Shown here: piece after piece, positions 1-64,000 of the stretch
Position numbering within the stretch: position 1 is the first letter of the stretch
How the letters are laid out: each line of letters begins with the position of its first letter
From: Burkholderiales bacterium
GTDB lineage: Bacteria; Pseudomonadota; Gammaproteobacteria; Burkholderiales; SG8-39
Reading direction: 5' to 3'
Assembly (NCBI GenBank): GCA_017880775.1
Contig: JADGRQ010000007.1
Span: forward strand, 1 to 64,000
DNA: 64,000 nt
The notes under the pieces: generated by a model
Seen by the model: the letters and a program-made list of their open reading frames with translations, nothing else
Told to the model about the DNA's origin: nothing
The model's database searches: none
Translations under genes and position numbers: made by a program

Positions 1-982
1 CGGGAGTGCTGGTCGGGATCAGCGCGCAGGTGATACCCAGGTCGTGCCGCCCTTCACCACGCGGGTCGAGTAGCTTCTCCGGGTCGTAGAGGCGAAACGC
101 GAGTCCCAGCAGCGTGGCGACAGGGCCGAGCGTGATGTAGCGCTTGTCCCACGTGAGGCGCATGCCGAGCACCTCCTTGCCCTGCCAGATGCCTTTGCAG
201 ACCACGCCGGAATCTGGGATCGCCGCGGCGTCCGAACCGGCCTCGGGCGAGGTGAGCGCAAAACAGGGGATTTCCTGGCCCCGCGCGAGGCGCGGCAGGT
301 AGTGGCCTTTCTGTGCGTCGGTGCCGTAATGCAGCAGCAGTTCCGCCGGTCCGAGCGAGTTCGGCACCATCACCGTGACGGCAAGCGCATTCGAGCGCGT
401 CGAGAGCTTCATCACCACCGCGGAATGCGCGATCGCCGAAAACCCGAGGCCGCCGTACTTCTTCGGGATGATCATGCCGAAGAAACCCTTGTCCTTGAGG
501 GTCTGCCAGACCTTCTCCGGCAGGTCGTAGCGCTCGTGGGTGACCTCCCAGTCGTTGGTCATCGCGCAGACTGCCTCCACCGGGCCGTCGAGGAACGCCT
601 GTTCCTCCGCCGAGAGCTTCGGCGCGGGGATGGCGAGCAGCTTGTTCCAGTCGGGCTTGCCCGAGAACAGCTCGCCGTCCCACCACACCGTGCCGGCGTC
701 GATCGCTTCACGTTCCGTCTCCGACATGTCCGGAAGGATGCGGCGGAAGGCGCCGAGCACCGCATTGCTGAGCACCAGCCGGCGCAGCGTCGGGAGATTG
801 AAGATCAGCGCCACCACGCCAAAAGCGGCGACCAGCACCCAGTTGGTCGCTGCGCTGAAGGCGGCAATCCCGGCCAGCCAGGCGAGAAGCCCGCCGCCGG
901 CGATGGTCCACGCAAGGATCGGAGCGCCGAGGAATCCGAGGACCAGGAACGCGGCGATGCAAACGAGGATGAAGGCGAGCAT
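1..982 (-). CDS. fadE: acyl-CoA dehydrogenase FadE, N-terminal part (runs off the window)
   Basis: This is the N-terminal 327 codons of a large FadE-type acyl-CoA dehydrogenase, which catalyses the first, FAD-dependent step of fatty-acid beta-oxidation. The gene runs off the left edge. Residues 1-60 form two hydrophobic segments, typical of the long membrane-associated FadE proteins and absent from short acyl-CoA dehydrogenases. After that come family stretches such as [35 protein letters not shown] and [14 protein letters not shown], the last being the flavin and substrate binding region. The ATG lies 38 bp downstream of the stop of the PsrA-like regulator gene, so regulator and enzyme form one transcription unit on the minus strand. 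Confidence 0.93.
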
Positions 983-1023
983 GACAGTGTCCTAACGCAA
1001 GCGTCGGGAATATCGAGTCGGAG

Positions 1024-1707
1024 TCAGGCGGCTTTCTTGACGCCGGTGTGCTCGCCACGCGCCGCGAGCAGGCCGGCCGTGAGGAACGTCGCCAGACGCT
1101 CCTCCAGCGCGCGCGCGTCGTGCCGGTCTTCGGGCTTGGTGCCGGCGATGAGCTGCACCGTATCGGTCGCCGCAAGCGTGTATGACAGGGTGCCGAACAT
1201 GAAATGCATGCGCCAGAACAACTCCTCGCGCGGCAGATGCGGCAATGCGCGCATGAACGCAGCCTTGAAGCGCTCCATGGTCGGGGCGTAGAGCTGGCCG
1301 ATCAGTGCGCGGATCGGCTTGGCCGGTTCGGTGTAGGTACGGCCCAGCAGGCGCACGAAGGTGCGGCCGCCCGCGCGCGTGTCGCCGACCATCTTCAGGC
1401 TGGTGCGGATGAAGGCGCGGATGATCGCCTGGGGTGCAAGCGGCTTGCCGTTCGCGTCTGCTTCGAGCCGGTCGAGTTCGGCGAGGCGCTCGGCATTCAT
1501 CGGATCGAGCCGCCGGCGGAACACTGCTTCCACCAGCGCGTCCTTCGAGCCGAAGTGGTAATTGACCGCGGCAAGATTGACGCCCGCCGCGGCGGTGAGC
1601 ATGCGCATCGAGGTTGCCTCGAAACCATGGTGCATGAACAGCTCTTCGGCAACGTCCAGGATGCGGGTACGGGTCTCGTGCGGAGGTCTTACGGCTCGGA
1701 GGGTCAT
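1024..1707 (-). CDS. psrA: TetR-family fatty-acid regulator, PsrA-like
   Basis: A 227-residue TetR repressor. Residues 12-58 are the helix-turn-helix region (TRILDVAEELFMHHGF, AGVNLAAVNYHFGSKDALV). The AAGVNLAAVNYHFGSK stretch and the C-terminal ELFWRMHFMFG motif match the PsrA subgroup, which senses long-chain acyl-CoA and represses beta-oxidation genes. It sits directly upstream of fadE. A palindrome with the known PsrA half-site spacing (CAAAC-N4-GTTTG) lies 32 bp upstream of its start, which supports autoregulation and co-control of fadE. The general TetR assignment is certain; the PsrA label rests on motif resemblance and context. Confidence 0.85.
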   Translation of the reverse strand: MTLRAVRPPHETRTRILDVAEELFMHHGFEATSMRMLTAAAGVNLAAVNYHFGSKDALVEAVFRRRLDPMNAERLAELDRLEADANGKPLAPQAIIRAFIRTSLKMVGDTRAGGRTFVRLLGRTYTEPAKPIRALIGQLYAPTMERFKAAFMRALPHLPREELFWRMHFMFGTLSYTLAATDTVQLIAGTKPEDRHDARALEERLATFLTAGLLAARGEHTGVKKAA

Positions 1708-1738
1708 CGGGGAACCTGCTCAAACGTGGCGAGAGCGA

Positions 1739-1756
1739 TTCAAACGAACGTTTGAA
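1739..1756. promoter_or_regulatory. operator palindrome for the PsrA-like regulator
   Basis: TTCAAACGAACGTTTGAA consists of two 8-bp arms around AA. It contains CAAAC-N4-GTTTG, the form described for PsrA sites. A further half-site, TCAAACGT, lies at about 1720-1727. The site sits between the divergent regulator/fadE unit and the secreted-protein gene, so it could act on both. Confidence 0.75.
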
Positions 1757-1820
1757 CGATATCCGGGCGCGGCGCGGAAGTCAAGATCGGGTTCGCACGC
1801 GGCCGAGCGATAATCGCGCG

Positions 1821-2330
1821 GTGAAAAGGCTTCTGCTTGCGGCGCTGTTCTCGCTCTCGCTCGACGCGCACGCGCAGGCGAGCGACGGTACCGGGCTGCC
1901 GGTGCAGCTCGAGGGGCAGGCCGATCGCATCGCGCAATTGATGGCTGGGGCGCACGCGCTCGAGTTCCGCACCGCGCGGCGATACCACTTCGTGGATCTG
2001 AATGGCGACGGCGTGCCCGACCCGGTGGTGTTTTTTGCCATCGAGGGCATCGTCGCGAGCAAGCGCTTCGACTACTACATCGCGGTGTTCGGCACCGAGC
2101 CGCTCGCACCGACCGGGCAGCGCGTGCGGCCTTCGGGTTTCCGCTTGCTCGACTTTCTGCGCGTCGGAAGCCGTGGCCAGCGCGAGATCGATTTCGAAAA
2201 ACTCTCGTTCGCCAACGGCGTGTTCACGCTCGAGGCGACTGAGCCCGGCGAGAAGGGGGCCGCAACCCGCAAGACGAGCTTGCTGCTGCGCCTGGGCGCC
2301 GACGGCCGGCTGGCGGAAGTGAAGCGCTGA
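1821..2330 (+). CDS. small secreted protein with a calcium-loop-like motif
   Basis: A 169-residue protein of unknown function. I chose the GTG at 1821 because it begins a clean signal peptide (VKRLLLAALFSLSLDAHAQA) whose cleavage would fall at about residue 20. The same frame is open upstream to 1752, but that part has no signal-peptide character. Around residues 55-66 the sequence DLNGDGVPDPV resembles the Asp-rich calcium loops of EF-hand and FG-GAP repeats. The stop TGA overlaps the ATG of the following ABC transporter by one base, so the two are translationally coupled. Confidence 0.72.
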   Translation: MKRLLLAALFSLSLDAHAQASDGTGLPVQLEGQADRIAQLMAGAHALEFRTARRYHFVDLNGDGVPDPVVFFAIEGIVASKRFDYYIAVFGTEPLAPTGQRVRPSGFRLLDFLRVGSRGQREIDFEKLSFANGVFTLEATEPGEKGAATRKTSLLLRLGADGRLAEVKR

Positions 2331-4165
2331 TGCGGCACGGCAACGCGCACGCGGCCGCTGCGCACGTAGCGCCGGAGACCCGCATCAAGGGGCAGGAGCG
2401 CGGGTGGCGCGTGCTCGGCCAGCTCGCGCCCTATCTCTGGGAATACCGCGGCCGCGTCACGCTGGCGCTCGCTTTCCTGGTCGCCGCCAAGCTTGCCAAC
2501 GTCGGCGTGCCGCTGCTGATGAAGGAGATCATCGACGGCCTCGCGCCGGCCAACGCGCTGCTCGCGGTGCCTGTGGTGCTGCTCGCCGCTTACGGGCTGC
2601 TGCGTTTTTCCTCGACCCTGTTCGCCGAGTTGCGCGACGTGCTGTTCGTGCGCGTCACGCAGCGCGCCATCCGCAGCGTCGCGCTGGGCGTGTTCCGCCA
2701 CCTGCACAGCCTGTCGCTGCGCTTCCACCTCGACCGCCAGACCGGCGGCATGACGCGCGACATCGAGCGTGGCACGCTCGGCATCTCGACGCTGCTGTCC
2801 TACCTGATCTTCTCCATCGTGCCGGTGATCCTCGAATTCACGCTGGTGGCGGCGGTGCTGCTGGCGAAGTTCGACTGGCGCTTCGCCGCGGTCACCTTCA
2901 CGGCCGTTGCGGCCTACCTCAGCTTCACCTTCCTGGTGAGCGAGTGGCGCATCGAGATCCGCCGCCGCGCCAATGAGCTCGATTCGAAAGCCAACACCCG
3001 CGCCATCGACAGCCTGCTCAACTACGAGACGGTGAAGTATTTCGGCAACGAGCAGTTCGAAGCGCGCCGCTACGACGAAAGCCTGCAGAACTACGAGGCG
3101 GCGGCGGTGAAGAGCGAGGCATCGCTCGGCCTGCTCAACATCGGCCAGAGCATGATCATCGCCAGCGCGCTGACCGCGCTTATGTTCCTCGCGGCCGAAG
3201 GCGTCGCGTCGAAGGCCTTCACGCTGGGCGACCTGGTGCTGGTGAACGCGCTGCTGATCCAGCTCTACATCCCGCTCAACGCCCTCGGCATGGTGTACCG
3301 CGCGATCAAGCAGGCGCTCGCCGACATGGAGCGCATGTTCACCCTGCTCGGCGCGAACCAGGAGGTCGCCGACCGGCCCGGCGCGCCGGAGCTGCCCGCG
3401 GGACCGGCGAGGGTGGAGTTCCGCGACGTGTCGTTCCACTACGAGCCGGCGCGGCAGATCCTGCACGGCGTGAATTTCACGATTCCCGCCGGCCGGCGCG
3501 TGGCGGTGGTGGGCCCTTCGGGCTCGGGCAAGTCCACGCTCGCGCGGCTGCTGTTTCGCTTCTATGACGTGACCGGCGGCGCGATCGTCGTCAACGGCAT
3601 GGACATCCGCGACGTCACGCAGAAATCGCAGCGTGCCGCGATCGGCATCGTCCCGCAGGACACGGTGCTGTTCAACGACAGCATCCTCTACAACGTGCGC
3701 TACGGCCGGCCCGAGGCGGGCGATGACGAAGTGGTCGCGGCGGCGCGCGCCGCGCACATCCACGATTTCGTGATGAGCCTGCCCGCGCAGTATGAAACCA
3801 TGGTGGGCGAGCGCGGCTTGAAGCTCTCCGGCGGGGAGAAGCAGCGTGTGGCGATCGCGCGCGCCATCCTGAAGGACCCGCGCATCCTGATCTTCGACGA
3901 GGCGACCTCGGCGCTGGACTCGAAGTCCGAGAAGGCGATCCAGGGCGAGCTCGAGCGCATCTCGGAGGGGCGCACCACGCTGGTCATCGCGCACCGCCTG
4001 TCCACCGTGATGGGCGCCGACGAGATCCTGGTGCTCGACAAGGGGCGCATCGTCGAGCGCGGCCCGCACCGCAGCCTGGTCGGCGCGGGTGGGACCTATG
4101 CCCAGATGTGGGCGCTGCAGCAGCAGGAGGAGGCCGCGCAGGCCTCGCACCGCGACGCCGCCTGA
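2330..4165 (+). CDS. ABC exporter, Atm1/HMT1 type (fused permease and ATPase)
   Basis: A 611-residue half-transporter in which the membrane domain (about residues 40-330, six predicted helices) is followed by one ATPase domain. Walker A is GPSGSGKS (about 395-402), the signature is LSGGE and Walker B runs into DEATSALD. The membrane-domain stretches RVTQRAIRSVALGVFRHLHSLSLRFHLDRQTGG and LLNYETVKYFGNE are typical of the Atm1/ABCB7/HMT1 group, which exports glutathione conjugates or sulfur/metal-related compounds across the inner membrane. Bacterial homologues such as NaAtm1 work as homodimers. The substrate here cannot be read from sequence. The start overlaps the preceding gene by one base. 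Confidence 0.9.
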   Translation: MRHGNAHAAAAHVAPETRIKGQERGWRVLGQLAPYLWEYRGRVTLALAFLVAAKLANVGVPLLMKEIIDGLAPANALLAVPVVLLAAYGLLRFSSTLFAELRDVLFVRVTQRAIRSVALGVFRHLHSLSLRFHLDRQTGGMTRDIERGTLGISTLLSYLIFSIVPVILEFTLVAAVLLAKFDWRFAAVTFTAVAAYLSFTFLVSEWRIEIRRRANELDSKANTRAIDSLLNYETVKYFGNEQFEARRYDESLQNYEAAAVKSEASLGLLNIGQSMIIASALTALMFLAAEGVASKAFTLGDLVLVNALLIQLYIPLNALGMVYRAIKQALADMERMFTLLGANQEVADRPGAPELPAGPARVEFRDVSFHYEPARQILHGVNFTIPAGRRVAVVGPSGSGKSTLARLLFRFYDVTGGAIVVNGMDIRDVTQKSQRAAIGIVPQDTVLFNDSILYNVRYGRPEAGDDEVVAAARAAHIHDFVMSLPAQYETMVGERGLKLSGGEKQRVAIARAILKDPRILIFDEATSALDSKSEKAIQGELERISEGRTTLVIAHRLSTVMGADEILVLDKGRIVERGPHRSLVGAGGTYAQMWALQQQEEAAQASHRDAA

Positions 4166-4222
4166 GAGTGGGGGCAGTCCTCGAAACGTGGATCAAGTAT
4201 GTCTTCCAGGTGCTTATTTTTG

Positions 4223-4252
4223 TTGATTTTTCCATTAAGGCTCAGCTAAACT
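4223..4252 (+). promoter_or_regulatory. candidate sigma-70 promoter for pbpG
   Basis: TTGATT (4223-4228) and TAAACT (4247-4252) are separated by 18 bp, 27 bp before the pbpG start, in a short AT-rich stretch between two GC-rich genes. This is a consensus match by eye only. Confidence 0.4.
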
Positions 4253-4279
4253 CGCCAAAACCAGGGAGCGGACCAGCAC

Positions 4280-5197
4280 ATGGAACAACCCCAGCGGCAT
4301 CTGCACCGGCTCGAGAAGATCGTCGCGATGTGCGCGCTCGTCGCGGTCCTCGCGCTCACGATCGGCTTCGCGCAAGCCGGGCCGAAGAAGAAAAATCCCT
4401 CCGCCGATTCTCTGGACACGCTCCAGTCGGCGCATCCCGAAAGGGTGTTCCTGCGCTCGTCGGTCGCGCTGGTGCAGGACGCAGCGAGCGGCGAGACGCT
4501 CTTCGCCAAGAATGCCGAAACGGTGCTGCCGATCGCCTCGATCACCAAATTGATGACGGCCGTCGTGCTGCTCGAACGCGGTCTCGACATGGATGCGCGC
4601 GTGGTGATCAGCGCAGACGACCAGGACCTGGTGAAGGGAACGCACTCGCGGCTGCGCACCGGCGCGGTGCTTACGCGTAAGGAATTGCTGTTGCTCGCGC
4701 TGATGTCCTCGGAGAACCGCGCCGCGGCTTCGCTCGCGCGCACCTACCCGGGCGGCACCGAGACCTTCGTTGCGGCGATGAACCAGAAGGCGAAGGCGAT
4801 CGGCATGGCGGACTCGCGTTTCGTCGACCCGACCGGACTGCTGAGCGCCAACGTCTCCAGCGCCCAGGACCTCGGCCGGCTGGTGCAGGCGGCGTACGCG
4901 CATCCGCGCATACGCGAATACTCCACCCGCGAGTCGGCGCAGGTGCAGGTTTTCGGCCGCGCGCTTGAATACCGCAACACCAACGGCCTGGTCCGAAACT
5001 CCGGTTGGCACATCGGCCTGTCGAAGACCGGCTTCATCAGCGAGGCGGGGCGCTGCCTGGTGATGCGCATGCGCGTCGCCGGCAAGGACCTGGTGGTCGT
5101 GCTGCTCGACTCGTGGGGCAAGTACTCGCGCATCGGCGACGCCAACCGCATCCGCAAGTGGCTGGAGACCAGCCTGCTGGCAGGTCGGCAGGGATAA
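4280..5197 (+). CDS. pbpG: D-alanyl-D-alanine endopeptidase (penicillin-binding protein 7)
   Basis: A 305-residue periplasmic serine peptidase of the S11 family that cleaves peptidoglycan cross-links. The N-terminal hydrophobic segment at about residues 14-33 is a signal or anchor sequence. All three active-site motifs are present: SxxK as S87-I-T-K90, SxN as S144-E-N146, and KTG at 249-251. The length fits PBP7 rather than the longer DacA/DacC carboxypeptidases. EgtD starts 10 bp downstream and may be cotranscribed, although the functions are unrelated. Confidence 0.92.
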   Translation: MEQPQRHLHRLEKIVAMCALVAVLALTIGFAQAGPKKKNPSADSLDTLQSAHPERVFLRSSVALVQDAASGETLFAKNAETVLPIASITKLMTAVVLLERGLDMDARVVISADDQDLVKGTHSRLRTGAVLTRKELLLLALMSSENRAAASLARTYPGGTETFVAAMNQKAKAIGMADSRFVDPTGLLSANVSSAQDLGRLVQAAYAHPRIREYSTRESAQVQVFGRALEYRNTNGLVRNSGWHIGLSKTGFISEAGRCLVMRMRVAGKDLVVVLLDSWGKYSRIGDANRIRKWLETSLLAGRQG

Positions 5198-5207
5198 AAT
5201 CCGGCGG

Positions 5208-6167
5208 GTGAAGGGCACGGTCGGCTTCCACGGGGCGTCGGTCCCGCCGGACAATTTTCTGCAGGACGTCATCGCGGGGCTTTCGCTTGCGCGCAAGCAA
5301 CTGCCGCCAAAGTATTTCTACGATGCCGCGGGCTCGGAACTGTTCGAGCGCATCTGTGAACTGCCCGAGTACTACCCGACGCGCGCCGAGACCGAGCTCA
5401 CGCGCGCACATCTCGATTCGATCGCCGCATTCGCCGGCGCGAACGCCGAGTTGGTCGAGTACGGCAGCGGCGCGAGCACCAAGACACGCATCCTGATCGA
5501 GCGGCTGCGCCCTGCGGTGTATGTGCCTATCGACATCTCGGAATCGGCGCTGAAGATTGCCGGCGCCACGCTGGCGGTCGAATTCCCGTGGCTCAACATC
5601 CAGGCAGTGGTCGGCGATTTCGACCGGCCGTTGATGCTGCCGGCGTTCAACGGCAAGCGCGGCAGAAAGCTCGTCTACTTTCCTGGATCGACGATCGGCA
5701 ACCTGACGCCGGAACAGGCGCTGTCGTTCCTGCACATGACGCGCGGGCTGGTCGGGCCCGACGGGGCGATGCTGGTGGGCGTGGACCTGAAAAAGGACGC
5801 CAATGAACTGCATGCCGCATACAACGACGCGCAAGGCGTGACCGCCGCGTTCAACCTCAACCTGCTGCATCGCATCAACCGCGAGCTGCGCGGCGATTTC
5901 GATGTATCAAGGTTCTCGCATTACGCGTTCTACAACGCACACGCAAGCCGCATAGAGATGCATCTGGTGAGCCTGGTTCAGCAGACCGTGAACGTCGGCC
6001 GCTATCGTTTTTCTTTCGACGCCGGCGAGTCGATTCACACAGAGAATTCCTGCAAGTATTCGGTCGGCGAGTTCCGTGTGCTGGCTGCAGAAGCGGGGTT
6101 CATCGGGCGCGAAGTCTGGCTCGACTCGAAAGGCCTGTTCAGCCTGCACGGCCTGGTTGCGGCTTAA
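5208..6167 (+). CDS. egtD: L-histidine N-alpha-methyltransferase EgtD (ergothioneine synthesis)
   Basis: A 319-residue SAM-dependent methyltransferase of the EgtD (DUF2260) family, which trimethylates histidine to hercynine. Recognisable stretches are PPKYFYDAAGSELFERICELPEYYPTR near the N-terminus, ELVEYGSGASTKTRILIERL (SAM-binding loop), YFPGSTIGNLTPEQA, and HTENSCKYSVGEF near the C-terminus. The GTG at 5208 is 10 bp after pbpG. EgtB, the sulfoxide synthase that usually accompanies EgtD, is not in this window. The downstream side is occupied by an accessory insert, which may have separated the pair. Confidence 0.93.
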   Translation: MKGTVGFHGASVPPDNFLQDVIAGLSLARKQLPPKYFYDAAGSELFERICELPEYYPTRAETELTRAHLDSIAAFAGANAELVEYGSGASTKTRILIERLRPAVYVPIDISESALKIAGATLAVEFPWLNIQAVVGDFDRPLMLPAFNGKRGRKLVYFPGSTIGNLTPEQALSFLHMTRGLVGPDGAMLVGVDLKKDANELHAAYNDAQGVTAAFNLNLLHRINRELRGDFDVSRFSHYAFYNAHASRIEMHLVSLVQQTVNVGRYRFSFDAGESIHTENSCKYSVGEFRVLAAEAGFIGREVWLDSKGLFSLHGLVAA

Positions 6168-6550
6168 CTATCGTACTGGCAAATCTTGCTCTTGACTCGA
6201 ATCGAGGGCGGAAACCCAGTGCCAATTCAGTAATTTGCGCGTTAATGTCAAAAGCTCTTCGAGCTGCTGGCAGATAAAGACCAATGTAGTCCATCCTGCA
6301 CGATGATCGCTGTGATTGGGGGCCCTAAGGGTGCGCATCACGTCCGAAACTGTTTCACATCCACGAGGCGTAGAGGAGCACAGTCATAACGCGGCGGCTG
6401 CTCCGCACGACGCGAAATACTCAGCAGCCGGAAAAGGTGGCCGTGACCCGATGCGCTATGTATTGAGCCGTATTTGCGAAGGGAAAGTTGGAAATCGGCT
6501 AATGCGTTAAGTATGTTGAACCTGCGCAATGACTTGATGATGTCTCCTCA
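6168..6550. other. 383-bp intergenic stretch at the left edge of the accessory insert
   Basis: I find no convincing gene, tRNA or attachment site here. Base composition becomes visibly more AT-rich than in egtD, which marks the start of the 6.2-12.6 kb insert. Short open frames exist on both strands but have no ribosome binding site or recognisable protein. Confidence 0.6.
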
Positions 6551-9500
6551 TTGGAACACCGTTTGAGCTCACGCAAAGATCTGGAAACCCGAATCGCCCA
6601 AAGGCTAGTAACCCTAACGCCTGAGGACACGCAGCGATTGGCCGAGGACTATGCTCGCCTTCGCTTTCCCGATCGCTTTCCACACTTCGATTTCCGGGCC
6701 CTGAGTCCTGAAGGCAAGTCGCGTGCTGGATGGCCCGACGCCTATGTTGTCCTTTCCGGTCGGATGGATGGAGTTGAGGCGACGACCGACAAGAGCAAAT
6801 CCAAGATCTGGAGGCATCTCGAGGATGACATAACCAAGGCTCGCGATCGGACTCCGAAGCTGTCTGGGTTCGTCTTTGTCTCCGGCCAACCGGCGATTCA
6901 ACCGGACGCCGACGAATTGAACAAGTGGCGACAACGGTTTGCGGACGAAGCCGGGCTGGAGTTGGAATGTGTCGATTTGGTGTTCGGCGGCCAGCTGGTG
7001 CAGGAACTAGCCCGCCCCGAATTCGCCCGAACCCGTGCCGAGATCTTGGGACTCACCGACCTGCCAGCTTGGTTTGAACTGGTCCGGCTGAGTGTACCGC
7101 CGGGCAGCCCGCAGGCCGAATTCATTCCCACGCCCGACGACTATGCGAGGGGGCGGGTTCACCGTCCACTGGATGCCGACCGCGTCCTCGGCCATCTGGA
7201 CAAGGAGGGCAGGGCTCTCGTGCGAGGGGTCGGTGCTTCGGGAAAGACGGTGCTGGCCTGGTTACTGGCTTTGGATACTGCCCGCGCAGGTTTGCCGGCC
7301 TACTACCTGGACTTAGCGCAGCTCGGCGAACAGGTCGTCGAAGCCGGCAACGGCCTTGAGGACGACATGGTCCGCTTCGCCCATCCTCGTGCGCTGTTTA
7401 TTCTTGACAACATTCATCTCGACGAGCGATTGGCCAAACGACTGGCGGTGGCATGGGAGGGACTGGTCATTTCGCAGCGCCCACGACTTCTGCTTGTGGG
7501 GAGGGAGCTGTACACCGGGCGCGGCAGCCCGATCGCCGGACTCGACATCCCCACAGTGCCACTGAGGGCGCGCCAAGCTGAGGTAAGGGGTGTCTATCGG
7601 CGCTTGGTCTGGCGTAAGACCGGCTTGGCTACCATCGCGGAACCGCCACCCGAGGTTTTGGACCGCTGGGTCATGACCTTCGGTGGCGACCCGACATCCC
7701 CGGTAACCACGACCGACTTGATCGCCTTCAGCGCCGCCGTACTTAAGCGCCTGCCGAATCTCGTAAACCAAATTTGGACCCTGACTGAGAATGACGCCAT
7801 CGACGAGATTCGCGAGGCTTATCTAAAAAAATTAGACGACAGAGAAACCCACAATTTGATGCGGCTGGCCGCAATGGCGGAATTGGATCTTTCCTTGCCC
7901 GAGGCGGCACTGGCAGACCATAGGGCGGGCTTCGATATTGCCAGTCGTCAACTGGGGCTAGTGTTCCTAGAACACGCCGGTGCTCGTGAGGAATATGTCC
8001 GATATCGTCTTGCCCACGCCGCCCTCGGCCGCCTGCTGCTGGCCGCCGCCTATGCGCCCGTTGACCTGGCGAACGAACAACGCGTGATCGCCCGTGCCCA
8101 TCCCCCTACCGGCTTCGCTCTCGCAAATGCGCTTGCGGTGGCTGGCCTGCCTGGCCGAGCCCAGGCGATCCTGTCTATGCTGATGGAGGATCCGACACGG
8201 CTGCTAGAGCTTCCGAACCTGAATAGCTCGCTTAACGCGCTTCGTTTGGTTCAGCACCACGAGGCTGTTCCTCTGAGCGAAATCGGCCGCGTGTGGGGGG
8301 ATAGCAATAACCGCCCCCGTCTCGTCGAGCGCGCTCTGGTCACGCCGCTGGACCAGCTCCAGTCCTTCTTGGCCTATGCAAACAATACAAAGGAGCTGAA
8401 TACAGTCTTCGACACGCTGACCGCCGAACTCTCAAAGCAGCAAAATCGGGGCCGCCTCACCGAACGCGCCCTGCTTGCGTATCTTGGAGACCTCCAGTCT
8501 TTCCTAGCCTATGCGGAGAAAACCAAGAAGCTGAAAACAGTTTTCGACACTCTAGCCATTGAACTCGGAAAGAATCAATACCGGGAGCGCCTCGTCGAGC
8601 GCGCCCTGCTTACGTCGTTGGGAGACCTCCAGTCTTTCCTAGCCTATGCCGAGAAAACCAAGAAGCTGAAAGCGGTCTTTGACACCCAAACCGCAGAACT
8701 GCGAAAGGACCAATACTGGGGACGCCTTGTCGAGCGGTTTATCAGTGCTCCGCTTGGCCAACTCGCAAACATCCTGTCAGCCGATTCTGCCAAGGATCTC
8801 TGGAGCGCCGTTCTTGTAGACGTGGACTTGGAGGAATGGGAACGAAACCGCTTGTTGGGCAACGAGGCTGATATGAGTGCATTCGTTAAGTTCCAACAAC
8901 TCGCGTCCGCGAAGGGACGGCCTGAATTGGCCGCAGCGCCGGCTCTCACGCTGCTTCGCAGCGCTGATCCGAAACAATGGCATCATGAAGTCATTGGTCT
9001 TCACCATCTGTCTCATGTCCTTCGATGCGCCACGAAGCGTACGGACGAGGAAACTCGCCGCTTCTTGGAGCGGATCGTTACAGCCGACTGGATTGAACAC
9101 CAAGTGCAATCGGGAGCAAGAACGGGCGGTTTAGCCGGCAGTTTGCTAGCGTTGAGCATCAGCCTCCCGCCCGAATCGAGAATGCCTTTTCTGCGCTCCA
9201 GCCTTCGAGAGCGTGTCATCAAGGAACTGAGGACCACCCCCTCTGGGGAATTCGTCGCATGGTCCCTGACTTTGTCCCTGCTCGGCGCGGCGGCAGCTCT
9301 TGGGCTACGGCTTGACTCCGTCGAAGCGCGTTGGCCTCGTGACGAAGATCTCGCGGCGATCCTCGAACTGCGAATATCACGTGCAGAGCAGACCACAATA
9401 GCCCCTCTCCAAGTTCAACTTTGGCTCGGGCTGCGGGAGATGGAGCGGCTGCGGGACGATGCCGTTTCGGTACCTTTAAAACAGGGCGACGCAATCCTGA

Positions 9501-9628
9501 CGTTGTGGCGCGCCACTCATGATCGCGCGGTAGCCCAATCCCCGCCCGTGTATCTCCGCGAAGCCAACGCCGGAATGATTGCTTGGCTAGAGCGCTGCGA
9601 GGCGAATGGGTGGCGCTTGATTCAATGA
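6551..9628 (+). CDS. large P-loop NTPase with 45-residue tandem repeats, putative defence protein
   Basis: I do not recognise this 1025-residue protein as a named family. Residues 1-150 look like a compact alpha/beta domain with GWPDAYVVLSGRMDGVEATTDKSKSK, reminiscent of PD-(D/E)xK nucleases in which the usual lysine is absent. A P-loop, GVGASGKT, lies at 226-233, and ALFILDNIHLDE at 281-292 is a Walker B candidate. Residues 590-724 hold three exact 45-residue repeats plus a partial fourth; the rest is helical. N-terminal effector, NTPase and C-terminal repeats is the layout of STAND-type immune NTPases, but that is inference. The start is the TTG at 6551, because ATGs just upstream are out of frame; a TTG at 6563 is an alternative. 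Codon use is less GC-rich than in the flanking core genes. Confidence 0.7.
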   Translation: MEHRLSSRKDLETRIAQRLVTLTPEDTQRLAEDYARLRFPDRFPHFDFRALSPEGKSRAGWPDAYVVLSGRMDGVEATTDKSKSKIWRHLEDDITKARDRTPKLSGFVFVSGQPAIQPDADELNKWRQRFADEAGLELECVDLVFGGQLVQELARPEFARTRAEILGLTDLPAWFELVRLSVPPGSPQAEFIPTPDDYARGRVHRPLDADRVLGHLDKEGRALVRGVGASGKTVLAWLLALDTARAGLPAYYLDLAQLGEQVVEAGNGLEDDMVRFAHPRALFILDNIHLDERLAKRLAVAWEGLVISQRPRLLLVGRELYTGRGSPIAGLDIPTVPLRARQAEVRGVYRRLVWRKTGLATIAEPPPEVLDRWVMTFGGDPTSPVTTTDLIAFSAAVLKRLPNLVNQIWTLTENDAIDEIREAYLKKLDDRETHNLMRLAAMAELDLSLPEAALADHRAGFDIASRQLGLVFLEHAGAREEYVRYRLAHAALGRLLLAAAYAPVDLANEQRVIARAHPPTGFALANALAVAGLPGRAQAILSMLMEDPTRLLELPNLNSSLNALRLVQHHEAVPLSEIGRVWGDSNNRPRLVERALVTPLDQLQSFLAYANNTKELNTVFDTLTAELSKQQNRGRLTERALLAYLGDLQSFLAYAEKTKKLKTVFDTLAIELGKNQYRERLVERALLTSLGDLQSFLAYAEKTKKLKAVFDTQTAELRKDQYWGRLVERFISAPLGQLANILSADSAKDLWSAVLVDVDLEEWERNRLLGNEADMSAFVKFQQLASAKGRPELAAAPALTLLRSADPKQWHHEVIGLHHLSHVLRCATKRTDEETRRFLERIVTADWIEHQVQSGARTGGLAGSLLALSISLPPESRMPFLRSSLRERVIKELRTTPSGEFVAWSLTLSLLGAAAALGLRLDSVEARWPRDEDLAAILELRISRAEQTTIAPLQVQLWLGLREMERLRDDAVSVPLKQGDAILTLWRATHDRAVAQSPPVYLREANAGMIAWLERCEANGWRLIQ
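8318..8722 (+). repeat. three 135-bp in-frame tandem repeats inside the NTPase gene
   Basis: Units start at 8318, 8453 and 8588, exactly 135 bp apart, and a fourth, diverging unit starts at 8723. Each encodes 45 residues built around R-L-x-E-R-A-L and L-Q-S-F-L-A-Y-A. Units 2 and 3 are the closest at DNA level, indicating recent expansion by slippage or unequal exchange. Confidence 0.9.
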
Positions 9629-10181
9629 CGACGGCAGAGGTTTGTCTGGTTTTAGCGCTAAATGGCGGATGTCCCGCGGCGGCATGCGTGCGTCAGCTCT
9701 GCAACAGCCCAATGGGCGCTCCCGATCTCCTGCAGACGCGCGCATTGCGCCATTGAGTGCGCCGTACGTCGCGCGCTGATGTCCCCGCGCATGAGTTTCC
9801 CTACTAGGGACGCAACGGAGTATTCGGGGTTGGCCAATTCCATGAGGTAACGCCATGTTTCCGCCCGACATGAGGTATGGTGATCTAGGTTGTCACATTG
9901 GACTCCCGCGCGGCGCGTCAATCTGTGTCGACTTGCATTCAATTTGTGAAGCAGACCGGCCTATGTCTTAAAGGGCGCAGTGATTGAAGAGAGTGTTGCG
10001 TTGCGTGAAACACTGTATCAGCACTCCTCGCCGCGTAGGGCTGGTTTGCCGGCCAACATCGGTCGAACAAGATGAACTATGGCATACTGTACACACGTAC
10101 AGTACTGCGCGCTGTGGTGTGCCTTGCGCGTCCTCTGCATGAAATCCATACTGCCGTCTCTCAAGGGGCGGGGGAGGAGAC
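9629..10181. other. 553-bp gap between the two island genes
   Basis: No well-supported gene. A minus-strand frame at 9658-9843 could encode 61 residues starting MELANPEYSVASLVGKLMRG, but it has no clear ribosome binding site and I cannot place it. The main signal is the LexA-type palindrome at 10085-10104, close to the following gene. Confidence 0.5.
10085..10104. promoter_or_regulatory. LexA (SOS) box upstream of the GHKL-nuclease gene
   Basis: TACTGTACACACGTACAGTA is a perfect inverted repeat with 8-bp arms around ACAC. It fits CTGT-N8-ACAG, the LexA operator of beta- and gammaproteobacteria, and agrees with the extended consensus at both outer TA dinucleotides. It lies 77 bp upstream of the GTG start of the GHKL ATPase gene. 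Confidence 0.85.
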
Positions 10182-12194
10182 GTGGACGAGAAGACCTATC
10201 AGGTAGCGGTCCAGTCGGACTTCATTCAGAAGCTCGGTCATGTGGCGCCGGCCACCGGGCTTGCCGAGTTGATTTGGAACTCACTCGACGCGGATGCGAC
10301 GCAGGTCGAAGTCGCCCTCGATGAGGCTGTTTTCGGTCAGGAACGCGTGATCGTCAGAGACAACGGAACGGGCTTCAAGCACGAAGACGCGCCAACCCTA
10401 TTCAGAAGTCTGGGCAACTCATGGAAGCTGTCGAAGCGGATCACTCAGCGAGATGGGCGCTTTCTTCACGGAGCGGAGGGGCAAGGTCGATTCAAGGCAC
10501 TTGCGCTCGGACGAGTCGTGACGTGGCACATAGTCCGCTCCTTAAATAACAGGTTTGAGGAATTCGATGTGTGGATGGCGGGGGATGAACCCTCGATCGT
10601 CCATGTGTCCGACGTGAAGCTGTCGCCATCCGCGAAGCCAGGTGTCACGGTGACGGTGTCCGAGCTGTCCAAGAGTTTCACCCTCTTGAAGGGGCAGACC
10701 ATCGCGCAGGGGCTATGCGAGACGTTCTCCTCGTACTTGCGCAACTACCCTAACCTGCGTATCTCGCTTCCGAACGGCGTCCTCGACCCGGCAGCGGTTA
10801 TCAATACGACGAAGCAGATCGAGCTGCCTCCGGTCCGCTACGAGGATCAGCAATACAAAGCGACCTTGGAGCTTGTGGCATGGAAAGCTACGACCGAGCG
10901 ATTCCTGTACTTCTGCGATGAACGAGGACTGTCTTTTGGCCGTACCCAGCTCCGTATCCACTCGCCCGGCTTGAATGTCTCCGCTCACCTGAAGTCCAGC
11001 TTGGTGTCGAAGTTGTCTCAAGAGGGTGTCCTCGGGTTGGAGGCAATGCACCCGGCGCTAACGGAGACATTGGAACGAGTCGGCGAGGAAGTGAAAACCT
11101 TCCACCGAGAGCGCCTAGCCCAAGAGGCGCAGGCGGTCGTCGAAGAGTGGAAGGAGTCGGACGTCTATCCCTACCGAGGAGATCCGACCACCCCGGTCGA
11201 GCGCATCGAGCGGCAAGTATTCGACATTGTGGCTTCACGAGTGAACCAGCACCTGCCGGACTTCATGCCGTCCAGCAAGAAGTCAAAGCAGTTCCAGTTA
11301 CGATTGTTGCGGCAGGCGGTGGAGAAGAGTCCGGAAGACCTCCGACGCATTCTCTCGCAAGTCATCGATCTTCCGCTGACGCAACGGAAGGAACTTGCGG
11401 ACCTTCTGGACTATGTATCCTTGAGTGGCATCATCTCCGCGGCGAAGCTCGTAGCGGAACGGCTCCAGTTTCTGGCGGGTCTCGAGAAGCTCATTTTCGA
11501 CCGAGAAGAGAAGAAGCTCCTGAAGGAGCGCAAGCAGTTACATCGAATGCTTGCACCGCAGACGTGGCTCTTTGGGGAACAGTTCGCGTTGAGCGTTGAC
11601 GACCAATCGCTCACGGAAGTCTTGCGCAAGCACCTTGAAGGGAGCGATCTCGGGGACGTGGATCTTGCGACGCCGGTGTTGAGGGCTGACGGTAAACGAG
11701 GAATCGTTGACCTTATGTTGAGCCGTCAAATACCTCGAGGACGACCGGAAGAACGTGAGCATCTGGTGGTGGAACTGAAGAGGCCGAAGGTAATCGTCAA
11801 GTCCAAGGAATTGACGCAGGTGGAGGAATACGCGCTTGCCGTAGCTAAGGACGAGCGGTTCCGTGCGGTCTCTGCCAGATGGGATTTTTGGCTCCTGACG
11901 AATGAGTATGACGATCTCGTGAAAGCCAAAGCCACACAGGCGAATCGCCCTGCTGGGCTAGTGATAGACAACGACGAACTGCGACTGCGGGTCTGGGTGA
12001 AGACATGGGGCCAGTTGTTGGAGGAGAATCGTGCGCGGCTCCAATTTATGCAGGAGCGGCTTGGCTATCAACCGGATTACGAAGATGCGTTGCAGCGGCT
12101 CAAGCTGCGGTACGCCGAGTTGTTCGCGAAAATAGAAGATGGTGAGGTTACCGAGGAGGCGGCCAATTCAGAAGACGAGCAGGCCGCGCAATAA
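10182..12194 (+). CDS. GHKL ATPase (MORC/MutL-like) with C-terminal PD-(D/E)xK-like nuclease domain
   Basis: A 670-residue protein with an N-terminal Hsp90-type ATPase fold. The N box is E29-LIW-N33, the G1 box D60-NGTG-F65, and the G2 region HGAEGQGRFKALALG lies around residues 96-110. The middle is mostly helical and partly coiled-coil. The C-terminal part has D510 in GIVDLML, E531-L-K533 in VVELKRP, and a downstream Gln in LTQVEEY, which is the arrangement of a PD-(D/E)xK nuclease. Prokaryotic GHKL ATPases of the MORC/MutL-like class are known beside restriction systems, so a nucleic-acid-directed defence role is likely but inferred. The GTG start follows a purine-rich stretch (GGGGGAGGAGAC). 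A LexA box upstream suggests induction by DNA damage. Confidence 0.82.
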   Translation: MDEKTYQVAVQSDFIQKLGHVAPATGLAELIWNSLDADATQVEVALDEAVFGQERVIVRDNGTGFKHEDAPTLFRSLGNSWKLSKRITQRDGRFLHGAEGQGRFKALALGRVVTWHIVRSLNNRFEEFDVWMAGDEPSIVHVSDVKLSPSAKPGVTVTVSELSKSFTLLKGQTIAQGLCETFSSYLRNYPNLRISLPNGVLDPAAVINTTKQIELPPVRYEDQQYKATLELVAWKATTERFLYFCDERGLSFGRTQLRIHSPGLNVSAHLKSSLVSKLSQEGVLGLEAMHPALTETLERVGEEVKTFHRERLAQEAQAVVEEWKESDVYPYRGDPTTPVERIERQVFDIVASRVNQHLPDFMPSSKKSKQFQLRLLRQAVEKSPEDLRRILSQVIDLPLTQRKELADLLDYVSLSGIISAAKLVAERLQFLAGLEKLIFDREEKKLLKERKQLHRMLAPQTWLFGEQFALSVDDQSLTEVLRKHLEGSDLGDVDLATPVLRADGKRGIVDLMLSRQIPRGRPEEREHLVVELKRPKVIVKSKELTQVEEYALAVAKDERFRAVSARWDFWLLTNEYDDLVKAKATQANRPAGLVIDNDELRLRVWVKTWGQLLEENRARLQFMQERLGYQPDYEDALQRLKLRYAELFAKIEDGEVTEEAANSEDEQAAQ

Positions 12195-12612
12195 AGGCTG
12201 TTCGGTAAGGCCTTCCGCCCTCTTGGCCATTGCTTTTCTCGTTGCTCGTCGTGCCATTGACCGAGCATTGCGCTCGGGTCGGTGATGATTCGGAAGTTCA
12301 CTGCTTGCTCGTGATCCGCGTCGCCAACGTGGATCAGAGCGAATATGGGGCCCGTATTGGCGAACGTTATTCGCGGTATAGATTCCACGAATCATCGCCT
12401 TGGTTTTGGCCGCCGTGTTCCGCCGTTTCAGCGACCCCTTTACGGTATGCGATCAACAGACCGCGTCCTTCCGCCTCCGGGTGAGTCGGGTACACGGAGT
12501 GGTACCGCGGTGTCTATGTACGTGGTGCGCGGCTTTGTCGAGATGCGCGATGCGCTTATAGCGCACCAAGCGCTCGCCAAGCGCCTGGATCTCCGCCTGC
12601 GCGGGGACGACG
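12195..12612. other. 418-bp gap at the right edge of the insert
   Basis: Contains no intact gene. The only recognisable content is a short remnant of an ORF6N-type phage regulator at about 12516-12611, immediately before the IclR gene stop. The rest looks like degraded island DNA. Confidence 0.5.
12516..12611 (+). pseudogene. ORF6N-domain protein, C-terminal remnant
   Basis: The frame beginning MYVVRGFVEMRDALIAHQAL continues into AKRLD and resembles the helix after the ORF6N domain of phage-type regulators (typical pattern V-R-A-F-V-R-L-R-E-L-L-A-x-H-x-E-L-A-x-K-L). The DNA-binding domain itself is missing upstream. Assignment is by pattern memory on about 30 residues, so it is tentative. 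Confidence 0.4.
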
Positions 12613-13404
12613 TCATCGGGTGTCCATCCCCGCGCCGGGCACGTGCCCGATCGCGTTGGAAATCTTGTCCGCCGCGGCCTTGACCAGCGATCCCCACTGC
12701 GGCTTCATCCGGTCTGCAGGGGTCGACAGCGACAGCGCGGCGATCAGGCGGCCGCCATCGTCGCGGATCGCGGCCGCCACGCAGCGCACGCCGAGTTCGG
12801 CCTCTTCGTCGTCGGTGGCCCAGCCCTGGCGCTGGATGCGCTCCAGGTCGCGCTCGAGCAGCGTGACGCTGGCGAGCGAATTCTTCGTGTGCGGCGCGAG
12901 GTCGGTGCGCTTCGCATACTCGCGCAGCTTCGCGGACCCTTCCTCGAGCAGGAACAGCTTGCCCGCCGCGGTGATGTGCAGCGCCGCGCGCGCACCCACC
13001 ACGTGCACCACGCGCATCGCCGAGCGGCCCGACGAGGTGCGCTCGACGTACACGATCTCGTCGTCGCGGCGCACCGACAGGTTCACCGTTTCGCCGGTCT
13101 GCGCGTGCAGCTCGCGCATTCCGGGGAGCGCCAGCTCGCGCACGCCGATGCGCGATTTCACCAGGTTGCCGAGTTCCAGCAAGCGCATGCCGAGGCGGTA
13201 ACTGCCTGGCTCAACGCGATCGACGACCCGGTCGGTGGCCATCGCGTTGAGGATGCGGTGCGCGGTCGACGGGTGCAGCCCGCTGATCTGCGATATCTGT
13301 TTGAGTCCGAGCGGCTCGGGGTGCTCGGCAAGCAGGTCGAGCAGCTTCATCATGCGCGCGATGACCTGGATCGGATTTTTGGGTTCCTGCATGGAAGCGC
13401 GCAT
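12613..13404 (-). CDS. IclR-family transcriptional regulator
   Basis: A 263-residue regulator with an N-terminal winged helix (about residues 14-75: VIARMMKLLDLLAEHPEPLGLKQISQ, GLHPSTAHRILNAM) and a C-terminal IclR ligand-binding domain (IGVRELALPGMRELHAQTGETVNLSV; LASVTLLERDLERIQRQGWATDDEEAELGVRCVAAAI). It is divergent from lutAB, whose start is 76 bp away, so it probably controls that lactate/glycolate-type operon and itself. An alternative ATG at 13392 would shorten it by four residues. Confidence 0.92.
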   Translation of the reverse strand: MRASMQEPKNPIQVIARMMKLLDLLAEHPEPLGLKQISQISGLHPSTAHRILNAMATDRVVDRVEPGSYRLGMRLLELGNLVKSRIGVRELALPGMRELHAQTGETVNLSVRRDDEIVYVERTSSGRSAMRVVHVVGARAALHITAAGKLFLLEEGSAKLREYAKRTDLAPHTKNSLASVTLLERDLERIQRQGWATDDEEAELGVRCVAAAIRDDGGRLIAALSLSTPADRMKPQWGSLVKAAADKISNAIGHVPGAGMDTR

Positions 13405-13480
13405 TCTATCCCACGATGTGAAATGCGGCGAGGAGGCCGCATGCTATTCTTCCCGCTGATTCAAAAAGAAAATTCTTTCC

Positions 13481-14206
13481 ATGCGCGTTGGATTGCTGGT
13501 CACTTGCCTGGTAGACCTGATGCGGCCGCGCATCGGCTTTGCGGCGCTCGAGCTGCTCGAGGCCGCCGGTTTCGAGGTGGTGGCCCCCGCCACGCAGACC
13601 TGCTGCGGGCAGCCCGGCTGGAACTCGGGAGATCGCGCCTCGGCGCGTGCGCTTGCGGAGAAACTGATCGGGGAGTTCGAAAGCTTCGATTACGTGGTGG
13701 CGCCTTCGGGGTCATGCTCCGGCATGGTGAAGACGCACTACAACGACCTGTTTCCGGGCGAAGGCGCTTGGCTCGAGCGCGCCGAGAGGCTTGCCGCGCG
13801 CACCTGGGAACTGACCGATTTCCTGGTCAACGTTGCAAAGCTCGATAAACTGCCGAGCCGGTTTACCGGCAGCGTCACCTATCATGATTCCTGCTCGGGC
13901 CTGCGCGAGATGGGCGTCAAGCAGCAGCCGCGAACGTTGCTTTCGAAACTGCCCGGCGTGGAGCTGAAGGAAATGAAGGACTGCGAAGTGTGCTGCGGCT
14001 TCGGCGGCACGTTCTCGGTCAAGTTCGGCGAGGTATCCGCCGCGATGGCCGACGCGAAGTGCGCCCACATCGCCGCCTCGGGCGCCGAGGCGGTGGTGCT
14101 CGGCGACCTTGGCTGCATGCTGAACATCGAGGGGCGGCTGCGCCGGCGCGGCGACGGCGCCACGCGCGTGCTGCATATCGCCGAAGTGCTGACCTACGAG
14201 AAATAG
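13481..14206 (+). CDS. lutA: LutA-type (Fe-S)-binding protein
   Basis: A 241-residue protein of the LutA/YkgE family with two CCG-type cysteine motifs: TCCGQPGWNSG near residue 42 and CEVCCGFGGTFSVKF near residue 168, plus SGSCSGM. These bind iron-sulfur clusters in the LutABC complex, which oxidises L-lactate to pyruvate in the cytoplasm. The lutB start follows within 3 bp. The divergent IclR regulator upstream is the probable controller. In other proteobacteria similar genes accompany glycolate or other hydroxy-acid oxidation, so the exact substrate is not fixed. Confidence 0.9.
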   Translation: MRVGLLVTCLVDLMRPRIGFAALELLEAAGFEVVAPATQTCCGQPGWNSGDRASARALAEKLIGEFESFDYVVAPSGSCSGMVKTHYNDLFPGEGAWLERAERLAARTWELTDFLVNVAKLDKLPSRFTGSVTYHDSCSGLREMGVKQQPRTLLSKLPGVELKEMKDCEVCCGFGGTFSVKFGEVSAAMADAKCAHIAASGAEAVVLGDLGCMLNIEGRLRRRGDGATRVLHIAEVLTYEK

Positions 14207-14208
14207 CG

Positions 14209-15654
14209 GTGCAGATCCAGTCGATGCACTTCAGGCAGCGCGCCGGCCGCGCGCTGGCGGACGTGAAGCTGCAGAGCGTGATGAAGCGCTTCGGCTCGGG
14301 TTTCGCCGACAAGCGCGCCCAGGCGCGCGCCGCCTTCGGCGTCGAGCTGTTCGAGCGGCTGCGCGACGAGGGCGCCAGGATCCGCGACCGCGCGATCGAG
14401 AACCTCGACGTATGGCTGCTGCACTTCGAGGCGGAGGCCGAGCGCCGCGGCGCCACCGTGCTGTGGGCGAAAGACAGCGCCGAGGCGTGCGAGCACGTGC
14501 TGCGCATCTGCCGCGAACACGGCCTGAAAAAGGCGATCAAGTCGAAGTCAATGGTATCGGAGGAGGCCGGCCTGAACGACGCGCTCGAGGCAAACGGCGT
14601 GCAACCGGTCGAGACCGACCTCGGCGAATACATCATCCAGCTCGCCAGGGAAGCGCCTTCGCACATCATCGCGCCGGCGATCCACAAGGACAAGGAGCAG
14701 GTCTCGGACCTGTTCGCCGAGCATCACCGCAAGCCGCGGCTCACCGACATCAACGAGCTGACGCGCGAGGCGCGTCTGATGCTGCGCGAGCATTTCCTCA
14801 GCGCGGACCTCGGCATCTCGGGCGGAAATTTTCTGATTGCGGAGACCGGATCGGTCGCCATCGTCACCAACGAGGGCAACGGACGCATGACCACCACCAT
14901 GCCCAAGGTGCATATCGCCGTCACCGGCATCGAGAAGGTGATCCCGACGCTGGAAGACCTGTCGCTGCTGAACCGGCTGCTGCCGCGCTCGGCCACGGGC
15001 CAGGCGATCGAGAATTATTTTTCCATTCTCACCGGCCCGCGCGGCGCGAACGACCGCGACGGGCCCGCGCACATGTATTTCGTGCTGGTCGACGGCGGCC
15101 GCACGAATTTCCTCGGCGGCGACATGCAGGAGATGCTGCGCTGCATCCGCTGCGGCGCATGCATGAATCACTGCCCGGTGTACCAGACGGTGGGCGGGCA
15201 CGCCTACGGCTGGGTGTACCCCGGTCCGATGGGCTCGGTGCTGACGCCGATGTTCAACGGCCTGGAGAACGCGCTCGACCTGCCGCAGGCGGCGACGCTG
15301 TGCGGTGCATGCCACGTGGCCTGCCCGGTGAAGATCCCGTTGCCGGAGCTGCTCCGCAAACTGCGTGAAAAGCAGGTCGAGCAACGCCTGCGGCCATGGG
15401 CCGAGCGCGCGGGGATCCGCCTCTGGGCGTTCGCCGCGATGCATCCATGGCTGTACGCGCTCGGAACGAAGATCGCGGTGCGCGTGCTGCGGATGCTGAG
15501 CAGTTCCACCGGCGTGATCCACAAGCTCCCGTTCGATCCGGGCTGGACGCTCGGGCGCGATTTTCCCGCGCCCGAGCGCAAGACGTTCCGCGAGCTCTAC
15601 GCGGAACAACGATCGGAACAGGGGAACCTGGGTTCCCCCGTTACCCCCTCCTAG
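14209..15654 (+). CDS. lutB: LutB-type iron-sulfur oxidoreductase
   Basis: A protein of about 481 residues with the LUD fold (VSEEAGLNDALEANGVQPVETDLGEYIIQLA; GISGGNFLIAETGSVAIVTNEGN) followed by two ferredoxin-like cluster motifs, CIRCGACMNHCP and CGACHVACPVKIP. This is the central electron-transfer subunit of LutABC. The GTG at 14209 sits 3 bp after lutA; an ATG at 14224 is an alternative. No lutC is found nearby: the next gene, mnmC, is convergent and the two stop codons share CTAG at 15651-15654. A GGGGAACC-TG-GGTTCCCC hairpin lies inside the last codons (15621-15638). Confidence 0.9.
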   Translation: MQIQSMHFRQRAGRALADVKLQSVMKRFGSGFADKRAQARAAFGVELFERLRDEGARIRDRAIENLDVWLLHFEAEAERRGATVLWAKDSAEACEHVLRICREHGLKKAIKSKSMVSEEAGLNDALEANGVQPVETDLGEYIIQLAREAPSHIIAPAIHKDKEQVSDLFAEHHRKPRLTDINELTREARLMLREHFLSADLGISGGNFLIAETGSVAIVTNEGNGRMTTTMPKVHIAVTGIEKVIPTLEDLSLLNRLLPRSATGQAIENYFSILTGPRGANDRDGPAHMYFVLVDGGRTNFLGGDMQEMLRCIRCGACMNHCPVYQTVGGHAYGWVYPGPMGSVLTPMFNGLENALDLPQAATLCGACHVACPVKIPLPELLRKLREKQVEQRLRPWAERAGIRLWAFAAMHPWLYALGTKIAVRVLRMLSSSTGVIHKLPFDPGWTLGRDFPAPERKTFRELYAEQRSEQGNLGSPVTPS

Positions 15655-17609
15655 CTATTCCGCCGCCTGAGTGCGCGCAGCGCAAAGCGCGCCGGATCCA
15701 CCGCGTCGGCGAGTGCGCCCTCCAACGGCAGCGGCTCGCCCTCCAGGATGCTCGCCAGCAGTTCGGCGCCGAGCCCAGCCCAGAGGATGCCGCGCGAGCC
15801 GTAGGCGGTGGCCGCATAGAGCCCTTCAATGCGCGGTATCGCTCCGAGCGGCAAGGGTTTGACGAGCGCGGTGTCATCCGCGAGCGCGCCGATCACCGGC
15901 AGCCGGTCGCGCGCTACCGCGCGAAACCCGACGCGGCCCTCGAGTTTCTCCGGGTCGAGCCCGGCCGATGATCCTGGCACGATGCGCTCCAGCCGCTCGA
16001 GGTTCCCGGCGTGGCTTGCCGCGCGCGGCGCCGGATCCTCGTCTTCGAGGTCAAAACTCGCGCCGGCCACCGCCATGCCCGCAACCGGCGGGATGAGGTA
16101 GCCGCCGCGCAGCACCACCGCGCGCAGTTGCGCGAAATGCTCGCCTGGAATATGGGTGGCCTGGCCGCGCACGCGGCGCAAGCTCAGATGGCGTTGCGGC
16201 ACCAGCGCGAGTGCATCGGCTGCGTTCGCCAGCACCACCACCGGCGCGCGCGCGAGCTCGGCTCCGCGCCTGTCGCGCGCAAGCCATGCTCCATCGTGCG
16301 GCTCGAGTGTCGCGACTTCGCAGTTGAACCGCGCATCGAGCCGCTCGCCGCACTTTGCAAGCAGCGCGTTCACCAGGCGCGGCGGCCGGACCCAGCCCGC
16401 GTGCGCAAACCACACCCCGCCCGCGGCGAGCGCCACGCCCGCCGCGCTCGAGGCCTGCGCGCGATCGAGCCAGCGGGCGTATTCGGGCGGATAGCCGAGC
16501 TCCCGGATGGCGGCGCGCTGCGCAAGCGATTCGTCCTCGTCGCGCGCGAGCTGCAGCGCTCCGCAACGCGCCCATTCCGGCGCAAAGCCCGCTTGTTCCA
16601 ACAGCCGCCCGTGCCCGAGCCACCAGGTGAAGGCCGCGCGCGTCAGGCGCGAATGCAGGTTGTCATCGGGCGACACCAGCGGATGGACCACGCCCGCGTG
16701 ATTGCCCGAGGTCTCCAGCGCGGGCGCTGCGCGGCGCTCGAGCAGCGTGATGTCCCAGTCGCGCGCGGCGAGCCTCTCGCACACCGCGCCTCCGGCGAGC
16801 CCCGCGCCGATCACCAGCGCGCGCCGATGCGGCGCCGCCTTGCGCGCCTGCGGACGCAACAGCGCGAGGCGCGCGCAGGTCATCTCTCGCTTGGTTGCGT
16901 AGCCGCCGCGTTTCTCCACCGCAAAGCCTGCCGCTTCGAGCGCGCCGCGCACCGCGGCCGATGCGCTCCAGGTGGCCGCGGTAGCGCCGGGCGCGGCGAG
17001 GCGTGCGATCGCGCGCATCGTCTCGCGCGACCACATCGCCGGGTTGCCGGCCGGCGTGAAGCCGTCGAGATAAATTGCGTCGGCGGCCATGCGCAGTTCC
17101 CGCAGCGCGTCGCCGACATCGGCAAAGACGACAGTGAGCACCACGGCGCCGCGCCCGGATTCCATCCCGGATTCCATCCCGAATTCCATCCCGAATTCCA
17201 TCCCGAATTCCATCCTATGGCAGCCCGGTACCAGCAGCGGCCAGGATGCGCGCAACCGGGCCGATAGCGGCGCGAGCTCGGTGTAGGGCGCGTGCAGAAC
17301 CGCGAGGTCCTGCGAGGAAAACGGATGCGCCTCGATCGACACGAAGTGCAGTCGCGCGCAATGCTGCAGATCGTCGCGCCAGGCCTGCCAGGTGGCGAGG
17401 AAACTCAGGCCCAGCCCGAAGCCTGTCTCGAGAACCACGAAACGTTCGCGCCCCGCCCAGCGCGCCGGCAGCCCGTTGCCGCCGAGGAACACGTGGCGCG
17501 CCTGGCCCAGTCCGCCGGCTGCGCTGTGATAGACGTCGCCGTAGGCCTCGGAGTACGGCGTGCCGTCCGTGGCGAAGGCAAGACGGGCGGACGAGAGCGG
17601 CACGGGCAT
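15651..17609 (-). CDS. mnmC: bifunctional tRNA mnm5s2U synthesis protein MnmC
   Basis: A 652-residue fusion of the MnmC2-type SAM methyltransferase (N-terminal; FVVLETGFGLGLSFLATWQAW, DAIYLDGFTPAGNPAMW) and the MnmC1 FAD-dependent oxidoreductase (from about residue 265; ALVIGAGLAGGAVCERLAARDWDITLLERR). It completes mnm5s2U at the tRNA wobble position. I chose the ATG at 17609 because it opens MPVPLSSARLAFATDGTPYSEAYGDVYHS, the usual MnmC N-terminus; the frame is open further upstream without family similarity. A run of five 4-residue units (MEFG/MESG) at about residues 132-151 is an unusual insertion in the methyltransferase domain. Confidence 0.92.
   Translation of the reverse strand: MPVPLSSARLAFATDGTPYSEAYGDVYHSAAGGLGQARHVFLGGNGLPARWAGRERFVVLETGFGLGLSFLATWQAWRDDLQHCARLHFVSIEAHPFSSQDLAVLHAPYTELAPLSARLRASWPLLVPGCHRMEFGMEFGMEFGMESGMESGRGAVVLTVVFADVGDALRELRMAADAIYLDGFTPAGNPAMWSRETMRAIARLAAPGATAATWSASAAVRGALEAAGFAVEKRGGYATKREMTCARLALLRPQARKAAPHRRALVIGAGLAGGAVCERLAARDWDITLLERRAAPALETSGNHAGVVHPLVSPDDNLHSRLTRAAFTWWLGHGRLLEQAGFAPEWARCGALQLARDEDESLAQRAAIRELGYPPEYARWLDRAQASSAAGVALAAGGVWFAHAGWVRPPRLVNALLAKCGERLDARFNCEVATLEPHDGAWLARDRRGAELARAPVVVLANAADALALVPQRHLSLRRVRGQATHIPGEHFAQLRAVVLRGGYLIPPVAGMAVAGASFDLEDEDPAPRAASHAGNLERLERIVPGSSAGLDPEKLEGRVGFRAVARDRLPVIGALADDTALVKPLPLGAIPRIEGLYAATAYGSRGILWAGLGAELLASILEGEPLPLEGALADAVDPARFALRALRRRNS
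17157..17216 (-). repeat. 12-bp microsatellite-like tandem repeat (5 units) within mnmC
   Basis: On the plus strand, GGATTCCATCCC occurs twice and is followed by three GAATTCCATCC(C/T) units, in exact 12-bp phase. On the coding strand this reads MEFG three times and then MESG twice. Copy-number change would keep the reading frame. Confidence 0.93.
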
Positions 17610-17667
17610 CGCGCCGCAGTATAGCCTCGCGATCAGCCGTAAAATGGGACTCGCGGAGGATATCGCC

Positions 17668-19188
17668 ATGAACAAGCCCGTCGAACTGCGTCTGGAAACC
17701 GTTCCGCTGTGGATCAACGGCAAGCCGGTTGCGCCGGCCACGCCGCGCATGGGCGACGTTTTCAATCCGGCCACCGGGCAGGTCGCTCGCCGCGTTCCGT
17801 TCGCGGGCGCCGATCTGATCGACGCCGCCGTGAAGGCCGCGACCGCCGCGCTGCCCGCGTGGCGCGATACCCCGCCGCTCAGGCGCGCGCGGATCATGCA
17901 GAAATTCCTCGCGCTGATGCAGGCTCACCAATCCGAACTCGCAAGGCTCGCGAGCCAGGAACACGGCAAGACGCTGCCCGACGCGATGGGCTCGGTACAA
18001 CGCGGGATCGAGGTGATCGAGTTCGCGTGCGGCATCGCGCAGTTGCTGAAGGGCGAGTTCTCGGAAAACGTCGGCTCGCAGGTCGACACCCACAGCGTGC
18101 GCCAGCCCGTCGGCGTGTGCGCCGGCATCACGCCGTTCAATTTCCCGGTGATGGTGCCGCTGTGGATGTTCCCGGTGGCGATCGCATGCGGCAACACCTT
18201 CGTGCTGAAGCCCTCCGAGAAAGTGCCCTCGGCTTCGATCCGGATGGCCGGGTTATTCAGGGAGGCGGGGCTGCCCGACGGCGTGTTCAACGTGGTGCAC
18301 GGCGACAAGGAGGCGGTGGACGCGATCCTCGCGCATCCCGGCATCCACGCGGTCAGCTTCGTCGGCTCGACGCCGGTCGCGAAGTACATCTACGAGACCT
18401 GCGCGCGCAACGGCAAACGCGTGCAGGCGCTCGGCGGCGCCAAGAACCACGCGGTGGTGCTGCCGGACGCGGACCTCGAATTCACCGCCGACGCGTTGAT
18501 CGGCGCGGCGTACGGCTCTGCGGGCGAACGCTGCATGGCGATCTCGGCGGTGGTGGCCGTCGGCGCTGCCGCCGACCCGCTGGTCGCGCTGCTGAAGAAG
18601 AAGGCGCAGGCGATCAAGATCGGCCCGGGCGACGCAAGCGGCGTGGACATGGGCCCGCTGATTACGCAACAGCACCGCGACAAGGTCGCGGGCTACGTCG
18701 ATGCCGGCGAAAAGGACGGCGCGACGCTGGTGCTCGACGGGCGCGGCCTCAAGGTGAAAGGCTGCGACGCGGGGTTCTTCCTCGGCACCAGCCTGTTCGA
18801 CCGCGTGACGCCGGAGATGAAGATCTACCGCGACGAGATCTTCGGCCCGGTGCTGATCGTGCTGCGCGTGAACACGCTCGAGGAAGCGATCGCGCTGGTG
18901 AACCGCAACCCCTATGCCAACGGCACCGCGATTTTCACCGAGTCCGGCGGCGCGGCGCGGCGCTTCGAGAACGAGATCCAGGTCGGCATGGTCGGGGTGA
19001 ACGTGCCGATCCCGGTGCCGGTCGCGTTCTACTCATTCGGCGGCTGGAAGAATTCCCTGTTCGGCGACCTGCACGTGCACGGCGTCGAAGGCGTGAAGTT
19101 CTATACCCGCACCAAGGTGATCACGAAGCGCTGGCCACACCAGGACACGCCGTCTGCCCCAGGATTCAACATGCCGACGCTCGGCTAG
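17668..19188 (+). CDS. mmsA: CoA-acylating methylmalonate-semialdehyde dehydrogenase
   Basis: A 506-residue aldehyde dehydrogenase of the MmsA/IolA type, which converts methylmalonate (or malonate) semialdehyde to propionyl-CoA (or acetyl-CoA) in valine and related catabolism. The GGAKNHAVVLPDAD motif and the active-site Cys in YGSAGERCMAISAVV are diagnostic, as is GITPFNFPVMVPLWMFPVAIACGNTF. I chose the ATG at 17668 because GGAGGA lies 7 bp before it; an in-frame ATG at 17644 lacks that spacing. It is divergent from mnmC and followed after 18 bp by an enolase-superfamily gene, probably in one operon. Confidence 0.93.
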   Translation: MNKPVELRLETVPLWINGKPVAPATPRMGDVFNPATGQVARRVPFAGADLIDAAVKAATAALPAWRDTPPLRRARIMQKFLALMQAHQSELARLASQEHGKTLPDAMGSVQRGIEVIEFACGIAQLLKGEFSENVGSQVDTHSVRQPVGVCAGITPFNFPVMVPLWMFPVAIACGNTFVLKPSEKVPSASIRMAGLFREAGLPDGVFNVVHGDKEAVDAILAHPGIHAVSFVGSTPVAKYIYETCARNGKRVQALGGAKNHAVVLPDADLEFTADALIGAAYGSAGERCMAISAVVAVGAAADPLVALLKKKAQAIKIGPGDASGVDMGPLITQQHRDKVAGYVDAGEKDGATLVLDGRGLKVKGCDAGFFLGTSLFDRVTPEMKIYRDEIFGPVLIVLRVNTLEEAIALVNRNPYANGTAIFTESGGAARRFENEIQVGMVGVNVPIPVPVAFYSFGGWKNSLFGDLHVHGVEGVKFYTRTKVITKRWPHQDTPSAPGFNMPTLG

Positions 19189-19206
19189 GCGCTCCGAGCC
19201 GGCCAG

Positions 19207-20289
19207 ATGAAGATCGCCGGCTGGTCGATCCATTTCTACCGCCTGCCCTACGCGCGCGAGGTGGTGTGGGCGAACGCCGTCGAGCGATCGGGCACGTTTG
19301 CGCTGCTGAGACTCACCGCCGACTCGGGCGAGGTCGGCATTGCCGAGGGCACTCTCAAGGACACCTGGTCCGGCGTTTCGCCCCGATCCCTGGCAGCGAG
19401 CCTCGAAGATATATTGCTTCCGAGGGTCATGAAGATCGATGTGTCCGATGAAGCCGCGGTTGCCGGGTCGATTGCCGGAATTCCCGACAACCGCCTCGCC
19501 AAAGGCCTGATCGAGACGGCCTGCTGGACGCTGCGCGCCGCGGCGGCCGGCAAGCCGCTGTGGCGGATGTGGGGCGGGCAGCCGCGCGTGGAACTCAGCT
19601 GGACGGTCACGCGCCAGGCGCCGAAGCTGATGGCGCACGAGTCCGCCGATGTCTGCGCGCGCTACGGCTTTCGCACGCTCAAGGTCAAGGGCGGGCAGGG
19701 CCTCGAGACCGACCTGCAGGCACTCGCCGAGATCCGCTCGGCGGTCGGCGCGGGCGTGGAGCTCTACGTGGATGCCAACAGCGCGTACCCGCGCGCGCAG
19801 GCCGCGGCATACGTGGCGGCGCTCGCCGACGCGGGCGTGACCATTGCGGAGGATCCCTGTGCGCTGCAGCCCGACGCCGCATTCGCTGCGCTGCAGGCGG
19901 GGAGCCCGATCCCGATCCTGGTCGATCGCAGTTGTGCCTGCAGCGAAGACGCAGCGCTGTACCTCGAGCGCGGCGCGCAGGCGCTTTCCACCAAGCCGGG
20001 CCGCGTCGGATTGACGCAGACCCGCGCCATCGCCACGCTTGCCGCGGGGCGCAAAGCAAAAACCACAGTCGGCATCTATGCCGAAAGCCTGCTCGGAACG
20101 CTGATCAACCTGCAACAGCCGGGCACGCTTGCGGCCGAACAGACGTTCTTCCTCGCCATGACCGAGCAGGTCGCCGCCGTCGAGCTTCCGATCCGCGGCG
20201 GTTGCGTCGAACTGCCCGGCACGCCGGACTATGCATCCCTGGTGGACTGGGATGCGGTCAGGCGCTGCGCGCTCGACTACAATATCTAG
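19207..20289 (+). CDS. enolase-superfamily enzyme (mandelate racemase/muconate lactonizing type)
   Basis: A 360-residue member of the enolase superfamily with an N-terminal capping domain and a C-terminal barrel. Candidate catalytic elements are the K-x-K pair in FRTLKVKGG, metal ligands in YVDANSAY, IAEDP and PILVDRS, and the lysine of ALSTKPGRVG. This pattern is closest to the muconate cycloisomerase/dipeptide epimerase subgroup, which abstracts a proton alpha to a carboxylate. Substrate cannot be read from sequence. The gene follows mmsA closely, which suggests a catabolic role. Confidence 0.82.
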   Translation: MKIAGWSIHFYRLPYAREVVWANAVERSGTFALLRLTADSGEVGIAEGTLKDTWSGVSPRSLAASLEDILLPRVMKIDVSDEAAVAGSIAGIPDNRLAKGLIETACWTLRAAAAGKPLWRMWGGQPRVELSWTVTRQAPKLMAHESADVCARYGFRTLKVKGGQGLETDLQALAEIRSAVGAGVELYVDANSAYPRAQAAAYVAALADAGVTIAEDPCALQPDAAFAALQAGSPIPILVDRSCACSEDAALYLERGAQALSTKPGRVGLTQTRAIATLAAGRKAKTTVGIYAESLLGTLINLQQPGTLAAEQTFFLAMTEQVAAVELPIRGGCVELPGTPDYASLVDWDAVRRCALDYNI

Positions 20290-20319
20290 TATTTCGGCTC
20301 CCGAACCCCTACTAGATAC

Positions 20320-22305
20320 ATGGCAAAGCAGGTCTACGACGCATCTTCGATCCAGGCCCTGAAGGGCCTCGAGCCGGTCCGGCGCATGCCGGGCATGTAC
20401 ACGCACACGGTCCACCCGCTGCACGTGGTGCAGGAGGTGATCGACAACGCGATCGACGAGGCGCTCGCCGGCTACGGCAAGGCCATCACCGTCACGCTGC
20501 ACAAGGACGGCTCGGTCGAGGTCGAGGACGAAGGCCGCGGCATCCCGGTGGACATGCACCCGGTGGAGAAAAAGCCCGCGGTCGAAGTGGCGTTCACGAT
20601 GCTGCACGCCGGCGGCAAGTTCGACAATTCGAGCGACGCCGTGTACCACATCTCCGGCGGCCTGCACGGCGTGGGCGTCGCGGTCACCAACGCGTTGTCC
20701 AGGCGGCTCGAAGTCACGGTGTACCGCAACGGCCAGGCGCACAGCATGGCCTTCGAGGGCGGCGAGCCCGCGCAGAAGCTGAAAAGCGTGAAATCGAACA
20801 ACGCGAAACGCACCGGCACCACGGTGCGCTGCTGGCCCGATGCGAAGTACTTCGACAGCCCGAACATCCCGCTGGCGGAACTCGAGCACGTGATCCGCTC
20901 GAAGGCCTACCTGCTGCCCGGCCTGACGATGGTGCTGAAGCAGGAAGGCCGGGACGTGAAATCCTGGCGCTTCGAACGCGGCATGCAGCAGTACTTCGAG
21001 TTCATGCTGCAGGGACGCGAACTGGTCGCTCCGCTGTGGACCGGCGAGCGCCACTTCGACGAAAAGCAGGCCGCCGAGCTGGGCGAGGTGATGGCCGGCG
21101 AGGGCGCCGCCTGGGCGGTGGGCTGGCTCACCGAAGGCGAGGTGTTCGCCGATTCGCACGTCAACCTGATCCCGACGCGCTCGGGCGGCACCCACGAGGC
21201 GGGTTTCCGCAACGGCATCTTCGAGGCGCTGCGCGCGTTCATGGAGACCCGCAGCCTCACGCCCAAGGGCATCAAGCTGATCGCCGATGACATCTGGGGG
21301 CGCGCCTGCTTCACGCTCTCGGCGCGGGTCGTGCGCACGCAGTTCCATGGCCAGACGAAGGAAAAGCTGACGACCCGGCATGCCACCAAGCTGCTCGAGT
21401 TGTGCACGCGCGACGCGTTCGAGCTTTGGCTCAACCAGCACCCCGACGAAGGCAAGAAGATCGTCGAGCTGGCGCTCGAGCAGGCGAACAACCGGCTTGC
21501 CAAGGGCAAGAAGTTCGAGCGCAAGAAATCCTCCGGCTTCGCGACGCTGCCGGGCAAGCTGGTCGACAGCGCCACCGACGACACCTCCAGGAACGAGCTG
21601 TTCCTGGTCGAGGGCGATTCCGCGGGCGGCAGCGCCAAGGAAGCGCGCGACAAGGAAACGCAGGCGCTGCTGCCGCTGCGCGGCAAGGTGCTGAACACCA
21701 TGTCGAAGGATTCGCGCACGGTGCTCGCCAACAAGGAGCTGCAGGCGATCGCCACCGCGATCGGCGTCGATCCGCACGGCGCAGCCGATGCCGCGGACCT
21801 CTCCGGCCTGCGTTACGGCAAGGTGATCGTGATGACCGACGCCGACGTCGACGGCGGCCACATCCAGGCGCTGCTGCTGACGTTCTTTTTCATGCACGCG
21901 CCGAAACTGGTGGAAGCCGGGCACATCTACGTCGCGCAGCCGCCGCTCTACAAGGTGGAAGTGCCCGCGCAAGGCAAGGGCCGCAATCCGTCCGGCGGTG
22001 CGCGGCGCGTGTACTGCCTGGACGACGACGAACTCGACCAAGCGCTCGAGGTGCTCAAGAAGGAGAAGGTGCGCGAAGGCTCGTGGGAGATTTCGCGCTT
22101 CAAGGGCCTGGGCGAGATGAGCCCCGAGCAGCTGTGGGAAACCACCATGAACCCCGATACGCGCCGGTTGATCCGGATGAAGCTCGACCCGGCGCAGATC
22201 GAGAAGGTGCGCGGGATCTTCGAACTGCTGATGGACGCGGGCGAAGCCGAAGGCCGGCGCAACTGGATGCGCGAACACTGGAAGAGCGTCGAAGCGGACG
22301 TGTAG
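20320..22305 (+). CDS. parE: DNA topoisomerase IV subunit B
   Basis: The 661-residue ATPase subunit of topoisomerase IV. The GHKL site is seen in EVIDNAIDEALAGYG, DEGRGIPVD and SGGLHGVGVAVTNALS. The TOPRIM domain has EGDSAGGSAKEARD and MTDADVDGGHIQALLLTFFF. KYFDS and the short length separate it from GyrB, which carries an extra insert in many Proteobacteria. A small conserved-looking gene and then parC follow in the same direction. Confidence 0.96.
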   Translation: MAKQVYDASSIQALKGLEPVRRMPGMYTHTVHPLHVVQEVIDNAIDEALAGYGKAITVTLHKDGSVEVEDEGRGIPVDMHPVEKKPAVEVAFTMLHAGGKFDNSSDAVYHISGGLHGVGVAVTNALSRRLEVTVYRNGQAHSMAFEGGEPAQKLKSVKSNNAKRTGTTVRCWPDAKYFDSPNIPLAELEHVIRSKAYLLPGLTMVLKQEGRDVKSWRFERGMQQYFEFMLQGRELVAPLWTGERHFDEKQAAELGEVMAGEGAAWAVGWLTEGEVFADSHVNLIPTRSGGTHEAGFRNGIFEALRAFMETRSLTPKGIKLIADDIWGRACFTLSARVVRTQFHGQTKEKLTTRHATKLLELCTRDAFELWLNQHPDEGKKIVELALEQANNRLAKGKKFERKKSSGFATLPGKLVDSATDDTSRNELFLVEGDSAGGSAKEARDKETQALLPLRGKVLNTMSKDSRTVLANKELQAIATAIGVDPHGAADAADLSGLRYGKVIVMTDADVDGGHIQALLLTFFFMHAPKLVEAGHIYVAQPPLYKVEVPAQGKGRNPSGGARRVYCLDDDELDQALEVLKKEKVREGSWEISRFKGLGEMSPEQLWETTMNPDTRRLIRMKLDPAQIEKVRGIFELLMDAGEAEGRRNWMREHWKSVEADV

Positions 22306-22329
22306 TCGGCCCGCGAACGGGAGATGCGA

Positions 22330-22569
22330 ATGGCGACGAGGAAAAAGCGCAAGCCGATTCCCAAACCCTTCTGGGAACGCGGCTACAACGGGCATGTCTA
22401 CTGGCTCGGCAAGACCAAGCTCGGCAAGGTGACGCTGATCAAGCACGGCGGCTATGAATGGGGGGCGGCGGGCCGCACCGGGCGCGCCGAATCGCTGCCG
22501 AAAGCGAAATCCGCGGTGGAACTGGCGGTGGTGATGGCCGACCGGCAACTGCCGCTATTCAAGGATTGA
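22330..22569 (+). CDS. small basic protein between parE and parC, function unknown
   Basis: A 79-residue, lysine- and arginine-rich protein (MATRKKRKPIPKPFWERGYN, later YWLGKTKLGKVTLIKHGGYEW). I do not recognise a family. The ATG at 22330 has GGGAG about 8 bp upstream; an ATG at 22324 would have none at proper spacing. It lies 24 bp after parE and 3 bp before parC, so it is surely cotranscribed with the topoisomerase IV genes. A DNA- or topoisomerase-related role is conceivable from its charge and position only. Confidence 0.78.
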   Translation: MATRKKRKPIPKPFWERGYNGHVYWLGKTKLGKVTLIKHGGYEWGAAGRTGRAESLPKAKSAVELAVVMADRQLPLFKD

Positions 22570-22572
22570 CCA

Positions 22573-24900
22573 ATGGACGACAGAACGCTGGATCTTTTCT
22601 CCGCTGTCGATGACGGCGGCGAAGACGCCGCACCGATCGAGCGCCACGCCTCGCAGGCCTACCTCGGCTACGCGGTCTCGACGGTCAAGGCGCGCGCGCT
22701 GCCGGAGATCGCCGACGGCCTCAAACCGGTGCAGCGCCGCATCCTCTACGCGATGGGCGACAACGCCCGGGGAAATACTGCGGCGGGCTTCACCAAGTGC
22801 GCGCGCTATGTGGGCGAGGTGCTCGGCAAGTACCACCCGCACGGCGATTCCTCGACCTACGAGGCGATGGTGCACCTCGCGCAGCCGTTCTCGATGCGCT
22901 ATCCGCTGATCGATGGCCAGGGCAACTTCGGCAGCCGCGACGGCGACGGGGCCGCGGCCTACCGTTACACCGAGGCCAGGCTCTCGCGCTACGCCGAGCT
23001 GATGCTCGCCGAGATCGGCGAGGGCACGGTCCAGTTCATCAAGAACTACGACGGCAAGTTCGACGAGCCGCAACTGCTGCCCGCGCGCTTGCCGTTCGGC
23101 CTGCTGAACGGCTCGTTCGGCATTCCGGTGGGATTTTCCACGCGCATTCCGTCGCACAACCTGAAGGAAGTCGCTGCGGCCGCGGCGCTCGTCATCCGCA
23201 ATCCGAAAGCGAAGCTGGAAGACATCCTGGCGAAGCTTCCCGGCCCGGACTTCCCCGGCGGCGGGCAGGTCATCTCCAGTGCCGAAGAAATCCGCCAGGT
23301 CTACGCGACCGGCCGCGGCCCGATCGCGATGCGCGCGCGCTGGTCCGTCGAGCCGCTCGCGCGCGGCCAGTGGCGGATCGTCGTCAGCGAGCTGCCGCAC
23401 GGCGTGTCCTGCCGGCAGGTGCTGGAGGAAATCGAGGCGCTTGCCAACCCCCGCCCGGCCGCGGGCAGGAAGGAAATCACGCAGGAGCAGAAGCGCATCA
23501 AGCAGTTCATCGTCGACTTGGTCGAATTAGTGCGCGACGAGTCCGACCGCAAGTCGAAGCTGCGCCTGGTGATCGAGCCGCGCAGCTCGCGCCAGGACGC
23601 CGACGAGTTGATGAAGGCTTTGCTCGTGCACACGTCGCTCGAGACGCGCTACGCGGTCAACATGACCTGGCTGGGACTGGACGGCCTGCCCGAGACCAAG
23701 GGCATCGCCGAAATCCTGCGCGAGTGGGGCGAGTTCCGCGTGCAGACGGTCAGGCGGCGCACGAATTTCCGGCTGGCCAGATGCACCGAGCGGCTGCACA
23801 TCGTGCTCGGCCGGTTGCTCGCCTACGTCAAGATCGACGAAATCATCAAGCTGATCCGCGCCTGCGAGGACCAGGCCGACGCGAGGGCGAAGCTGCAGGC
23901 GAAGTACCGTTTCAGCGAGCGCCAGGCCGAGGACATCGTCAACCTGCGCCTCGGGCAGTTGACCAGGCTCGATGGCGTGAAGCTGAACGACGATCGCAAG
24001 GCGCTCGAAGCCGAGAGGAAGCGCCTCAAGGCCATCCTCGACGACGAGAAGGAACTCAGCAAGCTCGTGATCCAGGAACTCGCCGAGGATGCAAAGAAGT
24101 ACGGCGACGAGCGCCGTACGCTGATCCGGCCGGATGAGCGCACGCAGATCGAGCGCACGGTGCTCGAAGAGCCGCTCACCGTGATCCTGTCGGCGAAGGG
24201 CTGGATCCGCGCGCGGAGCGGCCACGGCGTCGACCTCGCCACCGTGAATTTCAAGGACGGCGACGGCCCGCTGCAGGCGCTCGAATGCAAGACCACCGAC
24301 GCGGTGGTGTTCCTTTCGGGCAAGGGCCGCAGCTACACGGTCGAGGCGGCGAACCTGCCGTCGGGGCGCGGCGACGGCCAGCCGGTCAATGCCATCGTCA
24401 ATTCCGAGGGCGACGAGATCGTCTGGATGGGGCAGGGCGACCCGCAGCAACTGCTGCTGATGCACCATTCGGGCGGCAACGGCTTTTTGTGCCGCCTGGG
24501 CGACCTGGTGACCAAGACCAGGGTGGGCAAGGATTTCATGACCGTGCCCGAGGGCGCGAAGCTGGCCGCGCCGCCGCTCGCGGGCAACGGCGAGCCGGAC
24601 AGGAAGGCGATGGTTGCGGCGCTCTCGTCGGATGCACGCCTGCTGGTGTTTTCCATCGACGACGTGCCGCTGCGTCCCAATGGCGGCGTGGGCGTGCAGC
24701 TGATCGCGCTGCCGGACAAGGTTGCGCTCGTCGCGGCGGCCGTGACCGATGGCAAGTCGCTGGCGGTGTCGGGCGTGAAGCGCAGCAAGCGCAGCGTGGT
24801 GACGCTGGACGCGAAGGCGCTCAAGGACTACGAGGGCAAGCGCGCGCAGCGCGGGCGCGTGTGCGACGTGGGGTTCAGGCCGGACCGGCTCGGAGGTTGA
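22573..24900 (+). CDS. parC: DNA topoisomerase IV subunit A
   Basis: A 775-residue cleavage/ligation subunit. The catalytic tyrosine is in [11 protein letters not shown]. The quinolone-resistance region reads [14 protein letters not shown], with the Ser and Glu that correspond to E. coli S80 and E84 unchanged, so no classical resistance substitution is seen. The coiled-coil and C-terminal beta-pinwheel region ([23 protein letters not shown]) is complete. The start is 3 bp after the small gene. Confidence 0.96.
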
Positions 24901-24933
24901 TCCCGCAACGACCGGACAGATTGTTCTCCAATA

Positions 24934-24949
24934 TGCTACATTAGTAGCA
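24934..24949. promoter_or_regulatory. inverted repeat abutting the start codon of the HTH-nucleotidyltransferase gene
   Basis: TGCTAC-ATTA-GTAGCA is a perfect 6-bp inverted repeat that ends at the base before the ATG at 24950. It lies in an AT-rich pocket after parC. Since the encoded protein has a winged helix, this is a natural candidate for an autoregulatory operator; that is inference. Confidence 0.55.
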
Positions 24950-25570
24950 ATGCCGAGAACAAACCCCGGCGATCTTCTGTTTGGCAACTACCGGCGCCAG
25001 GTGCTCGGATTCCTGCTGCCGCGTCCGGACGAAAACTTTCACGTCCGGGAGATCGCGCGTCTCACCGGCGTGCCTGCCGGATCCTTGCATCGCGAGTTGC
25101 GCCAACTCGAGCAGGCGGGTCTGCTGCGCCGGACCGAGCAGGGAAACCAGGTGAGGTATGGCGCCGACGCGCGATCGCCGGTCTACCACGAACTCGCCGG
25201 GCTTCTGCGCAAGACCGCGGAGGTACCGTTGGCGGTACACAGCACGCAGGCGGAGTACGCCGTGCGCGGCGCTACATTGCAAGTGCCCAGACAGCGGCTC
25301 GCCGGGATCTGCCGGCGCTATGGGGTGAAGAAGCTCTCGCTGTTCGGTTCAGCGGCACGCGGCCAACTGCGGGCCGACAGCGACGTCGACCTGCTGGTGG
25401 AATTCGCGCCGAAATCAACGACCACGCTGTTCGATTTGCCGCGCATGCAGGACGAGCTGTCCGCGCTGTTCGGCAACCGCCGCGTCGACATCGCCACGCC
25501 GGAGATCCTCAAGAATCCGTTTCGGCGAAAGTCGATTCTTCCCGATTTGAAGGTTCTGTATGAGGTCTGA
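24950..25570 (+). CDS. winged-helix regulator fused to a MNT-type nucleotidyltransferase domain
   Basis: A 206-residue protein. Residues 10-80 form an ArsR-like winged helix (LGFLLPRPDENFHVREIARLTGVPAGSLHRELRQLEQAGLLRR). Residues 115-200 form a minimal nucleotidyltransferase (VKKLSLFGSAARGQLRADSDVDLLVEF) with the GSxARG and DxD catalytic pattern. Free-standing MNT domains act as antitoxins that nucleotidylate HEPN toxins. Here no HEPN partner is adjacent, and the fused HTH suggests self-regulation. The stop overlaps the diguanylate cyclase start by 11 bp. Confidence 0.85.
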   Translation: MPRTNPGDLLFGNYRRQVLGFLLPRPDENFHVREIARLTGVPAGSLHRELRQLEQAGLLRRTEQGNQVRYGADARSPVYHELAGLLRKTAEVPLAVHSTQAEYAVRGATLQVPRQRLAGICRRYGVKKLSLFGSAARGQLRADSDVDLLVEFAPKSTTTLFDLPRMQDELSALFGNRRVDIATPEILKNPFRRKSILPDLKVLYEV

Positions 25571-26786
25571 CAACCTCAAGCCCGGTATTGCCCCCGCGGC
25601 GATCCTCGCGGCGGCCGCGCTCGCGCTGTTTGCCGAGCCGTACCTGCCGCCCACGCTCTCGGGCCTGAAGACGCTGGGGCCCTACCTGGCGCTGCTGCTC
25701 GGCGCCGCGGTGGCGTACTTGTTCAACCGCGGACGCGCGTTCATTGCGCTGATTTCGCTCCTCATCGCCTACGCGGGCTACGAGTTCGCGCTGGGGGTTT
25801 CGGGTTTCGCCGCGCGCGCCGTCTACACCGCTCTGGTGGTGCTGGTGCCCGCCAACATCCTCGCCGCGCTCGCGTTTCCCGAGCGCGGCGTGCACCACTT
25901 CTACAATCATCGCTGGATGCTGCTCGGCGTGGCGGAGGCGGTACTGGTGGCCTGGATCGCCGCCGCGGGCGCGAGCGGCGTCTCGGGCACGGCGTGGCAC
26001 GCGCTGCTCGACAACGCGCTGTTGCGGTCTCCGCCCACGCCCTTGGCGGGGCGCATGCTGTTCGCCGCTGCGTTCATCGCCGCGGTTGCGCGTGCGTGGC
26101 CGAAGCCGGGCGAAACCGCCAGCGCGCTCGACGCGGCCATGGCCGGCATGCTGATCGCACTGTTCATCGCCTGCGAATGGTCGCGCACGCCGAACGTTTT
26201 CGGCGCATTCATCGCGGCGGCGGGGGCGATCCTGCTGGTGGCGCTGCTCCAGGAATCGCACCGCATGGCGTTCCGCGACGAACTCACCGGGCTGCCCAGC
26301 CGGCGCGCGCTGCAGGAGCGCATGGCGGGCCTGGGTCCCGCATATGCCATCGCGATGGCCGACGTGGACCATTTCAAGAAATTCAACGATGCGCACGGCC
26401 ACGATACCGGCGACCAGGTGCTGAAGCTGGTCACCGCGCGCCTCGCGACGGTCGAAGGCGGCGGCATCGCGTATCGCTATGGCGGGGAAGAGTTCACGGT
26501 GCTGTTTCCCGACAGCAGCATCGAGCAGGCCCTGCCGCACCTTGAGGCGATCCGCGCATCCATCGAGGGCTACCGGATGGCGATGCGCGGCGGAGATCGA
26601 CCGAAGGACATGGAGGAAGGCAGCAAGCGCCGCGCGCGCAGGGAAATCGACGCAACGCTCTCGGTGACGGTTTCCATCGGCGTGGCCGAGCCTGGAGACG
26701 AACTCACTCCCGCGCAGGTGCTCAGGGCCGCCGACGAAGCGCTGTACCGTGCGAAGAAGGGCGGCAGGAACCGCGTCAGCCGGTGA
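25560..26786 (+). CDS. membrane-bound diguanylate cyclase (GGDEF)
   Basis: A 408-residue protein. Residues 10-235 contain about seven hydrophobic segments, and the C-terminus is a GGDEF domain with the active-site loop GGEEF at 308-312. DELTGLPSRRALQERM opens the domain and MADVDHFKKFNDAHGHDTGDQVLK holds the metal-binding Asp. It should synthesise cyclic di-GMP at the inner membrane; the membrane part is a possible sensor of unknown signal. The start overlaps the preceding gene by 11 bp and the stop overlaps the next gene by 4 bp. Confidence 0.92.
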   Translation: MRSDNLKPGIAPAAILAAAALALFAEPYLPPTLSGLKTLGPYLALLLGAAVAYLFNRGRAFIALISLLIAYAGYEFALGVSGFAARAVYTALVVLVPANILAALAFPERGVHHFYNHRWMLLGVAEAVLVAWIAAAGASGVSGTAWHALLDNALLRSPPTPLAGRMLFAAAFIAAVARAWPKPGETASALDAAMAGMLIALFIACEWSRTPNVFGAFIAAAGAILLVALLQESHRMAFRDELTGLPSRRALQERMAGLGPAYAIAMADVDHFKKFNDAHGHDTGDQVLKLVTARLATVEGGGIAYRYGGEEFTVLFPDSSIEQALPHLEAIRASIEGYRMAMRGGDRPKDMEEGSKRRARREIDATLSVTVSIGVAEPGDELTPAQVLRAADEALYRAKKGGRNRVSR

Positions 26787-27973
26787 GCGGCACGGATTTC
26801 GACGTCGTCGTGCTGGGCGCGGGCGCGGCCGGCATGATGTGCGCGGCGGTGGCCGGGCGGCGTGACCGTCGCGTGCTGCTGGTGGAGCACGCGACGAAGC
26901 TCGGCGAAAAGATCCGCATTTCCGGCGGCGGGCGCTGCAATTTCACGAATCTGCATTGCGCGCCGCAGGCGTTCGTCTCGCGCAATCCGGACTTCTGCCG
27001 CTCGGTGCTCGCCGGCTACACGGCGCGCGACTTCATCGCGCTGGTCGAGCGCCACGGCATCGCTTACCACGAGAAGACGCTTGGCCAGCTGTTCTGCGAC
27101 GGGAAGGCCGAGCAGATCATCGACATGCTGCGGCACGAATGCGATGCGGCCGGCGTGTGCTGGGCGATGCCGGCGGCGATCGAACGCGTCGCGCGCAACG
27201 CGGGCGTCGGGTTCGACGTCGCGACCTCGCAAGGCGCGTTCCGCTGCGCATCGCTGGTGGTGGCGACCGGCGGACTGTCGATCCCGAAAATCGGCGCGAC
27301 GCCGTTGGGCTACCGCATCGCGGAACAGTTCGGCTTGCCGGTGGTGGCGCCCAAGCCGGCGCTGGTGCCGCTCGCGGCATCGCCCGAGTGGCTGGCGCAG
27401 TTCGGCGCTCTCTCGGGCGCATCGTTCGAGACCGTCGCCTCGTGCGCCGGGCAGGCTTTTCGCGAATCCGCGCTGATCACCCACCGCGGCCTGTCCGGGC
27501 CCGCCATCCTGCAGACCTCGACCTACTGGCAGTTCGCGGGCGGACGCGGCGCGGTGGAGCTCGATCTGCTGCCCGGGCGCGATGCGAGCGCGTGGCTGGC
27601 GATGCACCGTCGCAATAAATCGACGCTGGGGATGCTGCTCGCGGAGTTCCTGCCGCGGCGATTCGCACACAGCTTCGCCATGGCGCACGGCTGGACGCAG
27701 CCGCTCGCCGGCTTGGCGAACGCCGCGATCGAGACCATCGCGCAGACGCTCAAATGCTGGCACATCCGGCCCTCGGGCACGCTCGGTTTCGAGAAAGCGG
27801 AAGTCACGCTTGGCGGCGTGGATACGGACGCGCTCTCGCAGCAGAGCATGCAGGCGCGGGCGGTGCCGGGCCTGCACTTCATCGGCGAAGTGGTGGATGT
27901 GACGGGTTGGCTCGGGGGTTACAACTTCCAGTGGGCGTGGTCTTCGGGTTACGCAGCGGGCATGGCGGCGTAG
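26783..27973 (+). CDS. FAD-dependent oxidoreductase, HI0933/YhiN (BaiN-like) family
   Basis: A 396-residue flavoprotein with the FAD fingerprint VVLGAGAAGMMCA at the N-terminus, the family stretch KLGEKIRISGGGRCNFTN, and a C-terminal G-D box around FIGEVVDVTGWLGGYNFQWAWSSG. HI0933-like proteins are common and mostly uncharacterised; BaiN in gut bacteria acts in bile-acid dehydroxylation, which should not be transferred here. The GTG start overlaps the diguanylate cyclase stop by 4 bp. Confidence 0.9.
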   Translation: MSGTDFDVVVLGAGAAGMMCAAVAGRRDRRVLLVEHATKLGEKIRISGGGRCNFTNLHCAPQAFVSRNPDFCRSVLAGYTARDFIALVERHGIAYHEKTLGQLFCDGKAEQIIDMLRHECDAAGVCWAMPAAIERVARNAGVGFDVATSQGAFRCASLVVATGGLSIPKIGATPLGYRIAEQFGLPVVAPKPALVPLAASPEWLAQFGALSGASFETVASCAGQAFRESALITHRGLSGPAILQTSTYWQFAGGRGAVELDLLPGRDASAWLAMHRRNKSTLGMLLAEFLPRRFAHSFAMAHGWTQPLAGLANAAIETIAQTLKCWHIRPSGTLGFEKAEVTLGGVDTDALSQQSMQARAVPGLHFIGEVVDVTGWLGGYNFQWAWSSGYAAGMAA

Positions 27974-27975
27974 CG

Positions 27976-28481
27976 ATGCCGATCGTCGCCAGCAATTCGG
28001 GCGCCGCGTTTTCTCCCTGCGGCCGCTGGCGCACCCTGCTATGGCGCCGCTGGGACGCGGACCGGCCCGCGGCGAATTTCCTGATGCTCAATCCGAGCAC
28101 CGCGGACGAGCAGAAGCTCGATCCGACCTGCGCGCGGGCGCGCGACTACGCCGAACGCTGGGGCTATGGCGCGCTCATCGTCACCAACGTGTTCGCCTGG
28201 CGCGCGACCGATCCGGATGAGATGAAGGCCGCCGCGGATCCGGTCGGCGCGGGCAACGACCGCGCCATCGTGCGCGCCGCGCGCGAAGCTCGCCTGGTGG
28301 TGTGCGCCTGGGGAAACCACGGCGCGCACCGCGATCGTGCATCCAGGGTTGTCGCGTTGCTGCGCAGGGCGGGTGTGGAGGTTCACGCGTTGCGCGTAAA
28401 CGGCAGCGGTCAGCCGGCGCATCCGCTGTATCTTCCCGGTATGCTGTTGCCCACGCTGTGGACCCAGGCCAGGGAGATCCC

Positions 28482-28485
<4 letters not shown>
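27976..28485 (+). CDS. DUF1643 domain protein
   Basis: A 169-residue protein with the DUF1643 core: [66 protein letters not shown]. The function is unknown. The ATG at 27976 is 2 bp after the flavoprotein stop, and the stop overlaps cysK by 4 bp (ATGA), so it is part of a tightly packed operon from the diguanylate cyclase onward. Confidence 0.9.
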
Positions 28486-29402
<917 letters not shown>

Positions 29403-29414
29403 CGGGGAGGCCAC

Positions 29415-29981
29415 ATGCAACTGCTGGTCGCGGGGCTGGTGATTTTTCTCGGCATCCACCTGGTGCCCGCGCTGCCCGCGCTGCGGGCATCGGTGATGAA
29501 GGGTTCGGGCGAAGCCCGCTACAAGGGCGTGTTCTCGCTCCTGTCTGCCGCCGGCCTGGTGCTGATCGTCTGGGGCTACGCCATTGCGCCGCGCGGGCCG
29601 CAGTGGCTGTTGCCCTCGGAACTCGCGAGGCAAGCCGCGCCGTTCGTGGTGACGCTGAGCCTGATCCTGCTCGCGGCTGCGAACATGCGCACCCACATCC
29701 GCCGCGCGCTCAGGCACCCGATGCTGATCGGCGTCGGGCTGTGGTCGGCGACGCACCTGCTCGCCAACGGCCACGCCAAGGCGACACTGCTGTTCGGCGC
29801 GTTCCTCGCGTATGCCGCGATCGACCTCGCGTCAGCGGCGGCGCGCGGCGCGCGCAAGGACTTCCAGCCCAAAGCGCTGCACGACGCCATCGCGGTCGGT
29901 TCAGGTCTTGTGCTCGGGCTGCTGGTGATGGCCTTCCACCGGCAGATATTCGGCATTCCGGTCGTGCGTTGGGGTTTTTGA
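29415..29981 (+). CDS. NnrU family membrane protein
   Basis: A 188-residue protein with about five transmembrane segments and the NnrU opening GLVIFLGIHLVPALPALR. NnrU was named from a nitric-oxide-metabolism locus and is distantly related to isoprenylcysteine methyltransferase-like membrane enzymes (NnrU/MddA). The biochemical role here is not established. Position after cysK and before a glutaredoxin-like gene hints at thiol or sulfur metabolism. Confidence 0.87.
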   Translation: MQLLVAGLVIFLGIHLVPALPALRASVMKGSGEARYKGVFSLLSAAGLVLIVWGYAIAPRGPQWLLPSELARQAAPFVVTLSLILLAAANMRTHIRRALRHPMLIGVGLWSATHLLANGHAKATLLFGAFLAYAAIDLASAAARGARKDFQPKALHDAIAVGSGLVLGLLVMAFHRQIFGIPVVRWGF

Positions 29982-29995
29982 ACCAGGAGACAAGC

Positions 29996-30358
29996 ATGCC
30001 CCGCAGCATCCTCGACGAAGCTCAGATCCATCCGGCCATCCGCGAGAAAATCGCCACCCACCACGCCGACGTGGTGCGCGAGGTGCGCGATGCCCTCGCC
30101 GCGAACGACATCGTCGTGGTCGGCATGAAGCAGAATCCGTTTCCGAAAAAAGCGCGCAAGCTGCTCGATGCCGCCGGCCGTGCCTACAAGTACCTCGAGT
30201 ACGGCAGCTACCTCGGCGGCTGGCGCCACCGCAACGCGCTCAAGATGTGGACCGGCTGGCCGACCTTACCGATGGTGTTCGTCAAGGGCGTGCTGGTCGG
30301 CGGCGCGGACGACCTCGAGCGGCTGATCAAGAGCGGCGAACTGGCGCGCGCCAAATGA
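29996..30358 (+). CDS. glutaredoxin-like protein lacking active-site cysteines
   Basis: A 120-residue protein matching the monothiol glutaredoxin fold: VVVGMKQNPFPKKARKLLDAAG, YKYLEYGSYLGGWRHRNALKMWTGWPTLPMVFVKGVLVGG and DDLERLIKSGEL. The CPYC/CGFS position reads NPFP and the whole protein has no cysteine, so classical redox chemistry is excluded. The conserved WPTLPMVFVKG (TVP loop) and GGADDL glutathione-contact regions are kept, so it may bind glutathione or act in a structural role. The ATG at 29996 has AGGAG about 8 bp upstream. The stop overlaps the next gene by 4 bp. Confidence 0.85.
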   Translation: MPRSILDEAQIHPAIREKIATHHADVVREVRDALAANDIVVVGMKQNPFPKKARKLLDAAGRAYKYLEYGSYLGGWRHRNALKMWTGWPTLPMVFVKGVLVGGADDLERLIKSGELARAK

Positions 30359-30927
30359 GCCTTCCCGCGCCGGCGCCGCGCCGCCACCTGCACACGCGCA
30401 CCATCTCCTGCGAAGGCTACGAGCGCGACGACGGCCTGTTCGACATCGAGGCGCGCATCGTCGACACCAAGACCTACGAGGTCGAGGAGCCCTACCGGGG
30501 CTTGCGCAAACCGGGCGAGCACGTGCACGACATGCAGGTGCGGCTGACCCTGGATCGCGGCATGGTGGTGCGCGATGTCGAGGTGGCGACGAACCACGCG
30601 CCGTACGACCCGTGCTTCAGCGTCGCGTCCGCCTACAAGGGCCTGATCGGCGCGACGATCGGCCTGGGCTGGCGGCGCGCGGTGCAGAACGCGGTCGGCG
30701 GCACCAAGGGGTGCACGCACCTGAGGGAGCTGCTGATGCCGGCGGCGACGGTGGCGTTCCAGACCATCGGCAGCTGGCCGAAGGCGGGCAAGGTCGCCAC
30801 TGAAGCCGAGCCCGATGGCGAAGCGCGCAAGCCGTATTTCCTCGACGGCTGCAAGGCCTGGGCCTCGGACGGCGAGGTGGTGGAGCGGCTGTTTCCGCTG
30901 CACTACCGCGGGCCGTCGCGCGGATGA
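30355..30927 (+). CDS. DUF2889 protein
   Basis: A 190-residue protein of the DUF2889 family (RRHLHTRTISCEGYERDDGLFDIEARIVDTK; VGGTKGCTHLRELL). The function is unknown; family members occur with catabolic genes in Proteobacteria. The start ATG overlaps the glutaredoxin-like stop (ATGA). The stop is convergent with, and 1 bp from, the exonuclease stop. Confidence 0.88.
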   Translation: MSLPAPAPRRHLHTRTISCEGYERDDGLFDIEARIVDTKTYEVEEPYRGLRKPGEHVHDMQVRLTLDRGMVVRDVEVATNHAPYDPCFSVASAYKGLIGATIGLGWRRAVQNAVGGTKGCTHLRELLMPAATVAFQTIGSWPKAGKVATEAEPDGEARKPYFLDGCKAWASDGEVVERLFPLHYRGPSRG

Positions 30928-30928
30928 T

Positions 30929-31543
30929 TCAGAGCATTCCCAGCCTGCGGAAGCACAGGAACAATTCGCGGCAGGCCCAGGCATCCGTGGCCGCGTAATT
31001 GATCTGCGCTGCGGACAGGCGCGGCGCCGCCCAGTTCGACGTGCGGTTGCCTTTGGGGATGCGGAACCCGAGAAAAATCCCGGCGAGGTTGCGCAAACCC
31101 GTCTGGCGCAGGCCGTGGCAATGCGCGACGTGACCGGCGTCGAGAATGGAAGCCTCCACCAGCGGGAACACCAGCTTGAGTTGGCGCAGGTCGTGTGCCA
31201 GCGACACACCGACCTTGACGATCCGCGGTTCGGCCACGAACTCGGCGACCATCGCGGAAAAATCCAGCCGCTGCAACTGGAACAGGTACACCGCGCGCGC
31301 GGTGGCCACCTGGACCAGGCAGGGCAGATGGCTCTCACCTTTCCTGAACGCGGGCCGCGTCTCGGTATCGAAGCCGACCACGCTTTCTTCGCGGATGTCC
31401 GCCAACGCGCGCTCGGCGTGCTCCGGCGTGGCGACCAGATGCACTTCGCCCTCGTAGCGCCGGATCGGCAGGCCCGCCATTTCCTCCCGGGAAATCGTGC
31501 GAAGGAATTCGCCCGGCAACGCAGGTGCGCCGGCTCGTTTCAT
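30929..31543 (-). CDS. 3'-5' exonuclease, DEDD superfamily (RNase D-like)
   Basis: A 204-residue single-domain nuclease. Exo I is VVGFDTET, Exo II is VGVSLAHDLRQL and Exo III is NYAATDAWACREL, with the Tyr of the DEDDy subtype. It lacks the HRDC domains of RNase D, so it belongs to the short plant-Werner/RNase-D-like group acting on RNA or single-stranded DNA. I took the ATG at 31543 (MKRAGAPALPGEF). It is cotranscribed with the SDR gene upstream (8-bp gap). Confidence 0.9.
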   Translation of the reverse strand: MKRAGAPALPGEFLRTISREEMAGLPIRRYEGEVHLVATPEHAERALADIREESVVGFDTETRPAFRKGESHLPCLVQVATARAVYLFQLQRLDFSAMVAEFVAEPRIVKVGVSLAHDLRQLKLVFPLVEASILDAGHVAHCHGLRQTGLRNLAGIFLGFRIPKGNRTSNWAAPRLSAAQINYAATDAWACRELFLCFRRLGML

Positions 31544-31551
31544 CGCGGTGG

Positions 31552-32292
31552 TCAGTTGAAATGCAGTCCGCCGTTCACCGGCACCGTCTGGCCGGTCATG
31601 TAGGCGTTGGCGATCACCATCAGCACGGCCGACGCCACCTCCTCGCCCGTGCCGAGGCGGCCGACCGGAATGCGCGCCGCATTGGCGATGCGGTGCGGCG
31701 CGATCATCTCGGTCGCGATCAGCGAGGGTGCGACCGCGTTGACGGTGATTCCGTCCTTCACCAGCCGCGCGGCGTACCCGCGCGTCAGCCCCTCCATCCC
31801 GGCCTTGGACGCGTTGTAGTGGGTGCCGACCACGCCGGCGCCGCGTGCCGCGCCCGAGGAGATGTTGACGATGCGCCCCCAGCGGCGCGCGCGCATGCCG
31901 GGCCAGACCGCCTGCGTGCAGAGGAAGGCGGATTTCAGGTTCACCGCGATGGTGCGGTCGAAATCGGCCTCGGTCAGTTCCTCGAGGCTGCGGCTGAGCG
32001 CCACCCCCGCATTGTTGACCAGCACGTCGATCGGGCCGAGCGCGGCCTCCGCGCTCGCGAGCATGCGCGCCACGGCCGCGCCCTCGGAGACATCGGCCCC
32101 GAGCGCCGCGCTGCGGCGCCCGAGGCTGCGGATCGCGGCGGCGACGGCCTCCGCTTCGGCCGAGCGCTCGCGATAGTTCACCGCCACGTCGGCGCCGGCC
32201 TCGGCCAGCGCCAGCGCGATCGCCTTGCCGATGCCTCGCGAGGCGCCGGTCACCAGCGCGACACGGCCGGAGAGATCCGGAACGATCGACAT
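31552..32292 (-). CDS. SDR-family oxidoreductase, FabG-like
   Basis: A 246-residue classical short-chain dehydrogenase. The cofactor motif is TGASRGIG, followed by NNAG, the catalytic Ser in NISSGAARG, and Y-x3-K in THYNASKAG. The basic residue after the glycine motif (NYRER) suggests NADP(H). It may be a 3-oxoacyl-ACP reductase homologue or another keto-reductase; the substrate is not fixed. No fatty-acid synthesis genes are adjacent. Confidence 0.9.
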   Translation of the reverse strand: MSIVPDLSGRVALVTGASRGIGKAIALALAEAGADVAVNYRERSAEAEAVAAAIRSLGRRSAALGADVSEGAAVARMLASAEAALGPIDVLVNNAGVALSRSLEELTEADFDRTIAVNLKSAFLCTQAVWPGMRARRWGRIVNISSGAARGAGVVGTHYNASKAGMEGLTRGYAARLVKDGITVNAVAPSLIATEMIAPHRIANAARIPVGRLGTGEEVASAVLMVIANAYMTGQTVPVNGGLHFN

Positions 32293-32401
32293 CGCGCAAG
32301 TCTACTGCGCCGCGCGCTCGCGAGGCCAATCTGCGAATCGATTGACCTCGGTTAACAACGCGGCATTTCCGGGCTTGACGCGCAAGCCCGGAGTGATAAG
32401 T

Positions 32402-32593
32402 TGGTGGCGAGCTTGCAAGGGTGGGCTGTGATGCGGGATTCCTGGCAACCGTCAGGGTACCGCGCCCGGTGCCGCTGCAATAGCAGGTCAGCAAGGTCAA
32501 GCGCGGAAAGTTTCCGCGTAGACGATAGCGCCGACATGGCGCAGCCCGGTGGATCCGGGCACAAGGCCCCGCCTGCGGCGGGGCCTTTCATTT
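32402..32593 (+). ncRNA. candidate structured RNA ending in a strong terminator, family unknown
   Basis: Between the SDR gene and the OYE-family gene lies about 190 bp rich in inverted repeats on the plus strand: GCGG/CCGC with an inner CCTG/CAGG (32433-32463), CGCGGAAA-G-TTTCCGCG (32502-32518), GCGCC/GGCGC (32528-32542), GCCCGG/CCGGGC (32544-32560), then an intrinsic terminator. An upstream hairpin CCGGGCTTG/CAAGCCCGG lies at 32370-32392. No open frame in it looks real. It could be a small RNA or a leader controlling the downstream gene. I could not match it to a known riboswitch. Confidence 0.5.
32563..32593 (+). terminator. rho-independent terminator
   Basis: GGCCCCGCC-TGC-GGCGGGGCC, extended by AA/TT, followed by TTTCATTT. 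It lies about 50 bp before the OYE-family gene, on the same strand, so it either ends a small RNA or acts as an attenuator. Confidence 0.88.
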
Positions 32594-32642
32594 GTGCAAG
32601 CCCTCCTCGAAATGATCTGCGGGCAAGCGTTAAGATTCGTCC

Positions 32643-33764
32643 ATGCCACTGCTACTGCAACCGCTCGAACTGCGCGGCCTGCGCCTGCGCAACCGCTGCG
32701 TGATCTCCCCGATGTGCCAGTACTCCGCGAGCGACGGGTTCGCCAACGACTGGCACCTGGTGCACCTCGGCAAGTTCGCGCAGGGCGGGGCGGCGGTGGT
32801 GTTCGCCGAGGCGGCCGCAGTCGAGAAAATCGGCCGCATCACGCACGGCGACCTCGGCATCTGGTCCGACGAGCACTTGCCGGGCCTGCGCCGCATCGCC
32901 GGATTCCTGAAGGCGAACGGCGCCGCGCCCGCGATCCAGCTCGCGCACGCGGGCCGCAAGGCGAGCATGCAGCGCCCGTGGTTCGGCAACGGGCCGCTCG
33001 ATGCGGCCGACCGCGCGCGCGGCGACGAGCCCTGGCAGATCGTCGCGCCGAGCCCGATCGGGCTGGACGAGGGCTGGCTGGTGCCGCACCAGCTCTCGCT
33101 CGCCGACATCGACGCGATGAAGGCGGCCTGGAAGATCGCCGCCGGGCGCGCGCTCGCCGCGGGCTTCGAGATCGTCGAGATGCACTCGGCGCACGGCTAC
33201 CTCGCGCACGAATTCCTCTCGCCGCTGACGAACAAGCGCACCGACGCCTACGGCGGCAGCTTCGAGAACCGCACGCGCTTCACGCTCGAGATCGCTGAAA
33301 CCATCCGCTCGGTGTGGCCCGAAGACAAGCCGGTGTTCGTGCGCCTGTCTTGCGTCGACGGCATCGAGGGCGGCTGGACCATCGAGGATACGGTCGCACT
33401 CGCCGTGCAGCTCAAGGTCCGCGGCGTCGACGTGATCGACTGCTCCTCGGGCGGCCTGATGGGCTCGGCGACGGCGGTGCGCGTCAAGCGCGGGCGGGGA
33501 TTTCAGGTGCCGTTTGCCGAGCGGGTGCGAAAGGACGCCGGCGTGAAGACCATGGCGGTCGGGCTGATCCTCGACGGAGCGCAGGCCGAACGCATCCTGC
33601 GGGCGGGACAGGCCGACCTGGTCGCGATCGGGCGCGAGGCGCTCTACGACCCGAACTGGCTGCTGCACGCCGCAGCCGCGCTCGGCGCCGAGGGCGGTTT
33701 CGAATCCTGGCCGGTGCAATACGGCTGGTGGCTCGACAAGCGCCGGCAGTCGATGTCGCGCTGA
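32643..33764 (+). CDS. NADH:flavin oxidoreductase, Old Yellow Enzyme family (YqjM-like)
   Basis: A 373-residue FMN enzyme. NRCVISPMCQYSASDGFANDWHLVHLGKFAQGG is typical of the YqjM/xenobiotic reductase subgroup with its Cys flavin modulator. IQLAHAGRKAS carries a catalytic His, and EIVEMHSAHGYLAHEFLSPLTNKRTDAYGGSFENR and VAIGREALYDPNW are further family blocks. Such enzymes reduce activated alkenes of unsaturated carbonyl compounds. The gene follows the strong terminator and structured region upstream, and the next gene starts 13 bp downstream. Confidence 0.93.
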   Translation: MPLLLQPLELRGLRLRNRCVISPMCQYSASDGFANDWHLVHLGKFAQGGAAVVFAEAAAVEKIGRITHGDLGIWSDEHLPGLRRIAGFLKANGAAPAIQLAHAGRKASMQRPWFGNGPLDAADRARGDEPWQIVAPSPIGLDEGWLVPHQLSLADIDAMKAAWKIAAGRALAAGFEIVEMHSAHGYLAHEFLSPLTNKRTDAYGGSFENRTRFTLEIAETIRSVWPEDKPVFVRLSCVDGIEGGWTIEDTVALAVQLKVRGVDVIDCSSGGLMGSATAVRVKRGRGFQVPFAERVRKDAGVKTMAVGLILDGAQAERILRAGQADLVAIGREALYDPNWLLHAAAALGAEGGFESWPVQYGWWLDKRRQSMSR

Positions 33765-33777
33765 TCCGGGTCGCGCA

Positions 33778-34443
33778 ATGATCCGTTCCGCCTTTTTCTC
33801 CGCCGCCACGATCCTGTTCGCAGCGTTCCTCGCTTCGAACGCGTTCGCGCAGGCGCCGCACACGCACCAGCACAGCTTCGCCGACGCCGACAAATGGAAG
33901 GAGGTGTTCGACGACCCGGCGCGCGACGAATGGCAGAAGCCGCACCAGGTGATCGATGCGCTCGCGCTGCCGAGCACCGCAAGCGTTGCGGACATCGGCG
34001 CGGGCACCGGGTATTTCGCGGTGCGCCTCGCGCACATGGTCTCCAAGGGCCGCGTCTACGCGGTCGACACCGAGCCCGGGATGGTCAAGCACCTCGCGGC
34101 GCGCGCGAAGGAAGCCGGGCTTGCCAACCTGCAGGCGGTGGCCGGCGGCGCGGACGACCCGCGCCTGCCCGCGAAGATCGACCTCGCGCTGCTGGTCGAT
34201 GTCTATCACCACATCGACGCGCGCGGGAAGTACTTCGCGAAACTGCGCTCGTCGCTCAAGCCCGGCGGCCGCGTCGCGATCATCGACTTCAATGCCGCGT
34301 CGCCGGTCGGCCCGCCGCCCTCCGAACGCCTCGCGCCGGAGGCCGTCAAGGCCGAAATGAAGGCCGCCGGCTAGGCGCTCGCCGCGGAGCACGCGTTCCT
34401 GCCCAACCAGTACTTCCTCGTCTTCGAGCCGGCGGCGCGCTGA
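33778..34443 (+). pseudogene. exported class I SAM methyltransferase, interrupted by a late TAG
   Basis: The frame starts with a signal peptide (MIRSAFFSAATILFAAFLASNAFAQ) and carries the SAM motifs VADIGAGTGYFAVRLA, VYAVDTEPGMV and ALLVDVYHHI. A TAG at 34372-34374 ends it after 198 residues, yet the same frame continues for 22 sense codons with the family-type ending HAFLPNQYFLVFEPAAR up to TGA at 34441-34443. The TAG stands where a Tyr codon is expected (AAG-Tyr-ALAAEH). So this is either a nonsense mutation, possibly still partly active because only the last strand is lost, or a sequencing error. Periplasmic location is predicted from the signal peptide. Confidence 0.8.
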
Positions 34444-34489
34444 GCGGCTGGACGCGCTGAAGGATACTGCGGCAGTCACCGGCCCTGTC

Positions 34490-35875
<1,386 letters not shown>

Positions 35876-36021
35876 GTTCGTGTTCCTTGCGGATGACGGG
35901 ACGCGCCTGATTTCAATAATCAGAACGAGCGCAGCCCGTCGCTGCACACGCCGTGCTTTATGTGCATTGGAATGCGCATACTTTATGGGCATCAATTGAC
36001 CCGTGCAATGCCCCAGTACCG

Positions 36022-36747
36022 CTAGGCCTTCGTCGCTTTCTCCGCGAACACGCAGTACTCGCAATCCTCACCCGGCGGCGGAGGTTCGGGTGCATCGAGC
36101 GTGTCCCGGATCTCCAGCAACACCGGCTCCACCCACGCGTCATCGCCGTCGTACGGGATCATCTTCACCCGGAATTCCAGGCGATTGTCGAACGCATCCA
36201 GGTCGCGCCTGCCGTTGCAGTAGACGAACCAGCCGCGCTTCGCCACCGTGAGTCCCTGCCGGCGCAGCAGCCACTGGTAGAACTCCATCTGCCGCTTGTA
36301 GCCGTCCTGCCAATCGGCATCGAGCGTGACCTCGGCAGCCTTCGAGGTGGCCTTGTAGTCCGCGACGATCAATTCGCCCGTGCCGAGGTCGCGCCACAGG
36401 TCGTCGATCGCACCGAAGAGCTCGAATCCCGACGGCTCGTGCACCGTGCGCACGCCCGTGAAGTTGGCGCGCCAGGTCTCGAGCTGCGGATGGGCATGGG
36501 GCACGGCATTCAGCCCGGCCGCGCTCATGAACGGATGCGGCTCGCCCCTGCGGCGGAACGCGTCGAACTCTTTCTTGAGCAGCGCGTCCACGGCGGAGTT
36601 CAGGTTGAACGGAAACCCCGCCGGGCGCGCGATCCCGAGGCGCCGGTCGAGGTAGAAGCAGCGCGGGCACTCCATGAAGAGGGCGACCTTCGAGCGGCTG
36701 AGCGCGAAGGGTTTGTCCGAGGCCGGGTTGAAGAGTTTTTTCGCCAC
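36022..36747 (-). CDS. PD-(D/E)xK nuclease with probable Fe-S cluster cysteines
   Basis: A 241-residue protein of the RecB/AddB/Cas4-like nuclease group. SKVALFMECPRCFYLDRRLG near residue 22 carries the first cysteines. The catalytic core is FGAIDDLW (Asp), ELIVADYKAT (Asp, x, Lys) and GYKRQMEFYQWLL (Gln-x3-Tyr motif). CEYC near the C-terminus resembles the cluster-binding end of Cas4. There are no CRISPR genes in the window, so a solo repair or mobile-element role is more likely. The first codons are duplicated in reverse orientation at 38582-38646. Confidence 0.85.
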   Translation of the reverse strand: MAKKLFNPASDKPFALSRSKVALFMECPRCFYLDRRLGIARPAGFPFNLNSAVDALLKKEFDAFRRRGEPHPFMSAAGLNAVPHAHPQLETWRANFTGVRTVHEPSGFELFGAIDDLWRDLGTGELIVADYKATSKAAEVTLDADWQDGYKRQMEFYQWLLRRQGLTVAKRGWFVYCNGRRDLDAFDNRLEFRVKMIPYDGDDAWVEPVLLEIRDTLDAPEPPPPGEDCEYCVFAEKATKA

Positions 36748-36839
36748 GGGGTTAGCTTAACCGCTTGGCAGGCTCATGCCCCGAGCCACCCGCCTGCGCA
36801 TACTGGCCTCCCCAACGGATCAACAAGGGGTGATGCGGA

Positions 36840-37244
36840 ATGCACCAGTACCAGCCGTACCTTCGAGATGGATCCGGAGGCGCGAGCCGCGAGGTGCTGC
36901 GCAGATGCCTGTGCGGCGAATTCGTTCCGCTGATGGGCGCGGCCCTGCATGCCGAGCACGAGGACGTGTTGTCGCGGGCGGCGCTGGTCGGGAAAAGCCC
37001 GCTTCCAGCAACGGAGCGTGAACAGCTTTTCGACGCATACCTCTCGGTTTGCAGCTGGACGCGGGTTTATTATCTCTGGCGTCCGAACGTCAGGGACGAG
37101 GCCGACAATCACTTGATCGAACTCGCGGTGGCGGGCGGGGCGGAGGCGCTCGTGACACGCAACATCCGCGACTTCAGAAGCATGGAATTGCGTTTCGGGA
37201 ACCCGAAAATCCTGCGGCCAGAGGACATCATCAAGGAGTCATGA
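36840..37244 (+). CDS. PIN-family toxin (COG1569-like), N-terminal strand lost
   Basis: The 134-residue frame matches putative PIN-family toxin components from GASREVLRRCLCGEFVPLMG onward and keeps the later acidic residues (NVRDEADNHLIELAVAGGAEALVTRNIRDF). The usual beginning with Asp-Thr-Asn-Val, which supplies the first catalytic Asp, is absent in all three frames upstream. The N-terminus reads MHQYQPYLRDGSG instead. It is therefore probably an inactive RNase. The order is toxin then antitoxin, with the ribbon-helix-helix partner 1 bp downstream. Confidence 0.72.
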   Translation: MHQYQPYLRDGSGGASREVLRRCLCGEFVPLMGAALHAEHEDVLSRAALVGKSPLPATEREQLFDAYLSVCSWTRVYYLWRPNVRDEADNHLIELAVAGGAEALVTRNIRDFRSMELRFGNPKILRPEDIIKES

Positions 37245-37245
37245 C

Positions 37246-37482
37246 ATGGGAACGCTGACCATTCGGGTTCCGGACGCGACGCATGAGCGCCTGAAGCAGC
37301 TCGCCAAGGCGAAGAGCGTGAGTGTCAACAAGCTGATCGAGGAACTGTCGGTTGCGGCGCTCGCCGAGTTCGACGCCGAGACCCGCTTCAGGATCCGCGC
37401 CGCTCGCGGCAAGCCCGCGGTCGGGCTCAAGCTGCTCGACAAGCTCGACCGCAGCGCCGCCCGGGCGCGAAGCGCGCGGTGA
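37246..37482 (+). CDS. ribbon-helix-helix antitoxin
   Basis: A 78-residue protein with a HicB/Arc-like ribbon-helix-helix domain (TLTIRVPDATHERLKQLAKAKSVSVNKLIEELSVAALAEF) and a basic C-terminal tail (RIRAARGKPAVGLKLLDKLDR) that would wrap the toxin. It starts 1 bp after the PIN frame. A frameshifted paralogue lies at 39247-39496. Confidence 0.82.
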   Translation: MGTLTIRVPDATHERLKQLAKAKSVSVNKLIEELSVAALAEFDAETRFRIRAARGKPAVGLKLLDKLDRSAARARSAR

Positions 37483-37514
37483 GTCGCGCGGCCTGACCTG
37501 GGCCGCTGCTTGGC

Positions 37515-38262
37515 CTGGAGCGCAGCTTTCATGGCGAGCTCGACGAGATCCTGCCGCTCATCCCGGAGTTCGACCCGGCGCCCTTCGGCGCATTCCTCGA
37601 TGACATCGTGCGGCGGGCGAACTCCGGGCAGGGGCTGGGTGCGGTGCCGGTAGGCGTCGTCTCCAAGCGCTACTGCCTCGTGCCGCACATTGACGTCGCG
37701 CAGTCCGTGCGCAGCGCGCTCGCCGCGAGCGGCGTGCACCCTTCCTCGCCCCTGCGCATGCTGGTCGGCTGGTCCGGTTCGTGTTGCGCCAACGGCCTCG
37801 CCGTGGGCACCACGCAGAGCGAGCTGCGCCTGGTGCACCGCGAAGGCTCGATGTGCGGCGACGTCGGCGAGCTGCTGCGCGAGGGCATCGCGCTCGCGGG
37901 GCGCGAGCAGGCGGGCTTGCGCCTCTGGCTGTCCCTCCAGGTGCCGCTCGCGCGGTTCGTGAGCTTCGCGGATGACGAAGATCGCCGCCGCCTGGGGCGT
38001 GCGCGCGGCGGCGCGGTTCCTGCACATCGCCACCACCGGGTTTGATGCCGAGCCCGCCTACCCGTTCGAGCCCGGCCCGCCGCATGCCAAGACCATGACG
38101 GTTACGCGGCGCGTCGCCGGGAGTCCCGAGCGGGCGAGCAGTGCGTATGACGCCTGCCAGATCCTGGCGTGGATTGCGAAGGACCGGCGGGAGGCGCAGG
38201 AGCGGGTGGACTGGATGATGCAGATTCCGGGGTTGATGCAGTCGATGCTTGGGCGGGGGTGA
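37515..38262 (+). pseudogene. DUF932-like protein, frameshifted
   Basis: Two frames together make one protein-like sequence. The first (to about 37975) reads ELDEILPLIPEFDPAPFGAF, SKRYCLVPHIDVAQSVR and MLVGWSGSCCANGLAVGTT; the second, from 37972, reads TKIAAAWGVRAAARFLHIATTGF and ends in MMQIPGLMQSMLGRG. The GSCCANGL block resembles the DUF932 phage/plasmid family, but this is a weak match. One frameshift near 37975 breaks the gene, and the start is not clear. Its last 177 bp are duplicated at 40222-40398. Confidence 0.6.
38065..38241 (+). repeat. 177-bp direct repeat, left copy
   Basis: This is the 3' part of the DUF932-like pseudogene. It aligns without gaps to 40222-40398 with about 19 differences, roughly 89% identity counted by eye. 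The two copies bracket the HicBA locus, an RHH pseudogene and two small genes. Confidence 0.9.
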
Positions 38263-38530
38263 GGGGGCAGGGGGTGCAGGCAGGTGGGAGTTAACACTCG
38301 TTTTCCGGGCGCTCGCTGAGGAACTGATCGGGGAGTCGAAAGGCGCCGAGTTGTTGCGTGTATCGCTCAACCAGTTCTCGGCGATGCGCAACCTCAAGCA
38401 TGCCGCGCGTTCTCGCCTTCAGTGATGCAAACGTCCTGACCGACGTCGAGCGCGGCAGGAAAACTGCACAGAAATCAGGGTCAGAGTCGGATTTCTTCCC
38501 GCCGCCAGAATTCCTGCGGGCGGGATTCCG

Positions 38531-38584
38531 TTGGACCGCACCGAGCGCTTCTACCGAATCGACCAGCTGCTGCAGGGCGGTTGA
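38531..38584 (+). pseudogene. WYL-type regulator, N-terminal remnant
   Basis: Eighteen codons read LDRTERFYRIDQLLQGG and then stop. This is the characteristic opening of WYL-domain (YafY-like) transcriptional regulators, R-T-E-R-x-Y-R-I-D-Q-L-L. The rest is replaced by the reverse-strand start of a PD-(D/E)xK gene copy. Short but distinctive. Confidence 0.55.
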
Positions 38585-38646
38585 GCGCGAAGGGACTGTC
38601 CGAGGCCGGGTCGAAGAGCTTTTTCGCCGTCCGTTCAGCTTACCGC
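38582..38646 (-). repeat. partial duplicate of the start of the PD-(D/E)xK nuclease gene
   Basis: About 65 bp matching 36699-36764, both read on the minus strand as AKKLFDPASDSPFAL (copy) versus AKKLFNPASDKPFAL (gene). Only the first 16 or so codons are present. The two copies bracket the PIN/RHH pair and the DUF932-like pseudogene. Confidence 0.8.
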
Positions 38647-38725
38647 GCCGGAAGACGCCCGTCCTCAGGGCAGGGAAGATGCTCCGTGGTACGCGGTAGA
38701 ATGGAACCGTCCGCAGAGGGGCGCC

Positions 38726-38947
38726 ATGAAACACGTCAAGATCATCATCGAAAAGCACGAAGACGGCTACGTAGCCTACCCGGTCGGAATCCGCGGCGTC
38801 GTGGTCGGCGAGGGAGATACGTACGAGGAAGCCTTGCGCGACGTGCAGTCGGCGCTCAAGTTTCACGTCGAATCGTTCGGCGCTCAGGCGCTCGACGGCG
38901 ACGAAGGGCCGGTGCTGGAAGCGTTCGTCGCCGAGGCTCTCGTCTAG
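38726..38947 (+). CDS. hicB: HicB family antitoxin
   Basis: A 73-residue HicB antitoxin domain (IIIEKHEDGYVAYPVGIRGVVVGEGDTYEEALRDVQSALKFHVESFG), the partial RNase-H-like fold that neutralises HicA. There is no C-terminal DNA-binding extension. AGAGGGGCGCC precedes the ATG. hicA starts 5 bp after the stop, so the order is hicB-hicA. Confidence 0.9.
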   Translation: MKHVKIIIEKHEDGYVAYPVGIRGVVVGEGDTYEEALRDVQSALKFHVESFGAQALDGDEGPVLEAFVAEALV

Positions 38948-38952
38948 TTTCC

Positions 38953-39192
38953 GTGCAGAAGTTTCCGGTCGACGCGCCCAAGGCGAAGGTCCTGCGCGCG
39001 CTGAGGTCGCTGGGCTTTGAAATCGTCCGCGAGCGCGAGCACATCTCGATGCGCCGGACGAATCCCGATGGCTCGGTGACTCCACTGACCCTGCCGAATC
39101 ACGCCACGATCAAGGGCTCGACGCTGCGGACAATCTGCCGCCAGGCGGATATCGGCCGCGAAGACTTCCTGACGGCATTCGATGATGCCTGA
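38953..39192 (+). CDS. hicA: HicA family mRNA interferase toxin
   Basis: A 79-residue double-stranded-RNA-binding-like toxin. KVLRALRSLGFEIVREREHISMRR contains the catalytic His. The C-terminal part, LTLPNHATIKGSTLRTICRQADIGREDF, is typical of HicA. GTG start at 38953. The pair looks intact. Confidence 0.9.
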   Translation: MQKFPVDAPKAKVLRALRSLGFEIVREREHISMRRTNPDGSVTPLTLPNHATIKGSTLRTICRQADIGREDFLTAFDDA

Positions 39193-39246
39193 CGTGCTGC
39201 CCGGTGCGAGGTGGCTCACGCCCGCCGGATGCTTGAGGAGAACCAC

Positions 39247-39496
39247 ATGGCAGCCGTGATCATCCGCCTCCCCGACGGCAAGCGCGAACGCCTGAAGGAC
39301 CTGGCGCGCGCGCAAACAGAGCGTCACCGAGCTGTTCGACGAAATGGCCACCGTCCTGATTGCCGTATACGCCGCGGAAACACGCATTCGCGCCCGGGCG
39401 GCGCGCGGCGCGGGCAAGGTGAAGCGCGGGTTGCGCCTGCTGGCGAAGGCCGCGGGCGGGAAGCAGGGCAGGCTCGCCGGGAGGCGCATCCCATGA
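39247..39496 (+). pseudogene. ribbon-helix-helix antitoxin paralogue, frameshifted in a GC dinucleotide run
   Basis: The frame MAAVIIRLPDGKRERLKDLARA breaks at GCGCGCGCGC (39304-39313). The continuation RKQSVTELFDEMATVLIAVY and then AAETRIRARAARG lies in the next frame and matches the antitoxin at 37246-37482. One extra GC unit would restore the full protein. No toxin gene accompanies it. Confidence 0.78.
39304..39313. repeat. (GC)5 dinucleotide run at the frameshift
   Basis: Ten bases of alternating GC within the RHH pseudogene. Change by one unit would switch the frame between broken and intact, so slippage is the likely cause of the lesion. Confidence 0.8.
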
Positions 39497-39664
39497 GCCA
39501 CCCAGGTGGGAGAATGCTCACGTAGCAGGGCCGCAAGGCCCGTCGCCGATTTAAGCAACAACTTGCGGGCGACTCATCAAGTGCCGCTAAAGAGTTGGCA
39601 GGCTCCACGAACCCCCGGGGCCGGCCCAACGGCCTGCGAACGGGAGAAACAAGGAGTCCGCAGC

Positions 39665-39850
39665 ATGCTCAGGCAACTGATCGAAGCGCCGGAAGGCGAG
39701 TGCGCCGGCCACTACGTCGAGCGCATCGAGGGCCTCTACGCGCATGCGCGCGAGACGCGCTCGACGCACGTGCTGGTGGACGTGATCGCGTGGTCGCTCG
39801 CGCGGCTCGAAGCCGAGCAGGCGAAGGCGTCCGGCCAGAGACCGCATTAG
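39665..39850 (+). CDS. small hypothetical protein
   Basis: A 61-residue acidic helical protein (MLRQLIEAPEGECAGHYVER). AAGGAG lies 8 bp before the ATG, good support for translation. No family recognised. It is followed after 11 bp by another gene with its own GGAGG, so the two form a small operon within the repeat-bracketed segment. Confidence 0.6.
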   Translation: MLRQLIEAPEGECAGHYVERIEGLYAHARETRSTHVLVDVIAWSLARLEAEQAKASGQRPH

Positions 39851-39861
39851 GAGGCGCAGCC

Positions 39862-40200
39862 ATGACTCTCAGAACCGGAACCATCGCCATCACCCTGGCA
39901 AACCGCGATCCGCGCAACGCGGGGCGGCTGGTGCGCGTCGTTCGATATGTCGGCCCGATCGAGTGGGACGGGATCGAGGAGGGCTACGAGATCGAAACGC
40001 TCACCGGCGAGCCGTTTGCGACGGTCAAGTGCAGCGTGCGCGAGGGGCCGTTCCGGCTTGTCGAAGGGTTGCATCGGTGTGTCTGCGATCGGAGGTTTTT
40101 GCGGGTGTTGGTGGATCCGGAGGATCCGCTGGTGGCGGGGGATGAGGGGGTGGGGGCGGACTTGGGGCAGCGCTGGTCCGCCGATGCTGTTGCAGCATAG
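39862..40200 (+). CDS. hypothetical protein
   Basis: A 112-residue protein opening MTLRTGTIAITLANRDPRNA and containing GRLVRVVRYVGPIEWDG and YEIETLTGEPF, probably a small beta-rich domain. GGAGGC lies 7 bp before the ATG. The family is unknown. Its end runs into the second copy of the 177-bp repeat, so the C-terminus may not be original. Confidence 0.6.
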   Translation: MTLRTGTIAITLANRDPRNAGRLVRVVRYVGPIEWDGIEEGYEIETLTGEPFATVKCSVREGPFRLVEGLHRCVCDRRFLRVLVDPEDPLVAGDEGVGADLGQRWSADAVAA

Positions 40201-40221
40201 AACGTCAGCCGCCGATACAGA

Positions 40222-40398
40222 TTCGAGCCCGGTCCGCCGCGTACCACGACCATTACGGTGACCCGGCGGGTCGGCGGGAGTCCTGAGCGGGCGGGGAGTG
40301 CGTATGACGCCTGTCGGATCCTGGCGTGGATTGCGAAAGCCCGGCGGGAGGCGCAAGAGCCGGTGGATTGGATGATGCAGATTCCGGGGTTGATGCAG
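40222..40398 (+). repeat. 177-bp direct repeat, right copy
   Basis: Ungapped match to 38065-38241. In this copy only the 3' end of the DUF932-like gene is present and no start precedes it. The similarity stops at the same base in both copies (after TTGATGCAG). Confidence 0.9.
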
Positions 40399-40468
40399 CA
40401 CGTCCGTGCGCAGGACGATAACGGGAATCTGTTGATATCCTTGCACGGCCGAGACGAAAGGAGTGCAC

Positions 40469-41320
40469 GTGCGCAGGAGGAAGAAAAGCAGCGTCTTCGA
40501 AGATCTGGTCGACATCGTCGCTTTGATGCCGTGGTGGTTGGGCGTGGTGTTGGCAGTGTTGTCTTACTTCGGGCTTCATTACCTCGCGACGGCCGAGGTG
40601 CCACGCGTCATGCGCCCCAATGAACTTGGCGCAGTGGTGTACGCCAACCTTTGGAAGGTGCTCGCCACGTTTGGCCAGATTGTCGTGCCGGTATGTTGCC
40701 TGCTCGGTTCGGCGGTGTCCGTCATCAAGCGACGCCAGCGCATTCAGCTTTTCTCGAGTGTGGCGACTGGAAGATCCGTCGATGCTCTGGGAGCCATGAC
40801 GTGGCAGGAGTTCGAGATGCTGGTTGGGGAGGCGTTTCGCCGTGAGGGCTTTTCTGTCGTGGAGACGGGCGGCGGGGGAGCGGACGGCGGGGTCGATCTA
40901 ATACTGCGAAAGGATGGCGAGAAATCCTTGGTTCAATGCAAGCAGTGGCGTGCGTACAAGGTCAGCGTCACTGCGGTGCGGGAGCTGTATGGCGTAATGG
41001 CTGCGGAAGGAGCGGCGGGCGGTTACATGGTGACTTCCGGTGTGTTCACCGACGACGCGGTGGAATTCGCTCATGGAAGAAATATTGATCTGATTGATGG
41101 GCCACGATTGTTTGTGATGATTCGTCAGGCGCGCAGTACCGTAGGTTCAGAAATGAGTGCTACGGCGGTTGGTACGGCACCCATGGAGGCGGTGCCTACG
41201 TGCCCAAGATGCGGAGGGTCGATGGTTCGACGCACGGCTAGGCGAGGGGCTAACGCCGGGAGCGAGTTTTGGGGGTGTTCTCGGTTTCCGTCTTGCACGG
41301 CGACGCGCCCGTCGGAGTGA
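40469..41320 (+). CDS. membrane-anchored Mrr-type nuclease with zinc finger
   Basis: A 283-residue protein. Two hydrophobic segments lie at about residues 18-38 and 62-82. An Mrr-like PD-(D/E)xK domain follows (MTWQEFEMLVGEAFRREGFSVVETGGGGADGGVDLIL; KSLVQCKQW; GGYMVTSGVFTDDAVEFA), then a topoisomerase-type C4 zinc finger (CPRCGGSMVRR, WGCSRFPSC). Mrr enzymes restrict modified DNA. Such TM-Mrr-Zn proteins are widespread and little studied. I chose the GTG at 40469 because GGAG lies 6 bp before it; a GTG at 40463 is too close to that site. Confidence 0.88.
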   Translation: MRRRKKSSVFEDLVDIVALMPWWLGVVLAVLSYFGLHYLATAEVPRVMRPNELGAVVYANLWKVLATFGQIVVPVCCLLGSAVSVIKRRQRIQLFSSVATGRSVDALGAMTWQEFEMLVGEAFRREGFSVVETGGGGADGGVDLILRKDGEKSLVQCKQWRAYKVSVTAVRELYGVMAAEGAAGGYMVTSGVFTDDAVEFAHGRNIDLIDGPRLFVMIRQARSTVGSEMSATAVGTAPMEAVPTCPRCGGSMVRRTARRGANAGSEFWGCSRFPSCTATRPSE

Positions 41321-41550
41321 CGGTTCGCCCGGTCCGTGCGGATGGCAGCCCAGTTCGTGCGCCGGCACCAGCGCCGACCCCGAGCGTACCTACCGGCGAT
41401 CGGGAGGGAGACGATGGCTCCAAGGAAGTTTGACCGCCAATAACGAGGCGCCACCGGATTCGCCGCGCCGCCTTCGCCAACGCGCTCGTCTGTACGCGAA
41501 CCTCACGGCTTCTTCGGCTGTCCGCAGATTGATATCGTATCCTAGACACT

Positions 41551-42540
41551 ATGAGGTACTGGTGGGTCAATCAAAATCAGACCTACCGTCACGAGGTGAC
41601 GGGCAACTATCTTTGGTCGCCGAAGCGCAATGCAAATGGTCACAGAAATCCTTTCTATGATTCCATGCGTGAGGTTGCCCCAGGTGATGTTGTGTTTTCG
41701 TTTGCGGAAACGTTGATCAAAGCGATCGGCATTGCGATTTCCCACGCGTACGAAGCGCCTAAGCCGCTGGAGTTTGGTCAAGCAGGGGCATATTGGGAGA
41801 AGATAGGCTGGCGCGCAGATGTTCGGTTTGCAGAGCTTCGCTTGCCTATCCGACCGTCCGAACATATGCAAGTGTTAAGGCCGAGATTGCCTGACCTCTA
41901 CTCTCCGCTTCAAGCAGATGGCAACGGACTTCAAGGGGTATATTTGACTCGCTTGCCGGAGCCATTGGCTGGGGCGCTGGTGGACCTGTTGGGAGCGGAG
42001 GCCCGCGACGTAATTCGTGGGCATCGAGCCGCGGAAGAACTCCCGTTGCAACCGGCACTTGGTTTGGCTGAGTGGGAAGAGCATGAGATGAGCCGGCTGC
42101 GTGCGGACGCCAGCGTCCCCGAGACAACTCGGGAGGCGATTGTGCTTGCGCGTCGCGGGCAGGGGACATTCAAAAAGAACGTAATGAAGATCGAGCGTGT
42201 CTGCCGCATGACTGGAGTATCCAGAGAGGAACATTTGCGGGCTAGCCACTGCAAGCCGTGGCGCGACGCTACTAATGAAGAGCGGTTGGACGGTGAGAAT
42301 GGTCTACTGCTAACCCCGAATGCGGATCATCTTTTCGACCGCGGGTTCATTGGTTTTGATGACAATGGAGACGTCCTGGTCTCACCTGTTGCGCACGTAG
42401 ACTCGTTGACCCGCATGGGCCTCAACCCGGCGCGGCCAAAGAATGTGGGCCGTTTTTCCCAGGGTCAGCGCCGCTATCTTGAGTTTCATCGCGAGAGCGT
42501 GCTATTGCGTTCTCGATTCCTCGAAGACTTAGAGCGGTGA
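41551..42540 (+). CDS. HNH endonuclease with an N-terminal EVE-like domain
   Basis: A 329-residue predicted restriction endonuclease. The N-terminus (MRYWWVNQNQTYRHEVTGNY, later VAPGDVVFSFAETLIKAIGIA) resembles EVE/PUA-type modified-base readers. The C-terminal HNH is ASHCKPW, NGLLLTPNADHLFDRGFI, as in COG3440. The stop overlaps the next HNH gene by 4 bp. The pairing of a base reader with HNH points to modification-dependent (type IV) restriction; this is inferred from domains. Confidence 0.85.
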   Translation: MRYWWVNQNQTYRHEVTGNYLWSPKRNANGHRNPFYDSMREVAPGDVVFSFAETLIKAIGIAISHAYEAPKPLEFGQAGAYWEKIGWRADVRFAELRLPIRPSEHMQVLRPRLPDLYSPLQADGNGLQGVYLTRLPEPLAGALVDLLGAEARDVIRGHRAAEELPLQPALGLAEWEEHEMSRLRADASVPETTREAIVLARRGQGTFKKNVMKIERVCRMTGVSREEHLRASHCKPWRDATNEERLDGENGLLLTPNADHLFDRGFIGFDDNGDVLVSPVAHVDSLTRMGLNPARPKNVGRFSQGQRRYLEFHRESVLLRSRFLEDLER

Positions 42541-43466
42541 AGATTTGGATTGGTGTTACCGACAAGGACTGGTTCGAGTACCTCACGCGCCTACAGCCTG
42601 ACGAGGTAAATTTTTGGCAGCCTAGCGGCTCTCGTAACTTTCGTGTGCTTGAGTCCGGGGAGCCATTTCTATTCAAGCTTCACAGCCCGAACAACTATAT
42701 TGTCGGTGGTGGTTTCTTCGTCCGATACTCGCCACTTCCGACGTCCCTCGCATGGGATGCGTTTGAGCGCAAGAACGGCGTCTCTTCGCTTGATGAACTT
42801 CGCGCTCGCGTCCGAAAGTATCGAAGAAACGACGAATCAGTTGACCCCGTTATCGGCTGTAATGTCCTTGCGGAGCCCTTTTTCTTCTCGCGGAGTCAAT
42901 GGATACCTGTTCCGAATAGTTGGTCTGGAAACATCGTTCAGGGGAAGAGTTACCAGACAACGTCGATGGAAGGGGAAGCTCTTTGGAATTCAGTACACCA
43001 GGCCATCACAATTGGTCACACAGCAATGGATTCTGGACAGGCGACGCAGGAACCTAATGAGCTACGCTTTGGTGCGGAGTACTTGACGCGCGGAAGGTTG
43101 GGACAAGGTGCGTTCCGCGTACTTGTGACCGATGCGTATCAGCGCCGCTGTGCAGTGACGGGCGAAAGGACCCTTCCCGTTCTTGAGGCTGCACATATCA
43201 AACCCTTTGCGTCTCGCGGCCCTCATCGCATTAACAACGGGATCCTGCTGCGGTCCGATTTGCACAAGCTTTTCGATCTCGGATACGTCACGGTAACTCC
43301 AGAGCTACATTTAGAAGTGAGTCCGCGTTTGCGCGCGGAGTGGCAAAACGGTCTGGTTTACTACGCGCACCACGGCAGAGAATTGGAGTTCTGTCCTGCG
43401 GACAAGTCTAGTTTCCCCGCAAAGGAGTATCTGCAATGGCACAACGAGAACGTCTTTAAGTCATGA
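42537..43466 (+). CDS. second HNH endonuclease of the operon
   Basis: A 309-residue protein with a C-terminal HNH_2-type site (RCAVTGERTLPVLEAAHIKPFA, NNGILLRSDLHKLFDLGYV). The N-terminal 170 residues (KIWIGVTDKDWFEYLTRLQPDEVNFWQPSG, FLFKLHSPNNYIVGGGFF) look like another PUA/EVE-like reader. GTG start at 42537 within the upstream stop, and a 4-bp overlap with the MazG-type gene downstream. It is only distantly similar to the first HNH protein, so this is not a simple tandem duplication. Confidence 0.85.
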   Translation: MKIWIGVTDKDWFEYLTRLQPDEVNFWQPSGSRNFRVLESGEPFLFKLHSPNNYIVGGGFFVRYSPLPTSLAWDAFERKNGVSSLDELRARVRKYRRNDESVDPVIGCNVLAEPFFFSRSQWIPVPNSWSGNIVQGKSYQTTSMEGEALWNSVHQAITIGHTAMDSGQATQEPNELRFGAEYLTRGRLGQGAFRVLVTDAYQRRCAVTGERTLPVLEAAHIKPFASRGPHRINNGILLRSDLHKLFDLGYVTVTPELHLEVSPRLRAEWQNGLVYYAHHGRELEFCPADKSSFPAKEYLQWHNENVFKS

Positions 43467-43837
43467 GTGCTGCGGGAGCACCAAATCCTGAGAATTCACT
43501 GGATTCCCTCCGTGACATGCTTCGGCAATTCGTCGCAGAGCGAGACTGGGATCAGTTTCATACGCCTAAGAATTTAGCTATTGCGCTAAGCGTTGAGGCA
43601 TCGGAGTTGCTAGAGCATTTTCAATGGGTAGGCGAGTCTGATTCGAGCACGTTGGCTGCTGAGAAGTTGCATAAGGTTCGCGAGGAACTAGCTGATGTGC
43701 TGATCTATTTGGTTCGCTTGGCAGACAAGCTTGGCGTCGATCTTCTTGAGGCTGCGTCCCAGAAGATCGCCACAAATGAGAAAAGATATCCTGCCGACAA
43801 AGTTCGCGGAAGCAGTAAGAAATATACAGATATCTAA
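43463..43837 (+). CDS. MazG-type nucleotide pyrophosphohydrolase
   Basis: A 124-residue all-helical NTP pyrophosphohydrolase. EASELLEHFQW and EELADVLIYLVRLADKLGVDL carry the E-x2-E and E-x2-D metal ligands, and the C-terminal KIATNEKRYPADKVRGSSKKY is typical of the dCTPase/RS21-C6-like group. It overlaps the HNH gene by 4 bp (ATGA), so it belongs to the HNH-HNH operon. Removing or altering nucleotides would be a plausible second arm of a defence unit. Confidence 0.87.
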   Translation: MSAAGAPNPENSLDSLRDMLRQFVAERDWDQFHTPKNLAIALSVEASELLEHFQWVGESDSSTLAAEKLHKVREELADVLIYLVRLADKLGVDLLEAASQKIATNEKRYPADKVRGSSKKYTDI

Positions 43838-44008
43838 GCGAAGTTAGTCTGCACTCTTTCAACACGTTCTGTGCTCGTGTGCTGCTCCTCCGAGATGAAG
43901 AACTAGTCCGACGCGCGGATGATTTCGCGTATATGGGGAAACTGGCACGAGCGCATGGTCCGTGCATCGTCCAATGATCTGGCGACATTTTTGTTCCCGC
44001 GGTCTCGC

Positions 44009-44977
44009 TCACCGCGCGAGCGTGCTTACTCGCCACTCAAGAGCTTCCGTCTTCGGCGAATAGGCTTTCGCTCTCGGCAGGATCAGATCCTTGCCCTCCA
44101 AATCGAGCAGGGGCCGGTTATCCGCAAGCCGATCATCCAACGTCTTCGACACGTGCCATTTGAGGTCCGGTCCCGGGGCGATGATGTGCTTGTCCATGGC
44201 CCAGTGGAAGGAAGGCGATAGTGCGATGCCGTTGCGTGGATCATCGTCATGCGAGTCGGCATACGGCACCAGATGGGCGGCCTCAACGAGGACGGTGCTG
44301 TCCGGAAGGATGATCCGCCAGCCGGACGCCACGCAGCGGTAGTCGTAAGCCTCGGTGACGATCCTTCGAAAAGCAGCGCTTCGCGCGGGATCGCTGGATA
44401 GCTCGACTCGTGTAGTTTGTTTGCCTTCGATTTGGTGCCTCAGGTCGATCTCGGCGTTGTCGATCCTTCGTTCTTCCTCGAAAAGCGCGTTAAATGGCTG
44501 TGCGAAGGATCCAAACCACGCCACGACGAGGTGCTGTCGGAGTTGCTCGCGTGTATTCGGTTCAAGAACCAGGCTATGGAGCAGCGGATCGAGCGAGGCG
44601 AAGGCAATGTTCTCTTCGATCATGCTCGCGGAACGCGCCGAGTCCAGGATCTCCAGCGCAACTTCACGCCCCGGCTTCGCCTGCAGGTGCCAGAAGCCGT
44701 CGCTGCGCAGGTGGAAGAAGGGAAACCAGGGATTCGGGTGGTCGTTCGGCCCCCGCACGATTTCGAAGAAGCGCGCGTATCGCTCGAGCAGCGGCGGCTC
44801 GAATCGGATCTGGTTTTGAACGAGCTTGCCGGCTTCCGCCAGGCCCAGCATCGCTAGCAGCATGCATGGCTTGTGCGGGCTCGCCATCCCGCCGGCCCGA
44901 TTGACGTTCAGCCGTTCGAATGCCCGCAGGTATTCGGCAAGCGTCTGGGGAGGCGAGGGCGCGCGCGAACCGGCCAT
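44009..44977 (-). CDS. HNH endonuclease with a sulfur-binding-domain-like N-terminus (SprMcrA type)
   Basis: A 322-residue protein on the opposite strand to its neighbours. SPHKPCMLLAMLGLAEAG and NPWFPFFHLRSDGFWHL resemble the sulfur-binding domain of ScoMcrA/SprMcrA, which recognises phosphorothioated DNA. The C-terminal HNH is VLVEAAHLVPYADS, DDDPRNGIALSPSFHWAMDKHII. It would then be a type IV restriction enzyme against DNA with phosphorothioate modification. Domain assignment is by motif resemblance. Confidence 0.8.
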   Translation of the reverse strand: MAGSRAPSPPQTLAEYLRAFERLNVNRAGGMASPHKPCMLLAMLGLAEAGKLVQNQIRFEPPLLERYARFFEIVRGPNDHPNPWFPFFHLRSDGFWHLQAKPGREVALEILDSARSASMIEENIAFASLDPLLHSLVLEPNTREQLRQHLVVAWFGSFAQPFNALFEEERRIDNAEIDLRHQIEGKQTTRVELSSDPARSAAFRRIVTEAYDYRCVASGWRIILPDSTVLVEAAHLVPYADSHDDDPRNGIALSPSFHWAMDKHIIAPGPDLKWHVSKTLDDRLADNRPLLDLEGKDLILPRAKAYSPKTEALEWRVSTLAR

Positions 44978-44983
44978 GGCAGC

Positions 44984-45016
44984 TCAGTAGTTGGCCTTGA
45001 GTGGAATCACATGCCT
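44984..45016 (-). pseudogene. HIT-family gene, last codons only (fragment A)
   Basis: On the minus strand the sequence reads GRHVIPLKANY and stop, matching the end of the complete HIT protein at 53721-54095. Only about ten codons remain. It lies between the HNH gene and the truncated M20 copy. Confidence 0.6.
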
Positions 45017-45138
45017 TCCCCAGCTTGTTTTCCTTGCGCCATTGTCGCTCATGCAAGTCCTTCGGTCTCGTACCGCCAGCCGAGGCGGGGAATGAGTGCG
45101 CGACCGTCGGCGCCACGATCCCTCCATATAATCCCGTC

Positions 45139-45750
45139 ATGAAATCCATCCCCCAGTTCTGGGACGACACCATCGTCCCCACTCTCGTCGACTACATCCG
45201 CATCCCCGCCAAGTCCCCGCACTTCGACAAGGACTGGGCGAAGAACGGCCACATCGAGGCCGCGGTCACGCTGGCCGCGGACTGGTGCAGGAAGCACCCG
45301 GTCGAGGGCATGCAGTTGGAGATCGTGCGCCTGCCCAAGCGCACGCCAGTGCTCTTCATCGAAGTTCCCGCCACCAAGGGCGCGGAGAAATGCGGCACAG
45401 TGCTGCTCTACGGCCACCTGGACAAGCAGCCGGAGATGACTGGCTGGGCCGAGGGCACGGGGCCGTGGATCCCGGTGATCAAGGACGGCAAGCTCTACGG
45501 CCGCGGCGGGGCGGACGACGGCTACGCGGTGTTCGCGTCCATCGCGGCGCTCAAGGTCTTGCAGCAGGAGAAGAAGCCCCACGCCCGCACCGTGATCCTC
45601 ATCGAGTGCTGCGAGGAAAGCGGCAGCGTGGACCTGCCGGCCTACCTGGAAGCGCTCGCGCCCAGGGTCGGCGCGCCGGCGCTGGTGGTGGGCCTGGATT
45701 CGGGCTGCGGCAATTACGAGCAGCTCTGGGGCACGAGGTCGCTGCGCGGG
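45139..45750 (+). pseudogene. M20 peptidase, 5' partial copy fused in frame to antitoxin DNA
   Basis: The first 204 codons match the complete M20 peptidase at 48264-49679 (same promoter, same MxSIxQFWD start, HLDKQPEMTGWAEGTGPW, YGRGGADDGYA, CCEESGSVDLP). At LRG (45750) similarity stops abruptly, and the frame continues into the antitoxin gene to 46041, giving a 300-residue chimeric frame. The metal-ligand residues of the first half are present, but the lid domain and the last His are lost. It is probably non-functional unless the chimera has acquired a role. This copy lacks a 15-bp stretch near codon 80. Confidence 0.85.
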
Positions 45751-45801
45751 CGAGCTGGCGTAGAATCACTCACGCGGTTTTCGCCCCACCACGAGGTTTG
45801 C

Positions 45802-46041
45802 ATGGCAGGCTCGACGCTGGAGAAGGTGCGTTCCGAGGCGCTGCGTCTCACGCAAGCAGAACGCGCGGAGCTCGCACACAGCCTGGTAGGCAGCCTCGAC
45901 GGTCCGGCGGACACGGATGCGGAATCGGCCTGGGACGAGGAAATCCTGCGACGACTGGGTGAAATCGATGCCGGGACCGCGGAACTCATCGATCGCGAGG
46001 AGTTGCGCCGGCGAATGAAGGCGCGCATGAGCCGCGCCTGA
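45802..46041 (+). CDS. addiction-module antitoxin (TIGR02574-like)
   Basis: A 79-residue protein, MAGSTLEKVRSEALRLTQAE followed by RAELAHSLVGSLDGPADTDAESAWDEEILRR, of the putative addiction module component family that pairs with ParE/RelE toxins. It lies in frame with the truncated M20 copy but has its own ATG. The stop overlaps the ATG of the broken toxin (TGATG). Confidence 0.8.
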   Translation: MAGSTLEKVRSEALRLTQAERAELAHSLVGSLDGPADTDAESAWDEEILRRLGEIDAGTAELIDREELRRRMKARMSRA

Positions 46042-46215
46042 TGCGCTGGATTCGTATCCACGCGGCGGCAGCCGAGGAGGCTGCGGAGGCCGCAGCGTGG
46101 TACGAAAGGGAACGGCCCGGGCTCGGGGGGCACCGCCGAGGTCATCGTCGTTGCATTCGCCCACACCGCACGTCGGCCCGGCTATTGGCGCGGCCGGCTG
46201 AAATCCTCCGCATGA
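46041..46215 (+). pseudogene. ParE/RelE-type toxin with internal deletion
   Basis: The start MRWIRIHAAAAEEAAEAAAW, then YERERPGLG, is a ParE/RelE N-terminus. Right after it, in another frame, GTAEVIVVAFAHTARRPGYW is the C-terminal strand of the same family. The middle 40 or so residues are missing and the frame is shifted. The antitoxin upstream is intact. Confidence 0.78.
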
Positions 46216-46230
46216 CCTCCATTGGTATTC

Positions 46231-47160
46231 ATGGCCTCGGTTCCCGACCTCGATCAGATACTTAGAGCAACCGCATTCAACGCGGTCAAGGCGCTCGCCG
46301 CGGTGCGGGGCGACCTGACGTCCGCGGACCTCAAGCCTGGATTCGAGTTCGAAGGCAAGCGTGTACCGCTGGTCAATCCGCAGCGCGGCATCTTCAAGCC
46401 ACAGCAGATGCGCTACCTGCTCTCGATAAGGACGGTCTTTCCGCGCTCCGGTGCGCGCGTGTGGTACGACGACCAGCGCCAGGTTCACCGGCAGATCTAC
46501 GAAGGCGACGAGGCGGTCGACTATGCGTTCATGGGCGAGAACCCGGACGCGGCCGACAACCGCTGGCTGCGCGAGGCGATGGAGAACCGTGTCCCGGTGA
46601 TCTACTTTCTCGGCATTTCACCCGGCATGTACCAGGCGTATGTGCCGACGTTCGTGATCGGATGGGACGCAAAGTCGCTCAAGGCGCGGGTGGCGTTTGG
46701 TGCGGTCGAAGAGTCGGCCCTTGAATTCCCGGCTACGGAAGTCGAGCGCCGGTATGCGCTGCGGCAGGTAAAGCAGCGGTTGCACCAGGCATCCTTTCGA
46801 GAGGCCGTAATCACCGCCTATGACGGGCGTTGTGCAGTGTCACGTCTGCCTGAGCAAAGGCTGCTCGATGCGGCGCACATCATCGAGGACAAGAACGAGA
46901 TACTCGGTCAGGCGATGGTGCCAAACGGCATTCCCCTTTCCAAGATTCATCACGTGGCGTTCGACGCGCACCTCATCGGCATCGATCCCGATTTTCGGAT
47001 TCACGTCTCGAAGAAACTGTTGATCCAGAACGACGGGCCGTTGCTGGAGACGCTGAAGAAACTGCATCACCAGAAGCTGCATTTGCCGGAACGAAAGAAG
47101 GACCACCCGGACAGAGAGCGGCTGCTGGTTCGATTCGACGCTTTTCGCGGCTACGAGTAG
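46231..47160 (+). CDS. HNH endonuclease
   Basis: A 309-residue protein of the COG3440-like group. The HNH core is CAVSRLPEQRLLDAAHIIEDKNE, VPNGIPLSKIHHVAFDAHLIGI. The N-terminal half (QRGIFKPQQMRYLLSIRTVFP, VWYDDQRQVHRQIYEGDEAVDYAFMG) is a probable DNA- or base-recognition region. I chose the ATG at 46231; a TTG 9 bp upstream is in frame. It lies between a broken and an intact toxin-antitoxin locus. Confidence 0.85.
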   Translation: MASVPDLDQILRATAFNAVKALAAVRGDLTSADLKPGFEFEGKRVPLVNPQRGIFKPQQMRYLLSIRTVFPRSGARVWYDDQRQVHRQIYEGDEAVDYAFMGENPDAADNRWLREAMENRVPVIYFLGISPGMYQAYVPTFVIGWDAKSLKARVAFGAVEESALEFPATEVERRYALRQVKQRLHQASFREAVITAYDGRCAVSRLPEQRLLDAAHIIEDKNEILGQAMVPNGIPLSKIHHVAFDAHLIGIDPDFRIHVSKKLLIQNDGPLLETLKKLHHQKLHLPERKKDHPDRERLLVRFDAFRGYE

Positions 47161-47251
47161 TTAAACGGCGGAGTCAACCGCCCCCGGCGTGCAGGCGTTG
47201 TCATGGCATGGCACTGCCGTATTCCGCTTATACAAAATCTGGGATAATCGG

Positions 47252-47581
47252 GTGAAACCGGTTGTCTGGCTGGGCGACAGTCGCGCACGCGTGAAGGATT
47301 TCCCGGGGGATGCCAGGCGCGTGACGGGTTACGAGCTGGAGAAGATTCAGGACGGGCGCGAGCCGGCCGACTGGAAGCCCATGCCGTCGGTCGGCCTTGG
47401 GGTGATGGAAGTGCGGGTGTGGACAGGCGACGCGTTCAGGCTCATCTACCTGGCCAAGTTCGCGGAGGCGGTGTACGTGCTGCATGCTTTCCAGAAGAAA
47501 TCGGAGAAGACCGCGCAAGCCGACATAGAGCTCGCGCGGCGCAGGTTCAGGGCATTGAACGAGGAGCGCAGACGGCGATGA
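47252..47581 (+). CDS. HigB-type toxin (phage Gp49-like)
   Basis: A 109-residue RelE-superfamily toxin (VVWLGDSRARVKDFPGDARRVTGYELEKIQDG; GVMEVRVWTGDAFRLIYLAKFAEAVYVLHAFQKKSEKT). The GTG at 47252 opens the family N-terminus; GATAATCGG lies just before. It cleaves ribosome-bound mRNA in characterised homologues. It overlaps the antitoxin gene by 4 bp and looks intact. Confidence 0.87.
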   Translation: MKPVVWLGDSRARVKDFPGDARRVTGYELEKIQDGREPADWKPMPSVGLGVMEVRVWTGDAFRLIYLAKFAEAVYVLHAFQKKSEKTAQADIELARRRFRALNEERRRR

Positions 47582-47874
47582 GCGAAAAACTGAAGATGGA
47601 GAGGGGCAGCGGGAACATCTTCCTCGATGTCGGATTCAACAAAGTCGAGGCGGAGAATCTCAAGCTGCGCTCCGCGCTGATGATGCGAATCGAAGATTGG
47701 GTGAAGGCCAGCGGATTGACGCAGGCTGCTGCGGCAAAGGTGCTCGGGCTGACCCAGCCGCGGCTCAATGCCATGCTCAAGGGGCGAATCGACCTCTTCA
47801 GCCTGGACGCTCTGGTCAACGTCGCGTCGAAGGCCGGGCTTTCGGTGCGGCTGGTGGTGAAGAAGGCGGCGTGA
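47578..47874 (+). CDS. XRE-family antitoxin (HigA type)
   Basis: A 98-residue helix-turn-helix protein (LMMRIEDWVKASGLTQAAAAKVLGLTQPRLNAMLKGRIDLFSLDALVNVASKAGLSV), partner of the HigB-type toxin upstream; ATGA overlap. It probably binds its own promoter. Confidence 0.9.
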   Translation: MSEKLKMERGSGNIFLDVGFNKVEAENLKLRSALMMRIEDWVKASGLTQAAAAKVLGLTQPRLNAMLKGRIDLFSLDALVNVASKAGLSVRLVVKKAA

Positions 47875-47938
47875 CGCTGGCTATCGGGCTCTGACCCCGA
47901 CTGCATTTCTCTTGGGGGGCTGGGCTAAACTGATCGCC

Positions 47939-48145
47939 GTGGGCGAGATCATTTTTGTCATCGAGGAAGCGCCCGAGGGCGGTTACGTCGCCAAGGCGGT
48001 GGGGGAGTCGATTTTCACGCAAGCCGAGAGCCTCGGACTGCTCCAGGAGCGGGTGCGGGATGCAGTGCGCTGCCACTTCGACGAGGGCAAGGCACCGAAG
48101 ATGATCCGGCTTCACTTCGTGCGCGACGAGGTGATCGCGGCATGA
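47939..48145 (+). CDS. HicB-like antitoxin
   Basis: A 68-residue protein (IIFVIEEAPEGGYVAKAVGESIFTQAESLGLLQERVRDAVRCHFDEG) of the short HicB-like family. The GTG is at 47939. It overlaps the hicA remnant downstream by 4 bp, the normal arrangement of an intact pair. Confidence 0.78.
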   Translation: MGEIIFVIEEAPEGGYVAKAVGESIFTQAESLGLLQERVRDAVRCHFDEGKAPKMIRLHFVRDEVIAA

Positions 48146-48267
48146 AACTGCCCCGGGATCTTTCCGCCGCGCTGAACGTCAGATGGAAGTCAAAAGCAAA
48201 ACCTGGGTCCCCGATTGAAGCATTCGGGGACGACGGCTGGCCGCGTCTCCCTATAATCGCCGCATGA
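48142..48267 (+). pseudogene. hicA toxin, N-terminal remnant
   Basis: The frame starts MKLPRDLSAALNV, as HicA proteins of this type do (MKLPRDLSG), then loses similarity within about 10 codons and runs to a stop inside the M20 start. The toxin was cut off where the M20 promoter region begins. Confidence 0.65.
48252..48257 (+). promoter_or_regulatory. -10 element giving a leaderless M20 transcript
   Basis: TATAAT lies 6 bp before the ATG at 48264, so transcription would begin at or next to the start codon. The partial copy has the same arrangement (TATAAT at 45127-45132, ATG at 45139). No good -35 was found. Confidence 0.5.
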
Positions 48268-49679
48268 CCTCCATCGCCCAGTTCTGGGACTCCGCCATCG
48301 TCCCCACGCTCGTCGATTACATCCGCATCCCCGCCAAGTCCCCGCACTTCGACAAGGACTGGGCGAAGAACGGGTACATCGAGGCCGCGGTCACGTTGGC
48401 GGCGGAGTGGTGCAGGAAGCATCCGGTCGAGGGCATGCAGCTGGAGATCGTGCGGCTGCCCGGGCGCACACCGGTGCTGTTCATCGAGGTTCCGGCATCG
48501 AAGGGAGGAAACCCATCGGGCGCCGAGCCGGCCGGCACGGTGCTGCTCTACGGCCACTTGGACAAGCAGCCGGAGATGACCGGCTGGGCCGAGGGTACGG
48601 GGCCGTGGATCCCGGTGATCAAGGACGGCAAGCTCTACGGCCGCGGCGGGGCGGACGACGGCTACGCGGTGTTCGCGTCCATCGCCGCGCTCAGGGCATT
48701 GCAGCAGGAGAAGAAGCCCCACGCCCGCACCGTGATCCTCATCGAGTGCTGCGAGGAAAGCGGCAGCGTGGACCTGCCGGCCTACCTGGAGGCGCTCGCG
48801 CCCAGGGTCGGCGCGCCGGCGCTGGTGGTGGGCCTGGATTCGGGCTGCGGCAATTACGAGCAGCTCTGGGGCACGACGTCGCTGCGCGGGCTGGTGAACG
48901 GGGTGCTCACGGTGGAGGTGCTCACCGAGGGCGTGCATTCGGGGGACGCGAGCGGGGTGGTGGCGTCGAGCTTCCGCATCGCGCGGCAACTCCTCGAGCG
49001 CGTGGAGGAGGCGGCGACGGGCCGCGTGCGCGAGGCCGCGTTCCAGGCGCCGGTGCCACCGGAGCGCCTGTCGCAGGCGAAGCGCGCGGCCGTGGTGCTC
49101 GGCAAGGAGATCTACGCCAGATTCCCCTTTGTCCCCGGCATGCGGCCGATGGCGGAGCCGCTGGAGGAGCTGGTGCTCAACCGCACCTGGCGCCCGGCGC
49201 TGTCGGTCACGGGCGCCGAGGGGCTGCCGCTGCCGGCGAACGCGGGCAACGTGCTGCGGCCCCGGACGTCGCTCGCGCTGTCGCTGCGCATCCCGCCCAC
49301 GGTGATTGGTGAGAAGGCGGCGGCGAAGCTGAAGGAGATCCTCGAAGCGGATCCGCCCTGCGGCGCGCGCGTGCGCTTCGACGCGGGCCAGGCGGCCACC
49401 GGCTGGCATGCGCCTGCCACAGCTCCATGGTTGGAGAAAATTTTGAATGAAACTTCAAAAAAACATTTCGGCAAGCCGGCGATGTGGATGGGCGAGGGCG
49501 GCACGATCCCGTTCATGGCGATGCTCGGCGAAAAATTCCCCGCGGCGCAGTTCCTGATCACGGGCGTGCTGGGCCCCCACTCGAACGCGCACGGGCCGAA
49601 CGAGTTCCTGCACATCGAGTACGCCAAGAAGCTCACAGCGGCGGTGGCGGACGTGCTGGCGGCGCAGGCGGGGGGTTAG
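48264..49679 (+). CDS. M20 family metallopeptidase (dipeptidase-like)
   Basis: A 471-residue complete di-zinc peptidase. Metal ligands and catalytic residues are seen in LLYGHLDKQPEM (His-x-Asp), YGRGGADDGYA (Asp), ECCEESGSVDLP (Glu-Glu), VGLDSGCGNYEQLWG (Asp) and GPHSNAHGPNEFLHIEYAKK (C-terminal His). It resembles ArgE/DapE/CNDP-type dipeptidases acting on cytoplasmic di- or tripeptides. Its 5' half is duplicated at 45139-45750. A convergent HIT-gene fragment lies immediately downstream. Confidence 0.92.
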   Translation: MTSIAQFWDSAIVPTLVDYIRIPAKSPHFDKDWAKNGYIEAAVTLAAEWCRKHPVEGMQLEIVRLPGRTPVLFIEVPASKGGNPSGAEPAGTVLLYGHLDKQPEMTGWAEGTGPWIPVIKDGKLYGRGGADDGYAVFASIAALRALQQEKKPHARTVILIECCEESGSVDLPAYLEALAPRVGAPALVVGLDSGCGNYEQLWGTTSLRGLVNGVLTVEVLTEGVHSGDASGVVASSFRIARQLLERVEEAATGRVREAAFQAPVPPERLSQAKRAAVVLGKEIYARFPFVPGMRPMAEPLEELVLNRTWRPALSVTGAEGLPLPANAGNVLRPRTSLALSLRIPPTVIGEKAAAKLKEILEADPPCGARVRFDAGQAATGWHAPATAPWLEKILNETSKKHFGKPAMWMGEGGTIPFMAMLGEKFPAAQFLITGVLGPHSNAHGPNEFLHIEYAKKLTAAVADVLAAQAGG

Positions 49680-49718
49680 GGCTCCCCGATCACCCTCACC
49701 ACGGAGGGTTCGCGCTGT

Positions 49719-49832
49719 TTAGTAGCTGGCTTTGAGCGGAATTACGTGCCGCACCCCGCCGCGCGGATTGGGCGTGTCCCCCTTGTACCGCGGAATCACG
49801 TGAATATGCGCATGCCACACCGACTGCCCGCC
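49719..49832 (-). pseudogene. HIT-family gene, 3' fragment (fragment B)
   Basis: On the minus strand it reads GGQSVWHAHIHVIPRYKGD, then TPNPRGGVRHVIPLKASY and stop, nearly identical to the last 37 codons of the complete HIT gene at 53721-54095. The N-terminal two-thirds is missing. It abuts the tail of a RelE-type toxin, so the region between the two HIT copies (49833-53720) is bracketed by this repeat. Confidence 0.85.
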
Positions 49833-49907
49833 CTGAGCAAGGCCGAGCGCAACGAACTGGCGGCCTTGGTCGGAATACTCAAGGACGCCATGGAGAAAGT
49901 CCGATGA
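49833..49907 (+). pseudogene. RelE/HigB-type toxin, C-terminal remnant
   Basis: Twenty-four codons, LSKAERNELAALVGILKDAM then EKVR and stop, match the end of HigB-type toxins. No start precedes it: HIT fragment B takes over. The stop overlaps the intact antitoxin ATG by 4 bp, as in a normal pair. Confidence 0.7.
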
Positions 49908-50197
49908 GCAAGGAAATTGGCAGCATCAAGCAAGGGTTGAGACAGGCGATCCGGCACGAAAAGGGTAAGCGCGTCGCTGGATTGAGGCTCCATCGTCCGC
50001 CGCAGGTGGACGTGAAGGCGGTGCGCGAACGGACCGGGCTCACGCAGGAGCAGTTTGCCGCGAAGTTCGCACTCAGTCTGGGGGCGCTGCGGCACTGGGA
50101 GCGCGGAGACCGGAAGCCACGCGGCACCGCGCTCGTGCTGCTCAATGTGATCGCAAGGAAGCCGCAGGCCGTCTTGCGCGCCGTGGAAAACGCCTGA
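49904..50197 (+). CDS. XRE-family antitoxin (NadS/HigA-like)
   Basis: A 97-residue protein with a C-terminal helix-turn-helix (VDVKAVRERTGLTQEQFAAKFALSLGALRHWERGDRKPRGTALVLLNVIARKP), typical of NadS/HigA antitoxins. The toxin upstream is reduced to its last codons. Confidence 0.88.
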   Translation: MSKEIGSIKQGLRQAIRHEKGKRVAGLRLHRPPQVDVKAVRERTGLTQEQFAAKFALSLGALRHWERGDRKPRGTALVLLNVIARKPQAVLRAVENA

Positions 50198-50201
50198 GCA
50201 G

Positions 50202-50621
50202 CTAGGCTTCGCCCATCACCGTCACAACCACGCTGCGCGCATGCCCCGCATGCCGGTGCTCCCACAGGTACAGCCCCTGCCAGGTGCCGAGCATCAGCCG
50301 ACCGTCAGAAACCGGAATGGTGACGCTGTTCGAGGTGAGGATCGAGCGCGCGTGGGCGGCCATGTCGTCCGGGCCTTCGGCGTCGTGGACGTAGGCGGGG
50401 TCGCCGTCGGGCGCGAGGCGCGCCAGGATGGTTTCCAGGTCGCGGCGCACGTCGGGGTCCGCGTTCTCGCACAGGATGAGCGAAGCGCTGGTGTGCTGCA
50501 GGAACACGGTGCACAGGCCCGTGCGGATGCCGCTCCCGGCGACGGCGCGCGCGACTTCCGCCGTGATGTCGGTGGTGCCGCGGCCGCGGGTGCGGAATTC
50601 CAGGGTTTTCTGTTCGATCAC
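50202..50621 (-). CDS. YjbQ family protein (UPF0047)
   Basis: A 139-residue protein with the YjbQ signature: TGLCTVFLQHTSASLILCENADPDV, RSILTSNSVTIPVSDGRLMLGTWQGLYLWEHR. YjbQ proteins have weak thiamine-phosphate synthase activity in some species, but the main role is unclear. GTG start at 50621 with AAGGA upstream. It is a housekeeping-type gene inside the toxin-antitoxin region and is on the opposite strand. Confidence 0.9.
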   Translation of the reverse strand: MIEQKTLEFRTRGRGTTDITAEVARAVAGSGIRTGLCTVFLQHTSASLILCENADPDVRRDLETILARLAPDGDPAYVHDAEGPDDMAAHARSILTSNSVTIPVSDGRLMLGTWQGLYLWEHRHAGHARSVVVTVMGEA

Positions 50622-50659
50622 CGGCCGTCCTTCGAGCGTGGAATATACGCCGTGCCTAT

Positions 50660-50674
50660 TGCAGAATAACTGCA
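50660..50674. promoter_or_regulatory. operator-like inverted repeat before the AbrB/PIN pair
   Basis: TGCAG-AATAA-CTGCA, followed by another CTGCAG element at 50686-50691 just before the antitoxin ATG. AbrB/VapB antitoxins usually bind such repeats to autoregulate. Confidence 0.5.
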
Positions 50675-50693
50675 TTTCTGCCAAACTGCAGCC

Positions 50694-50936
50694 ATGAAAG
50701 CCACCCTGACCGTCACCAGCCGCGGCGTGGTGACGCTGCCCGCCAAATTGCGCGAGGCGCTCGGCCTCAAGGCCGACGACCAGCTGATCGCCGAAACCAC
50801 CCCGGAAGGGCTGCTGTTGCGCCCTGCTGTCACCCTTCCGGTGGAGATCTACAGCGAACAGCGCATCCGGGAATTCGACGCCGCCGAGGCCGACCTCGAC
50901 AAGCTGCTGCGCCGGAAGAAGAAGCCCGTTCGCTGA
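50694..50936 (+). CDS. AbrB/SpoVT-type antitoxin
   Basis: An 80-residue swapped-hairpin DNA-binding protein (ATLTVTSRGVVTLPAKLREALGLKADDQLIAETTPEGLLLRPA) with a C-terminal tail for toxin binding. The PIN toxin starts 9 bp downstream. Confidence 0.9.
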   Translation: MKATLTVTSRGVVTLPAKLREALGLKADDQLIAETTPEGLLLRPAVTLPVEIYSEQRIREFDAAEADLDKLLRRKKKPVR

Positions 50937-50945
50937 CGCGCGCGG

Positions 50946-51365
50946 ATGAGGATTTTCCTCGACGCGAACATCCTGTTCTCGGCCGCGAAATCCGATGGCG
51001 CCGTGCGGCGGATGGTCAATCTCCTGCTGGAGGCCGGCCACGAATGCTGCGTCGACGGATACGTCGTGGAGGAAGCGCGCCGCAACCTCGCCGCCAAGGC
51101 GCCCGGGGACGTCCCTGTACTCGAGGCCCTTGTGTCGCGAATGCGCAAAGCGGAAGTCCAGCACGCCGACGCCGCGCTCGAAGCCTCGCTCCCGCTGCCG
51201 GAGAAGGATCGGCCGGTGCTGGCCGCGGCGATCCTCCATGGTTGCGAGGCCCTGGTGACCGGTGACCGCAGCCACTTCGGGCCGCTCTACGGCAAGACGC
51301 TCCGCGGGGTGAAGATCCACTCGCCGCGCTCGCTGGCGGAGGCGTTGGTGAGACCTTGCCCATGA
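50946..51365 (+). CDS. PIN-domain toxin (VapC-like)
   Basis: A 139-residue PIN RNase with the first Asp in MRIFLDANILFSAAK, a Glu in VVEEARRNL, and later acidic residues in EKDRPVLAAAILHGCEALVTGDRSHFG. Complete; paired with the AbrB antitoxin. Confidence 0.88.
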   Translation: MRIFLDANILFSAAKSDGAVRRMVNLLLEAGHECCVDGYVVEEARRNLAAKAPGDVPVLEALVSRMRKAEVQHADAALEASLPLPEKDRPVLAAAILHGCEALVTGDRSHFGPLYGKTLRGVKIHSPRSLAEALVRPCP

Positions 51366-51433
51366 ACCAGTGGTCCGAATCCCGCGCGTGCGTTGCCGCA
51401 CAGACGGGCGCTGCGCCGGGGACGGAAAATTGC

Positions 51434-51616
51434 ATGATGAAAACTCCCCGCACGAAGTCTACAGCGCGCATCGGCAGTCCGCCGGCAGCGCCGGCCGAGG
51501 AATTGACTCCCAAGGCTGCACAGGTAGTGGCCGATCAGGAATGGGAGGATGAAGGCGGCAGTATCAAGCCGGCGAAAAAACCGGATCTGCAGCCCAAACC
51601 CAAGCTTCCGCTCTGA
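51434..51616 (+). CDS. small hypothetical protein
   Basis: Sixty residues rich in Pro, Lys and Ala (MMKTPRTKSTARIGSPPAAP; C-terminal KPKLPL), probably disordered. No strong ribosome binding site and no family recognised. It fills the gap between two toxin-antitoxin pairs. Confidence 0.35.
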   Translation: MMKTPRTKSTARIGSPPAAPAEELTPKAAQVVADQEWEDEGGSIKPAKKPDLQPKPKLPL

Positions 51617-51698
51617 AGCCGGGCAGCGGCCCGATCGCTGCGGGGGATACAGGCTCGGGTCGTTGCAGGGAGACCGAAAAAGGACTAAATTCGGTCCG

Positions 51699-51974
51699 AT
51701 GAAATATTCCACCAGGGTCAAGCCGATCAGCTACGTGAAGGCCAATGCCGCGGAGCTGATCCGTGAGCTGAGCGAGAAGCGCGAGCCGCTGATCATCACG
51801 CAGAACGGCGAGGCCAAAGCGGTGATGCAGGACGTAGCGACCTACGAGCAGACGCAGGAAACGCTCGCGCTGCTCAAGATCCTCGCGCTGGGCAACCGGC
51901 AGATCGAGGAAGGCAAGGTGGTCCCGGCCGCGGAAGCGGTCCGCCGCGCCCGCGGCAGGATCGCGCGCCGCTAG
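51699..51974 (+). CDS. Phd/YefM-type antitoxin
   Basis: A 91-residue Phd/YefM protein (VKPISYVKANAAELIRELSEKREPLIITQNGEAKAVMQDVATYEQTQETLALLKIL). The N-terminal part binds DNA; the C-terminal tail (GRIARR end) binds the toxin. The ParE-type toxin starts at the base after its stop codon. Confidence 0.92.
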   Translation: MKYSTRVKPISYVKANAAELIRELSEKREPLIITQNGEAKAVMQDVATYEQTQETLALLKILALGNRQIEEGKVVPAAEAVRRARGRIARR

Positions 51975-52301
51975 ATGGACTACGAGGTGGTGCTGGCGGC
52001 GGATGCCGCTGCGGACCTCGAGGAAATCGTGGAATGGATCGCAGTGCACGACGCGCCGGCCAGGGCGAACCACGTGCTGGATCGAATCGGCGCGGCGATT
52101 GCGGGGCTGGCCCGGTTTCCGCTGCGCGGAGCCCACCCGCGCGAATTGCTCGCCGTCGGAATCCGCGAGTACCGGGAAATCTTCTTCAAGCCTTACAGGA
52201 TCATCTACCGCGTCGCGGGTAAGCGCGTGCACGTGTACCTGATCGCGGACGGGCGGCGCGACATGCAGGCGCTGCTCGAGCGGAGGCTGCTGGGAGGTTA
52301 G
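51975..52301 (+). CDS. ParE/RelE-type toxin
   Basis: A 108-residue toxin (YEVVLAADAAADLEEIVEWIAVHDAPARANHVLDRIGAAIAGLARFPLRGAHPRELL; YREIFFKPYRIIYRVAGKRVHVYLIADGRRDM). Complete, adjoining the Phd antitoxin with no spacer. Confidence 0.9.
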   Translation: MDYEVVLAADAAADLEEIVEWIAVHDAPARANHVLDRIGAAIAGLARFPLRGAHPRELLAVGIREYREIFFKPYRIIYRVAGKRVHVYLIADGRRDMQALLERRLLGG

Positions 52302-52363
52302 CCGCTCGCGCCTCGTGCTAAATTGCAATGGAATTGCGCAATCACCGGATACCGGGGGTTCGG

Positions 52364-52612
52364 ATGACGAGAATCACTATCACGCTGGACAATCAGGCTG
52401 CGGCCTGGGTACGGCGGCGGGCGGCCGCGCGCAACATGAGCCTTTCGCGCTACGTGGGCGAGATACTGCGCGAAAAGATGCGCCATTCACAGGGGTACCA
52501 GAAGGCCTATAAGGCGTTCCTGGCGGAGAAGCCGCTGAGGCTCAAGGGGCCCGGCGAACGTCAGCTGACGAGGGAGGAGGCGAATGACCGGGCCGCTCTT
52601 CGTCGACGCTAA
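52364..52612 (+). CDS. ribbon-helix-helix antitoxin, first of a tandem pair
   Basis: An 82-residue protein (RITITLDNQAAAWVRRRAAARNMSLSRYVGEILREKMRHS), highly similar to the antitoxin at 52656-52904. Its toxin gene overlaps the 3' end by 29 bp, as in the intact copy, but is cut to 17 codons. Confidence 0.85.
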   Translation: MTRITITLDNQAAAWVRRRAAARNMSLSRYVGEILREKMRHSQGYQKAYKAFLAEKPLRLKGPGERQLTREEANDRAALRRR

Positions 52613-52637
52613 CGTTTTCCTCTACTCGTGTAATTAG
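52584..52637 (+). pseudogene. PIN toxin, 17-codon N-terminal remnant
   Basis: MTGPLFVDANVFLYSCN and stop, matching MTGPCFVDANVLVYTWD of the intact toxin at 52876. After the TAG the second antitoxin copy begins 18 bp later. Confidence 0.85.
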
Positions 52638-52655
52638 CGGACATCGGAGGTTCGG

Positions 52656-52904
52656 ATGAAGAACATCACCATCACGCTGGACAAGCAGGCGGCGGCTTGG
52701 GCGCGGGTGCAGGCGGCCGAGCGCAACATGAGCCTTTCGCGCTACGTGAGCGAGATGCTGCGCGAAAAGATGCGCCATTCACGCGAGTACGAGGTGGCCA
52801 TGCGCGCGGCGCTGGCGCAGAAGCCACTGGATCTGAAGGGCCCGTGGAAGCCCTATCCGAAGCGGGAGGAATTGTATGACCGGCCCGTGCTTCGTCGACG
52901 CTAA
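52656..52904 (+). CDS. ribbon-helix-helix antitoxin, second of a tandem pair
   Basis: An 82-residue paralogue (NITITLDKQAAAWARVQAAERNMSLSRYVSEMLREKMRHS) 292 bp downstream of the first copy. It overlaps its toxin by 29 bp. Confidence 0.87.
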   Translation: MKNITITLDKQAAAWARVQAAERNMSLSRYVSEMLREKMRHSREYEVAMRAALAQKPLDLKGPWKPYPKREELYDRPVLRRR

Positions 52905-53403
52905 CGTTCTCGTCTATACATGGGACCCCAGGGACCCGGCGAAGCAGAAGCGCGCCGCGGCCTGGCGGGATCACCTGTGGCTGACGGGCCTCGGGCGCAC
53001 CAGCGTGCAGGTGTTGTCCGAGACTTATGCAACGCTGAGGCGCATCAAGCGCGATGCACCGGCCGAGGCGCTTTGGGACGGCATCGCGTTGTATTTCGCC
53101 TGGAATCCGTACTCCATCGACGAAAGTGTCCTGCGCCGCGCGCGCGAGATCGAACGCCGCTTCCGCATCTCCTGGTGGGACAGCATGATTGTCGCCGCCG
53201 CGCAGTTGCAGGATTGCGCGCTGCTGCTGACGGAAGATCTTCAGGACGGCGGGGTTTACGGGACGGTCACGGTGCGCAGCCCGTTCACCCTCGAGGTTCG
53301 CGAAGCGGCGGCCACGTACGCGGTGTTGCCGCGCGCCGCCAGCCCGCACCGCCCGCGCGGCAGGCCGCGGCGTGCCGTGCAGGAATCGTCAGGCATACGC
53401 TGA
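52876..53403 (+). CDS. PIN-domain toxin
   Basis: A 175-residue PIN protein with the first Asp in FVDANVLVYTWD, VLSETYATLRRI, and the C-terminal acidic residues in RISWWDSMIVAAAQLQDCALLLTEDLQDG. The C-terminus is about 30 residues longer than usual and basic-rich, which may be read-through into neighbouring DNA. It is paired with the RHH antitoxin. Confidence 0.88.
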   Translation: MTGPCFVDANVLVYTWDPRDPAKQKRAAAWRDHLWLTGLGRTSVQVLSETYATLRRIKRDAPAEALWDGIALYFAWNPYSIDESVLRRAREIERRFRISWWDSMIVAAAQLQDCALLLTEDLQDGGVYGTVTVRSPFTLEVREAAATYAVLPRAASPHRPRGRPRRAVQESSGIR

Positions 53404-53406
53404 GAG

Positions 53407-53634
53407 ATGGAAGTTTTCCCGGGTGTTTCGATGGACGCGGGGGCGCGGTTCGGAAAGCCATGCATCGCCGGCACCCGCATGGACGTCGCAACGGTGGTTG
53501 CGGCGCTTGGGGCCGGTGACAGCTGCGAGGATATGGAGCGCAACTACAGCCTGACCCGCGACCAGGTCCTGACCGCGCTGCGCTATGCCGGCCACGTGGT
53601 GGCGCATCTGCCTCCTGCGGTGAAGGCCGCGTGA
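53407..53634 (+). CDS. DUF433 antitoxin
   Basis: A 75-residue protein of the DUF433 family (RFGKPCIAGTRMDVATVVAALGAGDSCEDMERNYSLTRDQVLTALRYAGHVV), the usual partner of DUF5615 PIN-like toxins. The stop overlaps the toxin remnant by 4 bp. Confidence 0.9.
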   Translation: MEVFPGVSMDAGARFGKPCIAGTRMDVATVVAALGAGDSCEDMERNYSLTRDQVLTALRYAGHVVAHLPPAVKAA

Positions 53635-53720
53635 AGAGTCTGCTCGACGAGAACTTGCCGCTCCCTCTCTATCACCGGCTGCGCGCAGTCGGGCACGACG
53701 CCGAGCACATCATCGAAGTG
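53631..53720 (+). pseudogene. DUF5615 PIN-like toxin, N-terminal remnant
   Basis: GTG start, then KSLLDENLPLPLYHRLRAVG and HDAEHIIEV, the first 30 residues of DUF5615 toxins (typical opening K-x-L-x-D-E-N-L-P). It then runs into the reverse-strand end of the HIT gene at 53721, so the toxin is lost. Confidence 0.82.
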
Positions 53721-54095
53721 TCAGTAGTCGGCTTTGAGAGGGATCACATGACGCACACCCCCGCGAGGGTTGGGCGTGTCGCCCTTGTACCTCGGGATCA
53801 CGTGAATGTGCGCGTGCCAGACCGACTGCCCGCCCGCTTCCCCGCAGTTTGCGCCCACGTTGAATCCATCCGGCACGAACCTGGCGAGCAGTAGGTCCTT
53901 GAGCGTGCGCACGAGGCGGAAGCACTCGGCATATTCGTCATCGGTCATGTCGAAGATCGTCGCCACGTGGCGCTTCGGCACCACCAGCGCATGCCCGGGC
54001 GAAACGGGGAACGAGTCCAAGACCGCAAGCGCGAGCGCGCTCTCGGCAAGAATTTCCCTTTCGGGAGTGCAGAAAATGCAGTTTGGCTGAGTCAT
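53721..54095 (-). CDS. HIT family protein
   Basis: A 124-residue histidine-triad nucleotide-binding protein. NCIFC has a zinc-type Cys pair, and WHAHIHVIPR is the His-x-His-x-His motif. LDSFPVSPGHALVVPKRHVATIFDM is typical of the Fhit/HIT group of nucleoside hydrolases. I chose the ATG at 54095 (MTQPNCIFC). Its 3' end is repeated at 49719-49832 and 44984-45016. Confidence 0.92.
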   Translation of the reverse strand: MTQPNCIFCTPEREILAESALALAVLDSFPVSPGHALVVPKRHVATIFDMTDDEYAECFRLVRTLKDLLLARFVPDGFNVGANCGEAGGQSVWHAHIHVIPRYKGDTPNPRGGVRHVIPLKADY

Positions 54096-54218
54096 CCCGG
54101 GTTTCGCTCGTCTCGAACCGACACTATGCAGGTGCAACTGAAGCTTGCCGGTTCCGAGACGACTCGACAAGGCCAGGTGTAAAAAGGCGGTCTGACCCCA
54201 TTTCTGGAGGAGACGACG

Positions 54219-54515
54219 ATGACCAAGGCGTACATGATTGTCACCTACCGTTCGATCGGCAACCCCGAAGCGCTCGCGGCGTACGCGAAGCTGGCCGGAC
54301 CCGCGATCCAGGCCGCGGGCGGGCGCTTTCTCGTGCGCGGCACGCCCGCCAAGGTGTACGAGGCCGGGCTCAGCCAGCGCACGGTGGTGGTCGAGTTCGC
54401 GAGCCTCGCGCAGGCGATTGCGGCGTACGAGGGCCCGGGCTACAAGGAAGCGCTCAGGGTCCTGGGCAGGAACGCGGCGGAGCGCGACATGCGCATCGTC
54501 GAGGGCGTGGGTTAA
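54219..54515 (+). CDS. DUF1330 protein
   Basis: A 98-residue ferredoxin-fold protein (AYMIVTYRSIGNPEALAAYAKLAGPAIQAAGGRFLVRG; SLAQAIAAYEGPGYKEAL). Function unknown. GGAGGAG lies 7 bp before the ATG. Its stop shares TTAA (54512-54515) with the convergent uup stop. Confidence 0.88.
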   Translation: MTKAYMIVTYRSIGNPEALAAYAKLAGPAIQAAGGRFLVRGTPAKVYEAGLSQRTVVVEFASLAQAIAAYEGPGYKEALRVLGRNAAERDMRIVEGVG

Positions 54516-56290
54516 TCGGGCTCCGACCCCGATTTTTCCCTGGCCTTGGATTCCAGCGCTTCCCAGCGCTCGAGCTTCTGGTGGAGGAGCGTTTCGATCT
54601 CGGCGCCGCGCTGCTGATCGGCCCGCAGCGCGTCGGCCGGCTGCCGGTAGTACTCCGGCGCGTGAATTTTCGCGGCGAGGGCTTGCTGCTCGGCTTCGAG
54701 CGCTTCGATTTCTTTCGGCAGTGATCCGAGCTCGCGGGTCTCCTTGTAGGAGAGTTTTGCCTTGCTCTTTTCGCGTGTGGCCGTTGCTTTGAGTCTCGAA
54801 TCCCGGGATTCGGCAGCCGCAGGCCTTTGCCGCAACCAGTCGCTATAGCCGCCGACGTACTCCTTCCAGACGCCGTTGCCTTCCGCGGCGATGGTTTGCG
54901 TCACGATGTTGTCGAGGAAGGTGCGGTCGTGGCTCACGAGGAGCAGGGTGCCCGCGTAGTCCTGCAGCGCCGCCTCGAGCAGTTCCAGGGATTCGATGTC
55001 GAGGTCGTTGGTCGGCTCGTCCAGCACCAGCACGTTGGCGGGCTGCGCGAAGAGGCGCGCGAGCAGGAGGCGATTCCTCTCGCCACCCGAGAGCATGCGC
55101 ACCGGCGACTGGGCGCGGCGGGGCGGAAAGAGGAAGTCGCCCAGGTAGCTCATGACGTGCTTGCTGCCGCCTTCCAGCTCGACCCAGTCCGAGCCCGGCG
55201 CGATGGTCTCGGCCACCGTCTTGTCCGGGTCGAGGGCGGCGCGCATCTGGTCGAAGTAGGCCGGCTGGACGTTGGTGCCGACCCGCACGTTGCCTGAGTC
55301 GGGCTCGAGGGTGCCGAGGATCAGCTTGATGAGCGTCGTCTTGCCCGCGCCGTTCGCGCCGATGAGGCCGATGCGGTCGCCGCGGCTGATGAGGAGGTCG
55401 AGGTCCTTCACGATGGGCCGCCCGCCGAAGGACTTCGAGACCTTTGTCAGTTCGCAGACCAGCTTGCCCGAGCGCTGGCCGCTGCCGACGGCGAGCCTGA
55501 CGCTGCCGGTGCGCTCGCGCCGCGCGGCGCGCTCCTCGCGCAGGTGCTCGAGGCGCGTGAGGCGGCCTTCGTTGCGCGTGCGCCGCGCCTCGATGCCCTT
55601 GCGGATCCAGGCCTCTTCCTGCGCCCAGAATTTGTCGAACTTGCGCTGCGCGGCCCCCTCGGCGGCGAGCTCGCCGGCCTTGAGGGTTTCGTAGCGCGAA
55701 TAGTTGCCCGGATACGACCGGAGCAGGCCGCGGTCGAGCTCCAGGATGCGCGTAGCGACGCGCTCGAGGAAGGCACGGTCGTGGGTGACGACGATGGCGG
55801 CGGGCTGTTTCAGGATGGCATTTTCCAGCTGCAGGATGCCGTCGATGTCGAGGTGGTTGGTCGGTTCATCGAGCAGCAGCAGCTCGGGTGCGAGCGCGAA
55901 GGCGAGCGCGAGCACCGCGCGCTTTCGCTCGCCGCCCGAGGCGGCCGCGGGGTCGAGGCCCGGATCGAGATCGAAGCGATGCAGGAATTCCTCGATCTTG
56001 TGCTCGGGGACCTCGGGGGCGCGCGCGAGCAGGCTTTCCCTGAGCGTGGCTTTGGGCAGCAGCACGGGCTCCTGCGGGACGAACGCGATGCGCAGGCCGG
56101 GGCTGTGCCGCAGCTCGCCGCCATCGAGCGTCGCGGTGCCCGCGATGACGCCGAGGAGCGATGACTTGCCGGTGCCGTTGCGGCCGATGAGCCCGATGCG
56201 CTCATTCGCCTCCATCGCGAACGAGGCGCGATCGAGGAGCGGCAGGTCCCCGTAGGCGAGCTGCGCGTTGGCGAGGGTGAGCAGGGGCAT
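54512..56290 (-). CDS. uup: ABC-F family ATPase Uup
   Basis: A 592-residue protein with two ABC domains and no membrane segments. Domain 1 has GRNGTGKSS, SGGERKRAV and LLLDEPTNHLD; domain 2 has GANGAGKTT, LSGGERNRLL and LVLDEPTNDLD. A C-terminal coiled coil (LSYKETRELGSLPKEIEALEAEQQALAAKI) is the Uup feature that binds DNA or branched structures. ABC-F proteins act on the ribosome; Uup is linked to suppression of transposon precise excision and to ribosome assembly in E. coli. Confidence 0.92.
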   Translation of the reverse strand: MPLLTLANAQLAYGDLPLLDRASFAMEANERIGLIGRNGTGKSSLLGVIAGTATLDGGELRHSPGLRIAFVPQEPVLLPKATLRESLLARAPEVPEHKIEEFLHRFDLDPGLDPAAASGGERKRAVLALAFALAPELLLLDEPTNHLDIDGILQLENAILKQPAAIVVTHDRAFLERVATRILELDRGLLRSYPGNYSRYETLKAGELAAEGAAQRKFDKFWAQEEAWIRKGIEARRTRNEGRLTRLEHLREERAARRERTGSVRLAVGSGQRSGKLVCELTKVSKSFGGRPIVKDLDLLISRGDRIGLIGANGAGKTTLIKLILGTLEPDSGNVRVGTNVQPAYFDQMRAALDPDKTVAETIAPGSDWVELEGGSKHVMSYLGDFLFPPRRAQSPVRMLSGGERNRLLLARLFAQPANVLVLDEPTNDLDIESLELLEAALQDYAGTLLLVSHDRTFLDNIVTQTIAAEGNGVWKEYVGGYSDWLRQRPAAAESRDSRLKATATREKSKAKLSYKETRELGSLPKEIEALEAEQQALAAKIHAPEYYRQPADALRADQQRGAEIETLLHQKLERWEALESKAREKSGSEPD

Positions 56291-56374
56291 GGCGGGGCGC
56301 CACTGTACCTTGCTAGACTAGCGCCCGCTGGTTTCCCGACCAGCCCCGAATCCAACGAGAATGAGGAGACCGCA

Positions 56375-57676
56375 ATGAAACGGCTGAAGCTGGGTTATTT
56401 GGGCGCCGCCGCGCTCGCCACAGGCGCGCTGCTCGCGGCCGCGAGCGCATCCGCCCAAGAGACATTCAAGCTCGGCATCGTGAGCTTTCTGTCAGGTCCC
56501 GCCGCCGAGAGCTTCGGCGTCCCGGCGGTCAACGGCGCCAAGGTGGTGATCGACGCGTTCAACAAGGGCCAGGCGCCGGCGCCGTACAACAAGGTCGGGT
56601 TCGGCGGCATGCGGATCGAGCCGATCTACGTGGATGAGAACGGCGGAGCCACCAAGCAGGTGCAGGAGCTGCGCAATCTCTACGACCGCGAGAACGTCGA
56701 CGCGGTGGTGGGTTACGTAGGTTCCGGCGACTGCCTCGCGGTGGCCCCCGTGGCCGAGGAGATGAAGAGGTTCCTGATCCTCTACGACTGCGGCACGCCG
56801 CGCATTTTCGAAGACGGCAAGTACACCTACGTGTTCCGCACCGCGTCGCACGCGGCGATGGACAACGTCGCGCTCGCGCGCTACCTGAAGGCGCACAACG
56901 TCAAGGTGGGCACGATCAACTATATCAACCAGGATTACGCCTGGGGCCACGATTCGCGCAAGGACTTCCAGCTCGCGATGGCGCAGCTCTATCCCGGCGC
57001 GAAAATGGAAGCCGACCTGCTGCCGAAGTTCGGCGCCGGGCAGTACGGCACCGAGATCTCGGCGCTCCTGTCCAAGCCCGCCGAGCTGACGCACTCGAGC
57101 CTGTGGGGCGGCGACCTGCAGGCCTTCATCCTGCAGGCGGGCCCGCGCGACCTGTTCAAGCGCACCCAGGTGGTGTTGTCCGCCGCCGACCACGTGCTCC
57201 CCGGGCTGGGCGACAAGATGCCCGACGGCGTGATCCTCGGCGCGCGCGGCGCCTACGGCCTGATGTCGCCGAAGAGCGCGTTGAACGACTGGTGGTGGAA
57301 GCTCTACGAGGACGCAAACAAGGTCTATCCGGTGCAGGCCCCTTACCGCATGGTGCAATCGCTGTTGGGACTCAAGCTCGCGGTGGAGAAGGCGATGGCC
57401 GCAAGCGGCGGCAAGAAACCCGCGCCTGAGCAGCTCGCCGCTGCGCTGAAGGGCTCCGAATGGGATTCGCCCGCCGGCCGCATCCGCATGGCGCTCGGCG
57501 ACGGCCACCAGGCGATCCAGGACACCGCGATCGGCCGCACGCGCTACGACGCGGCGAAGAAGATGGTGACGCTGGTGGACATCCAGCGCTTCGCGGCCGA
57601 ATGCGTCAATCCGCCGCCGGGCGTCAAGGGCGAGGACTGGATCAAGGGCGGTTTCCAGGGCGCGAAGTGCAACTGA
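56375..57676 (+). CDS. ABC transporter substrate-binding protein, branched-chain amino acid/amide type
   Basis: A 433-residue periplasmic protein with a signal peptide (LGYLGAAALATGALLAAASASAQ), followed by ETFKLGIVSFLSGPAAESFGVPAVNGAKVVIDAFNK, the peripla_BP_6 fold of LivJ/UrtA-like proteins. The ligand (amino acid, amide, aromatic acid) is not readable. It is the first gene of a five-gene import operon and is followed by a terminator that likely sets its expression above that of the membrane parts. Confidence 0.92.
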   Translation: MKRLKLGYLGAAALATGALLAAASASAQETFKLGIVSFLSGPAAESFGVPAVNGAKVVIDAFNKGQAPAPYNKVGFGGMRIEPIYVDENGGATKQVQELRNLYDRENVDAVVGYVGSGDCLAVAPVAEEMKRFLILYDCGTPRIFEDGKYTYVFRTASHAAMDNVALARYLKAHNVKVGTINYINQDYAWGHDSRKDFQLAMAQLYPGAKMEADLLPKFGAGQYGTEISALLSKPAELTHSSLWGGDLQAFILQAGPRDLFKRTQVVLSAADHVLPGLGDKMPDGVILGARGAYGLMSPKSALNDWWWKLYEDANKVYPVQAPYRMVQSLLGLKLAVEKAMAASGGKKPAPEQLAAALKGSEWDSPAGRIRMALGDGHQAIQDTAIGRTRYDAAKKMVTLVDIQRFAAECVNPPPGVKGEDWIKGGFQGAKCN

Positions 57677-57704
57677 CCGGGCGCAGAACCGATGCATGAG
57701 CGAA

Positions 57705-57730
57705 GGGGCGGCCTGGGCCGCCCCTTTCTC
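57705..57730 (+). terminator. intrinsic terminator/attenuator inside the ABC operon
   Basis: GGGGCGGCC-TG-GGCCGCCCC followed by TTTCTCTTTC. It lies 28 bp after the binding-protein gene and 20 bp before the first permease gene, an arrangement that gives excess binding protein over permease. Confidence 0.88.
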
Positions 57731-57750
57731 TTTCTCCACGCGCGCACCCG

Positions 57751-58647
57751 ATGAGCACGCTTGCGACGATCCTGGTCGACGGCATCACCTACGCGTCGTG
57801 GCTGTTCATCGTAGCGCTGGGCCTCACGCTGGTGTTCGGCGTGCTGAAGATCCTCAACATCGCGCACGGCAGCTTCTACGCGGTGGGCGCCTACGCGGCG
57901 GCGAGCTTCGTAGGCTGGTTCGCAGCCGCGGGGTTCGCGCCGTGGATGTCGATCGTCGCGCTGCTGCTCGCATCGGTGGCGGTCGCGGCGCTGCTCGCGC
58001 CGCTCACCGAACGCGGCCTGTTGCGCGCGTTCTACGGCCGCGACGAGGTGCTGCTGGTGCTGGTCACCTACGCGCTGTTCCTGATCCTGGAGGACGCGAC
58101 CAAGCTGGTGTGGGGCGTCAATCCGTATTTCGTCAGCGCGCCGTACCAGTTGTTCGGCAATGTCTCGCTCGGCGCGCAGACCTATGTAGGCTACGACTTC
58201 GCGCTGATCGCGGTGGCCGTCGCCTGCGGCGCGGGCGTCTGGTGGGGCTTGAACCGCACGCGCATCGGCAAGGTGGTGCTCGCGGTGATCCACAGCGCCG
58301 AAGTCGCGTCCTCGATGGGCGTGAACATCTCGCGCGTCTACACCTTCGCGTTCATGTTCGGCATCTTCCTCGCCGCGCTCGGCGGCGCGCTGACCGCGCC
58401 GATGATCTCGGTGCAGCCCGGAGTGGGCGTCGGCGTGGTGGTCGTTTCGTTCGCGGTGGTGATCATCGGCGGGCTCGGATCGATCCAGGGCGCGGCGATC
58501 GGCGCGCTGATCGTCGGCCTCGCGCGCGCGCTCGCGGTGCACACCTGGCCGCCGGCGGAGCTGTTCAGCATCTACGTGGCGATGGCCATCGTGCTGGTGT
58601 TCCGGCCGGAAGGGCTGTTCCAGCGCGTCAAGGCGCGCAGGATATGA
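57751..58647 (+). CDS. livH: ABC transporter permease, LivH type
   Basis: A 298-residue inner-membrane protein with about eight hydrophobic segments. LVDGITYASWLFIVALGLTLVFGVLKILNIAHGSFYAVGAYA at the start and GGLGSIQGAAIGALIVGLARA near the end are LivH blocks. Its stop overlaps the next permease start by 4 bp. Confidence 0.93.
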   Translation: MSTLATILVDGITYASWLFIVALGLTLVFGVLKILNIAHGSFYAVGAYAAASFVGWFAAAGFAPWMSIVALLLASVAVAALLAPLTERGLLRAFYGRDEVLLVLVTYALFLILEDATKLVWGVNPYFVSAPYQLFGNVSLGAQTYVGYDFALIAVAVACGAGVWWGLNRTRIGKVVLAVIHSAEVASSMGVNISRVYTFAFMFGIFLAALGGALTAPMISVQPGVGVGVVVVSFAVVIIGGLGSIQGAAIGALIVGLARALAVHTWPPAELFSIYVAMAIVLVFRPEGLFQRVKARRI

Positions 58648-59603
58648 GCGCGCGCGCAGCCCTCGCACCGGTGCTTCCCGGGCTCGCCGGCATCGGCCTG
58701 CTGCTGGCGGCAGGCGTGCTGCTGCCCAAGTGGCTGCTGTTCCTGTGCACCATGTCGGCGGCCTACGGTATCGTTTCGCTCGGCATCGTGCTCCTGATGC
58801 GCGGCGGGGTGGTGTCGTTCGGCCAGGGCCTGGTGTTCGCGGGCGGCGGCTACGCGGCGGCGCTGCTGTCGAACAAGCTCGGCGTGACCGATGCGCTGCT
58901 GCTCACCGCGGCGGGCGGCGCGGTGGCCGCGCTGATGGCGTTGCCGTTCGCCGCGCTGCTCGCGCGCTACCGCGGCATCTTCTTCGCGATGCTGACGCTC
59001 GCGCTGTCGATGGTGCTCTATGGCGTGCTGGTGAAGACCGATGCGCTGGGCGGCTCGGACGGCTTCAACATGAGCCGCCCGACGCTCCTCGGCATGCGCA
59101 TCGCCGATGCGTGGTCCGGCTACGTGCTGTATGCGATCGCAGTGGTCGTCGCCGGCGCGCTGGCGATCGCCGCGCGCATCTATTTCGAGTCCGCGCGCGG
59201 GCTGGTGTCGCTCGCGATCCGCGAAAACGAATTGCGCGTCGAATACCTGGGCGCATCGGTGGCGCGGGTGATGGCGGCGAACTTCGTGCTCGCGGCGTTC
59301 CTCGGCGGCGCCGGCGGCGCGCTCGCGATCATGGCGCTCGGCCACATCGAGCCCAGCTTCAGCTACTGGACGACCTCGGGCGAATTCGTGTTCGTCTCGA
59401 TCCTCGCGGGGCACTACAGCGTGCTCGCGGTGTTCGTCGCGTCGTTCATCCTGGAAATGGTGCGTTCCTTCTCCAGTTCCTATTTCCCCAACACCTGGCA
59501 GATGGCGCTGGGGATCTTCCTGCTGGTGGTGATCCGCTTCCTGCCGCGCGGCATCGGTTCGCTGTGGCTGGACCTGCGCAGGCCCGGCGCGCACAAGCCA
59601 TGA
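58644..59603 (+). CDS. livM: ABC transporter permease, LivM type
   Basis: A 319-residue inner-membrane protein (AAYGIVSLGIVLLMRGGVVSFGQGLVFAGGGYAAALLSNKLG; AIRENELRVEYLGASVARV is the LivM EAA-like loop). It forms the channel with the LivH-type subunit. It overlaps its neighbours by 4 bp at both ends. Confidence 0.93.
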   Translation: MSARAALAPVLPGLAGIGLLLAAGVLLPKWLLFLCTMSAAYGIVSLGIVLLMRGGVVSFGQGLVFAGGGYAAALLSNKLGVTDALLLTAAGGAVAALMALPFAALLARYRGIFFAMLTLALSMVLYGVLVKTDALGGSDGFNMSRPTLLGMRIADAWSGYVLYAIAVVVAGALAIAARIYFESARGLVSLAIRENELRVEYLGASVARVMAANFVLAAFLGGAGGALAIMALGHIEPSFSYWTTSGEFVFVSILAGHYSVLAVFVASFILEMVRSFSSSYFPNTWQMALGIFLLVVIRFLPRGIGSLWLDLRRPGAHKP

Positions 59604-60346
59604 GCGCGCTGCTCTCGGCCCGCGGTCTGGGCAAGCACTTCGACGGCGTGGTCGCCGCCGAGCAGGTGACGATCGACGTCTGCGCCGGCGAGCGCCTCGG
59701 CCTGATCGGCAGCAACGGCGCCGGCAAGACCACGTTCGTCAACATGATCACCGGCTACCTGAAGCCGGACACGGGTGCGATCGTGCTCGACGGCCGCGAC
59801 ATCACGCCGCTCGGGCCGCGGGAAATCTCGCGCCTGGGCGTCGCGCGCTCGTTCCAGATCCCGCAGCTGTGCCCGGAGATGAGCGTGCTCGACAACATGC
59901 TGGTGGCGGCCGCGTGCGGCGACGGCGCGCTGTCGTCCTGGCGGCCCGCGCACACCGCGCAGAAGCGCGACCGGGCGCATGCGCTGCTCGAGCGTTTTTC
60001 GCTCGCCGCGCACGCGCTGCGCCGCGTCGCCGAGCTGCCGGGCGGGGTGCGCAAGCTGCTCGACATCGCGATGGCGCTGACCCACCGGCCCCGGCTGCTC
60101 GTGCTCGACGAGCCGACCAGCGGCGTCAGCGTCGAAGAGAAGTTCCCGATGATGGACACCATCATGGCCGCGCTCGGCAGCGAGGGCACCACGGTGCTGT
60201 TCGTAGAGCACGACATGGAGATCGTCACGCGCTACTCGAGCCGCGTGGCGGCGTTCTACAGCGGCCGCATCCTCGCCGACGGACCGCCCGCAAAAGTGCT
60301 CGCCGACGACGACGTGCGCCGTTATGTCACCGGCGGCCGGCGCTAA
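59600..60346 (+). CDS. livG: ABC transporter ATPase, LivG type
   Basis: A 248-residue ATPase with Walker A GSNGAGKT, the LivG-specific block PREISRLGVARSFQIPQL, a signature-like LPGGVRKLL, and Walker B LLVLDEPTSGVS. The usual signature glycine and serine (LSGGQ/LSYG) is altered to LPGGV. Confidence 0.92.
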   Translation: MSALLSARGLGKHFDGVVAAEQVTIDVCAGERLGLIGSNGAGKTTFVNMITGYLKPDTGAIVLDGRDITPLGPREISRLGVARSFQIPQLCPEMSVLDNMLVAAACGDGALSSWRPAHTAQKRDRAHALLERFSLAAHALRRVAELPGGVRKLLDIAMALTHRPRLLVLDEPTSGVSVEEKFPMMDTIMAALGSEGTTVLFVEHDMEIVTRYSSRVAAFYSGRILADGPPAKVLADDDVRRYVTGGRR

Positions 60347-60360
60347 AGGGACGCAGAGAC

Positions 60361-61002
60361 ATGCTGAAGATCGATTCGGTCCACGTCACCATCGCGTCGG
60401 TGCAGGCGCTGCGCGGATTTTCGCTCGAGGTGGCGAGCGGCAGCATGGTCGGCCTGGTCGGGCGCAACGGCGCGGGCAAGACCAGCCTGATGCGCACCAT
60501 CATGGGCCACCTCCCGCCCGGTGCGGGCTCGCTCGCCTTCGACGGTGCGGACCTCGCGCGCGTGCCGCGCCACGCGCGCGCGGGCCTGGGCGTCGGCTAC
60601 ATGCCGGAAGACCGCGGCCTGGTGCCGGAACTGACGGTGGAAGAAAACATCCTCGTGCCGGTGTGGGTGTCGAAGACGCTGAAGGTGGACGAGCGCCTGC
60701 GCTTCGTCTACGAAGTGCTGCCGGAACTGCGCGAGATGCGCGAGCGGCGTGCGCTGCTGCTCTCGGGCGGCCAGCAGAAGCTGGTGGCGCTGGCGCGTGC
60801 GCTGGCGGTCGGCACGCGGCTGCTGCTGCTCGACGAGCCGTTCGAAGGCCTCGCCCCGGCGCTGGCGCAGCGCCTGTCGGAGGTGATCGCGGACATGCGC
60901 GGCACGGGGCTCACGATGCTGCTGTCGCAGTCCGACCTGAACCATTCGCGCTCGCTGATCGACCGTGAAGTGGTGATCGAGCGCGGGGCGAACGCGGCCT
61001 AG
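60361..61002 (+). CDS. livF: ABC transporter ATPase, LivF type
   Basis: A 213-residue ATPase with GRNGAGKT, LGVGYMPEDRGLVPELTVEENI (LivF-like), LSGGQQKLVALARAL and LLLLDEPFEGLAP. It is somewhat shorter than typical LivF (about 235), ending at VVIERGANAA. Its stop shares CTAG (60999-61002) with the convergent aldolase gene. Confidence 0.92.
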   Translation: MLKIDSVHVTIASVQALRGFSLEVASGSMVGLVGRNGAGKTSLMRTIMGHLPPGAGSLAFDGADLARVPRHARAGLGVGYMPEDRGLVPELTVEENILVPVWVSKTLKVDERLRFVYEVLPELREMRERRALLLSGGQQKLVALARALAVGTRLLLLDEPFEGLAPALAQRLSEVIADMRGTGLTMLLSQSDLNHSRSLIDREVVIERGANAA

Positions 61003-61781
61003 CCGAAACCGCGCACCAACCCCGCCTGCGCGGTCGCGGCCTTCATCAGCAGCGAAAAATCCGACCCGGCGAGGATCAACTGCACGCCCATCCGGATGTG
61101 CCGCTCGAGCAGCTCCGGCGTATACAACCCGCCCATGCCCGGAAACTTGCCGTGCTTGCGGCAGGCCGCAATCACCTTGCGGTAAGCCTCCGCCACGCGC
61201 GGGTCGTCGAACTGCCCCGGAATCCCCAGCTCGAAGCACAGGTCGTTAGTGCCGACGAGCAGCGCATCGATCCCCGGCACGGCGGCGATCGCGTCGCAGT
61301 TCTCGATTCCCTGCGGCGATTCGAGCATCACCACCACCAGGGTCTCCCCATTGACGATGCGCGCGACCTCGCCCACCGGCATCGGCGCGAAGCCGAGCTG
61401 CTGCAGGCCGCCGCCCATCGAGCGGCGGCCGACGGGCGGGAAACGGCATGCGTCGGCGACGCGGCGCGCCACTTCGGCGGTCTCGACATGCGGCACGACG
61501 ATGCCCTGCGCGCCGTTGTCGAGCATGCGGCTGGCGAGCCAGTGCTCGAGGCCCGCCACACGCACCACCGGCGTGATGCCGACGGCGAGCGAGGCCGACG
61601 CGATCTGCGCCGCGGTGTCGCTGCCCATCGAGCTGTGCTCGCAGTCGATGAACAGCCAGTCGAAGCCGGCGGTCTTCGCGATCTGCGCGATGTCGACCGT
61701 GCGCGCCTGGCGCAGGCCCAGGCCGATGGCAAGCTTGCCCGCGCGCAGGTTGCGCAGGGCGTGGTTGGCGACGGTGCTCAT
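60999..61781 (-). CDS. HpcH/HpaI family aldolase
   Basis: A 260-residue class II aldolase. FDWLFIDCEHSSMGSD, QGIVVPHVETAEVARR, VVVMLESPQGIENCD (metal Glu) and DALLVGTNDLCFELG (metal Asp) are the HpaI/RhmA/GarL blocks. These enzymes split 2-keto-3-deoxy acids into pyruvate and an aldehyde. The exact substrate is unknown. Confidence 0.92.
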   Translation of the reverse strand: MSTVANHALRNLRAGKLAIGLGLRQARTVDIAQIAKTAGFDWLFIDCEHSSMGSDTAAQIASASLAVGITPVVRVAGLEHWLASRMLDNGAQGIVVPHVETAEVARRVADACRFPPVGRRSMGGGLQQLGFAPMPVGEVARIVNGETLVVVMLESPQGIENCDAIAAVPGIDALLVGTNDLCFELGIPGQFDDPRVAEAYRKVIAACRKHGKFPGMGGLYTPELLERHIRMGVQLILAGSDFSLLMKAATAQAGLVRGFG

Positions 61782-61919
61782 GGGGCTCCTCCCAGTGGAT
61801 GCAAGGCAGTCGGTGTGCTGCCGCCGCTGAAATACGTCGGCCGGCATTGCGGATAGTTTACGCACCCCCGGAACTGCCTGCCGTCTTCCGGGCGCGTGCG
61901 TTCGCGGATTCCCGGGAAT

Positions 61920-61939
61920 AACTGGAGATATGTACAGTA
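61920..61939. promoter_or_regulatory. LexA-like (SOS) box upstream of the UvrD-type helicase
   Basis: AACTGGAGATATGTACAGTA agrees with the E. coli LexA consensus at 16 of 20 positions by eye. The right half (ACAGTA) is perfect; the left half has CTGG instead of CTGT. It ends 19 bp before the GTG start. Confidence 0.6.
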
Positions 61940-61958
61940 TTCCCCTATAGTTGCCCCC

Positions 61959-63962
61959 GTGGCAACCATCACCGCCTTCGACCGCCTGAATCCCGCCCAG
62001 CGCGCTGCGGCCCGCTTCGGCGAGGCCGGCCCGCTGCTCATCATCGCCGGCGCGGGCACCGGCAAGACCAACACGCTCGCGCACCGCGTGGCGCACCTGG
62101 TGCTGGAGGGGGCGAGTCCCGAGCGGATCCTGCTGCTCACCTTCACGCGCCGCGCCGCCGTGGAGATGACGCGCCGCGCGCAGCGCATCGTCGGCGAGGT
62201 CCTGAAGGAAGTGAGGCTGCCGTGGTCGGGCACGTTTCACTCGATCGCGAACCGGCTGATCCGGCGCTACGCGCAGCGCCTGGGACTGGATGAGAATTTC
62301 AGCGTGCTCGACCGCGGCGACGCGGCCGACCTGATGGACGTCGAGCGCCACGCGCGTGGACTGTCGAAAGCGGAGAAGCGTTTCCCGCGCAAGGACACCT
62401 GCCTCGCGATCTATTCGCACCGCGTGAATACGCAGGCGCCGCTCGCCGCCACGCTGCGCGATGTGTTCCCGTGGTGCGCCGAGTGGGAGGACGAACTGAC
62501 CGGGCTGTACCGCGCCTACGTAGAGCGCAAGCTCGCCAACCAGGCGCTCGATTACGACGACCTGCTGCTTTACTGGCACGTGATGATGGCGGACGAAGGC
62601 CTCGCGCGCGAGATCGGCGCGCAGTTCGACCGGATCCTGGTGGACGAGTACCAGGACACCAATGTGCTGCAGGCGCAGATCCTCAAGCTCCTGCGGCCCT
62701 CCGGGGAGGGCGTGACCGTGGTCGGCGACGACGCGCAGTCGATCTACTCGTTTCGCGCCGCCACCGTCGAGAACATCCTCGGCTTTCCCGCCCAGTACGC
62801 GCCGAGCGCGCAGGTCGTGACGCTGGAAGAGAACTTCCGCTCCACGCAAGAGATCCTCGATGCGGCGAACGCGCTGATCGGCGAGGGGCATCGACAGTAC
62901 CGGAAGGACCTGCGGGCGAAGCGCGGAGCAGGCGAAAAGCCGAGGCTGGTGACGGTGCTGGACGACCGCGGGCAGGCCGAGTACGTGGTGACGCGGGTGC
63001 TGGAAGCGCGCGAGCGCGGCGTGCTGCTCAAAAAACAGGCGGTGCTGTTCAGGAGTTCCCATCACTCCGACGTGCTGGAGCTGGAACTGGTGCGGCGGAA
63101 CATTCCTTACGTGAAGTACGGGGGTCTCAAGTTCCTCGAAGCGGCGCACGTGAAGGATCTGCTCTCGGTGCTGCGCTGGGCGGACAACCCGAAGAACCGC
63201 GTCGCGGCGTTCCGCGCGCTGCAGCTGCAGCAGGGCATCGGGCCGGGCATCGCGACGAGGATCTGCGAGCAGTTCGAGGCGAATGCGTATTCGTGGATGA
63301 GCCTGAAGACCCATTTGCCGGAGTTCGACGCCCTGATGGCCGGTCTTGGCAGCCCGCAAACGCCATGGCCCGGCCAGGTCGCGCGCGTGCGCGAGTGGTA
63401 CGAGCCGATGCTCGAGCGTCTCTACGAGGGCGCGCAGGTTCGCTCCGGCGACCTCGTGCAGCTCGAGCGGATCTCGCAGCAGTATTCGACGCGCGAGCGT
63501 TTTCTCACCGAGCTCGCGCTCGACCCGCCGCAGGCCACCGGCGACCGCGCGGGCGACCCGCTGCTCGACGAAGACTATCTGGTGCTCTCGACCATCCACT
63601 CGGCGAAGGGCCAGGAGTGGGACGCGGTGCACCTGCTCAACGTGGCGGATGGAAATTTTCCGTCGGAGTATTCGACCGGCAAACCCGAGCTCATCGAGGA
63701 GGAGCGCCGGCTCCTGTATGTCGCGATGACGCGCGCGAAGAGCGAGCTGCACCTCGTCGCGCCGCTCAAGTATTACGTGACGCAGCAGTCAAAGCGCGGC
63801 GATGCGCACGTCTACGGCGCGAGGAGCCGCTTCCTCACGCGCAAGGTGATGGCGACGCTGGAAGAAACCGTGTGGCCTGCGGGCGAGGGTGGAGTGACTG
63901 AGCCGGCGGGGGACGCGCCGCGGGTGAACGTGGCGGAGAAGCTCCGAGGGATGTGGGGGTAG
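61959..63962 (+). CDS. UvrD/PcrA-type superfamily 1 DNA helicase
   Basis: A 667-residue 3'-5' helicase. Motif I is AGAGTGKT, Ia HRVAHL-LLLTFTRRAA, II VDEYQDTN, III VGDDAQSIYSFRAA, V STIHSAKGQEWDAVHLLNV, VI RRLLYVAMTRAKSELHL. It lacks the long C-terminal tail of E. coli UvrD. The GTG at 61959 opens VATITAFDRLNPAQRAAARF. A LexA-like box upstream fits an SOS repair helicase. A YaiI/YqxD gene starts 11 bp downstream. Confidence 0.92.
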   Translation: MATITAFDRLNPAQRAAARFGEAGPLLIIAGAGTGKTNTLAHRVAHLVLEGASPERILLLTFTRRAAVEMTRRAQRIVGEVLKEVRLPWSGTFHSIANRLIRRYAQRLGLDENFSVLDRGDAADLMDVERHARGLSKAEKRFPRKDTCLAIYSHRVNTQAPLAATLRDVFPWCAEWEDELTGLYRAYVERKLANQALDYDDLLLYWHVMMADEGLAREIGAQFDRILVDEYQDTNVLQAQILKLLRPSGEGVTVVGDDAQSIYSFRAATVENILGFPAQYAPSAQVVTLEENFRSTQEILDAANALIGEGHRQYRKDLRAKRGAGEKPRLVTVLDDRGQAEYVVTRVLEARERGVLLKKQAVLFRSSHHSDVLELELVRRNIPYVKYGGLKFLEAAHVKDLLSVLRWADNPKNRVAAFRALQLQQGIGPGIATRICEQFEANAYSWMSLKTHLPEFDALMAGLGSPQTPWPGQVARVREWYEPMLERLYEGAQVRSGDLVQLERISQQYSTRERFLTELALDPPQATGDRAGDPLLDEDYLVLSTIHSAKGQEWDAVHLLNVADGNFPSEYSTGKPELIEEERRLLYVAMTRAKSELHLVAPLKYYVTQQSKRGDAHVYGARSRFLTRKVMATLEETVWPAGEGGVTEPAGDAPRVNVAEKLRGMWG

Positions 63963-63973
63963 AAACCGACGCC

Positions 63974-64000
63974 ATGCACATCTGGGTCGACGCCGACGCC
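63974..64000 (+). CDS. YaiI/YqxD family protein (UPF0178), first codons only
   Basis: The last 27 bases read MHIWVDADA, the characteristic start of YaiI/YqxD (DUF188) proteins (M-x-I-W-V-D-A-D-A-C-P), predicted PIN-like nucleases. The gene runs off the right edge. Confidence 0.75.

Follow-up and report, generated by a model that had tools for sequence, protein, structure and literature searches.

The window, by which we mean the whole 64-kb stretch of DNA analysed here, contains a segment of about 6.45 kb of lower GC that separates the convergent genes egtD and iclR. In a genome of the same genus (G1019) this site is empty, and egtD and iclR lie a few bases apart. The cargo of the insert comprises two genes, one for a protein that joins a GHKL ATPase to a nuclease (the GHKL nuclease) and one for a rare P-loop protein; no regulator gene was found within it. 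The features of the insert, together with a second LexA-type box used for internal comparison, are as follows.

6168-12612, no strand assigned: horizontally acquired insert of lower GC between convergent egtD and iclR; ends approximate.
6551-9628, + strand: gene for a P-loop protein of 1025 aa with internal repeats, a putative STAND-like ATPase (weak assignment).
10085-10104, no strand assigned: LexA-type operator, TACTGTAC-ACAC-GTACAGTA, with the core CTGT-N8-ACAG at 10087-10102; from pattern and matrix searches.
10173-10179, + strand: probable ribosome-binding site GGAGGAG, from reading of the sequence.
10182-12194, + strand: gene for the GHKL ATPase plus PD-(D/E)xK nuclease, 670 aa, GTG start; from open reading frame, Pfam and alignment.
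10248-10751, + strand: GHKL ATPase domain, approximately residues 23-190; from Pfam, alignment and model; borders approximate.
10764-11006, + strand: transducer (S5-like) region, approximately residues 195-275; from secondary structure and fold match; borders approximate.
11487-12125, + strand: C-terminal PD-(D/E)xK nuclease domain, approximately residues 436-648; from alignment, HSDR_N_2 matches, model and fold matches.
11709-11711, 11772-11774 and 11778-11780, + strand: nuclease residues D510, E531 and K533, respectively; from a 23-member alignment.
61921-61938, no strand assigned: LexA-type box ACTGGAGATATGTACAGT upstream of a uvrD-family helicase gene; highest matrix score in the window.

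The gap between egtD and iclR is a variable site, because other relatives carry different, unrelated genes there (L151 10190-13771; L150 8360-9254). DNA relatives of the insert were sought in plasmids, and none was found. The 1025-aa P-loop protein contains three internal repeats of about 60 aa, and a family search with it gave no match above the cut-off; we tentatively regard it as STAND-like. A relative (39%, half the length) is encoded on a Rhizobium plasmid near AbiH. We considered an operon or module made up of the GHKL nuclease and the STAND-like gene and rejected it, as no examined homologue of the former has a STAND-like gene nearby.

The sequence-only reading had described the product of the second gene as a MORC/MutL-like ATPase with a C-terminal D-E-x-K nuclease motif, and this description held. 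We found that the protein consists, in order, of a GHKL ATPase (PF13589, E=7.7e-12 in a Pfam search), a transducer, a helical linker and a C-terminal PD-(D/E)xK nuclease. The ATPase motifs E29, N33, D36, D60-x-G-x-G and G97-x-x-G-x-G are kept in the 23-member alignment; within D510...E531-L-K533, the first and last residues never vary, and at least 90% of members have E531. Judged by this alignment, the catalytic residues of both the ATPase and the nuclease are intact. In a structure model of the whole protein (mean pLDDT 72.7, pTM 0.58), the predicted ATPase and transducer match the folds of topoisomerase VI-B, Hsp90/TRAP1, MutL and MORC2. The best fold matches of the C-terminal domain model (mean pLDDT 71.8) were NucS/EndoMS, MspJI, McrC, FokI and Avs3, all at E > 0.001; these are PD-(D/E)xK nucleases. 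HSDR_N_2 was matched by 21 of the 23 family members, mostly weakly. The protein appears to share the GHKL-transducer fold with MutL, but the sequence similarity ends past the ATPase motifs and the nuclease domains differ in type. An assignment as MutL itself was rejected, the protein scoring 34.5 bits against the MutL model, for which the cut-off is 180.

The box upstream of this gene reads TACTGTACACACGTACAGTA, and its 3' edge lies 77 bp from the GTG at 10182, which is the spacing that had been claimed. The site was also said to be a perfect palindrome fitting CTGT-N8-ACAG. The fit to the pattern stands; the palindrome is perfect over its arms of 8 bp each (TACTGTAC and GTACAGTA) and is only a near-palindrome as a whole, because the ACAC centre is not symmetric. 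CTGT-N8-ACAG occurs once in the window, at 10087-10102, against 0.51 occurrences expected by chance, and the genome contains 11 such sites, equally as many as of a reversed-pattern control. For these reasons the pattern by itself is weak evidence, and we dropped the bare match as proof of a LexA site. The extended form, ACTGT-N8-ACAGT, is scarce, with two copies in 4.3 Mb and 1.3-2.6 predicted from base composition. Full 8-bp arms go far beyond chance, with about 1e-4 to 4e-4 expected per genome. Searches at the box for a sigma-70 promoter adjoining it and for a terminator gave no convincing or consensus match to the former and none of the latter.

We scored all positions of the 64-kb window with a LexA matrix trained solely on the boxes before lexA in the host and its relatives, the box at 10085-10104 being excluded. 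Two sites stood far above the rest: 61921, before uvrD (21.5 bits), and 10086 (20.8 bits); the third-best site reached 10.4 bits. uvrD is a classical SOS gene. Because a matrix built from the self-boxes of lexA ranks it second, beside that of uvrD, the site at 10085-10104 is very probably a LexA operator. The genome has a single lexA, with the box ACTGGATATACTTCCAGT upstream at -34, and a single recA, the box before which is weak (10.4 bits). In the lexA genes of relatives the box mostly takes the form ACTG[GT]-N8-[AC]CAGT. Exact matches to ACTGK-N8-MCAGT number 8 in the host genome and include sites before lexA, uvrD, an integron-integrase remnant and the GHKL-nuclease gene; the others are mostly intragenic. 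The remnant (L017, G000:C74, about 54154), which is frameshifted and carries a LexA-type box, is presumably an integron integrase, as recognised from its sequence motifs. A further site, ACTGTATAAATGAACAGC (21.5 bits), overlaps the start of a gene for an MFS-type transporter (L004, G000:C63, about 26618). Since a similar-scoring box sits over this transporter start, a high matrix score alone is no proof of control. With lexA and recA present, and with boxes before lexA and uvrD that resemble the one at 10085-10104, the proposed SOS control of the GHKL nuclease is well supported by sequence.

There is no close orthologue for a comparison of the box: among 98 genomes of the taxonomic family the gene is present in one, that of the host, and absent from the other 97. 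No LexA-type box was found within 350 bp of the start in any of 25 distant homologues (best score 11.6 bits), nor did the clade-specific LexA boxes GTTC-N7-GTTC and GAAC-N4-GTTC occur within 350 bp before the alpha- and actinobacterial homologues. The predicted SOS control is thus local and is not conserved among the homologues checked; the box either came with the lineage of the gene or arose after transfer. These counts bear on the possibility that the protein is a defence nuclease without SOS control, expressed as its homologues are, in which case the box either arose by chance or belongs to a different regulator. Such an account is in keeping with the 0 of 25 homologues and with a core pattern whose genomic count does not exceed that of the reversed control. 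It fits poorly with the rank of the site next to that of uvrD, with the expected frequency of perfect 8-bp arms (about 1e-4 per genome) and with an insert that brings no regulator gene of its own. We consider it unlikely.

Full-length homologues show 29-45% identity and occur sporadically: in 47 plasmid records, in two Pasteurella phages and in five other genomes among 369 sampled in the class. A search of viral contigs gave no match. In Pasteurella phage Pmp14 the homologue (L085 6986-8944) lies between tail genes. Recognised defence or restriction genes are present in nine of the approximately two dozen homologue neighbourhoods fetched, a raw count. The neighbours are a Type I restriction operon (L070), a Type III Res (L068), Shedu SduA (L072), a UG5-nitrilase reverse transcriptase (L078), a HamB-like (Hachiman-like) helicase (L080), a PADLOC helicase (L069), an AAA ATPase similar to several defence ATPases (L073), a Type IIG/ISP enzyme (L079), and Drt2 with LlaMI (L083). 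Members of the GHKL-nuclease family recur in or beside restriction and anti-phage systems; the family is widespread and uncharacterised, and travels with such systems. These neighbourhoods lend support to the link with restriction of incoming DNA that was suggested from the sequence at the outset.

It had also been said that no described system with this exact pair of domains was known under LexA. For the pair of domains itself this does not hold, since two described systems have it. VcSduA of V. cholerae is an anti-phage GHKL ATPase plus PD-(D/E)xK nuclease of GHKL-Shedu type I-D; changes in its ATPase or nuclease residues abolish phage defence, and its protection holds at every multiplicity of infection tried, which points to direct restriction (PMC12137116). 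In layout the host protein resembles VcSduA: both are stand-alone proteins of about the same length, with the GHKL ATPase at the N-terminus and the PD-(D/E)xK nuclease at the C-terminus. It differs from GHKL-Shedu in giving no match to PF14082 (DUF4263/SduA_C) at E up to 1 and in a nuclease part nearer to HSDR_N_2, and from VcSduA in the LexA box before its gene. PF14082 was likewise not among the 25 families listed, out of 27, for the 23 family members, one of which gave a weak PADLOC match to SduA (0.0014). Single-sequence searches against Shedu proteins gave no match, and the relation is visible by profile comparison only: a GHKL-Shedu-type protein (L142, whose SduA_C match of 24.5 bits is just under the 27-bit cut-off) aligned with the family end to end (528 columns; probability 97.6; E 2.8e-12), and the ELK motifs lined up. 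As far as can be judged from such comparisons, the GHKL nuclease would work like GHKL-Shedu; we do not class it as a member of Shedu.

The second system, paraMORC3, was described in 2008 as a GHKL domain, a transducer and a C-terminal E-D-ExK nuclease, of sporadic distribution and encoded by restriction-associated or stand-alone genes (PMC2292703). The layout of GHKL domain plus C-terminal nuclease is found in the host protein too, the first E of E-D-ExK being unplaced, and judged by this layout the GHKL-nuclease family is likely to be paraMORC3. LexA control of VcSduA or of paraMORC3 is not mentioned in the passages at hand of PMC12137116 and PMC2292703, and a limited search of partial literature sources found no report of LexA-controlled phage defence. 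SymE of E. coli, a LexA-repressed toxin that adjoins the hsd restriction genes (PMC1891008, PMC3874152), is similar in being a LexA-controlled gene in a restriction or defence setting; it differs in being a small toxin with an antisense RNA, and the protein is unrelated to the GHKL nuclease. The type of protein is thus known in outline, and its predicted LexA-type regulation is a single instance.

Together, these results favour, with reasonable though far from complete confidence, a stand-alone DNA-defence nuclease that the host would keep under LexA repression. Against this reading speak the missing box in the 25 homologues, the lack of a convincing sigma-70 promoter beside the box and the similar-scoring site over the transporter start. 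Alternatively, the protein could be an SOS-induced repair or recombination enzyme that processes damaged host DNA as MutL or NucS does. Its MutL-like ATPase, the NucS-like fold that best matches its nuclease and a LexA box of the same type as that of uvrD all suit such a role, which we nevertheless judge improbable: the gene is sporadic and mobile (plasmids, phages, inserts), defence genes lie near some of its homologues, and all but one of the 98 family genomes lack it. We give still less credence to an abortive, self-harming effector, in which LexA restrains a toxic nuclease whose induction damages the host genome, perhaps together with the putative STAND-like gene that adjoins it, since, although strict control by LexA would make sense for a toxic protein (cf. 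SymE), the protection given by VcSduA, the nearest tested protein, points to direct restriction, and no examined homologue has a STAND-like gene nearby.

Returning to the stand-alone defence nuclease, we propose tentatively, and at a little less than even confidence, that a Shedu-like GHKL nuclease was wired into the host's SOS response after transfer and provides a second, inducible layer of immunity that is switched on once DNA has been damaged by the phage itself or by another defence system. In the favoured reading as a whole, LexA would keep the gene low. Single-stranded DNA would arise from phage replication, from incoming DNA or through the action of another nuclease; RecA would then trigger the self-cleavage of LexA, and the GHKL nuclease would be made. 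ATP binding would then close the GHKL dimer round DNA, as MutL and MORC do and as has been proposed for VcSduA, and this closure would license cleavage of the invading DNA by the C-terminal nuclease. Little is known of how bacteria time the production of DNA-cutting immune enzymes, which are costly; if the proposal is true, a defence nuclease acquired by transfer and put under the host's LexA would offer a clean and testable example of damage-linked immunity.

Finally, some LexA proteins of the host's taxonomic family (L005, L098, L099, L100, L101) carry the sequence SVNAAEQHL, with Q at the position of E. coli E45, and the lexA boxes of this same set have CTGG for CTGT. This co-occurrence may reflect a shift of LexA specificity.

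Follow-up and report, generated by a model that had tools for sequence, protein, structure and literature searches.

A predicted stand-alone RNA gene upstream of an OYE-family gene belongs to a structured RNA family of two betaproteobacterial families, with FNR/Dnr-like upstream sites in many relatives

The intergenic region in front of a flavin oxidoreductase gene of a Burkholderiales bacterium carries, on the plus strand at 32409-32589 of the window (the whole 64,000-nucleotide stretch that was analysed), what we predict to be the gene of a stand-alone structured RNA, with a predicted promoter and terminator of its own. Covariation and positional conservation across two families of bacteria support an RNA family with a conserved fold. 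The original prediction had described inverted repeats and a strong terminator before the oxidoreductase gene, and every one of these features was found at its claimed position. Among the relatives we distinguish two types, and the RNA of the window is of type I. The features of the region are the following.

30929-31549: 3'-5' exonuclease gene (PF01612), near the RNA
31552-32292, minus strand: SDR gene, 5' neighbour of the RNA region
32342-32355, plus strand: degenerate FNR/Dnr-like dyad TTGAC-CTCG-GTTAA, 7 of 10 consensus positions, centre at about -60
32375-32402, plus strand: predicted sigma-70-type promoter, TTGACG (32375-32380), 16-base spacer and TAAGTT (32397-32402), aligned with homologues
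32409-32589, plus strand: structured RNA, the predicted transcript running from about +1 as far as the terminator, supported by alignments, covariation and the models R1 (E 1.2e-30) and R2 (E 2.8e-28), whose training sets both contain the window sequence
32409-32416, plus strand: 5' strand of helix P1, pairing with 32491-32498, with one G-G mismatch in the window
32433-32463, plus strand: core hairpin with a GCGG/CCGC outer stem, a GAU/UA internal loop, a CCUGGC/GUCAGG stem and an AACC loop
32475-32486, plus strand: small junction hairpin Hc, CUGC-AAUA-GCAG, from sequence and folds
32491-32498, plus strand: 3' strand of P1, supported by partner swap and covariation
32502-32518, plus strand: hairpin Hd, 4 of 6 type I pairs changing on both sides
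32528-32542, plus strand: hairpin He (GCGCC/GGCGC), 98.7% of type I cells paired, C-G replaced by U-A in type II
32544-32560, plus strand: hairpin Hf (GCCCGG/CCGGGC), 3 of 5 type I pairs changing on both sides, 76% of the cells in alignment A4 paired
32563-32595, plus strand: intrinsic terminator with an interrupted U tail (UUUCAUUU), stem nearly invariant in aligned members
32643-33764, plus strand: flavin oxidoreductase (OYE-family) gene, PF00724 Oxidored_FMN, E 2.3e-67

The stretch 32395-32596 folds with a minimum free energy of -106.4 kcal/mol, compared with -85.7 +/- 4.9 kcal/mol for 200 dinucleotide shuffles (z -4.2), one of which folded equally well. The terminator stem (32563-32587) comprises 11 pairs and is the sole terminator found within 32200-32700; the ATG of the oxidoreductase gene at 32643 lies 55 bases past it. 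This terminator type, GCCCCGC/GCGGGGC, is common to the family, and in most members a CA breaks up its U tail. Folding the sequences singly gives a consistent picture: P1 closes a junction that holds up to three inner hairpins, and Hd, He, Hf and the terminator follow. The core hairpin is the most conserved element and almost invariant among members. The G-U pair of its CCUGGC/GUCAGG stem is conserved, the A in its internal and apical loops is invariant (all 15 type I and all 16 aligned type II sequences), and the invariant unpaired positions are located here. The GGCAACC...GGTGCC pairing proposed by the original prediction can be read in the window and finds no support among relatives: its GGC sits inside the core hairpin, and a riboswitch reading of it was rejected, GGTGCC standing at that place in only three of 15 type I sequences. 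Hc is missing in the short type I forms. In type II, AAGGAG or GAGGAG, both Shine-Dalgarno-like, is found in or beside the Hc loop (L046, 4866-5049; L016, L017, L018, L029 and L033), and given the absence of CsrA described below, these motifs may be a contact site for the 16S rRNA 3' end or for another protein. On the far side of the oxidoreductase gene, a methyltransferase-like ORF (33778-34443) has an in-frame TAG at 34372-34374, after which the frame continues for 22 residues to a second stop; this TAG is either a true truncation or an assembly error.

The family comprises 37 members from two betaproteobacterial families (f1 and f46), to which it is restricted within the genomes searched. 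BLASTN of 101 genomes, the window's own included, found matches in 12, of which 10 were real on reading the loci; L010, L012 and L014 were discarded as terminator only. The parts common to the homologues are the core GCGGGATTCCnGGC-RACC-GTCnGGGTACCGC, the downstream hairpins and the terminator. R1, a covariance model built from 11 sequences, matched 30 of the 98 family genomes, 28 of them judged real on reading and several carrying two copies; L043, L044, L047 and L048 were judged not real, and L045 was omitted from later counts as too degenerate. Across 399 genomes of the order, R1 matched 16, with 11 real, and thereby added f46, while G192, G206, G300, G402 and G440 were dropped as terminator only. 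At E 0.01, R3 matched 127 of the 399 order genomes; among 12 weaker R3 loci inspected (L113-L122, L125 and L127), only L113 (G436) was real, and it is not included in the operator and swap tests below. A pattern scan of named genomes returned 21 stretches, 10 real and nine judged to be chance (mostly coding), with L082 and L087 excluded from these verdicts; the real matches come from Betaproteobacteria, Burkholderiales or Proteobacteria genomes. The distribution is patchy, about 70 of the 98 family genomes having no match, a count to which the incompleteness of many of these genomes contributes.

The genome of the window holds two copies, one of type I and one of type II, the second copy being on contig C19. 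The two types differ in context. At type II loci in the two families, clpB adjoins 18 of 22, a DUF179 gene adjoins 13, and 21 have one or both as neighbours; at type I loci, clpB or DUF179 is found in 0 of 15 and a 3'-5' exonuclease gene lies nearby in 6 of 15. These counts, taken over flanks of 2 to 10 kb, are a description and not an independent test, since the type lists were made after the contexts were known. Two loci are unusual in themselves. In genome G133, two tandem RNA copies lie with about 100 bases between the model matches (L054, 3141-3526, minus strand); one has a -35-like box and lacks an FNR-type site, and the second has a site at -40 and lacks a -35 box. At locus L042 (1501-1630, minus strand), P1, the 3' hairpins and a good FNR-type site persist and the core hairpin has been lost, either by decay or through a changed function; this loss indicates that some copies decay.

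Covariation among relatives, whose absence the original prediction had taken as counting against it, is present both in the partner swap of P1 and in an alignment of 15 type I sequences (A4), for which a structure of 48 pairs was scored. In A4, 19 of the 48 pairs change on both sides, as compared with 7.1 +/- 1.8 in shuffles (0 of 500 as high), although the relatives are not independent, so that shuffle tests overstate significance. Standard pairs fill 92.3% of the A4 cells, and sliding the partner reduces this to at most 44.4%. Within type I, six of the eight pairs of P1 show changes in both partners. Because P1 is poorly aligned between the types, it was tested by exchanging 3' segments among 36 members: the own segments gave a mean of -22.3 kcal/mol, against -20.06 (sd 0.47) for permuted ones, with 0 of 20000 permutations as low. 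The P1 of the window is among the weaker cases and not specific, since its 5' segment pairs better with 32 of 35 foreign 3' segments than with its own. The terminator stem barely varies and thus carries little covariation information. A small coding gene was considered and rejected, as the stops differ by frame and member in the eight members checked and L026 and L016 lack an ATG. L020 and L046 lack a stop in any plus-strand frame, so that the stop check alone is not conclusive, and it is the indels together with the covariation that argue for an RNA.

Upstream of the RNA, the homologues have TTGAC-like -35 boxes, mostly with 16-base spacers; the -10 box was placed by eye for twelve members and for L042. 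That of the window, TAAGTT, is weak, and a strict consensus promoter scan of the window region found none. The promoter-like boxes put the predicted RNA start right at the first helix. We scanned 37 members from -160 to -26 of this start for the dyad TTGAT-N4-ATCAA, which FNR, ANR and Dnr recognise. Dyads with at least 8 of 10 consensus positions number 18 over the 37 members; 14 of them, one in each of 14 members, are centred at -59 to -62, with single cases at -70 and -40. Within a 28-base stretch (-73 to -45), 15 of the 37 members have such a dyad; shuffled sequences gave 0.21, and never more than 2 over 300 rounds. The dyads of L066 and L089 are perfect. Most type II promoters have none. 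L035b has a dyad at -40 and lacks a -35 box, and L036 and L041 carry TTGAG-N4-CTCAA, which is perfectly symmetric but built from another half-site. FNR activates from -61.5 at class I promoters and from -41.5 at class II promoters, and judging from position, the dyads at -59 to -62 would stand where a class I FNR/Dnr activator binds.

The genome of the window encodes four Crp/Fnr-type proteins above the Pfam cut-off. Of the three that were scanned, none approaches the Fnr cut-off, and one resembles CRP while scoring below the CRP cut-off; a search of the whole genome for canonical Fnr likewise gave no match close to its cut-off. Comparison of 15 type I genomes for the site (at least 8 of 10 at -40, -59 to -62 or -70) and for canonical Fnr (E below 1e-30) gave nine with both, two with the site only, none with Fnr only and four with neither (Fisher p 0.011), in a table that is small and post hoc and includes some incomplete genomes. 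A perfect 9-base inverted repeat at 32369-32391 (CCGGGCTTG-ACGCG-CAAGCCCGG) overlaps the -35 box of the window and was not seen upstream of other members; it could be an operator replacing the decayed FNR-type site.

Starting from the computed family, fold, covariation, syntenies and operator position, we infer that the gene is transcribed, that its regulator is FNR or Dnr and that it acts in trans on a partner. A stand-alone trans-acting RNA with Crp/Fnr control in the relatives is the explanation that we consider probable. The RNA gene of about 180 bases would be one of two paralogous members in the genome of the window, and its own promoter and terminator suggest that the RNA acts in trans. 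A Crp/Fnr-type activator, either FNR or Dnr, occupying the site near -60 would turn on the RNA in many relatives, probably in response to falling oxygen or to nitrogen oxides. As the site of the window is decayed and a canonical Fnr was not found there, its control may have changed. The likeliest mode of action is for the rigid junction to offer its nearly invariant core hairpin to a binding partner, more probably a protein than an mRNA, given the scarcity of conserved single-stranded sequence and the interrupted U tail; the protein-partner step taken alone we regard as having about an even chance. A wider proposal is tentative and on balance unlikely: that this is an undescribed betaproteobacterial class of regulatory junction RNAs whose invariant core hairpin binds a specific protein without Hfq or CsrA, the old clpB-linked copy serving in stress or housekeeping and the duplicate being controlled by FNR/Dnr for low oxygen.

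An Hfq-dependent base-pairing small RNA of the functional type of FnrS, PhrS and AniS, with a seed that represses or activates mRNAs at low oxygen, would differ from the best explanation in the last step only. It would account for a stand-alone gene and for FNR-type sites in relatives, and Hfq is encoded in the genome of the window (E 1.6e-29). However, nearly all conserved sequence lies within helices or the core hairpin, CA interrupts the U tail in most members, and none of 19 relatives has a gathering-score Rfam match to any small RNA family, so that we consider base pairing through Hfq possible, if somewhat doubtful. The other possibility raised by the original prediction, a cis-acting leader (riboswitch or attenuator) sensing a ligand for the OYE-family gene, draws on the arrangement in the window, where the RNA is on the same strand, 55 bases upstream and terminator-ended. 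Among 18 loci counted, those without an overlapping call by a crude ORF caller, 15 have their next gene on the opposite strand and three on the same strand, and these genes are unrelated, which argues against a conserved cis role; together with the missing riboswitch family match, this leaves the leader highly improbable, and it is the small RNA, with its predicted promoter and terminator, that stands.

Titration of CsrA/RsmA, as by CsrB or RsmY, is hinted at by weak sub-threshold rsmX/RsmY scores at L062 and L032 and by the AAGGAG of type II Hc loops. One of the RsmY scores is on the antisense strand, however, GGA is not conserved in the core, and PF02599 was found in 0 of the 98 f1 genomes while E. 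coli and two other control genomes were positive. The absence of CsrA from all 98 speaks against a CsrA sponge in f1, and the probability of this function is close to negligible. An accidental series of GC-rich hairpins, or repeat DNA in decay, might be suspected from the GC-rich region and from just two copies in the genome, but it is refuted by the covariation tests and by positional conservation across two families, and its probability is virtually nil.

The original prediction had recognised no known riboswitch or other family, and Rfam 15 bears this out, with zero gathering-score matches in the whole window and in the 19 relatives. With E up to 10, the best window match is the terminator hairpin read antisense, and sub-threshold matches are mostly to the terminator. 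Burkholderiales-1 and sbcD are candidate structured RNAs listed for Burkholderiales (Weinberg 2010, PMC2864571); the comparison covered sbcD, which is RF01757 and has no match in the window, and Burkholderiales-1 carries no Rfam number in the table of that paper. In the titles and abstract openings of the literature surveyed, the RNA family was not recognised. A covariation-backed RNA family outside Rfam 15 is described in lineages represented mostly by metagenome bins. From its conserved operator position one would predict that low oxygen or nitrogen oxides induce the RNA, and its core hairpin is a defined bait for a partner search.

FnrS of Enterobacteria, PhrS of Pseudomonas and AniS of Neisseria are small RNAs activated by FNR or ANR. 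Like them, the RNA described here is stand-alone and intergenic, ends in an intrinsic terminator and has an FNR-type site upstream in many members; unlike them, it has no Rfam match, a larger multi-helix junction, an interrupted U tail and a clpB-linked paralogue mostly without an FNR-type site. It shares with RNAs of the CsrB/RsmY type its many hairpins and some GGA loops, but the GGA positions are not conserved and its f1 hosts lack CsrA. It resembles 6S RNA as a structured small RNA of about 180-200 bases, but 6S RNA forms one long rod and the window RNA a branched junction. As a candidate for 6S itself, the window locus was rejected: the genome has a single RF00013 match, on contig C69 (G000:C69:45557-45746, L015; E 7.5e-7), and since it scores 41.8 bits against a gathering score of 46.4, 6S in this lineage looks divergent. 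The kind, a stand-alone small RNA with FNR-type control, is known; what is new relative to Rfam 15 and to the titles and abstract openings surveyed is the family itself, with its junction fold and two lineages.
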